This document shows, one piece after another, positions 1 through 37,408 of a stretch of 37,408 bases of DNA; the stretch's first letter is position 1, and every line of letters starts with the position of its first letter. The notes beneath the pieces were generated by a model that saw only the letters and a program-made list of their open reading frames with translations, did no database searches and was not told where the DNA came from. The DNA comes from a virus. The stretch covers positions 1 to 37,408 of the IMG/VR virus record IMGVR_UViG_3300027747_003334; one strand, given 5' to 3'. A program made the position numbers and the translations under genes.

Positions 1-1259
1 CCTCGCCCTGTCAGTGTTACAGGGCTGCTTGGTGTTGGATAGGTCTTGCTTGACAGGCCAGTCTGCCATGATGGGACGCTATATAATGTGCTTACTCCGC
101 CGCCGCCTGCGTATAATCCTCCGGCAGTACCCCAGGCATTCTCGCTGGCTATGGTGTAATCATTGTTGATTGTCACTACCGTGCCGCCCGCTGCGATCAC
201 ATAGGGGCTGGTAGCTGGGTACTGCACTGTGTAGGTGGGTGCTCCGGAGATAGCACGCACACCAAAGTCTCCGGCTGCCACGAAGGTGGTGATCCCCTTG
301 ACGATGGCGGCCTGCAGCGCTGTGTCAAACTGCGCATTAGATCCAAACCAGTTGGTATCAGTGGTACCCCAGCTGATGCTGATCACGCTGGGGTTGTTGG
401 TGTTGTCATTGGTAGCAGCTGTGATGCAGTCTATGAACCCCTGGAAGCTGTTTGGGGCAAAGTACATGGCTATCTTGGCGCCCAGCGCTGTGGCTCCCAC
501 GCAGTATATGTCCAGCATGACTTCACCGCTGCTGCCTATGTCAGTTGGATCATTCACACCGCCGTCAACACTGACGTCTACTACCGTGGGATTAGAGAGA
601 CCGATGCGTCCAAAGGTGCTGGTGAGATTCTGCGAGGTCCAGCCCCCGCCTAGCTCCACTATGCCAACGCAGGTATTGGCACCCTGGGCTGTGTATCCCC
701 CTGGCACGGTTGGATACTGATAAGCAGCGGCAAGATCAATGGGGGATGGAGCAGCTATGATGCTGGGATCCACTGCGCCGTTGGTTTCAGATGGTGATAG
801 CGCATCAGGATCTAATCTAGCATATGATTGGAAAGTTATGCTGTTATCAAGACCAAGTATGTTTTCTACTACATCGTTGATTTCATCTGGTATTGAGATG
901 GTACCCTGATGAGTTATATAAGTCCTAGTGTCTGTGGTCACTGTCTCTAATATTATCTTGAAAAGCTGGTTGAAGGTCTGTATAGAGCCCTGGGCCTTTA
1001 CAGTGGCCATGCCAGCATGTGCTTCGACCAATACAAGGCCGTTGGCCACTGCCCAATCGGCGACTAGCTTGACTTCGTCCTCTATGGTACCAAACTGATA
1101 CACGAACTCGTCATGACTAAGAACTGGATGAGTGCCTGACATCACAGCATTGGCATAATCTTCCAAGGTCATGCCATTGTCATGCACATCTCTGCGCAGG
1201 TATATGCTGATCATCAGCTGATCGCTGATGTTAGTCGCAGTTCTAACTTCTAAGCTCAT
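1..1259 (-). CDS. Sedolisin (peptidase family S53, kumamolisin-like) pro-protease, C-terminus cut by window edge
   Basis: My reading of the minus strand from the ATG at 1259 stays open to base 1 (419 residues). Residues 1-170 resemble the activation propeptide of the kumamolisin family (HDEFVYQFG near residue 54). The catalytic domain follows: the Glu/Asp pair in GEVMLDI (E246, D250), then AKIAMYFAPN, SVISISWG, and AAGDFG with the oxyanion-hole Asp (D331). The visible end reads TGRG, which in the family precedes the GTS segment holding the nucleophilic Ser, so that Ser lies outside the window. Sedolisins are Ser-Glu-Asp endopeptidases that remove their own propeptide. The gene starts 3 nt after the collagen-like gene, so it is probably co-transcribed and late. 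There is no obvious secretion signal. The family call is firm; the role (virion maturation, or cutting host surface protein) is inference. Confidence 0.9.
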   Translation of the reverse strand, partial: MSLEVRTATNISDQLMISIYLRRDVHDNGMTLEDYANAVMSGTHPVLSHDEFVYQFGTIEDEVKLVADWAVANGLVLVEAHAGMATVKAQGSIQTFNQLFKIILETVTTDTRTYITHQGTISIPDEINDVVENILGLDNSITFQSYARLDPDALSPSETNGAVDPSIIAAPSPIDLAAAYQYPTVPGGYTAQGANTCVGIVELGGGWTSQNLTSTFGRIGLSNPTVVDVSVDGGVNDPTDIGSSGEVMLDIYCVGATALGAKIAMYFAPNSFQGFIDCITAATNDNTNNPSVISISWGTTDTNWFGSNAQFDTALQAAIVKGITTFVAAGDFGVRAISGAPTYTVQYPATSPYVIAAGGTVVTINNDYTIASENAWGTAGGLYAGGGGVSTLYSVPSWQTGLSSKTYPTPSSPVTLTGR

Positions 1260-1262
1260 GTG

Positions 1263-2411
1263 TTATGCCTCTGTCTGTACTAGCGTGAGTGTTACAGTGA
1301 TAGCTACGGTGGTGTTTCCATTGTTACCAACCTTCATTGGTATGCTTGTGGTTGGAGGACTTTCGCTGCTGAATCCAACAGCTGCGGGTGTTATTAGCTG
1401 CGTTGCCGCACCTGTAGTGATGACCTCGGCTATCACCCCGCTGCCCGCAGATGGGCTGGTTGACTGGGTGCGGCTCTGATCAGAAGTGCGTGCTGCGGTG
1501 CTGCTATAGACTGTTACCCAGGCTGCGTTGCTGGTCTGTATGCTATAGAGATTGTAGCCCTTGAATCCTGTGGCTGCTACGCTGACATTTGAGCCAGCTG
1601 CGATGCTAGCAGTGGTCACAGCCGCGGTTGTCCTGCTGGCAATGCTCCCAGCGCCAGTCGGACCAGTCGATCCTGTGGATCCAGTCGGACCACCGCTGGG
1701 ACCTGTTGGTCCTGTGCCGCCGGGTCCTGTAGGGCCCTGTGTGCCTGATGGTCCTGTGGGACCTGTTGCACCAGTGCTGCTGTTACCAGTTGGCCCAGTT
1801 GGTCCCTGTGTGCCCGATTGTCCTGTGGGACCTGTTGCCCCAGTGTTGCTGTTACCAGTGGGTCCAGTTGGCCCAGTTTGATTGCCGCTTGGACCTGTTG
1901 CGCCTGTGCTGCCAGTGCCCGTGGGACCAGTTGGACCCGTGGCACCAGTTGAAGCAGCTGCGCCTGCTGGTCCAGTCACTCCGGTTGATCCAGTCGGACC
2001 TGTCCTACCTGTGGCTCCCGTGGCACCAGTAAGCGTGGCACTGCCTGGGACTCCTGTTGGACCACTGGGTCCAGTGACCGTGCTACCAGGACCTGTAACT
2101 CCGGTTGGACCAGTTGGACCTGTGACTCCGAATGGACCGGTCACACCTGTTGGACCAGTGGCGCCGGTCAGCGAAGATGTGCCTGCTGGGCCAGTAGAAC
2201 CAGTTGGTCCTGTGTCGCCCTTGTTGGCTGCAGTGCCTGGTAGTCCTGTGGGACCAGTTATGCTGAGACCTTGTGGTCCAGTGACTCCGCGCAGTCCAGT
2301 TGGCCCTGTTCCGCCCATCGCTCCTTGTATTCCAGTGGGGCCAGTGGGACCAGTGTATCCTCGCGGTCCAGCTCCGGTTGGACCTGTTGGCCCAGTGATG
2401 TAATAAGGCAT
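1263..2411 (-). CDS. Collagen-like (Gly-Pro-Thr repeat) phage fibre protein
   Basis: This 382-residue protein starts at the ATG at 2411, preceded by AGGAGA; an upstream in-frame extension to 2474 has no such site and is not used. After a short MPYYIT leader, residues about 7-260 are almost pure Gly-X-Y triplets, mainly GPT, as in collagen-like phage fibres that form triple helices. The last ~120 residues are a non-collagen domain ([34 protein letters not shown]) that resembles a C-terminal head found in fibres of marine T4-like phages, from memory. A T4-type late box lies 22 nt upstream of the start, and the sedolisin gene follows after 3 nt. Likely a virion surface fibre or its trimeric head. 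The exact virion location is unknown. Confidence 0.85.
1733..1870 (-). repeat. Imperfect 69-bp tandem repeat (2 copies) in the collagen-like gene
   Basis: Two adjacent copies about 69 bp apart encode 23-residue units of the type [18 protein letters not shown], differing at a few bases. This is a coding repeat that can expand or shrink in frame, changing fibre length. Confidence 0.7.
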
Positions 2412-2433
2412 GACGTTTCTCCTAGCTGCTGTA

Positions 2434-2441
2434 TATTTATC
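2434..2441 (-). promoter_or_regulatory. T4-type late promoter box (GATAAATA) for the collagen-like/sedolisin unit
   Basis: On the minus strand the sequence reads GATAAATA, one mismatch from the T4 late consensus TATAAATA. It ends 22 nt before the collagen-like start, leaving room for a start site and the AGGAGA ribosome site. The same core at a similar distance precedes the genes starting at 5150, 31461 and 33994. Confidence 0.6.
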
Positions 2442-2455
2442 GTGCCCTGGACTTC

Positions 2456-2484
2456 TTGACCTTGAGCAGCCCAACCATTACATA
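2456..2484 (+). promoter_or_regulatory. Sigma70-like promoter for hsp20
   Basis: TTGACC (2456-2461), 17-bp spacer, TACATA (2479-2484). It lies in the divergent gap between the collagen-like gene and hsp20 and points toward hsp20. Confidence 0.55.
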
Positions 2485-2545
2485 TGTGCTGCAGGTGCCT
2501 GCGGGGCCTGCTCATATGATGCTTCGCTTAAACAGGAGGTATAAA

Positions 2546-3016
2546 ATGCGTCATCCAACTTCTACAATGATAAACTCAATGGAAGATCTCTTCCGTGATC
2601 TCAATAGGTTTGCCATAGGTTTCGAACCAATGATTGCCAGAGTAGCCAGCAATCCAGTAACCTATCCACCCTACAATCTCACCCACGACGAAAACGGTTA
2701 CAAGCTTGAACTAGCTGTGGCTGGGTTCAAGATGGAAGAGCTAGAGATCTATCTCAGCAATGATCGAGTGCTGATGGTGCGCGGCAGCAAGACTGAGGAT
2801 CAGAACAACCGTAATTGGATACATCGTGGCATAGCTGCTCGCGACTTTGAGCGTCAGTTCACCCTGGCAGAACACATCAAGGTAAACTCAGCCAGGCTGG
2901 AAGACGGCATGCTGATCATAGAACTAGAGCGAGAAGTACCAGAGGCCAGCAAGGGCCGCGTGATACCGATATCCAACGGCAATGTCATTGACGTAAAGGT
3001 CAGTAGCGCGGTATAA
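2546..3016 (+). CDS. hsp20: Small heat-shock protein, Hsp20/IbpA-like
   Basis: A 156-residue ATP-independent holdase that would keep unfolded proteins soluble in the cytoplasm. The ATG at 2546 has a perfect AGGAGGT (2534-2540) six bases upstream, so the longer in-frame reading from 2456 is not used. The layout is that of bacterial IbpA: an N-terminal arm with RFAIGFEPM, then YPPYNL, the alpha-crystallin domain with AVAGFKMEELEI, GIAARDFERQF and LAEHIKV, and the C-terminal GRVIPI tail resembling the I-X-I oligomerisation motif. Hsp20 is common in T4-like cyanophages. It is followed by clpS, whose promoter lies in its 3' end, so the two can be expressed together or separately. Confidence 0.95.
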   Translation: MRHPTSTMINSMEDLFRDLNRFAIGFEPMIARVASNPVTYPPYNLTHDENGYKLELAVAGFKMEELEIYLSNDRVLMVRGSKTEDQNNRNWIHRGIAARDFERQFTLAEHIKVNSARLEDGMLIIELEREVPEASKGRVIPISNGNVIDVKVSSAV

Positions 3017-3017
3017 T
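2988..3017 (+). promoter_or_regulatory. Sigma70-like promoter inside the 3' end of hsp20, driving clpS
   Basis: TTGACG (2988-2993), 18-bp spacer, perfect TATAAT (3012-3017). The predicted start site near 3024 leaves a short leader holding GAGGAGAGG before the clpS ATG. Confidence 0.6.
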
Positions 3018-3041
3018 AGTACCAACAGAGGAGAGGTGCTA

Positions 3042-3353
3042 ATGGCTGATACAAAGAAAAACACCATGGTTGCGGTGATCGAACGTGTCACGTTAGCACC
3101 TCCCAAGATGTGGGATGTCTGGCTAGTCAACGATGATGTGACCAGCATGGAATTCGTGGTATTGGTGCTGATGCAGATATTCCATCGTACCTTTGAAGAA
3201 GCCCAGGACATCATGATGCACATCCACACCAACGGGCGGGGTATCGCTGGTACATACAGCCACGAAGTTTCCGCCCAAAAGCGCGACGAAACCATCACTA
3301 CCGCACGTCAGCATGGATTCCCGCTGATCTGCGAGATAAAACCCGCTGAATAA
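3042..3353 (+). CDS. clpS: ClpS, N-degron adaptor of the ClpAP protease
   Basis: This 103-residue protein aligns over its full length with bacterial ClpS, which binds proteins with destabilising N-terminal residues and hands them to ClpA. The binding-pocket residues known from E. coli (N34, D35, D36, M40, H66) are all present here as N30, D31, D32, M36 and H62. Key segments are VWLVNDD, SMEFVV and GRGIAG. The ATG at 3042 follows GAGGAGAGG; a GTG six bases earlier (3036) sits inside that site and is less likely. The N-terminal tail that contacts ClpA (residues 1-20) is kept but diverged. No ClpA or protease subunit is in the window, so it presumably acts on the host ClpAP. Confidence 0.93.
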   Translation: MADTKKNTMVAVIERVTLAPPKMWDVWLVNDDVTSMEFVVLVLMQIFHRTFEEAQDIMMHIHTNGRGIAGTYSHEVSAQKRDETITTARQHGFPLICEIKPAE

Positions 3354-3369
3354 GCAGCAATCTTTGCGG

Positions 3370-3397
3370 TTGACAGCTGCTTAAAGCAGTGTATAGT
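3370..3397 (+). promoter_or_regulatory. Sigma70-like promoter for the small HTH-like gene
   Basis: TTGACA (3370-3375), 16-bp spacer, TATAGT (3392-3397). It gives a leader of about 55 nt before the ATG at 3461. Confidence 0.65.
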
Positions 3398-3460
3398 AAT
3401 ACTGCAACTGATAGTTGTCCACAGGACAACGCAAATTGAAACAAACTGGAGACAAACGAA

Positions 3461-3700
3461 ATGACCGCATATGTAACGCAAGCTGAGAAGGTTCTCGCAT
3501 ATCTCGCCAAGGGCAACACACTCACTGCCAAGCAGGCCATGAGCCGCTTCAAGATCCAGAAGCTCAGCGCTCGCATTTTTGAACTCAAGGAAGATGGCCA
3601 CAACATCGTTGCTACTCCTATGGCCCACAATGGCATCGGCGCTCCTCGCGTCAAGTACAGCTTGGCTCCAAAGGCTCGCAAGCGTGCCGCAAAGGCCTAA
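3461..3700 (+). CDS. Small basic helix-turn-helix-like protein
   Basis: 79 residues. Residues 5-60 look like a winged-helix/HTH fold: TLTAKQAMSRFKIQKLSARI would be the helix-turn-helix and the segment after KEDGHNI a wing. The tail is strongly basic (PKARKRAAKA), which suggests DNA or RNA binding. Similar small HTH proteins are common in marine T4-like phages. It has its own promoter, a ribosome site TGGAG at 3447-3451, and a strong terminator, so it forms a single-gene transcript that may be abundant. The target is unknown. Confidence 0.75.
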   Translation: MTAYVTQAEKVLAYLAKGNTLTAKQAMSRFKIQKLSARIFELKEDGHNIVATPMAHNGIGAPRVKYSLAPKARKRAAKA

Positions 3701-3709
3701 TCACTAAGA

Positions 3710-3745
3710 ACTTGGCGATTGGCTAGCTAGCCGAACGCACCAAGT
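3710..3745 (+). other. Nested stem-loop in the 3' UTR of the HTH-like gene
   Basis: The outer arms ACTTGG (3710-3715) and CCAAGT (3740-3745) are perfectly complementary and enclose the 12-base palindrome GGCTAGCTAGCC (3721-3732). This structure precedes a separate terminator hairpin, so the 3' UTR carries two stems. It may protect the mRNA end or form part of a 3' UTR-derived small RNA. Confidence 0.5.
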
Positions 3746-3759
3746 CTAGGGAGGCAGAA

Positions 3760-3788
3760 GGGTTCCGGGTAACTGGGACCCTTTTTTT
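3760..3788 (+). terminator. Rho-independent terminator after the HTH-like gene
   Basis: A 7-bp stem GGGTTCC/GGGACCC (one G-U pair) with an 8-nt loop is followed by seven T residues (3782-3788). It works only for the plus strand: the other side has no T run for the minus-strand gene ending at 3787. Confidence 0.85.
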
Positions 3789-4248
3789 ATCTGTGTAGAT
3801 TTTTGAGATCACTGATGCGATCGTCCAACGCTCTTATAAGCTGGCTCAGTGGTATGTGATTCTCTCGATATCCAGTTGCCACATAGTCAACATATTCTGC
3901 AGTCGGTGGCAGATCGCTGTGATGTTTTTTCAGCATCACATAGGCCATGGATTTGATTATCTTGCCGCGATATTTTATTGGCACTATCTTATGCCTATAG
4001 GTCCTGTGATAGGCTTCTACCCAGTCCAGCTTGTCCAACTTCTGCACTGGTATGATCCATAACACACCATGCACAGTGTCACCCTTGGATTCAATTACGT
4101 TGCTCACGTGCTCCAGCACGTACCTATGATCTGGTAGATCAGCATGTCCAATCAATTGTGCCTCGGGCACACGCTGGTACATCTCTTCCAGATTGGTGTT
4201 GTGCCCGTATGCGAAGTAGGGTATGTGCTCCCAGGCTGCCATGGTCAC
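3787..4248 (-). CDS. Gamma-glutamylcyclotransferase-like (GGCT/AIG2 fold) protein
   Basis: 153 residues. The GGCT-like fold is shown by the N-terminal YFAYGHNTN, matching the family's YFAYGSNM substrate loop, by GVLW in the middle strand, and by LDWVEAYHR, where E78 is in the position of the catalytic Glu. Family members release 5-oxoproline from gamma-glutamyl compounds, or unblock gamma-glutamyl amines. The ATG at 4248 overlaps the stop of the upstream Ntn-hydrolase gene (ATGA), so the two are probably translationally coupled and act on related amide substrates. A second family member lies at 16050-16469. The substrate is unknown. Confidence 0.8.
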   Translation of the reverse strand: MTMAAWEHIPYFAYGHNTNLEEMYQRVPEAQLIGHADLPDHRYVLEHVSNVIESKGDTVHGVLWIIPVQKLDKLDWVEAYHRTYRHKIVPIKYRGKIIKSMAYVMLKKHHSDLPPTAEYVDYVATGYRENHIPLSQLIRALDDRISDLKNLHR

Positions 4249-5150
4249 TCGCTGCTGTGCTGCATCTTGGGGAAGGGCTTGGTTCCCATCTCCTTGCGAG
4301 CATCATACAGCGCCTTGTTGCTGAGTATCTCTACCCAGCACTTGTTCTTGGGATGATTTAGGTCCCAGAAGTTGAATGTCATGTGGCTCTGCACAGGGCG
4401 CACAGCAAAGGTGTTCTCGCTGGGTGTGACCATGATCTGGCTGGTGGTTCTCATCAGCTTCTTCTTGTCTGTGGTGCGCAGGCAATTAAGCTGAGGATTG
4501 TCAATGTGTACCCCTGCCAAGCCGTCGATCATCTCCTGAGGAGACTTGGCAGCGTTGATCACTGCTTCTGCTATCTTGTAGCGGCTCTCACTGCTGAGCC
4601 TGCTCATGGTGTGGCTCTTGCTGGGATTCTGATGCTGCTTGCCTTCTGGTTGGTAACCAGCCCAGGGCAGCTCTATGCCATGGTTGGTGCGAACCACTGA
4701 TTGATCCTGGGGTATCTCCATGACCTTGTAGGCGTATTTTTGGTTCTCATACTCGCCTGGTTCCCAGCAGCCTTCTAAGAGGTAGCAGGTGTCCTTGTCA
4801 AATATCAGGGTGTTGCCTGGCAGCTTGTCCTTGATCAGGCTCATGGTAGCTGCCTTGACGTTTGGGAAGCGCAAAGCTCGCTTGATCTTGGCACCGTCCT
4901 TTGATGGAGTCTTGCTGCGCACCTGTATCTCCATCTCATCGTCCTTGACCATGAGGCTAGCTGAGATGATGCTGACACCTCCAGAATTCATGCCTTCGCA
5001 GTACTGCGTGATGTCATCCCAGAACATCATTATCTCAACGCCATCGTGTGTCTGTCGCTTGAAGCTTATCTCAGGTATGTAATTGCGGTCTCGGTTTTTC
5101 ACACCGACCCAACCAACATCCGGAAAGAATTTAGCAGATACTACGCACAC
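4245..5150 (-). CDS. N-terminal nucleophile (Ntn) amidohydrolase, penicillin acylase / C45-like
   Basis: 301 residues, starting with GTG at 5150 after GGAG with 7-nt spacing. The second codon is Cys, so removal of the initiator Met would expose a Cys nucleophile, as in choloylglycine hydrolase and acyltransferase (C45) enzymes. Supporting signals are NRDR (19-22), matching the family's N-R/S-D segment, then WDDITQYCEGMNSGGVSII, which resembles their EGMN..GV block. These enzymes cut linear amide bonds. The gene sits behind a late box and overlaps the cyclotransferase-like gene, suggesting a two-step late pathway on an amide or gamma-glutamyl compound. The fold call is moderate; the substrate is unknown. 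Confidence 0.65.
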   Translation of the reverse strand: MCVVSAKFFPDVGWVGVKNRDRNYIPEISFKRQTHDGVEIMMFWDDITQYCEGMNSGGVSIISASLMVKDDEMEIQVRSKTPSKDGAKIKRALRFPNVKAATMSLIKDKLPGNTLIFDKDTCYLLEGCWEPGEYENQKYAYKVMEIPQDQSVVRTNHGIELPWAGYQPEGKQHQNPSKSHTMSRLSSESRYKIAEAVINAAKSPQEMIDGLAGVHIDNPQLNCLRTTDKKKLMRTTSQIMVTPSENTFAVRPVQSHMTFNFWDLNHPKNKCWVEILSNKALYDARKEMGTKPFPKMQHSSE

Positions 5151-5168
5151 AGGGATTCTCCAATATTC

Positions 5169-5176
5169 TATTTATG
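5169..5176 (-). promoter_or_regulatory. T4-type late promoter box (CATAAATA) for the Ntn-hydrolase/cyclotransferase pair
   Basis: Minus-strand CATAAATA, one mismatch from TATAAATA, ends 18 nt before the GTG start at 5150. This is close to the spacing at 2434, 31485 and 33960. Confidence 0.55.
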
Positions 5177-5178
5177 GT

Positions 5179-5206
5179 TTGTTCACAGCCACCTAGGTCG
5201 TATACT
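5179..5206 (+). promoter_or_regulatory. Sigma70-like promoter next to the start of the small membrane protein gene
   Basis: TTGTTC (5179-5184), 16-bp spacer, TATACT (5201-5206). The predicted start site falls on or next to the ATG at 5212, so the transcript would be leaderless. It nearly abuts the oppositely directed late box. Confidence 0.4.
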
Positions 5207-5211
5207 ACGAT

Positions 5212-5496
5212 ATGTGGTACAAGATCAAGAGATTCTGGGCAGACAGTTATAGCAGTGACAAGCTGGCATTCTACTTGGAGATGCAGAACTTCATTTTCAG
5301 CGTTAGTGCCAGCATCATGTTGGCTAGCACGGCTAACCATCCCAACATGGCCTTCATCTATCCTTTCTATTTCGTGGGCAGCACCAGCCAGGTAATTGCC
5401 AGCTATCGCCGCGGGCAGCCTTGGATCATGCTAGTGACCACGTGGTTTGCTACGATGAACTGCATAGGTTGGTGCAGGGCCATGGGGTTCCTATGA
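5212..5496 (+). CDS. Small inner-membrane protein, unknown function
   Basis: 94 residues with about two or three hydrophobic segments (near residues 25-42, 46-60 and 70-90) separated by short polar loops (YRRGQP). No family recognised. The ATG at 5212 has no ribosome binding site and sits about 6 nt after a -10-like box. It ends in an ATGA overlap with the SufT-like gene, so the two are translationally coupled. Confidence 0.6.
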   Translation: MWYKIKRFWADSYSSDKLAFYLEMQNFIFSVSASIMLASTANHPNMAFIYPFYFVGSTSQVIASYRRGQPWIMLVTTWFATMNCIGWCRAMGFL

Positions 5497-5831
5497 GCCA
5501 AGAAATCAGAGACCAGATCATAGCCAATCTGCGCAGGGTTTACGATCCGGAGATCAGCACTAACATCTACGACCTCGGCCTAATCTACAAGATTGATCTC
5601 GATCATCTACCTGAAGTAAGGATGGAGATAACGCTGACTTCTGCTTGGTGTCCCAGTGCTGATGATATTCTCAGGGAAGCCAAGGAAGCTACTATGGTAC
5701 CAGGTGTTCTCAGCAGCGATGTGCAGGTAGTTTGGACACCCCAATGGGGACCGCACATGATGAGCGAGGAAGCTCAGCTGGAGCTAAACATGATGCAGGA
5801 TTTTGATAACCCATGGCGCTGGGATGACTAG
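5493..5831 (+). CDS. SufT/MIP18-like (DUF59) Fe-S assembly protein
   Basis: 112 residues. It matches the DUF59 family used in Fe-S cluster assembly and in PaaD-type maturation: DPEISTNIYDLGLIY (18-32), then the single conserved Cys in SAWCPSADDI (C53), then VWTPQWGPHMMSEEA, the W-x-P-x-M-x-SEEA tail typical of SufT. The start at 5493 overlaps the stop of the upstream membrane protein; an earlier in-frame start at 5421 would bury it inside that gene. It may help load Fe-S clusters into phage enzymes such as the radical SAM protein at 14508, or into a ribonucleotide reductase elsewhere (inference). Confidence 0.85.
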   Translation: MSQEIRDQIIANLRRVYDPEISTNIYDLGLIYKIDLDHLPEVRMEITLTSAWCPSADDILREAKEATMVPGVLSSDVQVVWTPQWGPHMMSEEAQLELNMMQDFDNPWRWDD

Positions 5832-5863
5832 GCCGCAACAACAAACGTCTAAGGAGAGAGACT

Positions 5864-6316
5864 ATGACTGATCTACCATTGCTCAAGATGGATCTTGAAA
5901 ACGGAACCGTCCTGATAGAATGCTACCCACACAAGGCACCAAACCACGTAGCCCAGATAATCAGGCAGGCTGATCAAGGGCTCTATGACGGCACTGACTT
6001 CCACAGAGTGATCGATGGTTTCATGGCACAGGGCGGTTGGACCAAGCAGGCTCTGCCTCAGCTACAGGCCGAGTTCAACGACGTACCTCACACAGAAGGT
6101 ATCTGCAGCATGGCACGCACCAATGATCCAAACAGCGCCAGCGATCAGTTCTTCATCTGCTTTGGCAATGCCAACTTCCTCGATCGACAGTACACCGTCT
6201 GGGGCAAGGTCATCTATGGCATGGACAAGGTGCATGCTATCACACGCGGTGAACCACCGCTTAATCCATCCAAGATCGTGCGCATGCGCACTGCTTATCT
6301 TGAACCAGTGTCTTGA
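5864..6316 (+). CDS. Cyclophilin-type peptidyl-prolyl cis-trans isomerase
   Basis: 150 residues, full cyclophilin core. The active-site segments are FHRVIDGFMAQGG (46-58, with catalytic R48 and Q56 equivalents) and SASDQFFICF (91-100), then a late LDRQYTVWGKV. There is no signal peptide, so it should be cytoplasmic like bacterial PpiB. The start follows AAGGAGAG. It is 32 nt after the SufT-like gene, probably in the same transcript, and its stop codon overlaps the -35 box of the dnaK promoter. It would speed proline isomerisation, possibly for the Pro-rich collagen-like fibres this phage makes (inference). Confidence 0.93.
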   Translation: MTDLPLLKMDLENGTVLIECYPHKAPNHVAQIIRQADQGLYDGTDFHRVIDGFMAQGGWTKQALPQLQAEFNDVPHTEGICSMARTNDPNSASDQFFICFGNANFLDRQYTVWGKVIYGMDKVHAITRGEPPLNPSKIVRMRTAYLEPVS

Positions 6317-6343
6317 CACTGCTCTGATACACACTTATATAAT
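6313..6343 (+). promoter_or_regulatory. Sigma70-like promoter for dnaK
   Basis: TTGACA (6313-6318), overlapping the stop codon of the cyclophilin gene, with TATATA (17-bp spacer) or TATAAT (19-bp spacer) at 6336-6343. No heat-shock sigma32-type motif was seen, so expression is probably constitutive in infection. Confidence 0.65.
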
Positions 6344-6346
6344 AGC

Positions 6347-6371
6347 CATGGCCGGGCTACGGCCGGCCATG
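6347..6371 (+). other. 9-bp GC-rich hairpin in the dnaK 5' UTR
   Basis: CATGGCCGG (6347-6355) and CCGGCCATG (6363-6371) form a perfect stem with a 7-nt loop, right after the expected start site and 17 nt before the GAGGAGA ribosome site. There is no T run, so it is not a terminator. It could protect the 5' end or be a thermosensor-like or protein-binding element. Confidence 0.6.
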
Positions 6372-6399
6372 CACAATCTTGCTTTATGAGGAGATAGAA

Positions 6400-8256
6400 A
6401 TGAGCAAAGTTATCGGTATTGACCTTGGAACCACCAACAGCTGCGTGGCTGTGATCGAAGGTGGCAAGGCCAAGGTATTAGAAAACGCAGAAGGTGCTCG
6501 CACCACACCCAGCATCGTGGGATTCAAGGACGGCGAGACGCTGGTAGGCGCACCTGCCAAGCGCCAGGCAGTTACTAACCCAACCAACACCCTGCATGCT
6601 GTGAAGCGCCTGATCGGCCGCCGCTACGAAGACGACAGCGTGCAGAAAGACAAGAAGCTGCTGAGCTACGCCATCGTGGCAGCTGCCAACGGCGATGCCT
6701 GGGTTGAAGTGGACGGCAAGAAGATGAGCCCAAGCGAAGTCAGTGCTAAGATACTGACCAAGATGAAAGAAACAGCCGAGCGCTATCTTGGTACATCAGT
6801 TGACCAAGCAGTGATCACCGTGCCCGCGTACTTCAATGACAGCCAGCGACAGGCAACCAAGGATGCAGGCAAGATCGCAGGCATGGAAGTGCTGCGCATC
6901 ATCAACGAACCAACTGCAGCGGCACTGGCCTATGGTATGGACAAGAAGCAGGCCGGAAAGATCGCTGTGTTTGACCTTGGTGGTGGTACGTTTGACGTCA
7001 GCATACTGGAGCTTGGCGACGGTGTGTTCGAAGTGCTCAGCACCAACGGTGACACTCAGCTGGGCGGAGAAGATTTTGATCTGCGCATCGTGGACTTCCT
7101 AGCAGACACTTTCAAGACAGAACAGGGCATCGATCTACGCAAGGACACCATGGCCCTGCAGCGGCTCAAGGAAGCTGCTGAGAAGGCCAAGATCGAACTG
7201 AGCTCTGGTAGCCAGACCGAAGTGAACCTACCCTATATCACCGCAGACAGCAATGGACCCAAGCATCTTGCTGTGACTATCACACGCGCCAAGCTGGAAC
7301 AGCTGGTAGATGATCTGATCACGCGCACCCAGGGTCCATGCCGCAAGGCTCTAGCTGATGCCGGACTACAGGCCGGCGACATCAGCGAAGTCATCCTGGT
7401 TGGTGGTCAGACTCGCATGCCCAAGGTGCAGCAGGCAGTCAAAGACATCTTCAAGCGTGATCCCAGCCAGGGCGTGAACCCAGACGAAGTGGTTGCCATG
7501 GGTGCCGCAATCCAAGGAGGCGTGCTACAGGGTGACGTCAAGGACGTGCTGTTGCTGGACGTGACTCCTCTAAGCCTGGGCATTGAAACGCTGGGAGGTG
7601 TGTTCACCAAGCTGATCGAGCGCAATACCACCATCCCAACCAAGAAGAGCCAAGTGTTCAGCACAGCTGCTGACAACCAGCCGGCTGTGAGCATCGCAGT
7701 GTTCCAAGGCGAACGCCAGATGGCACGCGACAACAAGAGCTTGGCCAACTTTGAACTAACTGGCATCGCACCAGCACCTCGCGGCATGCCGCAGATCGAA
7801 GTGACCTTTGACATCGACGCCAACGGCATCGTTCACGTCAGCGCCAAGGACCAAGCCACTGGCAAGGAACAGAAGATCGCCATCCAAAGCAGTGGTGGAC
7901 TCAGCGATGAAGACATCGAACGCATGGTCAGAGAAGCTGAGGAGAATGCCGAAGCTGACAAGGCCAAGCGCGAAGTCATCGAGACTCGCAACGGTGCTGA
8001 GAGCCAGATACACATGGCAGAAAAGCAGCTGAGCGAGCATGATGACAAGATCCCTGCTGAGCTCAAGGCTGAGGTTGAAGCAGCCATTGCCGAGGTGCGC
8101 ACTGCTATCGCAGGTGATGATGTCACTGAGATGCGCCCAGTCTTGGAAAAGTTTGGACAGACACTGATGAAGATTGGCGAGATCGTATACAAGGCACAGA
8201 GCGCGCCTCCGAGCCCAGACGAACCAATCGACGTAGAAGCCAAACCAGCAAACTGA
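6400..8256 (+). CDS. dnaK: DnaK (Hsp70) chaperone
   Basis: 618 residues and complete. The ATP-binding motifs are intact: DLGTTNS (8-14), K69, DLGGGTFD (192-199 with T197), and [11 protein letters not shown]. The interdomain linker VLLLD is present near residue 385, followed by a normal substrate-binding domain and helical lid. The start at 6400 follows GAGGAGA. The tail ends DVEAKPAN and lacks the EEV-type end of typical bacterial DnaK. Sequence flavour ([28 protein letters not shown]) is alphaproteobacterial, suggesting capture from such a host. No DnaJ or GrpE lies next to it, so it likely uses host co-chaperones or genes elsewhere on the phage. Confidence 0.97.
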
Positions 8257-8268
8257 TAGGAGCAGCAC

Positions 8269-8715
8269 ATGTCCCGCATGGGTTTGATCGGAATCACTGT
8301 TTCGACTTTTGATCTGTTCCATGCGGGACATGTGGCCATGCTGGAAGAAGCCAAGCACCACTGTGACTGGCTGATAGCTGGCATACAGAGCGATCCCACG
8401 CTGGATCGCAAGAGCAAGAACAAACCAGTGCAGAGTATCGTGGAACGACAGATCCAGGTCAAGGGCTGCCGGTTCGTGGATGAGGTTTGGGTCTATGACA
8501 CGGAAAAGGATCTGGAAGACCTGTTGAACATACTGCCGATTCACGTGCGCATTTTGGGCGAAGAATATCAAGGCAAGCAGTTCACTGGGCTGCAGATCTG
8601 CCAGGAGCGAGGCATAGAGATAGTTTTCAACAAGCGCAGGCACGGATTCAGCAGCAGCAGACTAAGGACCAGGGTATATGATCTAGAAAGTATCAAGCTG
8701 CGGGATGCTGTGTAA
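8269..8715 (+). CDS. Glycerol-3-phosphate cytidylyltransferase-like nucleotidyltransferase (TagD family)
   Basis: 148 residues. The cytidylyltransferase signature TFDLFHAGHV (13-22) has both His of HxGH (H18, H21). The C-terminal nucleotide site appears as RRHGFSSSRLRTRV, a variant of the family's RTxGISTT motif. Such enzymes join CTP to a phosphorylated alcohol or sugar to make CDP-linked precursors. It starts 12 nt after dnaK with TAGGAG as ribosome site, so it is in the dnaK transcript. It may supply a CDP-activated building block for surface or DNA modification; the substrate is unknown. Confidence 0.85.
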   Translation: MSRMGLIGITVSTFDLFHAGHVAMLEEAKHHCDWLIAGIQSDPTLDRKSKNKPVQSIVERQIQVKGCRFVDEVWVYDTEKDLEDLLNILPIHVRILGEEYQGKQFTGLQICQERGIEIVFNKRRHGFSSSRLRTRVYDLESIKLRDAV

Positions 8716-8733
8716 CAGTAAATAACATGATGG

Positions 8734-8761
8734 TTGACAACTGATATAGACATGCTATTAT
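8734..8761 (+). promoter_or_regulatory. Sigma70-like promoter for the secreted His/Gly-rich protein
   Basis: TTGACA (8734-8739), 16-bp spacer, TATTAT (8756-8761). The -10 context TGCTATTATGAA is shared with the rIIA promoter at 11548-11575. Confidence 0.65.
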
Positions 8762-8783
8762 GAACCATCAGAGGAGATTATCA

Positions 8784-9089
8784 ATGCGTAATATCATTAT
8801 CGCACTATCAACGGCTCTCATGGTATTGAGCATCACCCCTGCTCATGCGGACTATCGCTATGGTCATCGTCATGGCTATCAGCATGGCTATCAGCATGGG
8901 GGTGGTAACTGGGTAGCACCTTTGGTTGGAGGCTTGATCGTGGGTGGTATCATTGGTGGCGCCATGAACCAGCCCCGATACTATGATGAACGTGGCTATC
9001 ACACAGAATGCCGCAGACAGCCTGTGTATGACCAATGGGGTAACTTCCTTGGTTATGAGCGCCAGTGCTATCGCGTGCCAAATTACTGA
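8784..9089 (+). CDS. Secreted His/Gly/Tyr-rich glycine-zipper protein
   Basis: 101 residues. A Sec signal peptide (MRNIIIALST...ITPAHA) is followed by a metal-binding-like stretch with repeated HGYQHG, then a glycine zipper (PLVGGLIVGGIIGGAM), then a C-terminal domain with two Cys (TECRRQPVYDQWGN, RQCYRVPN). This build is common in bacterial envelope proteins. The ATG at 8784 follows GAGGAGA; an upstream ATG at 8760 lies on the -10 box and is not used. It likely acts in the periplasm or outer membrane of the infected cell. The function is unknown; membrane integrity or superinfection exclusion are possible. Confidence 0.7.
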   Translation: MRNIIIALSTALMVLSITPAHADYRYGHRHGYQHGYQHGGGNWVAPLVGGLIVGGIIGGAMNQPRYYDERGYHTECRRQPVYDQWGNFLGYERQCYRVPNY

Positions 9090-9117
9090 TTGACAGATCA
9101 TGCGATCGTGCTATAGT
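9090..9117 (+). promoter_or_regulatory. Sigma70-like promoter for the arfA-like gene
   Basis: TTGACA (9090-9095), starting one base after the previous stop codon, 16-bp spacer, TATAGT (9112-9117). Confidence 0.65.
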
Positions 9118-9118
9118 A

Positions 9119-9136
9119 CCTCAGGTCCATATGAGG
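9119..9136 (+). promoter_or_regulatory. Short inverted repeat that can pair with the arfA ribosome binding site
   Basis: CCTCA and TGAGG are complementary arms; the right arm overlaps the GAGGAAG ribosome site. The expected start site (about 9124) lies after the left arm, so only read-through mRNA from upstream could form the hairpin. With only 5 bp this is tentative. Confidence 0.3.
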
Positions 9137-9144
9137 AAGTAACC

Positions 9145-9276
9145 ATGCGCAACATGCACGCCAAAGCTCTGGAAAGTCCTCTCTTCCGCCAACGCAAGAT
9201 CGCAGCCCGCAAGGGCAAAGGTGCTTACACACGAAGAGACAAGCATGCCAACAAGCAGCAAATGGATGTTCGATAG
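9145..9276 (+). CDS. arfA: ArfA-like alternative ribosome-rescue factor (43 aa)
   Basis: This 43-residue ORF starts at the ATG at 9145 after GAGGAAG and has its own promoter. The core ALESPLFRQR, then RKGKGAY and RRDKHANK, closely matches E. coli ArfA (DPLFRQR, KKGKGSY, RKGKHGNR). ArfA enters stalled ribosomes on mRNAs without a stop codon and recruits RF2. E. coli ArfA is made longer from an mRNA that is cut within its gene and is active as a truncated ~55-residue form. This version simply ends with TAG just after the basic segment, so it would be active without mRNA cleavage. The last 32 nt overlap the next gene. Confidence 0.82.
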   Translation: MRNMHAKALESPLFRQRKIAARKGKGAYTRRDKHANKQQMDVR

Positions 9277-9526
9277 CGAATGGTGGCATGCTGAAACCAG
9301 CAAGCTACGTCGCAAGATCAACGGTTTAGACTACGATACCAAGCGCGAGATGACTAGGTTGTTTGCGGTATGCGAAGAACAAGTCATGGCAATCTGTCGT
9401 GAAGAGATAACCTGTAGAGCACGCAACGCTCAGACTGACCGACATGCGCAGCTGATGCGCAAGTTCAAGCTATCACACAGCAATCTGGAGCAGCATGTGG
9501 TCATGGCCCAGCTGATGAAACAATGA
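9245..9526 (+). CDS. Small charged protein, unknown function
   Basis: 93 residues if started at the ATG at 9245 (GAAGAG upstream); an ATG at 9266 is an alternative. It is mostly helical in appearance, rich in charged residues, with two Cys (CEEQVMAIC spacing) and a third in the EITCRARN segment. No family recognised. It overlaps the arfA-like gene by 32 nt in another frame and ends in an ATGA overlap with the following membrane protein, so the three genes form one translationally linked unit. Confidence 0.6.
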   Translation: MPTSSKWMFDSEWWHAETSKLRRKINGLDYDTKREMTRLFAVCEEQVMAICREEITCRARNAQTDRHAQLMRKFKLSHSNLEQHVVMAQLMKQ

Positions 9527-9768
9527 GCGTGGGATTCAACGTTTTCCTTCACTTGATCTGGGTGCTGCTCTGCGGCGGACTGGGCTATCTGCTGCGCTGG
9601 AGCATTGAAGAATTCAAGGCCATGGACCAACAAGTGCTGCGTTTGAGCCAACCAGAACAGCCCCCGTACAAACCACAGACACCTGTGCCAGGCGCAGCTA
9701 GCGGTCTGCAGGCCAAGGCCGACCCCGCCAAGCTGGCAGAACTCAAAGCCAGCATCAAGAAGTCCTGA
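9523..9768 (+). CDS. Small single-pass membrane protein, unknown function
   Basis: 81 residues. One N-terminal transmembrane segment (residues about 5-24, FNVFLHLIWVLLCGGLGYLL) is followed by a cytoplasmic or periplasmic tail with Pro-rich (PEQPPYKPQTPVP) and Ala/Lys-rich parts. The start overlaps the previous stop (ATGA). Its 3' end overlaps the convergent minus-strand gene by 14 bp. The shape resembles small phage envelope proteins, but no family is recognised. Confidence 0.55.
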   Translation: MSVGFNVFLHLIWVLLCGGLGYLLRWSIEEFKAMDQQVLRLSQPEQPPYKPQTPVPGAASGLQAKADPAKLAELKASIKKS

Positions 9769-10612
9769 TAGCCACTATCCTGCAGATGCCTGCGAGATCG
9801 CTCAGCTGTATGTCTGTTTGGAGTGTTGCCACAGGCAACCAACCTATGGCCAAGCGAGGATCCCCCCAGCGCATGCCCATGCGCTTGCCTATGTTCTCGC
9901 TCTGGAACCATTGCTTGATAGCAGCCATCTTGCTTGGAGTGTTGCTGCGCCCGCTGGTAGCACCAAACCACAGATAGCTGCTGCCGCCGATGTTATGCAT
10001 GGGCATGATGTGATCGTCAGGTGAGTCTTCATCCCTGCTGAGCCATGCTTCATATACATGGCGTCCCACATGCGGATAGTTGGCGTAGCATGTACCAAAT
10101 GTCTTGTCCAAAGTGAAGTGCCTATAGGCCTCGCGCGGCAGCGGCCAATCTCTGCGATGCTGTAGGTCGATGAACACGGTGCCCTCAGGCTGTGTGGCGC
10201 CCTTGCCTCGTTCGAGGATCTCGATACCATGCAGATAGCTGTTGAGATCCGTCCAAAGCTGCTCTAACCCTGGCTGTCCCTGCTGACGATTGGCTTCCAC
10301 GCTGATGGCATGCAGATGATTCACATCATCCTGATAGGTCTGGAGATTGATGGTCCTGCCAATGGTACCGTGCCCTAGGTGACCGTTGATCTCGGCTATG
10401 ATCCTGTTGCACTGACCTATCACTGACAGCAGCTCAGAGCCAAATTCACTGAAATGGTAACAGCGATCACCCTGATCCAGCAGCGCATGCCCCTGTTGGC
10501 AGTGATAGGCTAGGCTCTGCTCCCAGAGCTCGGCATGAGCTAGCGGCAGGCGCTGATAGCTGAGATCCAGCTGCTCGCCGTTGGTCTTGGCCAGGGAAAA
10601 TGTCACGGTCAT
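9755..10612 (-). CDS. Hypothetical protein resembling an uncharacterised T4-like marine phage family
   Basis: 285 residues from the ATG at 10612 (MTVTFSLAKTNGEQ); an upstream TTG reading adds 13 residues and has less support. Visible segments are RTINLQTYQDDVNHLH, LWTDLNSYLHGIEI, HFTLDKTFGTCYANYPHVGRH, and SYLWFGATSGRS. From memory, proteins with this order (FxxDKxFGxxYxNYxxVG) occur as hypotheticals in marine T4-like phages; I know no function. It has no clear ribosome site and a -10-like TATATT close to the ATG. It is convergent with the plus-strand genes on its left and divergent from the mini genes on its right. Confidence 0.65.
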   Translation of the reverse strand: MTVTFSLAKTNGEQLDLSYQRLPLAHAELWEQSLAYHCQQGHALLDQGDRCYHFSEFGSELLSVIGQCNRIIAEINGHLGHGTIGRTINLQTYQDDVNHLHAISVEANRQQGQPGLEQLWTDLNSYLHGIEILERGKGATQPEGTVFIDLQHRRDWPLPREAYRHFTLDKTFGTCYANYPHVGRHVYEAWLSRDEDSPDDHIMPMHNIGGSSYLWFGATSGRSNTPSKMAAIKQWFQSENIGKRMGMRWGDPRLAIGWLPVATLQTDIQLSDLAGICRIVAIRTS

Positions 10613-10628
10613 GCCATAATATACCACA

Positions 10629-10660
10629 TTGATTGCGGTGAGGCCAACCAAGCATATATA
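10629..10660 (+). promoter_or_regulatory. Weak possible promoter for the two mini membrane genes
   Basis: TTGATT (10629-10634) and CATATATA (10653-10660) with an 18-20 bp spacer, followed by GAGGAGA and the GTG at 10685. Poor match; listed because no better site is seen. Confidence 0.25.
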
Positions 10661-10684
10661 CTCACAGCAGACGAGGAGATTGCC

Positions 10685-10789
10685 GTGCCCTACTCTATGA
10701 ACCTAGCCTTTCTTGCTGTGGTGGCACCACAGAGCCTTTGGCTGATGAATGCCTGCTGGTGGGCAGCTATGATGCGAGCCAAGACATGA
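10685..10789 (+). CDS. Mini membrane protein (34 aa), unknown
   Basis: A 34-residue reading frame starting with GTG after GAGGAGA (8-nt spacing). It is very hydrophobic and aromatic (LAFLAVVAPQSLWLM, ACWWAAMM), ending RAKT, like a one-helix membrane peptide. It ends in an ATGA overlap with the next mini gene. The good ribosome site and coupled arrangement are the main support. Confidence 0.45.
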   Translation: MPYSMNLAFLAVVAPQSLWLMNACWWAAMMRAKT

Positions 10790-10881
10790 TGCTGCGTGTG
10801 CTAGCCACAATTGGCTATCTCTGTGTTGGTGGCTCACTGATAGCCTATCTCTTGAACTATCGAGACCATCGAGGCAGTTAA
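10786..10881 (+). CDS. Mini membrane protein (31 aa), unknown
   Basis: A 31-residue frame whose ATG overlaps the previous stop. One hydrophobic helix (VLATIGYLCVGGSLIAYLL) is followed by a polar, charged tail (NYRDHRGS). Together with the preceding gene this could be a pair of one-helix membrane peptides. A weak terminator-like hairpin includes its stop codon. Confidence 0.45.
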   Translation: MMLRVLATIGYLCVGGSLIAYLLNYRDHRGS

Positions 10882-10910
10882 CCTCGGATTTTCCTTACAT
10901 TTTTCTTTTG
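10869..10910 (+). terminator. Weak terminator candidate after the mini membrane genes
   Basis: TCGAGG (10869-10874) pairs with CCTCGG (10882-10887), a 6-bp stem with a 7-nt loop, followed by a T-rich but interrupted stretch (ATTTTCCTTACATTTTTC). Confidence 0.4.
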
Positions 10911-10940
10911 ATTTCAACATTGTACAGCTGATCATTTTGG

Positions 10941-10968
10941 TTGACAGCGCTCCCATCTGTGTTACATT
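10941..10968 (+). promoter_or_regulatory. Sigma70-like promoter for the polytopic membrane protein
   Basis: TTGACA (10941-10946), 16-bp spacer, TACATT (10963-10968). Confidence 0.6.
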
Positions 10969-10975
10969 GAACACA
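10958..10975. promoter_or_regulatory. Inverted repeat over the -10 region (possible operator)
   Basis: TGTGTT and AACACA form a perfect 6-bp inverted repeat with a 6-nt centre, covering the -10 box and likely start site of the promoter at 10941. Such placement fits a repressor site, but no partner protein is identified. Confidence 0.3.
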
Positions 10976-10993
10976 TAGCACAGAGGAGCCTTT

Positions 10994-11500
10994 ATGAGCC
11001 ATCGCAATGGTTTTTTAGACTGGTTAGCTAGATTTTTGACCATATTTTCACTGCTGACAGGACTGGTGCTGATAACCAGAATCCAGCGAGGTTTCATCTA
11101 TTGGGCAGCGATGAGCGTGCCTTGGATCTGGTTCATAGTAGGCAGCCAGCCAGTGGTGATTGATGTGTCCGTTGTCTCATTGTTCTGGAGCATGGTTTTG
11201 TTAGCAGCATTGCTTTTCTGGTTAGGCAATGCCCTGGATCATGATGGTGGTGTCACTGCTGTGGTTTGGTGGTTACCTGTGATGTTGCTGCCTTTTGGCA
11301 TCATGATCTTTGGAAATACCACTGTGCTGAGCGATGGTTCAGACGGTCGACCAAAGACCTACAGGCACATGACACAAGACTGCAGCAAGCAGATGGCCAA
11401 CGTGGCTGATCATGGCAATACATACAACCGCGACGGCAGCTATGTGCCCTGCGGTCCCATGCGCTTCTACTATGATAATGACCCAAGAAACGCCATCTAA
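10994..11500 (+). CDS. Polytopic membrane protein with soluble C-terminal tail, unknown
   Basis: 168 residues, starting after GAGGAG. About four hydrophobic segments (roughly residues 12-30, 33-50, 58-78 and 85-106) are followed by a 60-residue polar tail with two Cys (TQDCSKQM and YVPCGPM), which might pair if the tail is periplasmic. No family recognised. It has its own promoter upstream and is followed by rIIA, which has its own promoter. Position next to rIIA suggests a role in the membrane during infection, but that is only guilt by association. Confidence 0.65.
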   Translation: MSHRNGFLDWLARFLTIFSLLTGLVLITRIQRGFIYWAAMSVPWIWFIVGSQPVVIDVSVVSLFWSMVLLAALLFWLGNALDHDGGVTAVVWWLPVMLLPFGIMIFGNTTVLSDGSDGRPKTYRHMTQDCSKQMANVADHGNTYNRDGSYVPCGPMRFYYDNDPRNAI

Positions 11501-11547
11501 GGATAAAATACCAAGCAATTTCAATGTCGTAAAACCTTAAAATTCGC

Positions 11548-11575
11548 TTGACATATCAGCATTGCGTGCTATTAT
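11548..11575 (+). promoter_or_regulatory. Sigma70-like promoter for rIIA
   Basis: TTGACA (11548-11553), 16-bp spacer, TATTAT (11570-11575), in the TGCTATTATGAA context shared with the promoter at 8734. Confidence 0.7.
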
Positions 11576-11601
11576 GAAGCATGGAAAAAAAAGGAGCTGT
11601 C

Positions 11602-13716
11602 ATGAAGATCGCAGACACAGCAACAGCAACAGCAGCAGATAGCAACGGTGCTTTCACCATCGCAGCCACTGGCAAGGCCTTCAAGATCCTCAGCGATGGT
11701 CTCTACAGCGACAAGATCAAAGCCATCGTGCGCGAGCTCAGCTGCAACGCACGTGACAGCCATGTGGCAGCAGGCAACACCAATCCGTTCGTGGTACATC
11801 TGCCCACTGACGCGCAGCCTTGGTTTGCTGTGGAAGACCGTGGTATTGGGCTCAGTGAAGAAGACGTGCTCAACGTCTACACTCGCTATTTTGCCAGCAC
11901 CAAGACCACCAGCAACGACTTCGTGGGACAGCTGGGCCTGGGCAGCAAGAGCCCTTTCAGCTACACCAACCAGTTCACCGTGGAGAGCTCACACGCAGGC
12001 ATCAAGACCACCTATGAGATGAGCATTGATGGCAGCGGTACGCCCCGCGCTGCCAAGCTGTTCAGCGGTCCTGCCCAGGGCTCTGGCATCACCGTGAGCT
12101 TCAAGGTCACGCATGATTATCACCGTTGGCACGACAAGGCCATGGAAGTGCTGCGTTGGTTCACGCAGAAACCCATCATCACTGATGGCCAAATGACATT
12201 TGATCCCGCACTGACGCAGGAACCTGTGCATCAGGGCACTGGATGGCGCATCTGGTCCAAGGCATTCTGGAACGGCAATTACACGCAGATCCTCATGGGT
12301 GGTGTGCTCTATCCCTTGGACCGCCACAGCATCCCAGACTTGGATCACCGCATCGGCTATCTCTGTGACTTTCCCATCGTGATTGACATGCCCATCGGCG
12401 ACTGCGACGTGGCTGCCAGCCGCGAAGGTCTCAGCTATGACCAGCGCACGGTACAGAACATCATCAACCGACTCACTGCTGTGCGAGACGAGATGGTGGC
12501 CATGGTCAGCGGTGCCATTGGCCAGGCACCCACGCTGTGGAAGGCACACGAACATTGGGCGAGGTATTTCCAGGGTGCTCTGGGCTTTGGCATGCGCCGC
12601 GTGTTTGAAGATGTGGTGCTGGAGTGGCAAGGCCACAACATCGACCGTGGTAACATGGTAGTGGATGCCGTGAAGCTCTATGGCACCAAGGAGCACGGTG
12701 TGCGACTGCTGCCAGCAGACATCAAGAGCGTGCGTGTGCATGACGGCTTCATGCTGCCCTGTTCAGACCGGACCAAGGTGGTCTTTGACGATCTCAAGAA
12801 GGGCGGATTGGCCCGCACGCGGCAGATGCATGCCACAGCTGGTTATGCCAACACAGTGGCCATGTTCCCCTATCGCGGGGGCTGGGATGTGTTGCGTGAA
12901 CAACTGGGCAATCCCGAGGTGATCTACACCAGCACGCTGCCGGAAGTGGCCAAGAAGACCAAGACCACAGTGCAGCAGGTCTGGTCACTGAACCACCACA
13001 GCCGCAACGGTGGCAAGTGGGCATGGAAGGAAGTTGATCCGGCCACGCTGCCCAAAGGCAAGCTGGTCTATGTCACGCTCAAGAACTGGGACGTGATCAC
13101 TGGCCACAAGCATCTGGGACGCTATGGTCTGGACTCGCTGAGGTCAGCTGCGGTGCAGACGGGACTGATGAAATCGGATGCTGTGATCTACGCGGTGCGT
13201 CCAGCCAGCGTGCGCAAGCTGGATGCTCAGCGTTGGGTTGGCCTGCATGATCATCTGGAGCCCATGGTCAAGGCCATGTTGTCCGAACCCAAGACGCATG
13301 CGATGTACCGGGCACATGCTGAGCAATCGCAGGTGCAGGATGTGGTTCCGACCACCATCAACAAGCTCAGCGCTGTGGTTGGCATGTTGCGCAGCAAGGT
13401 CCGTGATCCAGACAGCGAGCTGATCAGTTTCCTCGGGGGACTCAGCGACATGAAGGCTGCCAGCAACGTGGATCTGGGACCCTATCGCACTCTGCAGCGG
13501 CACTATGAGATCAGCATGCCTGAGTTTGATGAGCGCACCTCAGTGGGCCAAGAAGCTGGACGCATTGCTCGCAAATATGGCATGTTCAGATACGTGAACC
13601 TTGGCTATCACATCGATCAGGAAGCCATGGCTGATCTGGTCAACTACATCGATGCCGTGGACACTGCGCATGTGTTCCTCAGCCTCAGCAAATCAGACGC
13701 AGAAACTGAGCAATGA
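11602..13716 (+). CDS. rIIA: rIIA-like protein (GHKL ATPase fold), lysis/superinfection control
   Basis: 704 residues, similar in length to T4 rIIA (about 725). The ATG at 11602 follows AAGGAG; an ATG at 11581 precedes that site. The N-terminal GHKL ATPase fold is clear: KAFKILSDGLYSDKIKAIVR, N-box E45/N49/D52 (RELSCNARD), DRGIGLS (79-85), and GLGSKSPFSYTN (112-123), matching T4 rIIA closely. In T4, rIIA with rIIB acts at the membrane during infection and is needed in cells carrying the lambda Rex system. No rIIB is seen next to it. The remaining ~500 residues are less conserved and not assignable by eye. Confidence 0.9.
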   Translation: MKIADTATATAADSNGAFTIAATGKAFKILSDGLYSDKIKAIVRELSCNARDSHVAAGNTNPFVVHLPTDAQPWFAVEDRGIGLSEEDVLNVYTRYFASTKTTSNDFVGQLGLGSKSPFSYTNQFTVESSHAGIKTTYEMSIDGSGTPRAAKLFSGPAQGSGITVSFKVTHDYHRWHDKAMEVLRWFTQKPIITDGQMTFDPALTQEPVHQGTGWRIWSKAFWNGNYTQILMGGVLYPLDRHSIPDLDHRIGYLCDFPIVIDMPIGDCDVAASREGLSYDQRTVQNIINRLTAVRDEMVAMVSGAIGQAPTLWKAHEHWARYFQGALGFGMRRVFEDVVLEWQGHNIDRGNMVVDAVKLYGTKEHGVRLLPADIKSVRVHDGFMLPCSDRTKVVFDDLKKGGLARTRQMHATAGYANTVAMFPYRGGWDVLREQLGNPEVIYTSTLPEVAKKTKTTVQQVWSLNHHSRNGGKWAWKEVDPATLPKGKLVYVTLKNWDVITGHKHLGRYGLDSLRSAAVQTGLMKSDAVIYAVRPASVRKLDAQRWVGLHDHLEPMVKAMLSEPKTHAMYRAHAEQSQVQDVVPTTINKLSAVVGMLRSKVRDPDSELISFLGGLSDMKAASNVDLGPYRTLQRHYEISMPEFDERTSVGQEAGRIARKYGMFRYVNLGYHIDQEAMADLVNYIDAVDTAHVFLSLSKSDAETEQ

Positions 13717-13720
13717 TAAT

Positions 13721-13749
13721 TTGATAGCTCTCCGATCGTGCCACATAAT
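13721..13749 (+). promoter_or_regulatory. Sigma70-like promoter for the glycosyltransferase gene
   Basis: TTGATA (13721-13726), 17-bp spacer, CATAAT (13744-13749). It starts five bases after the rIIA stop codon and overlaps a large inverted repeat. Confidence 0.5.
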
Positions 13750-13769
13750 TACTGGTGTAACGATCGGAG
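13730..13769 (+). promoter_or_regulatory. 10-bp inverted repeat that sequesters a ribosome binding site in read-through mRNA
   Basis: CTCCGATCGT (13730-13739) and ACGATCGGAG (13760-13769) are perfectly complementary, with an additional CAC/GTG pair inside. The right arm contains GGAG, the ribosome site of the gene at 13776. The -10 box lies between the arms, so mRNA from the local promoter (start near 13756) lacks the left arm and has a free ribosome site. Read-through mRNA from rIIA would hide it. T4 genes e, soc and 49 use this logic. It could also be a DNA operator. Confidence 0.65.
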
Positions 13770-13775
13770 ACTCCA

Positions 13776-14489
13776 ATGGAACTTACTCAAGACATGGTCA
13801 AGGTGCTGCAGTCAGCCAGGGTTCACTTCTGTATCCCCTGCTACGGTGGCCAGATCAACGAAGGCACCTTCATCAGCATGCTGAAATACATGGCCACGGC
13901 TCAGCGCCTTGGGTTGAATTTCACCATAGACACCATGGTAAACGAAAGCCTGGTTTGCCGCGCACGCAACAGCTTGGTTGCCAAGATGCTGTATTTCGAA
14001 CCCAAGAGCACGCATCTGATGTTTGTTGACGCAGACATTGGCTTTGAGCCAGAAGAGATCTTCAAGCTGATCATCGCTGACAGGGACGTGGTCGGTGGGC
14101 TGTATCCCAAGAAGGCCCTGCCCATCAGCTACGTGGTCAACAAGGTACCAGGTGCTGAAAAGGAAGGCAACTTGGTAGAAGTGGCCAATCTGGGCACAGG
14201 CTTCATGATGATCAAGCGTCATGTGCTGGAGCAGATGATCGCCAAGCATCCAGAGCTGCACTATGTGGACAGCATCGGTCTGGATCCCAAGTACGATCCG
14301 TTCAAGTATGCGCTGTTTGACACAGAGATCGACAACGACAGCAAGGAATATCTATCAGAAGACTATACCTTCTGCAAGCGCTGGCGTGCCATGGGTGGCA
14401 AGATCTGGGCAGACTTGACTATAACGCTGAACCACATCGGTTACTTTACCTTCCGTGGTGACGCTACGCAGCTACAGCCTCATCTCTGA
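13776..14489 (+). CDS. GT-A fold glycosyltransferase
   Basis: 237 residues. VHFCIPCYGG at the start, NESLVCRARNSLVAKML, and THLMFVDADIGF with the D85-A-D87 metal/nucleotide-sugar motif match a glycosyltransferase family common in T4-like cyanophages. Later ANLGTGFMMIKR and SEDYTFCKRW are typical acceptor-side motifs (the ED pair acting as base). No membrane segment. It might glycosylate phage DNA, virion or host surface; the acceptor is unknown. It has its own promoter plus a hairpin control element. The radical SAM gene follows after 18 nt. Confidence 0.85.
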   Translation: MELTQDMVKVLQSARVHFCIPCYGGQINEGTFISMLKYMATAQRLGLNFTIDTMVNESLVCRARNSLVAKMLYFEPKSTHLMFVDADIGFEPEEIFKLIIADRDVVGGLYPKKALPISYVVNKVPGAEKEGNLVEVANLGTGFMMIKRHVLEQMIAKHPELHYVDSIGLDPKYDPFKYALFDTEIDNDSKEYLSEDYTFCKRWRAMGGKIWADLTITLNHIGYFTFRGDATQLQPHL

Positions 14490-14507
14490 TCAAAAGGTCC
14501 GCGGCGC

Positions 14508-15668
14508 ATGATAAGCCCAACTTTCTGTGCTGCGCCGTGGACCGTGCACTGCGTGAATGCCAGCGGCACTGCTGGCATGTGCTGTTTGAATCACAGGGTC
14601 ACTGTGCCTGTGGATCAACACAAACAACTGCTATCAAGCCAGAGCCTGCACGATATAAAGCTAGGGATGCTGGCCGGCGAACACATCGATGGCTGTGAGA
14701 AGTGCTACAGCAATGAGCTGCAGGGAATCTACAGTCTTCGGAAGATGTACAATGACTTGACTGGTCAGGTTCTGGATCAATCAAGATTAGCAGAGCCCGG
14801 CTACGAGAACAGAGTATGGTACGACCTAAGTCTCAGCAATCTCTGCAACCAAAAATGTCGCATCTGTGGGCAGTACAACAGCACAGCTTGGCACAAGGAT
14901 GCCATGGCCATGGCTGATCTGCCCTGGGCACATCAAAATACCTATCATCTAGATTCTGTGCTGATTGAGAACCATTCAGCCATAGATGACATTTTGGCCA
15001 GCATGCAGGCATCAAAGGATGAATTCAAGATAGAACTCAAGGGTGGTGAGCCTCTCTATCTAGACACTAGCCTGAGGCTGTTGGAAGAGATGATAAAGCT
15101 AGGTCTCAATGATCGCACACGTGAACTGCGCATCATGACCAACGGCACGCAATATGATAACAGGGTCATGCAGCTGTTGGAGCTGTTCCCTAGTATAAAC
15201 ATGAGCTTCAGCATAGATGCGATCGGTAAGCTGCATGAATACACTCGCGGTACAAGCATCACCTGGGATCAGTGCAGGCGCAGCTGGCAGCAGCTGATCA
15301 AGCTACCAAACATCAGCAAGTTCAGGGTCAGCAACACCATCTATGCCTACACGGTACTGAGAGTTCCGGAATTGATAGATTGGGTTCACAGTGAGTTTGG
15401 CAAGCAGACCAGCATGAGCCACAGCATGCTGCACAAGCCAAGATATCTAAGAGCCAATCTGGTTCCGCATCACCTGCGACAGCGCACGGTTGATAGGCTG
15501 ATCAACTATCCTGCTCTGGCAGCAAGTTTGATAATTGATCCAAAGAGCGATGACGCAGAGGTAGCTGAGAGACGATCACAGTTCAAGCTGTATACTCAGC
15601 GATTGGATCAGCTGCGTGGCGAAAGCTTGTTAGATCTGGTGCCAGAGCTGGCTGAGATGATGGCATAG
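14508..15668 (+). CDS. Twitch-type radical SAM protein with N-terminal cysteine cluster
   Basis: 386 residues. The radical SAM motif is C-x3-C-x2-C (C113, C117, C120 in LCNQKCRICG), with LKGGEPLY as the GGE motif. An N-terminal module, FCAAPWTVHCVNASG, CC (25-26) and GCEKCYSNE (C63, C66), looks like an extra Fe-S or SPASM-like site. Proteins with this build are frequent in aquatic phages and often lie by glycosyltransferases. Substrate unknown; a peptide or sugar is possible. The start at 14508 has only AAAAGG upstream. The 3' end overlaps the convergent coiled-coil gene by 61 bp. The SufT-like protein at 5493 could help supply its clusters (inference). Confidence 0.85.
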   Translation: MISPTFCAAPWTVHCVNASGTAGMCCLNHRVTVPVDQHKQLLSSQSLHDIKLGMLAGEHIDGCEKCYSNELQGIYSLRKMYNDLTGQVLDQSRLAEPGYENRVWYDLSLSNLCNQKCRICGQYNSTAWHKDAMAMADLPWAHQNTYHLDSVLIENHSAIDDILASMQASKDEFKIELKGGEPLYLDTSLRLLEEMIKLGLNDRTRELRIMTNGTQYDNRVMQLLELFPSINMSFSIDAIGKLHEYTRGTSITWDQCRRSWQQLIKLPNISKFRVSNTIYAYTVLRVPELIDWVHSEFGKQTSMSHSMLHKPRYLRANLVPHHLRQRTVDRLINYPALAASLIIDPKSDDAEVAERRSQFKLYTQRLDQLRGESLLDLVPELAEMMA

Positions 15669-16003
15669 TCCATGCTATGCGTTTCCATCCAGGCGTCCAT
15701 GATCTCCAATCTGGCTTCGATGTCTTTGATCTGCCTTGATACCAATATGTGTTTGGCAGCATCTAATCGCTCTCTGATGCTGCGCTCAACCAAGTCATCA
15801 ACCTTGCTGGTAAGGTATTTCTCCAAGCTGTTGGTCAGCTCATAGTGCTGCTTGTCTGCCAAAAGTTGTTCACGGTGTCTCAGCATGCTCTCTAATCTCT
15901 CATCAGGACTGCCATTGAGGCTGGCCACCACCGCAGCAAATTCAGACTGGGCTCTGATAAACCTTAGATCATCGAGAATGTCTGTCATCTGTTGTTGGTC
16001 CAT
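15608..16003 (-). CDS. Coiled-coil protein, unknown function
   Basis: 131 residues. The start at 16003 is supported by AAGGAG eight to nine bases upstream. The protein is almost all helix with heptad-like spacing (QSEFAAVVASL, REQLLADKQHYELTNSLEKYL, RERLDAAKHILVSRQIKDIEARL), rich in Leu, Glu, Arg and Gln. No family recognised. Its last 20 codons lie antisense to the end of the radical SAM gene. The gap to the plus-strand gene at 16050 is only 46 bp. Confidence 0.65.
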   Translation of the reverse strand: MDQQQMTDILDDLRFIRAQSEFAAVVASLNGSPDERLESMLRHREQLLADKQHYELTNSLEKYLTSKVDDLVERSIRERLDAAKHILVSRQIKDIEARLEIMDAWMETHSMDYAIISASSGTRSNKLSPRS

Positions 16004-16014
16004 GCCTGATCTCC

Positions 16015-16042
16015 TTGACTCGCACAGCTATCTGTGTTAAGC
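16015..16042 (+). promoter_or_regulatory. Possible promoter touching the start codon of the second cyclotransferase gene
   Basis: TTGACT (16015-16020), 16-bp spacer, weak -10 TTAAGC (16037-16042). The start site would fall on the ATG at 16050, giving a leaderless mRNA. Confidence 0.3.
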
Positions 16043-16049
16043 TCTGCAC

Positions 16050-16469
16050 ATGACACATTATTACTTCGCATACGGGCGCAACACTAATCTACGAGAAATG
16101 GCATCACGCTGTCCAACAGCAGTTCTCATAGGACCAGCCTGGATAGATGGTTACAGGTTCTGTTGGAGAACTTGGGGTGACATTGAGTTTGCGCCTGATG
16201 ACTATGTGATCGGATTGTTGTGGCAGCTGGATGACGAGGCCCTGGCCAGCTTGGATCACTATGAGGGTTTTCCATACAAGTATTTCCGCCAGCGAGTGAT
16301 AGCCAGGACTAGCCAGCAGGAGTATACAAGCTGGGCTTACATGATGGTTGAGCAGGGCAAAGAATCGCTGCCACACGAAGAATACAAAGCAGCACTGTTC
16401 GAAGGCTATGCTGAAAACGACATCAGCACTAACCAGATGGAACTGGGCTTCAAGCGTCTAAATCTTTGA
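16050..16469 (+). CDS. Second gamma-glutamylcyclotransferase-like protein
   Basis: 139 residues, paralogous in build to the protein at 3787-4248. YYFAYGRNTN (4-13) is the substrate loop, GLLWQL the central strand, and LDHYEGFPYKYF carries E72 in the catalytic Glu position. The LDxxEGxP.xY form is closer to the classic GGCT motif than the first paralog. No ribosome site precedes the ATG. It is immediately tail-to-tail with the LamG gene: stop codons at 16467-16469 and 16470-16472 abut as TGATCA. Substrate unknown. Confidence 0.8.
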   Translation: MTHYYFAYGRNTNLREMASRCPTAVLIGPAWIDGYRFCWRTWGDIEFAPDDYVIGLLWQLDDEALASLDHYEGFPYKYFRQRVIARTSQQEYTSWAYMMVEQGKESLPHEEYKAALFEGYAENDISTNQMELGFKRLNL

Positions 16470-17222
16470 TCACACTCCGTAGCGCGATCTAACAGCAGTG
16501 AAATTCTGCAGTATCTCTGCGCTGGTCAGCGCACGGTCGTAGATCAGTGCTTGGCCGATGTTGCCCTGTAGGAATTCGCTCTGGGCAGGCCAAGTTAGAC
16601 CAACCTGTAGATTGGCATTGTTGGTGTTGAGACCACTGGTGTTATCTGAGCCAACCTGAGTGCCATTGGCCCATAGGTTGCGAGTGGTTCCATCCCACTG
16701 TGCTACCACGTTAACCCATGCTGTATAGTCATCCAGCGTTATGCCCGCTGACAAATCATTGCCCCACCAATAGTTGTTTGTACCATTGGGTGCGTTGATG
16801 GTCCTGAAGGCGTTGACGCTGTTGACGCTGCCAAAACCGTCGCCTATGCACAGTATGCCACCCTCACCTGGCCATTCGCCACTGGGCCATTGTACCCAGG
16901 CACACAGAGTGTAGTAGGCGGAACCAGATGGCAGATTGGTGGTTGATGCGTTATTGAAGTAGCCATCAGCACCTGTGCTGAAATATCCCCCGCCGCTGCT
17001 GGTATAGGAGATGCTACCGCTGTTCTGCATGGTAACATCGTTGCCATTGCCACTGAGATCATACCAAACAGTACCTGAGCCGGGATAGCTGGAACTCAGA
17101 GCAGCATCAAGGTAAAGCTGGAGATTGGCCGTAACGAGGCCAGACCCACCGCCTCCACCTGAGCCAGATCCGATGGTTATGCCCCCTTGGATGGTTATGC
17201 CCTGTTCTATGATTATGCTCAT
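16470..17222 (-). CDS. LamG/concanavalin-like lectin domain protein (virion adhesin)
   Basis: 250 residues. A Gly/Ser-rich leader (ITIGSGSGGGGGSG) is followed by one LamG-type jelly-roll domain: LQLYLDAALSSSYPGSGTVWYDLSGNGND, YTLCAWVQWPSGEW, and ALIYDRALTSAEILQNF as the typical last strand. Such domains bind sugars. It starts 8 nt after the giant gene on the same strand, so it ends the fibre operon. Its stop abuts the convergent cyclotransferase gene. Probably a virion surface adhesin or decoration protein. Confidence 0.85.
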   Translation of the reverse strand: MSIIIEQGITIQGGITIGSGSGGGGGSGLVTANLQLYLDAALSSSYPGSGTVWYDLSGNGNDVTMQNSGSISYTSSGGGYFSTGADGYFNNASTTNLPSGSAYYTLCAWVQWPSGEWPGEGGILCIGDGFGSVNSVNAFRTINAPNGTNNYWWGNDLSAGITLDDYTAWVNVVAQWDGTTRNLWANGTQVGSDNTSGLNTNNANLQVGLTWPAQSEFLQGNIGQALIYDRALTSAEILQNFTAVRSRYGV

Positions 17223-17230
17223 GCTGATAT

Positions 17231-20200
17231 TTACCGTGTGATCAGCGTGTCTATGATGAGCTCAGCCAGGGCCAGCCCTGTGATCTCCAAGCTCTCCAAG
17301 CGACGCACATACCAACGGATATCATCCACAGAATAGGTCTGCTCACAGAGCCTCAGTCCGTCAATCCAGCGATCGGCTATGCCCGCGAACTCTGCGCGGT
17401 CACGCAACTGCCTGCCGGCCTTGACCCAGCGCATGTTTTCAATTGGATAAGCATTGCTGAACCTGCAGCTGGTCAGTATGCCGTTGGCGAACAGGTTCAT
17501 GTGGCGATCAGTGATCACGTTGTAGTAGTCCACGGTTTCAGTGACTGTGCGCTTGCTGACCAACACTGCCTCTGTGCCCGCCATTGTGTAGGTTATGGTG
17601 CCAAGTGGCGTGTCGTCTGTCATTGGATAGGTGAACGCACCTGCTTGCTTGTTGAATATGCGATGCTGATCAACTGTGCGCAGGATGCTGCCATCGCTGA
17701 ACGTCAGCTCGTTGTAGGCCACAGCAGTTTCGGTACGCTTGATCCACAGTGCTCTAGCTGTGGCAAAGCCAGCCGTGTCAAAGTCCCAGACCCTGATAAG
17801 GTCGTCATAGCTGATGTCCTCGATGCGCTTGGTCGTGCCATTGGCCATGGTGATCACAGTGCCTGCGATCAGGCACAGTCCAGTGGTGCCTGAGGCCTGA
17901 GCACTCCATATGGTGCCGGCGTCAGTGGTGATGTGAGCGTATACTGTGTAGGGTTGGTTGGCATGGGGATTACCAAAGGTGCCATCAACAGTCTGTGAGC
18001 CCACTGCAGCACTGCCTGATGTGTATTGTGTGATGCCTTGGCACACTGTCACTATGCCAGTGCTGAGCACGCTGGCTGTGTAGCTGTCCGCATTATAGGT
18101 CACTCTATACGTGCCCCCGCCACCCGGGTTGCCTGCTGCGGTGATGTTCACGCTCTGTACCAGCGTGGTTGGATTGAAGGCCACGCTACCGCCACCTACT
18201 AGGGCATTGCTGCCATCGGCAAAATTGATGGTACCACCTGTGGGCAGGGTGAGGTTGCCAGTTTGGTCAAAGTCCCATAATTTAGGACCGGGACCGCCAT
18301 TCTGGCCCACAGCGATGCGCACAATGCCTGATCCTGGCACAGGGTTGCTGTACACTGCGGCTATGTTGCTGGTGTAAATATTTGCGTAATCTTCCACCCA
18401 GACTGATGTAGTTCCGCCGTTGACTCCGATTGACGCTGTGATCAAATTGTGATCTGTGGATGAAATCACAGCAGCATTGCCAAAAGCAGGATCGTCTGGT
18501 ATTATAGCTAGATTACCTGTGGGGAATGTTAGCGTACCATCTGTGCCAAATGTCCAAGTTGAAGTAGTAACATAATCTGGACTGGTTTGAATAACAACTG
18601 GTGATTGCCATCCTGTGATAGCACCCGGAAGTTTAAGGTTTCCTGTTTCTTCAAATCTCCATACATGTTCACCACTAGATGTACCATTAGTGACAATCTG
18701 TACTACCTTATCTGTAAATTCAGACTGATAGCCGCCTAGATTAATTCCGTCATCGTCATCATATAGTCTAGCACCATCTGGGAATAATAAACTACCATCT
18801 GCGCCAAAGATCCAGTCATAGAAGGTAGGTCCGTCGCTGGCAGTGCGTATGCTGATGTTGCTGCCCACGGTGGTCACGTTGCCAGTGTCATAGTTGTGAC
18901 TGGTTATGACAGAATTGCTTGGAAGGTATGTGGTGCCGTCTGAGCCCAGGATCCAATCGTTCTTGGGCAGGCCGTTGCCAGGATTGGTGATCAGCAGGAT
19001 CTCTGGATGGCTGCTGTTACCACCCGTGAACTGCGTGTTGATCACTGCCCAGTGGCCATTGTTATAGTCCTGCGTGATGATCTGGTTGCTGATGCTGTCC
19101 TGGAACAGTGCGCTGGCATTGCCGTTGTAGGCCGTGTTGAGCCACAGCCCATGTCCCGAACCATAACCATAACCAAGGTCCTGTATGGTGCTGCCACCTG
19201 GTATGGTCGCTATGCCATCTGCGCCAAATGTCCAAGTTTTGGAGTTGGTGCTGAGCACTATGTTACCAGCATTGCTGGTACCGATGGTATTGCCACTAAA
19301 GGTGATGTTACCAGTGTTCACAGCACCACCGCCTACTAGGGCATTGCTGCCATCGGCAAAGTTGATGGTGCCGCCCACGGGCAGGGTGAGGTTGCCAGTG
19401 ATGTCAAAGTCCCAGACGTAGGTCTCGCCATAGGTGCTGATCCACACGTTACCACCCTGCGATAGAGCCTTGAGCCACACTTCGCTGTAGTACTGCTCGT
19501 TGGTATATATGTCCACACCAGAGTCTGGGGTTGAAGCAGTGAGTGTGCCATAACCGCCTGTGCCTTGATAGTCAGGCAACACCAGCGCTCCGCCGTTGCT
19601 GCTGGCAGCAAACACTAGGTCAAAACCATTGCTCTGTAGCGCGATGTCAGCATTGGTGCTGCTGGCGATGTTGCTGCCTGAGAACGTGATGTTGCCAGTG
19701 TTGGCGTTGCCGTTTGGTCCCGGAGGGGTGGTCCATGTGACGCTGCCGCTGCCATTGGTGGCCAGCATCTGGCCTGCGGTACCATCTGTGGCTGTGAAGC
19801 TGTAGCCAGGGAATGCTGTGACGCCATCTGAGCTGAATCCCCAGGTGGTGCTGCCTATGACCACGTTGATGGTAGGATCGTAGGCAGGGTTGTTGAACTT
19901 TATCTGCGACCAAAAGTCAATGCTGCCCAGGTTGCTGCTGGTAGCCAAGCTGTTGGCCACGCCTATCTGAGCAGTCTCTGAAGCTGCGAACGCCATCTGG
20001 CCATATCCGGGTGTGTCAGCATTGCCGCCCGTGCGTATGACCATGTCATCTGCCGAGTAAAGCAGCGCTGGATTGTTAGAGTCATAGTTTGGACCAATTC
20101 CTAGGTCGCTGCCAAAGCTGCCCACGGTGGTGGCATATGCGCCGCCTCCGCCACCACCTACCAGGGCATTGCTGCCATCTGACCAGTTGATGGTACCACC

Positions 20201-23200
20201 CTGGGGCAGCGTGAGGTTGCCTGTGTTATCAAATGTCCACAGCACGTTGAAGCCGTCGCTGGCACGCCTCAGGTCAATGTATACTTCTGGTGTGTCAATG
20301 TTGGCCAGGCACACATCTATCTTGGCCTGTGCTGGATAGAGTCCTGTGGTGCTGTCCTGAGCCAATGCCAACCAATAGCTGGCAGCTTGGCTGGTATTGG
20401 TGCTGATGTTGCCAAACGTGGTGGTTGTGCTGATGCCATTGGTACCAAACTGCTGGCTGTTGTTCACAGCACCTTCTGAACCAGTGGATATCAGCACACT
20501 GGTGCTGTCCACGTACAGCCCGTTCATGTTGTAGTTGTTGTTAAGGCTACCGATGCCAGCGATGTAGTCGCTGCTGATCAGGGTGCCACCTGGTTGCGCA
20601 CCACCCAACAGGATGTTGCCGTTCTCAGAGGCTATGGCATACTGGCTGCGCACGTTGGGGTCCATGGCCACCATGCCAGTGAAGTTGGGGTTTTCAACTT
20701 CTTCTGTGCCGTAATAGACCAGCGTGTGGCCTTCCATGTTGACCAGTATGCGTGCTTCGCCTGTGCCAGCGCTCATGTAGATCTGGCTGTTCTGTACCAC
20801 GCCATTGTCGCCGTAGGTGTTGACCACCGTGCCAAACTCTGCGCTGTTGGTGTTGCCCACACCGCCGCTGTTCATCCTGGTGTGTAACGGCATGGTCAGA
20901 TAACCGTTAAGATCAAACACCCAGTTGCTGTTGGCGATGTCTGCCTGAGTCTGTATGGTCACACCTTCGTTGCTGGCGGTCACATAGTTCTGTGTGTCAG
21001 CACTGCCTATCTGCGCTCCCAGGTTGCCTGCACCCAATCGCGTGATGCCACCATTGTTGTCAATGTAACCGCCATCTGGCAAGGTCAATGCGCCATACTG
21101 TCCAAACTTCCACTCAACAGTATTTGGACTGCTGTAAGATTGTATCTTCACTGACCCATCATCATAGTCTAGTGTGAGTTTCTGTCCTGCGCCTCGATCT
21201 CCGCTGGTACCGAATGTTTCAAATACTGTTTGGTATCCACCGTTGGTGGTATAGATCTGACTGTTGGCAAAACCCGTGGCGTTAGGGAATGCCAAACTAC
21301 CGTCTGCACCAAAATTCCAGACGTTACCATTATTAACAATGCCGCCGACGGTTGGTAACGTTAGATTACCATCTGTGCCAAAAGTCCATTGATTGGTATT
21401 TGCATTGGTACCAACAACAACATTGCCAGCGTTCTTTTCTATCTTAACATACTGATCATCATCGCCTAGATATATGTCAGTTGTTGCAGGGTCACCTGTT
21501 ACCAAGTGAATATGATAATCTTCGCTACTGCCATTTCTTGTAAGAGTGATGTATGTATTTCCCGGACCACCAAAGACAAACCCAGACGGTGCGCCAAGTG
21601 TGAATGTAAACGAATCAATATTGCTGAGAGCAGGAATGGTCCAGGTCAGCGTTTGATTGACTTGATCTGTAAATGTCAGTGTGCCAGTCAATGCACAGCC
21701 CAACTGTTCGGCAGTAGCTCCTGTAAATGTATAACCTACTGTGCCTGTAACTTGACCCCCATTGTTTGGGTCAATCGTCAACGTTATGCTATCGCCATCC
21801 GCAAATCCCGAAGGATAGTTGGAAGTGATAATCTGAACAGCCGTGGGACGAATCACCAAACTCTGACCCATTAATGCGCCGGGTGGTGAAATAACTGTGG
21901 TATTGGCTGTTTCACCAATGATACTGCCCAGTGGCAACGTGAGCACGCCACTTTGATCAAAGGTCCAAGCCACGTAGGGCACCGTGGGCATCTGTGTCTC
22001 GTCCACTGACACAGTGAAGCTGCCGTTGTAGGTGCGCACGTTGATGCCACCGCCCACGGTGTTGATGGTACCATTGCTGAATGCTAGGCCGCCATCTGTG
22101 GGCAATGATAAGTTGCCTGTGAGGTCAAACTGCCACGTGTAACCCTGACCAGCAAAGCCGTTTGGATGGTTTTCAATATGGAATCCAGCGCTGTCTGTAT
22201 AGACCCAGTTGTAGGCATTGTCTGGAAATCCGTTATAGGTCTCTGTGGTAATCTCTGTGTTGGCCCACATCAGCTGGCTGAATGCCTGATTACTGCTGTT
22301 GCCTGACCAGCTGTTCACGCTCACACCGCCATTCTCTGCGCTGTTGATGTCCATGATGGTGGTGTTGTTGTGACGCTGTTCGCTGATGGCACCACCTGTG
22401 TCAAAGTTCAGAGCCAGTATGTTGTTGATGCTGCCCACACCCTGCTGACCGCTGCCACCTATGAGATCTAGCTCAAACTGGTTGGCACGCACCGTGGCAG
22501 CTATGAGGTCACCGCCAGCAAAGAAGGTCACTGGTGTAGTGGTTATGCCCACCGTGCGCGGCGTTGTTGCCAAGCTGGTAGTAACGCCTACCGTGGCATA
22601 GCTGGCATAGATGTAGGGACCGTAAGTGCCCTGGCCAGTACCATCCAAGGGCAGCTTGACCGCTACGGCACCTTCTGCGCCGTCCAGAGTCTGCCAGCCG
22701 CCTGCGCCAAAGTGTGTATCGCTGATGAGACCGATAGTGCTGCTGTTGTTATTCCAAAAATAGTTGCCACCGCCCATGAGTGTGGTAGTATACAGAGCGT
22801 TGCTCCACATTACAGAGCCATCAGAGCCGCTCACGCGGCTGAACAGCATGCCTTCTGGGCCACCTGGATTCCATGGACCGGGAGTCCAGCCTGCCAGGAT
22901 TACGTCGCCGTCTGGAGTGAGCACGCCGCCCTCTGAACCACCGTAGACATTGCCTATCTCTGTGATCCATATACCCTCGCCCGTGGCTGCGTCCAGCTTG
23001 CTCAGCCTTGGATGTCCTACCCAATATGTGGTCACGAACAGGCTGTTGGTGCTGTCGTCTACCATCACTGCGCCGTTCCTGCCATCACTGTACAGTGGCA
23101 GTATGCTCACGCCCCAGATGGGAGTGCCAAGATCGCTGGGGATCTTTACCACAATATCCTCATAGTTGCTGCCATTGTACCACTGGCCGCCTGCGTATAC

Positions 23201-25270
23201 GTTGCCTGTGGCATCTGTGGTCACCGACCTAAACTCTGCATTGCCTGTGAAATCGCCATAGCCTGCGCTGGCGCGGTCCCGTAGGTTGATCAACCAAGCA
23301 TTGTTATAGCTGTTGGTTGCGGCATAACCTGCTATGTAAACATTGCCCGTGCCTGGTGCGCCTGGGCCCACTGCTATGCTGTTGGGCACCAGATCATAAT
23401 TGCTGGGACTGAGCATGGACAGAGGATAGCTGGCACTGCCGTCTATGGTGCTGACCAATGCAACAATCACACCCTCATGGCCCGGCGGGTTGAAGTCATA
23501 GCCATCTCCCAGCACAATGAGATTGTCTGCGCCGTAGGGCTGTGCCTGTATAATCCTACCAGTCACGCCCTCGTGACCATCATAGGTGGCCTGCTTCTGC
23601 CACAGCACAGCCCCGTTGTGATCGTACTTGACCATGTAGGGTATGGGACCGTCATAGAAGTCGTCACCCATGGCATACACGCCGCTGGCATCGCCCATGA
23701 CATAGCGGAACTCGCTGTAGTGGCTCTGGCCACCTATACTGACATTGCTCATGCTGCTGATCCAGCCAAGAGGAGCTTCACCGCCTAGGCTGAGATCACC
23801 TGGCACGGTGGTCTGACCATCCGTGGTCAGTGTGATGGTGCTCTGATAATCAGCAACTGTGCCTATGGTGGTGGTAATGCTGACCACGTTGGCAGCAGGT
23901 ATGGCCAACGTGGTCAAATCAAGCACACCTATTGTGAGGTTGCCTTGGTTGTAGTGGGGTACCGTATCGCCTGTGCTAAAGGTGTAATTCTGCGTATAGG
24001 TATTGGCCAACCAAGCGGGTGTGACGTCATTGTAGCTGGCTGATCCAATGGCTCCGTACCACTTGCCAACCAGGCTGCCATCTGTGGGTACCTGCGCCGT
24101 GAAGGCCACAGCAGGGAATGGTCCGCTGATGTAGCCAGTGATGCCTATGCGATCCACATGGACACTGCCCACGCGCAGTCCGTTGATGGTGCCAACCACA
24201 GTGTCTTCAAATGAGTAGCCAATGGTATGGCTCCACAGCATGGTACCAGTGTCAGCCGACAGCTTGCTGATGAACAGCGCATTGTACTGAGTTGAACCAG
24301 CCTGAGTGGTACCCAGCACGTACACATGGCCCTGGTTGTCTGGTACCGCGTCATAACCAGTGGTAGTATAGCTGCTGTTGAAGCCGCCATCCAACACTGT
24401 CTGCCATATGCTGGTGCCGTTGACATCAACCTTGTACACTGCCGTGCCCTCGTTGACATTGCTGACCAACACATAGGCATTGCCCAAGGCATCAGTGCTC
24501 ACTGCTTCTGCGTTCGTGCTGTCTGATATCTGCTGCTGCCAGTTGATAGTGCCGCTGCTGCTGTCCATCTGTAGAAGATAGCTGCCTATGTTTGGATTGT
24601 TGCCGCTCACATAGACGTTGCTGTCCTGTACTGCTATGGCAGTGCCCTGGAAAATGAAGCTGGGATTAGCAGGCCGCAGCGAAGTGGTCCATACCAGTGT
24701 GTTGCTGCTGCTGTCGACCTTGGCAGCAAAGCCCTGCCCATTGCCCGTGTCAGTCAACCCACCAGTGAAGTACATGTTAGCCGAGTTGTCTACGGCCAAG
24801 TCATAGGCTTCACCCTGAGCTAGACTGATGTAGGTGGGGCTGATGTTGCCTTCGGCGTCCATGGTGCCAGCATAGAACACAGCTGTAACGCTGTCGTTGG
24901 CCATGAAGTAGAGATTGTCGTGGCTATCTATGGCTATGCCATCATTGCCGCCGCAGGCAAAGCCGTTGGCATCTGTGTAGCTCTTGCGCCACTGTAGATA
25001 GCCCTCAGAGTTGAACTTCAGCGCCAGCGTGCCGTTGCCGTTGGGAGTGTTGACCAAACCATACACATACATGTTGCCCACGCTGTCATAGACCAGGCTC
25101 ACGCCCGTGTCACTGCTGCCAAACTGTGTGTCCTGGACCACGTTCCACCAGTAGTTCCTGGCACGTAACGCATGTAGCTCCAGGCTAGTGCCAGCTGTGC
25201 TGCTGACGTTGCCGCTGCTCAGCCCGTCTACCGTGACTGGTACCTGTGTGCCCTGTATCAAAACGCTCAT
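17231..25270 (-). CDS. Giant fibre/adhesin (2679 aa) with beta-propeller-like repeats and C-terminal Hint domain
   Basis: The start at 25270 follows AAGGGA. Residues about 40-900 contain many repeats of the GxVYVxG type (NMYVYGLVN, NVYVSGN, HVYVLGTT) like a multi-bladed beta-propeller. Residues about 1000-2400 are recurring WTFGTDGNLTLP / GTINFADGSNALVGGG modules found in marine phage fibres. The last 215 residues carry a Hint (hedgehog/intein) domain: CLIAGTVITMANGTTKRIED from C2466, the TVDQHRIF block, and RHMNLFANGILTSCR (H2590). The catalytic Cys is kept, but the C-terminal His-Asn of true inteins is absent. This suggests N-terminal cleavage or ester formation rather than splicing. Probably a long tail or surface fibre. 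Confidence 0.85.
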   Translation of the reverse strand: MSVLIQGTQVPVTVDGLSSGNVSSTAGTSLELHALRARNYWWNVVQDTQFGSSDTGVSLVYDSVGNMYVYGLVNTPNGNGTLALKFNSEGYLQWRKSYTDANGFACGGNDGIAIDSHDNLYFMANDSVTAVFYAGTMDAEGNISPTYISLAQGEAYDLAVDNSANMYFTGGLTDTGNGQGFAAKVDSSSNTLVWTTSLRPANPSFIFQGTAIAVQDSNVYVSGNNPNIGSYLLQMDSSSGTINWQQQISDSTNAEAVSTDALGNAYVLVSNVNEGTAVYKVDVNGTSIWQTVLDGGFNSSYTTTGYDAVPDNQGHVYVLGTTQAGSTQYNALFISKLSADTGTMLWSHTIGYSFEDTVVGTINGLRVGSVHVDRIGITGYISGPFPAVAFTAQVPTDGSLVGKWYGAIGSASYNDVTPAWLANTYTQNYTFSTGDTVPHYNQGNLTIGVLDLTTLAIPAANVVSITTTIGTVADYQSTITLTTDGQTTVPGDLSLGGEAPLGWISSMSNVSIGGQSHYSEFRYVMGDASGVYAMGDDFYDGPIPYMVKYDHNGAVLWQKQATYDGHEGVTGRIIQAQPYGADNLIVLGDGYDFNPPGHEGVIVALVSTIDGSASYPLSMLSPSNYDLVPNSIAVGPGAPGTGNVYIAGYAATNSYNNAWLINLRDRASAGYGDFTGNAEFRSVTTDATGNVYAGGQWYNGSNYEDIVVKIPSDLGTPIWGVSILPLYSDGRNGAVMVDDSTNSLFVTTYWVGHPRLSKLDAATGEGIWITEIGNVYGGSEGGVLTPDGDVILAGWTPGPWNPGGPEGMLFSRVSGSDGSVMWSNALYTTTLMGGGNYFWNNNSSTIGLISDTHFGAGGWQTLDGAEGAVAVKLPLDGTGQGTYGPYIYASYATVGVTTSLATTPRTVGITTTPVTFFAGGDLIAATVRANQFELDLIGGSGQQGVGSINNILALNFDTGGAISEQRHNNTTIMDINSAENGGVSVNSWSGNSSNQAFSQLMWANTEITTETYNGFPDNAYNWVYTDSAGFHIENHPNGFAGQGYTWQFDLTGNLSLPTDGGLAFSNGTINTVGGGINVRTYNGSFTVSVDETQMPTVPYVAWTFDQSGVLTLPLGSIIGETANTTVISPPGALMGQSLVIRPTAVQIITSNYPSGFADGDSITLTIDPNNGGQVTGTVGYTFTGATAEQLGCALTGTLTFTDQVNQTLTWTIPALSNIDSFTFTLGAPSGFVFGGPGNTYITLTRNGSSEDYHIHLVTGDPATTDIYLGDDDQYVKIEKNAGNVVVGTNANTNQWTFGTDGNLTLPTVGGIVNNGNVWNFGADGSLAFPNATGFANSQIYTTNGGYQTVFETFGTSGDRGAGQKLTLDYDDGSVKIQSYSSPNTVEWKFGQYGALTLPDGGYIDNNGGITRLGAGNLGAQIGSADTQNYVTASNEGVTIQTQADIANSNWVFDLNGYLTMPLHTRMNSGGVGNTNSAEFGTVVNTYGDNGVVQNSQIYMSAGTGEARILVNMEGHTLVYYGTEEVENPNFTGMVAMDPNVRSQYAIASENGNILLGGAQPGGTLISSDYIAGIGSLNNNYNMNGLYVDSTSVLISTGSEGAVNNSQQFGTNGISTTTTFGNISTNTSQAASYWLALAQDSTTGLYPAQAKIDVCLANIDTPEVYIDLRRASDGFNVLWTFDNTGNLTLPQGGTINWSDGSNALVGGGGGGAYATTVGSFGSDLGIGPNYDSNNPALLYSADDMVIRTGGNADTPGYGQMAFAASETAQIGVANSLATSSNLGSIDFWSQIKFNNPAYDPTINVVIGSTTWGFSSDGVTAFPGYSFTATDGTAGQMLATNGSGSVTWTTPPGPNGNANTGNITFSGSNIASSTNADIALQSNGFDLVFAASSNGGALVLPDYQGTGGYGTLTASTPDSGVDIYTNEQYYSEVWLKALSQGGNVWISTYGETYVWDFDITGNLTLPVGGTINFADGSNALVGGGAVNTGNITFSGNTIGTSNAGNIVLSTNSKTWTFGADGIATIPGGSTIQDLGYGYGSGHGLWLNTAYNGNASALFQDSISNQIITQDYNNGHWAVINTQFTGGNSSHPEILLITNPGNGLPKNDWILGSDGTTYLPSNSVITSHNYDTGNVTTVGSNISIRTASDGPTFYDWIFGADGSLLFPDGARLYDDDDGINLGGYQSEFTDKVVQIVTNGTSSGEHVWRFEETGNLKLPGAITGWQSPVVIQTSPDYVTTSTWTFGTDGTLTFPTGNLAIIPDDPAFGNAAVISSTDHNLITASIGVNGGTTSVWVEDYANIYTSNIAAVYSNPVPGSGIVRIAVGQNGGPGPKLWDFDQTGNLTLPTGGTINFADGSNALVGGGSVAFNPTTLVQSVNITAAGNPGGGGTYRVTYNADSYTASVLSTGIVTVCQGITQYTSGSAAVGSQTVDGTFGNPHANQPYTVYAHITTDAGTIWSAQASGTTGLCLIAGTVITMANGTTKRIEDISYDDLIRVWDFDTAGFATARALWIKRTETAVAYNELTFSDGSILRTVDQHRIFNKQAGAFTYPMTDDTPLGTITYTMAGTEAVLVSKRTVTETVDYYNVITDRHMNLFANGILTSCRFSNAYPIENMRWVKAGRQLRDRAEFAGIADRWIDGLRLCEQTYSVDDIRWYVRRLESLEITGLALAELIIDTLITR
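18191..18260 (-). repeat. ~70-bp module repeat in the giant gene, copy 1
   Basis: Encodes NLTLPTGGTINFADGSNALV. Nearly the same DNA occurs at 19328-19397 and 20153-20222. Confidence 0.7.
19328..19397 (-). repeat. ~70-bp module repeat in the giant gene, copy 2
   Basis: Encodes NLTLPVGGTINFADGSNALV; differs from copy 1 at only a few bases. Confidence 0.7.
20153..20222 (-). repeat. ~70-bp module repeat in the giant gene, copy 3
   Basis: Encodes NLTLPQGGTINWSDGSNALV; more diverged from the other two. Confidence 0.65.
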
Positions 25271-25282
25271 CGCTGTGTTCCC

Positions 25283-28200
25283 TTATGTGGCATGGGTGGT
25301 CATGAACTCCGTGACCTCGTATGTGAAATAGACCGTGTCTGTGCTGCCCACGGTGGCCGTGACTACCAGCAGGTATTCACCAGGCACGATGTCATAGTCT
25401 ATGAGCACGCCAAACACCGTGTCTGTGGCACCCTGATTGCTCTTGACCCTGTTGCCCACGCTGTACACCAAGCCGCCCACCGCGTCATATGCGCAGGTGA
25501 TGTCGGCCATCTCGAGGCAGGTGCAGGGATCATTGTGCTGTGCTCGCACGGTCATCTTGAACCCACGCACGTCGGCACTGCTGGCATGCCAGATGTACAC
25601 GCTTTCACTGGGCAGTGCCCAGGCAGGATATAGGCCGCCCACCGTGGTAACCGTGCCGCTGATGCTGATGTTGCCAAACCTGGTGCCTGGGAAGCCAATG
25701 CTGCCGTTGGAGTTGATGCTGAGCTCTGTGCCTGCGCTGGCTATGGCAAACGGCGTGTATATCACTGTGTTGGCACTGTTCACAAACACATTGTCGCTGT
25801 CTGTGGCGCTGAGCAGCACCTGCGTGCTGAATCCTGCCACAGCTGGTGTGGTTGGCACTTGTATGTTGCCGGTTACACCCGGTCCCCAGGTGCTGTATAG
25901 GTTCACATTGTCAATCTTGACGTCAGTGATCACGCCATCAAATGCGGTGCCGTAGTATCCCCCTGCGCATAGGTAGGTGATTGGAACCGTGTAGTCGTTG
26001 ATGTCTATGCCGTGGTTATAACCAATGACCCCATTCTGCAGATACTCACCGTTGAGCCATGCCGCACAGCGATGCTGATCATCCCTGGTCACCACCAAGT
26101 AGTGCCACTGATTTGGGGTTAGCTGGGCAGGGAAACCAAACCCTGTTGCTGTGTTTGCATCGCCGGTGGTTACTATCAGATCTGTGAGATTCTGGCTGAT
26201 CAGATTGAGGCTACCATTGTCGCCGCCCAGCAGCGTATTGGGGCCAGCTGTATATCTTGAATTGAACCACAAGCTGATGGTGTAAGCGCCCTGCCGTATG
26301 GCTGGCATGGGCGGTTCTAGGTTGGTGCGCTGGTTGTATACGCTGTTGATGCTGCCGTTGCTGGTCACAACGTTGCTGAACGGGCTGCTGTTGGTCCAGT
26401 TGATGTCGGGGCCACTGGGATTTATGTCATAGGGTGTGAACTGAGTGCTGCCTGGGCTGCTGATTGTGCTTTGGTTGTTGAAGTTGAAGTAGCTGTTTTG
26501 ATTACGTAGCAGCAGATCCCTGCCGTAATTGTAGGGCTCTACGCTGGCCACACTGAGGTTGCTTGTCACATTCACGCGGCCTTCGCTGCCGGTGCTGGGA
26601 TTGTCAGGGGTCCCACCGTTTATATAAACACTACCGCCGTCGGTGCTGGCCGTGATGGTCCCAGATGCAGGCACAGTGAATACCCACTCAGCATCTGGCG
26701 CCCAGGCTGCTATGGGAGCATCCTGATACCAGCTCGGGCCATTGTAGGGCGTCATGGTCTGCGTACCCGAGCTGTCAGCTAGGAATGCGCCATAGAAGGC
26801 ATTCATCAGCAGGCTCCAGCTGGCCTGTGTGGGATCGCTGAACGCTGTGGGTATGTCTATGGTGCTGCTGAGGCTGCTGTACAGTGCTGTGCCGTTGGTT
26901 ATCTGCAGCCCTTGGAACCTGCCCTGGAAGTAGTCTGGTCCACCAGCCACATCGTAACCGATGGTGCGCGTGGCATCAGTGAAGTTGCCGTTGGTTCCCA
27001 GCGAGCTCACGCTGGCCACGCCGTTGAGCCACAGAGCTATACCATCGGCGTCGCTGTTCACGGCCAGCCACATCCAGGTGCCAACGCCCATGGTAGGCAC
27101 GGTAAAGGTGTTGCCACCGCCATTGGCATAGCCCACGGTGATCTCAGTGGGGCTGGCAATGTTGATCCTGAGGCCTAGGTTGGCAAGGCTGCCAATTATG
27201 GTGCCCTGTGTGTTGTCATAGAGCTGGATCCATAGGCTCACGGTCCAGGGATTGGCGCCAAAGGTCACGCCAGGGGTCATGCGCATCCACTTGCTGCCGC
27301 CAAGTTCTATGCTGCCACCCACATAATCAAATATGTTGAAGTAGAGATCCTGTGTCTGATCGCCCGAAGGTAATATCGGTGCGCTCACGGGCCGGTCAGA
27401 TAGGCCATACGCAGCCAGATTGGCGCTGTTGATCACGCAGCCCGTGCCTATGTTGCTGATCAGCACGTTGCTGCTGGGACTGATGTCCAGATAGCCCTTG
27501 TAATTGTAGAAGTTGGTGTTGACGGGAACCTGGCTGGTGGTGGTCACGTTGCCCGTGAAGTATGGGCTCACGCTGGCGCCAACCACTGGTATCTGCAGCC
27601 AAGGATCTTGGAACAGCTGTAGATAGTCACCATTGGGTATGACGTAATAACTGGCATTGTTGAGCTCAGTGGCAGTGAGCAGGTTCTGTATGTAGATCTT
27701 GCCACCGTACTGCATGTTGTTATCTGGCACGGTCAGTGTGACCGGAGTGGTCAGGGATATGGCACTGATGGCCGCAGCACTGATGTAGGTCTGACCTCGG
27801 CCGCCGTTCAGGTAGATGCTGCCGCCCTCGCCGCCGCTCTGCGTGATGATGTTGCTGCTGCCATAGCCTGCATAGAAGTTTATCCTGCCACCGTCGCCGC
27901 CATCTGCTCCAGCGCCAGCATTGAGGTTGATATCGCCGCCGCCGGAAGCGCCGTAGCCATAAGGAGCCTGAGCAACATAGAAGTCTATGTAACCTTCGGC
28001 ACCAGAATTTAAGTGAAGACCTTCGCTGCCGTAAATGTAAAGCTGTCTTGTTGGACTGGTTATAAGGGTATTGGGCGGCATGACCAACTGTGGTTGACCT
28101 TCGCTGCCAATTGCAAACTGCCATGTCAGTGCGGTGTTGATGATCTCCACGTTGTAGACAGGCACGCCACCTTGGAACGCCGGTGTGTCGCTGTTGTTGC

Positions 28201-29671
28201 TTATGATCTGCGTGTTGCTGGCATCACTGAATGCAAAGTAAGTGCCGTAGCTGGTACACAACAGCAGTTCAGTGCCGGGTATCACGGTGGGCACGTCAGT
28301 GGGAACCGTGATGTTGCCGCTGGTAGCATAGATGTTGCTGCCTATCACGGCCTGCACGCTGCTGAAAGCTGCTTGTGCGTATGATGGACCATACCACAGA
28401 TAGGCCAGCTCAGTTATTGGACCTTCTTCTTGGTGCGTGAGCACAGCATTGGCTATGGCAGGACCTGCTGGCTGGTTGTCCAACCACATGTTTAAGTTGC
28501 CATCGGCGTCTCGACATATGGCCACGTAGTACCACTGGCTAGCGTTCATCGTAACTGGTAGTGCAAAGTAATATGGATCAATTACAAGGTTGTTGCTGTT
28601 GTCAAAGTATATGAACGGGCTTTGTGAGTTACCTTGTAGATAGCTAAACACTGGTGTCCACTGTGACACGCTTCTGCGGTATATCCAAAAGCTAAGCGTG
28701 AACGCACCTGTGCCGATGGTGATACCAGGGCTCATGCTCACTGATTGAGTACCGGGACTGAACCCATTGAAGTCCATATACGCAGCTTGATTGGTGTCGA
28801 TCTGCTGATATGCAGGGCTGATGTTTACATTGCTGCCAGGCATCACTGTGCCTAAAGTTGTGTCTGAGAACGTTATGTTGCCAGTGACTGTGGTGATGGT
28901 GTTGCTGGTGTTGGCTATGGTGGTGTTACCAAAGGCCAGCGTGTTGCCTTCGGATACGCTCAGAGGCACACCGCCTAGATAGATGGTCTGACCGCTCACG
29001 TACAAGCTGCGCCATTGGTTGTCTATGGTTCCCAGATCAATTGTGCTGTTACCACTTGGTACCAGCGCAGTGTCTATGACTATGTTGCCATTGGTGCTGC
29101 CTATGACATTGCCAGTGAAGGTTATGTTCCCAGTGTTTACAGCGCCGCCAGCTGGACCTGTGGGACCGGTTGATCCACTGCCTGTTGGACCAGTTCCACC
29201 TGTTGGACCAGTAATGCTCGCGCCAGCTGGACCTGTGGGACCGGTTGATCCACTGCCTGTTGGACCAGTTCCACCTGTTGGACCAGTAATGCTCGCGCCA
29301 GTAGGACCAGTTGGGCCACCGTTGGGACCTGTTGGACCTTGCGTGCCAGTTGGACCCGTGCTACCATTGGTGCCGCTTGGTCCAGTTGGACCTGCTAGCG
29401 CTGGCGCAGCATCTACCCAGACATCTTCATAATACACATAGAGGCGGCCAGTGTCCGTGTTATACCAAAGCGTGTTGGCAGTGGGGCTGCTGGGAGGCGT
29501 GGGGCTCTGAGTTACTCCGCCGCCGCTGCCCTGTATGGTAACACCACCTGGCGTGGTGTTGTCGCTGATGCGTACCACATAGTCGTTGCCCACGAACAGG
29601 CTTAGGCTGTCTCCAACGTAGGTGTTTGCGTTGCTATCAAGCGTGGTGCTGCGGAATAATCGCATTGACAT
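25283..29671 (-). CDS. Large fibre protein (1462 aa): collagen-like segment plus LamG domains
   Basis: The N-terminal module [23 protein letters not shown] resembles that of the next fibre gene and may anchor to the virion. Then [16 protein letters not shown], a Gly-X-Y stretch (residues about 95-175, including a perfect 25-residue duplication), and three LamG-like jelly rolls, each with an [16 protein letters not shown] or YTISLWFN strand and a [18 protein letters not shown] or WHYLVVTRD strand. The C-terminal ~120 residues are a separate domain with Cys ([13 protein letters not shown]). The stop is 12 nt before the giant gene's start, so they are co-transcribed. Likely a receptor-binding or whisker-like fibre. 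Confidence 0.85.
29147..29296 (-). repeat. Perfect 75-bp tandem duplication (2 copies)
   Basis: Bases 29147-29221 and 29222-29296 are identical. Each encodes 25 residues of the [17 protein letters not shown] type in the collagen-like segment. Perfect identity suggests a recent in-frame duplication or ongoing slippage. Confidence 0.9.
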
Positions 29672-29704
29672 TGGATCTAGCCCTCTGATCTGATACTGCT
29701 CCCA

Positions 29705-29712
29705 TATTTAGC
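29705..29712 (-). promoter_or_regulatory. Weak late-box candidate (GCTAAATA) before the 1462-aa fibre gene
   Basis: It keeps the TAAATA core but differs at two positions from TATAAATA. It lies 33 nt before the ATG at 29671, longer than at the other late boxes. Confidence 0.3.
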
Positions 29713-29724
29713 GAGCCGTTCAGA

Positions 29725-31461
29725 TTAGATCTGCGTGACCTGTATGCGGTTAGCGAGGTTGTTGCTAACACCGCCTATGGTTCCACCAGTGGTCATGCTG
29801 GCGCTGGGAGCATCCTGGTAGCAGAGTATGTTGAAATACTGACCGGTGGTCATGGTTATCACAGTGCTAGATGCTTGGAATGGGTCAGTGTTGGTGCTCA
29901 GTTGGGCCTGATAACCATATCTATTGCTGTAGTCTCCGTCATAGGCTAACCAAGTGTATCTCTGTCCGAGGTTGAAATACTGCCAACCTATCTGCCAAGT
30001 GACCAACATGGTAACAGTACCTGGACCTTCGTATACGAAAGATCCAAGGTCATAGGTTATTTGGCTGCTGGTGTTGTAGCTGGTGGGCTGCCCTGGAGCA
30101 GTGTCTGGCGTGTCAAACAGCACCACTGTGTTGCTGCTAGTCGACACAGTCTGAGTGCCGTTGTTGTATCTGGCCAAGGTCCGAGGACTGTTGTTGCTGA
30201 AGCTTCCGGTTGGTCCGATCTGTCCCTGTGCTCCGGTAGGACCTCTGATGCCCTGCGTGCCTGCTGCGCCCGTGGGTCCAGTCCAGCCCTGCAGACCAGT
30301 TGGACCAGTGGTACCCGTGATGCCTGCTGATCCCTGTGCTCCAGTGGGACCAGTCAGTCCTCGCAGTCCAGTTGGTCCGGTTGGGCCCCCGGGAGCGCCA
30401 GCTGGACCGGTAGCACCTGTGTTCACGGCAGTGCCAGGCGCACCAGTGGGTCCCTGTGGCCCATTCAAGCCTGTGGGTCCTGTGCTACCAGTGGCTCCCG
30501 TGTTAGCAGCTGTACCTGGCGATCCGGTTGGGCCAGTCACTCCTGACGCACCAGTGGGACCGGTGTAGCCTATGGCACCGCTTGGGCCGGTTGGTCCATT
30601 GATGCCGCTGATCTGCCAAGCTATGATGCTGACTGGGTCGCCACCTATGGCAGCATCGTTGAGCTGTACCGTGGTACCATTGGTAGCTATGTAATCAGTG
30701 GCCTGTAGCAGTATGCCGTTGTAGTACACGTCCACGAAACCGGTTTGGTAAACAGCTGCGAACACTGTTTGTCCAGACACTGCTGTGTAGTCATATCTCT
30801 CATAGACGCCCACGGCCATGGGACCTGTGGGACCGGTGCCCAGTGGACCAGTGGCTCCTGTTGGACCTGGTATGGTGCTAGCAGCACCTGTGGGACCAGT
30901 ACGTCCTGTGGCACCAGTGGCACCTGGTAAACCAGTGTTACCGTTTAGACCTGTGGGACCTGTGGGACCTGTAGCACCAGTCGATCCTCGTTGACCTAGG
31001 ACACCAGTCGGACCAGTGATACCTCGCAGGCCGGTTGGACCAGTGGGACCTCCAGCTGGGCCCTGTGGACCCGCATCACCCTGTGGACCTGTGGGACCTC
31101 CCAGAGGACCTGTGGGACCTGTGGCACCCGTGAGCACTGCTGTGCCTGGTATGCCCTGAGGACCAGTTGGACCTGTGCTGCCTGTGACACCTGTGGCACC
31201 TGTGTAACCACTGGGTCCGGTGACTGTGCTGGCAGCGCCAGTAGCACCAGTAGCACCAGTTGGTCCAGATGGTCCTGTGGGACCACTGGCAGGACCAGTT
31301 GGACCAGTGACGCCGACGATCGGTAAACCACCAGGCTGCACACCATCGTGGACTCTCACAGCCAAGCTGTTTGGATCTACGGTCAGCTCTCCCTGATAGC
31401 CAACATAGACGTTGCCGTCAACGCCGTAGTTCTTGTTGCCAATTATGCGTGTGGTATCCAC
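29725..31461 (-). CDS. Collagen-like fibre protein with C1q-like C-terminal head
   Basis: 578 residues from a GTG at 31461 with GAGGA seven bases upstream; longer in-frame readings to 31563 lack a ribosome site and would run over the late box. The N-terminal module [22 protein letters not shown] is shared in type with the 1462-aa fibre. Two long Gly-Pro-Thr stretches flank a fibre domain ([37 protein letters not shown]) of a kind widespread in cyanophage fibres. The last ~150 residues look like a C1q/TNF-type trimeric head ([23 protein letters not shown]). First gene of the minus-strand fibre operon. Confidence 0.85.
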
Positions 31462-31484
31462 TGCGGTCCTCGTGCTGTGAGCTG

Positions 31485-31492
31485 TATTTATG
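31485..31492 (-). promoter_or_regulatory. T4-type late promoter box (CATAAATA) for the fibre operon
   Basis: One mismatch from TATAAATA and 23 nt before the GTG at 31461. It lies in the 132-bp divergent gap before dnaE. The rest of that gap holds a short CTCAG/CTGAG hairpin and no clear dnaE promoter. Confidence 0.6.
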
Positions 31493-31593
31493 GAATGATT
31501 TTTCTCAGTCACCTGCTGAGGGCAGCTGATAAGTATCGCATGCTCCCTTATTGGCGGCATCATTCACACTTGGCACAAAAGAGGCACATAAAC

Positions 31594-33357
31594 ATGACGA
31601 CCACAGTGAACATACAACGCACTAACTGGATAGAACTAAGCAAGAGATTCGTAAGAGACATACCCGAGGATGAGGCTTACGACAAGAGATTAGCAGAAGA
31701 GCTTGAGATAATAAGCGAGCAGAACTTCACCAAGCACTTCATCAGAGTGCTAGACGTCCTTGAACTTACCCGAGACATACCACACATAACCAGAGGCAGC
31801 GCAGGCAGCAGTCTAGTCTGTTATCTGCTGGGAATCACTGACGTGGATCCTGTCAAAGAGCGCATACCCTTGGCACGATTCCTCAATCCATTCAGGGACG
31901 ATCTGCCCGATGTTGACATAGACTTCCCTTACTACTATCACAAGGAAGTCATGGAGCGCATCTACAAGAAGTGGCCAGGCAAGAGCGCACGCCTCAGCAA
32001 CTACGTGCGATTCCGAGAACGCACGGCACAGAAGGAAAGCCTCAAGCGCATCACTGGCCACAAGGGCAAGATACCCGGTAGCCAGGACATCGCCAAGCTG
32101 GTTCCCAAGCACCAGCAGGAGGAATGGCGCAAGCTCACTGCCAAGCTCATAGGCAAGAAGCGCTGCATCAGCAAGCATCCGGGAGGCATAGTGGTGTTTG
32201 ATCGCGCACCACCTGCCAGCCTGATACGGCAGGACAACCAGATCCTCTTGGACAAGCATGAGTGCGAAGACCTAGCATTCCTCAAGATAGACGTGCTCAG
32301 CAATCGTGGCTTGGCACAGCTCATTGACATCAGCGGCCGCCATCCCATGGACTATCCAGATGAGGATGAGGCCACAGCAGAGCTGCTATCACGTGGTGAC
32401 ACGCTGGGCGTGTGCCAGGGCGAAAGTCCTGTGATGCGCAGGACCCTGAGAGCTCTCAGAGTCAAGAACAAGCGTGACCTAACCATAGCCACAGCGCTGA
32501 TACGTCCAGCGGCCATGACAGGTCGCACCAAGGGCGTGTTCTTCAGAGATCTCATGAGCAACGACGCACCATACGGCGAGCTCAAGTATGAGAATGGTCT
32601 GATCTTCGACGAAGATGCCATCAACCTCATCATGGAAGAACTGGGCTGCGATGCCTACACAGCTGACATGTATCGCCGAGGCTTCATCAAGGGCAACGAA
32701 GAACTGTGCTTGGACTTCCTGCAGAGGATTGGTTCAAGCCCTCGCAAGGAACTAATCATGGAATTGTTCGGCAACATGGGCGGCTTTGGTCTGTGTAAAG
32801 CACACGCCATCAACTTGGCCAACCTGATCTGGGGCTTGGCCTATGAGAAGGTGCACAACCCACAGGCGTTCTGGCTGAGCACGCTGGAAAACAACAACAG
32901 CATGTACAGGCCCTGGGTGCACATGGAGCAGGCCAAGGCCGCAGGCTGGCGAATCGAAGGCAACAAACGACCATGGCGAGTGGATGGCAACACCTTGCGC
33001 AACGCAGACTGGCAGGTTCCCATATTTGACAGCCATGCTGATCAGATGAGAAAACGAGGCTTCTGGACTCACGACGAGTTCATGCCCGGCTGCTATAGCA
33101 CGGAACTGGGCAGGACCATCACGTTTTCTGGTTTGGTAGCTGCGCATCGCATGTATTGCCGCGGCTGGGTCCGGGGCAAGAAGGACTACATCACCTTCTG
33201 CACTCTGGGCACAGATAGGCGAGAATTCCACGAGCTGATCTTCCCCTGTGGTGTGCCTCTGAGCAGGTTTGACATGGTGGAAGGCGTGGGTGAGATCGAC
33301 ATCAGAGACAACAATCGCACCATCAGAGTAACCAAATGGAGCTGCAAGCGCCTGTAA
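31594..33357 (+). CDS. dnaE: DnaE-type (family C, Pol III alpha) DNA polymerase lacking the PHP domain
   Basis: 587 residues from the ATG at 31594 (AAAAGAGG upstream). The in-frame extension to 31348 would encode an unrelated leader and run antisense through the divergent gene. The polymerase core is clear: TRGSAGSSLVCYLLGITDVDP, LPDVDIDF with the catalytic Asp pair (D108, D110), KHPGGIVV in the fingers, and the third Asp in FLKIDVL (D233). FGLCKAHAINLA and an OB-fold-like C-terminus (ITFSGLVAAHRMY, KDYITFCTLG) follow. The usual N-terminal PHP domain (~280 residues) is absent and the protein is about half cellular DnaE length. It may rely on the host clamp and a separate exonuclease, and may be the replicative polymerase. 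Confidence 0.92.
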   Translation: MTTTVNIQRTNWIELSKRFVRDIPEDEAYDKRLAEELEIISEQNFTKHFIRVLDVLELTRDIPHITRGSAGSSLVCYLLGITDVDPVKERIPLARFLNPFRDDLPDVDIDFPYYYHKEVMERIYKKWPGKSARLSNYVRFRERTAQKESLKRITGHKGKIPGSQDIAKLVPKHQQEEWRKLTAKLIGKKRCISKHPGGIVVFDRAPPASLIRQDNQILLDKHECEDLAFLKIDVLSNRGLAQLIDISGRHPMDYPDEDEATAELLSRGDTLGVCQGESPVMRRTLRALRVKNKRDLTIATALIRPAAMTGRTKGVFFRDLMSNDAPYGELKYENGLIFDEDAINLIMEELGCDAYTADMYRRGFIKGNEELCLDFLQRIGSSPRKELIMELFGNMGGFGLCKAHAINLANLIWGLAYEKVHNPQAFWLSTLENNNSMYRPWVHMEQAKAAGWRIEGNKRPWRVDGNTLRNADWQVPIFDSHADQMRKRGFWTHDEFMPGCYSTELGRTITFSGLVAAHRMYCRGWVRGKKDYITFCTLGTDRREFHELIFPCGVPLSRFDMVEGVGEIDIRDNNRTIRVTKWSCKRL

Positions 33358-33364
33358 ATAGCTG

Positions 33365-33925
33365 ATGGACATATTCGCTATACACGGTGCTTTCAGCACG
33401 CCGGTCATATTCAACTATCTGCGTTCAAGATTGAATGAGCATGACTGGCATTTCCTAGACTATCACAATGATGTCAACGGAGTAGATGACATCTGTGCTC
33501 GAGCAGTGATAGATCGACCCAGCCATGTGATAGGACACAGCATGGGTGGGTTGATCGCACTGGCACTGGCTGACAATCCCAACGTGATCAGCATCACCAC
33601 CATAGCCACGCCCTTGGACGGACTAAGCGTGAATGCCCTGCAGGCCTATCTCACTCGCAGCGGATTCATCAATGAAGTGGCACATCGCAGCACATTCATG
33701 CAGCGGCTGCACCGGACCACATATGCTCAACCAGTGCAGCATCTGCTGAGCACCGTGGGTTTTAATCCCTACATGTACGAACCCAATGATGGCGTGGTCA
33801 CGCTCAAGAGCCAGAGGAGCTGGGCTGCAGGAAAGACCATAGAGCTGGATGCCAACCATGCTGAGATCATGCTCATGGATGACACGGTAGCAGCAGTCAG
33901 ACGATTCATGGCAGAGATAGGATGA
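33365..33925 (+). CDS. Small alpha/beta hydrolase (lipase/esterase-like)
   Basis: 186 residues. IHGAF near the start, the nucleophile elbow GHSMGG with S59, NDGVVT with D142, and NHAEIM with H165 form a plausible Ser-Asp-His triad in the right order. TIATPLDG after the elbow is lipase-like. There is no signal peptide, so the protein acts in the cytoplasm unless released by lysis. It starts 7 nt after dnaE, likely in the same transcript, with a poor ribosome site. A hairpin and the late box of the curli operon follow. The substrate is unknown; membrane lipid turnover is possible. Confidence 0.8.
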   Translation: MDIFAIHGAFSTPVIFNYLRSRLNEHDWHFLDYHNDVNGVDDICARAVIDRPSHVIGHSMGGLIALALADNPNVISITTIATPLDGLSVNALQAYLTRSGFINEVAHRSTFMQRLHRTTYAQPVQHLLSTVGFNPYMYEPNDGVVTLKSQRSWAAGKTIELDANHAEIMLMDDTVAAVRRFMAEIG

Positions 33926-33934
33926 CCAGCACAC

Positions 33935-33959
33935 CAGATGCTTGAAAATCCAGCATCTG
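33935..33959 (+). other. 8-bp inverted repeat directly before the curli late promoter
   Basis: CAGATGCT (33935-33942) and AGCATCTG (33952-33959) form a perfect stem with a 9-nt loop, ending exactly where TATAAATA begins. No T run follows. It might stabilise the 3' end of the dnaE/hydrolase mRNA or bind a protein. Confidence 0.55.
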
Positions 33960-33967
33960 TATAAATA
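33960..33967 (+). promoter_or_regulatory. Exact T4-type late promoter box TATAAATA for the curli operon
   Basis: TATAAATA matches the T4 late consensus at all eight positions. It ends 26 nt before the csgF ATG, leaving room for a start site near 33973 and a GGGGGA ribosome site. Confidence 0.75.
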
Positions 33968-33993
33968 TGAGCGCGTTCTTTGGGGGAATTACC

Positions 33994-34446
33994 ATGAAAA
34001 CACGCTTGTTTGCTCTGGTTTTCACGCTGTTGTCATCCAGCGCATTGGCTGGACAGATAACCTATGGTTTCAAGAATCCTGCGTTTGGTGACGACCCAGC
34101 TGCTTGGAGCAGCCAAGCTATGACCATAGAAAACTTGGAATTCAGCCGCAGGCAGGCCCAAGAAGCACAGAAGAAAGCCGAAGCTGACGCTGCGAAAGCT
34201 GCGGCACAGAACACCAATCTCAGCAAGTTCATGAACAATCTAGAATCTCGCATCTACGCACAGCTGAGCTTGCAGCTCAGCAATGCCATGTTCAGCGATG
34301 GCAGCACATCCGGTACCATGGCTTTCCAAGGCAGCACCATCAGCTGGATCAAGGACACGGTTGCGGGTACCATATCGCTCACAGTGATAGATGAGACTGG
34401 TAACAAGACTGATATCACTGTACCCATGGGGAGTTTCAAGTTCTGA
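33994..34446 (+). CDS. csgF: CsgF-like curli assembly factor
   Basis: 150 residues. Sec signal peptide MKTRLFALVFTLLSSSALA, then mature GQITYGFKNPAFGDDP, matching the CsgF N-terminus (FRNPNFGGNP) that plugs into the CsgG pore. The middle is a charged helix (RQAQEAQKKAEADAAKAAAQ), and the C-terminal strand region (GTISLTVIDETGNKTDITV) matches CsgF. CsgF docks on CsgG and helps link curlin secretion to fibre nucleation at the cell surface. The ATG at 33994 follows GGGGGA. Its stop overlaps the csgG start (TGATG), so the two are coupled. Confidence 0.9.
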   Translation: MKTRLFALVFTLLSSSALAGQITYGFKNPAFGDDPAAWSSQAMTIENLEFSRRQAQEAQKKAEADAAKAAAQNTNLSKFMNNLESRIYAQLSLQLSNAMFSDGSTSGTMAFQGSTISWIKDTVAGTISLTVIDETGNKTDITVPMGSFKF

Positions 34447-35309
34447 TGAAGATAGGCAAGATGATAGCAGCAGCAGGATTGACGCTGCTGAGCGGCTGCA
34501 TGAGTGACAAGGCCATCGATCCGTCAGTGGTCAGTGCCACACCGCAGATCCTAAAGCGCAGCAACGTCAGCAGCCTCTACGGCATGCAGGGTCCTAACGG
34601 CCCTCCCATAACCATAGCTGTGTATAGCTTCAACGACAAGACCGGACAGCGCAAGCCCAATGACAAGTTCTCAGTGCTCAGCAGTGCCGTGACACAGGGC
34701 GCAGAAGTGTTCCTCATCAAGGCGCTGCAGGACGCGGGTAACGGCAAGTGGTTCCAGGTGGTAGAACGTGTGGGACTGGATGATCTGATCAAGGAACGAC
34801 AGCTGATACGCAACCAACGTGAGACCTATGAGGGCAAGGATGCCAAGCAGCTGAGTCCCATGCTGGTAGCAGGCGTGATGCTGGAAGGTGGCATCGTTGG
34901 CTATGACGCTGACACCATCAGTGGTGGAATGGGTGCCAAGCTGCTGGGCATAGGCGCAGACATCAACTACAGGGTTGACGTGGTCACCGTGGTCATACGT
35001 TTGATCAGCGTGCAGACCGGTGAAGTCCTGGTCAGCGCAGGAGCCACCAAGACCATATACAGCCAAGGCAGCGATGCCAACGTGTTCACCTTCGTGGACG
35101 CAGGTACCATGAGCGTGCAGATGGAAGCTGGTTCGGCACAGAACGAACCAACTACCTACTCCGTGCGCTTGGCCACTGAAGCAGCTGTGGTAGACATGAT
35201 ACAGCAAGGGATCAAGAAGCAGCTCTGGGAATACGCACCGAGACCCGCATCAGCTGCTAAACCAACACCGGCCAAGGCATTGCCAGCCAAGGGCCCAGAC
35301 ACGAAATGA
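34446..35309 (+). CDS. csgG: CsgG-like outer-membrane curli secretion channel (lipoprotein)
   Basis: 287 residues. Lipoprotein signal with lipobox LSGC (C18 becomes the lipidated N-terminus). The CsgG core is well matched: ITIAVYSFNDKTGQRKP, FQVVERVGLDDLIKERQLIR, EGGIVGYDADTISGGMGAKLLGIGADINYRVD, LISVQTGEVLVSAG. In bacteria nine CsgG units form the outer-membrane pore that exports curlin. The C-terminus has an extra Pro/Ala/Lys tail (PRPASAAKPTPAKALPAKGP). CsgG homologs occur in some T4-like marine phages. Expressed late, it could make a pore in the host outer membrane. Confidence 0.93.
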   Translation: MKIGKMIAAAGLTLLSGCMSDKAIDPSVVSATPQILKRSNVSSLYGMQGPNGPPITIAVYSFNDKTGQRKPNDKFSVLSSAVTQGAEVFLIKALQDAGNGKWFQVVERVGLDDLIKERQLIRNQRETYEGKDAKQLSPMLVAGVMLEGGIVGYDADTISGGMGAKLLGIGADINYRVDVVTVVIRLISVQTGEVLVSAGATKTIYSQGSDANVFTFVDAGTMSVQMEAGSAQNEPTTYSVRLATEAAVVDMIQQGIKKQLWEYAPRPASAAKPTPAKALPAKGPDTK

Positions 35310-35346
35310 TGTGTGACCCCGGCGAGGGCACCTGAGGAGAGGGAGT

Positions 35347-36042
35347 ATGCTACGTTTGAAGTCGCTGTTGATGGGAACAGCGATGTCGGTTCTAGCAGCA
35401 AGTGGAGCACTAGCAGCTGGTAACCAGGTCTACATAGACCAAGTTGGCAACAACAGCAACATCAGCGTCACGCAATCAGGTGGTGACAACGCAGTAGGCG
35501 ACAGCGCCGCAGCAGCTATACTGCATGGCAACAATCAATCAATAACCGTGTCACAGATAGGAGCTGTGAACACCGCAGCACTGAACGTTCAGGGTGCTGG
35601 CACCACGGTGCAGAGCACTGTCACGGGCAATACCAACACAGTGAACATCGACTGCGGCAGCGGCAGCGTGAACAAGGCCAGTGCCTGTGCTGACAGCAAC
35701 ATCACGGCCAACATCACTGGCAGCAACAACGACATTGGTATCAATGCTGGCAGCAAGAGCACGCACAGCACTGAAGTCACTGGCGACCGCAACACCCTGC
35801 ACACGGACAGCATCACCAGCAACCTCTTGGGCGCACGCAGCACCATCACAGCCACTGGCAGCGACAATGCCGTGACTGTGACGCAGCACGGTCCAGCTGG
35901 ATTAAATGGCTTCGAAGCTACAGTGGCACTGACAGGTAGCAGCAACACAGTGGGAGTGGCTCAGAGTGGCACAGTGGACAGCAAGGTTAACATCACTAGC
36001 GTTGGCAGCAATAACACTATATCTGTTATCAGCGGCAACTGA
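35347..36042 (+). CDS. Curlin-like amyloid subunit
   Basis: 231 residues. Signal peptide ending SGALAAG, then Asn/Gln/Gly-rich repeats of curlin type: VYIDQVGNNSNISVTQSGGDN, ITVSQIGAVNTA, GSNNDIGINAG, GSDNAVTVTQHG, GSNNTISVIS. The Q-x-G-x2-N pattern is the CsgA/CsgB strand-turn signature; later repeats are diverged. It starts after GGAGAGG, 37 nt after csgG. It should be exported by CsgG and form extracellular amyloid or coat material. Its last 77 nt also encode the signal peptide of the FecR-domain protein in another frame. Confidence 0.85.
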   Translation: MLRLKSLLMGTAMSVLAASGALAAGNQVYIDQVGNNSNISVTQSGGDNAVGDSAAAAILHGNNQSITVSQIGAVNTAALNVQGAGTTVQSTVTGNTNTVNIDCGSGSVNKASACADSNITANITGSNNDIGINAGSKSTHSTEVTGDRNTLHTDSITSNLLGARSTITATGSDNAVTVTQHGPAGLNGFEATVALTGSSNTVGVAQSGTVDSKVNITSVGSNNTISVISGN

Positions 36043-37096
36043 TGCGACCGCAGCCATAGGTTCTGTCACAGAACAGACCGGACTGGCTGAGATCCAGCGC
36101 GACAAGAACAGCATACCCAGTGCCGTAAACACCCGTGTGGAGATGAATGACGCCGTGGTCACTGCTAGAGCTCGTGTTGGCATCACCTTCGAGGATGATA
36201 CCAAGGTAGAGATCAACGAACAGAGCAAGATGGTCATAGATGAGTTTGTCTATGATCCTGCGTCCGGTAAGGACACTGGCAAGCTGGCCATCAAGATGGC
36301 GCTGGGTACTGCACGCTATGCCAGCGGCCAGATAGCCAAGGACAACCCTGCCAGCGTGAAGATCGAGACACCAACGGCAACCATAGGCGTGCGCGGCACG
36401 GACTTTAGCATGACCGTCGATGAGCTGGGACGCAGCCTCATCATCCTATTACCAAGTTGCCCAGTGGGTTTCAAGAACGTGGAGCGAGACTGCAAGACAG
36501 GCAAGATCATAGTGACCACTGATGCGGGTGAGGAAGTGCTTGATCAACCATTCCAAGCCACGGTGACCAAGAGCAGAGAAGCCAATCCAGCCAAGAGCGT
36601 GATACTCAAGCTGGATCCCAGCCAGATCAACAACATGTTGATACTGACACCGCCCAGGGAAGCTGCTGCTCACAGCAGCGAGCATCTCATGAAAACCGCG
36701 CTGGATATCAACTATCTTGATGCTGATCTGTTGAAGTTTGATGATCTCAATATCAACCTACTGACAGCAGCTGGATCTCGCTTAGACATAGACTATCTCA
36801 GTCAGCAGTTCTTGGCCAACATGCTGGACCTGCTGAACGCAGAGCTGTTGGAAAACATGCTCAAGATAGCTGCTAACGAAGGGCTGCTGCCAGGATACAA
36901 GAAGGCCAGCGGTCTAAACTACATCATCATGGGTAACCAGCTGGTGCTCTACCGCAATGGTACATCAAGCTATGCTGAAGTGACCTTGGACAAAGATCAG
37001 AACTCGCTGCTGTCGCTGTCGCAGGACCAGTACACACTGAACCAGCGCGTCAACGGCGGAGGCAACAGCATCATAAGGATATCACAGAGCAGATGA
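35966..37096 (+). CDS. Secreted FecR-domain protein
   Basis: 376 residues from a GTG at 35966, preceded by GGGAG with 9-nt spacing. This start overlaps the curlin gene by 77 nt. It is preferred because residues 1-30 (RLTSLALAAITLYLLSAATDATAA) make a good signal peptide directly before the FecR domain (IGSVTEQTGLAEIQR, VKIETPTATIGVRGTDF). The next in-frame ATG (36142) would remove the start of that domain. FecR domains are periplasmic sensing or ligand-binding units. The C-terminal half is Leu-rich helical (LDADLLKFDDLNINLLTAAG). It lies between two curlin genes, so it likely works with curli assembly. Confidence 0.8.
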   Translation: MAQWTARLTSLALAAITLYLLSAATDATAAIGSVTEQTGLAEIQRDKNSIPSAVNTRVEMNDAVVTARARVGITFEDDTKVEINEQSKMVIDEFVYDPASGKDTGKLAIKMALGTARYASGQIAKDNPASVKIETPTATIGVRGTDFSMTVDELGRSLIILLPSCPVGFKNVERDCKTGKIIVTTDAGEEVLDQPFQATVTKSREANPAKSVILKLDPSQINNMLILTPPREAAAHSSEHLMKTALDINYLDADLLKFDDLNINLLTAAGSRLDIDYLSQQFLANMLDLLNAELLENMLKIAANEGLLPGYKKASGLNYIIMGNQLVLYRNGTSSYAEVTLDKDQNSLLSLSQDQYTLNQRVNGGGNSIIRISQSR

Positions 37097-37408
37097 TACG
37101 CACACTGATAGCATTTTTGCTGTTTGGATCAACTGCAGCAGCACAGACAGTGGGTGCTGCCGGCACTGGCCCAGCTGTGGCCATGCCTGCGGCAAATTCC
37201 AAGTTCGTTTACATAGAGCAGATAGGTGACAACAACACTGCTTATGTCAAGCAGGTGGATTCTGGTAACCAACAGGCTATGGTCGTCACTCACGGCGATA
37301 GCAACAACATCACCATACTGCAGCATGACCGTGGAGATCACAGGGCCACGGTTGGCGCTGATGGCATGGTGGCTTCAAACAGCATTAACAGCGGCAACGA
37401 CATAACCA
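37093..37408 (+). CDS. Second curlin-like subunit (CsgB-like?), cut by window edge
   Basis: The ATG at 37093 overlaps the FecR stop (ATGA); 105 residues are readable before the window ends. Signal peptide IRTLIAFLLFGSTAAAQ is followed by curlin-type repeats: FVYIEQIGDNNTAYVKQV, GNQQAMVVTHGDSNNITILQH. Whether this is a nucleator (CsgB) or a second main subunit cannot be decided from the visible part. The operon may continue beyond the window. Confidence 0.8.
   Translation, partial: MIRTLIAFLLFGSTAAAQTVGAAGTGPAVAMPAANSKFVYIEQIGDNNTAYVKQVDSGNQQAMVVTHGDSNNITILQHDRGDHRATVGADGMVASNSINSGNDIT

Follow-up and report, generated by a model that had tools for sequence, protein, structure and literature searches.

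Predicted promoter-of-origin gating of a T4-like phage gene by a sigma70-like promoter nested in a Shine-Dalgarno-hiding hairpin

RESULTS

A promoter between the arms of an inverted repeat

The window, which is the whole 37,408-base stretch of a virus record that we analyzed, comes from a large, T4-like phage and raises the question of whether translation of one of its genes depends on which promoter made the RNA. This gene, a 237-aa ORF, lies behind a rIIA-like ORF whose own promoter would drive transcripts into it, and the 59-nt gap between the rIIA stop (13716) and the start of the 237-aa ORF (13776) holds a -35, a -10 and both arms of an inverted repeat. The elements of the locus are:

11548..11575, + strand: strong early-type rIIA promoter TTGACA-N16-TATTAT (consensus scan, 11/12, with TG before the -10)
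11581..13716, + strand: rIIA-like ORF, candidate source of read-through RNA (phrog_612 RIIA, E 2e-110)
13721..13726, + strand: -35 hexamer TTGATA (sequence, promoter scan)
13729..13739, + strand: left arm TCTCCGATCGT, between the -35 and the -10 (11-bp perfect repeat)
13744..13749, + strand: -10 hexamer CATAAT, within CATAATTA, in the hairpin loop (promoter scan)
13754..13758, + strand: putative transcription start, placed by promoter geometry ~7 nt past the -10
13760..13770, + strand: right arm ACGATCGGAGA (11-bp perfect repeat)
13766..13769, + strand: Shine-Dalgarno (SD) GGAG, entirely within the right arm
13776..14489, + strand: candidate regulated ORF, 237 aa, ATG at 13776 (phrog_1574, unknown function; weak glycosyltransferase similarity)
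14508..15668, + strand: radical-SAM-like ORF, 18 nt downstream of the 237-aa ORF (Pfam Radical_SAM, E 4e-5, below the curated cut-off)

Judging by its SD, the rIIA-like ORF probably starts at 11602, and the radical-SAM-like ORF is probably co-transcribed with the 237-aa ORF, for which a search of solved structures gave no match. The nested promoter has a 17-nt spacer and a 10/12 consensus match, weaker than the early consensus of the lineage, and an inner CAC/GTG adds 3 bp to the 11-bp perfect stem. An earlier note on this DNA had described 10-bp arms flanking the -10, with a GGAG ribosome site in the right one; both placements hold, and the arms prove to be 11 bp long and perfectly matched. 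Rfam 15 at gathering score had no match within 11000-16000. Elsewhere in the window, Pfam identifies phage-encoded ClpS adaptor (3042-3353), Hsp20-like (2546-3016) and Hsp70 (DnaK; 6400-8256) proteins, and the ORF at 5864-6316 has, by eye only, the look of a peptidyl-prolyl isomerase.

Predicted folding of read-through and own-promoter RNA

We propose that the leader acts as a promoter-of-origin gate for the 237-aa ORF. Read-through RNA from rIIA would carry both arms and form the 11-bp (+3-bp) hairpin with the SD buried, so that this copy of the ORF would go untranslated, whereas RNA from the nested sigma70-like promoter would start at about 13754-13758, without the left arm and with its SD accessible. 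With read-through RNA gated in this way, protein synthesis from this gene would require transcription from its own promoter.

For RNAs with a 5' end at or before 13729, the predicted cost of opening the SD is 10-11 kcal/mol and its unpaired probability 0.000-0.003; with a 5' end at 13735-13762 the values become 1.4-2.6 kcal/mol and 0.36-0.53, and RNA from any 5' end at or past 13735 is predicted to lose the stem. This sharp switch with the 5' end, found on folding both transcripts as the earlier note had suggested, agrees with its claims that read-through mRNA would fold (predicted SD unpaired probability ~0.001) and that mRNA from the internal promoter would lack the left arm, the -10 lying between the arms and the start being placed by geometry. 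A start ~7 nt past the -10 would put own-promoter RNA in the SD-accessible class. The SD in that RNA is predicted to be only ~40% unpaired, which counts against the gate.

Rarity of the arrangement

The window has three separate perfect 11-bp inverted repeats whose arms lie 3-40 nt apart, versus 0-4 in shuffled sequences, so chance alone could produce such a repeat, and the count of promoter-like matches across the region is that of shuffled sequence. We therefore rejected the idea that the repeat is remarkable by itself, since about one such repeat per window is expected by chance. The rare features are its placement and its conservation. When the promoter spacer and discriminator were shuffled and the hexamers kept, the SD was buried as deeply in 9 of 9600 shuffles. 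Among 501 start sites from seven related records, the leader in the window ranks 5th and other leaders of the same gene 1st, 4th, 7th and 19th; as a gene family, the 237-aa ORF ranks first of 20.

Conservation of pairing in relatives

Homologues of the 237-aa ORF were found in other viral contigs (one of 518 kb) at 67-99% identity; we refer to the window's leader as W and to those of the homologues as L001-L008 and L208-L211. A homologous leader is common to W, L001, L002, L003 and L004, with CATAATTA invariant in all five. Compared with W, the arms of L004 (TCTCCGATTTG/CAGATCGGAGA) show two double changes and one wobble, those of L002 one double change, two wobbles and some broken pairs, and those of L001 one broken pair and one outer pair gained. 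Arm positions pair in 87.5% of cases in these leaders versus 30-52% when the partner is slid, a comparison resting on four distinct sequences only, and four pairs are changed on both sides, a value reached by 40 of 500 shuffles. The arms of L005 (89% identity) and L211 (71%) are unrelated to those of W and accompany TTGGTA-N17-TATACT and TTGATT-N18-TATAAT, respectively, with the SD again in the right arm. Compensatory and wobble changes, together with these independent arms, support selection on pairing and not on one sequence. The -35 stands at the same place in relatives, as TTGTTA, TTGAAA, TAGATA, TTGGTA and TTGATT.

In W, L001-L005 and L211, the predicted cost of SD opening is 7-14 kcal/mol in read-through RNA versus 0.4-2.7 kcal/mol in own-promoter RNA (p 0.0025-0.005 each, 0.0025 being the floor). 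The hairpin of L208 is weak (p 0.16), and the opening-cost test found no SD-hiding hairpin in the leaders L006, L007, L008, L209 and L210. Combining p values gives 3e-6 across the four lineages in which a promoter can be recognised; with the negatives added, all nine together give 6e-5, which is the safer figure because the promoter-bearing lineages were picked after the leaders had been seen. The gene lies downstream of rIIA in W, L001, L003, L004 and L005 (in L005 as judged from rIIA C-terminal sequence), of a radical-SAM gene in L002, and of another gene in L208 and L211. In L002, the leader has thus stayed with the gene while the neighbour changed. A DNA-pattern scan of viral contigs for the leader gave mostly unrelated places among the matches listed.

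Comparison with T4 and other known systems

T4 e, soc, 49, I-TevI/II/III and segB, and Aeh1 mobE, are described as silent on longer transcripts and as translated when RNA starts at a promoter close by, in most cases a late one (PMC3014915, PMC2988022); the genes under SD-hiding regulation are all late (PMC2988022). The leader in the window resembles all of these in having its SD hidden in read-through RNA (predicted unpaired probability 0.001 in the longer transcript), and in a promoter whose RNA would lack the 5' arm, as the -10 lies between the arms and the start would fall beyond it. It is unlike e/soc-type cases with a described nested promoter, which is late (TATAAATA), in that its promoter is sigma70-like with a -35: in place of the T4-type late sequence we find CATAATTA, with a TTGA-like -35 in relatives.

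As a control we applied to T4 a 60-nt metric of SD opening in read-through versus own-promoter RNA, which recovered e (14.1 versus 5.3) and 49 (6.2 versus 1.6) and missed soc, a documented case. Unexpectedly, regB (13.1 versus 0.9 kcal/mol) and denV (10.5 versus 1.5 kcal/mol), which have early promoters, showed the same nesting. Among 28 T4 starts with an early-promoter pattern, 10 reached p<=0.05 (1.4 expected; binomial 6e-7) and 7 reached p<=0.01 (binomial 1e-8), including those of modB, nrdC.8, denV, regB and mrh.2. The ten nested early starts are:

NC_000866, minus strand: 13130, 53885, 8161, 65355, 136275, 62740, 130253, 15232, 123032 and 70623

In other T4-like phages, the denV and regB leaders have in most cases kept the layout with changed arms. 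The regB promoter is described as typical early with no mention of a hairpin (PMC3014915), and the T4 reviews PMC3014915 and PMC2988022 hold no description of the denV/regB hairpin. Record X04567 marks as potential terminators the inverted repeats around the -10 of denV and of regB, in which the right arm holds the ribosome site. The window's leader shares with these two a -35/-10 promoter with the left arm in its spacer, a sigma70-type -10 in the loop and the SD in the right arm, whereas its gene is unrelated to either. The earlier note had seen here the logic of T4 e and soc built around a sigma70-like promoter; the promoter class stands, the -35 being kept in hairpin-bearing relatives, while the uniqueness it implied gives way to the likeness with denV, regB and other T4 early promoters. 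Sigma70-like nesting is not peculiar to this phage and appears to constitute a recurrent, under-described phage design. In IS10/Tn10, IS50/Tn5 and IS200, incoming RNA likewise folds into a hairpin that hides the SD, and RNA from the element's own bacterial promoter is free of it; unlike the gene studied here, those are transposase genes of mobile elements. Our search of the open-access literature for sigma70-nested cases and IS10-type protection returned nothing usable, which is not proof of absence.

Nested promoters in the window's lineage

Sequences enriched upstream of genes in the window and in related records G001-G006 are TTGACA with a TGCTATTAT-like -10, and a T4-like late nATAAATA. 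Large SD-hiding contributions from upstream sequence occur at 9 of 110 starts with an early-type promoter and 11 of 126 with a late motif, versus 20 of 777 other start sites, so that nesting is modestly but significantly enriched in this lineage (p 0.006 and 0.002, respectively). A rule covering all strong lineage promoters was rejected, as a first test (8/66 versus 12/160) was not significant, the modest excess given above coming from a larger set.

Several individual cases were also observed. At window 10941-11000, a second nested promoter (TTGACA-N16-TACATT) has the SD of the ORF at 10994 in an arm (GCTCC..CTGTG / CACAG.GGAGC) and ranks 6th of 501. The second-ranked family (window 9090-9157, G003 18362, G002 15773 and G001 15845) has short arms, CCTCA/TGAGG in the window and of the ACCTCT/AGAGGAGGT type in G003, which lie just upstream of the presumed start and at the SD and show an apparent compensatory change. 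Late-motif (ATAAATA) promoters inside SD-hiding hairpins, resembling T4 gene e, occur in relatives at G006 32083 (minus), G004 200921 (plus) and G004 503498 (plus), and G003 also has one.

Alternative explanations

The leading alternative, which we nevertheless consider unlikely, is that the nested promoter is a variant phage late promoter, making this a straightforward late gene of the T4 e/soc type. A single base separates CATAATTA from nATAAATA, the late motif of the lineage, no 6-mer is more strongly enriched upstream of lineage genes than TAAATA, and some lineage late motifs are nested likewise; against this, a TTGA-like -35 is kept at 17-18 nt from the -10 in the hairpin-bearing relatives, whose TATACT and TATAAT fit sigma70 better, and we therefore take 'sigma70-like' as the better reading. 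That a chance repeat fell on a chance promoter match is a very improbable account: it draws on the chance-level numbers of both, and is contradicted by the position of the repeat, the leader's rank among start sites and pairing that is conserved while the sequences change.

Two further readings, each of which we regard as improbable, give the repeat a different role. Its symmetry about the -10 and the palindrome CGATCG in each arm would suit a promoter-overlapping DNA operator bound by a dimeric regulator, with RNA folding incidental. Pairing nonetheless persists in L005 and L211 with unrelated arms, the G-U pairs of L002 and L004 suit RNA as opposed to a DNA dyad, the SD portion of the right arm does not vary, and T4 early leaders show the same layout with many different sequences. 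The stem starts 13 nt past the rIIA stop, as might a terminator or 3'-end stabiliser of rIIA overlapping the next promoter by chance, and the X04567 annotation of the denV/regB repeats is a precedent. However, no U-run follows the stem, which excludes it from the intrinsic terminators (downstream is CTCCAATGG), and a terminator scan gives no site at 13729-13770; L002, L208 and L211 keep the architecture (weakly in L208) behind a different upstream gene, and the SD is within the stem every time.

DISCUSSION

A promoter-of-origin gate at the leader of the 237-aa ORF is, in our judgment, the likely explanation, and its basis consists of the elements themselves, the predicted folds of both RNAs, the conservation of pairing and the enrichment of nesting at promoters. 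If rIIA read-through RNA is made and its hairpin keeps ribosomes off in the cell, the phage would gain control over the timing of this protein. Whether the arrangement is a general device of T4-like and large phages, by which early genes are licensed only on their own early-promoter RNA and stay silent on later read-through RNA, we consider evenly balanced; if true, it would mirror in reverse what is known for late genes, with T4 denV, regB, modB and others as directly testable examples. If the gate is right, translation of a gene would depend on which promoter made the RNA, so that RNA abundance alone would misjudge the expression of such genes in phage transcriptomes, and there would be a simple explanation of how phages with long overlapping transcripts stop early proteins from being made late.
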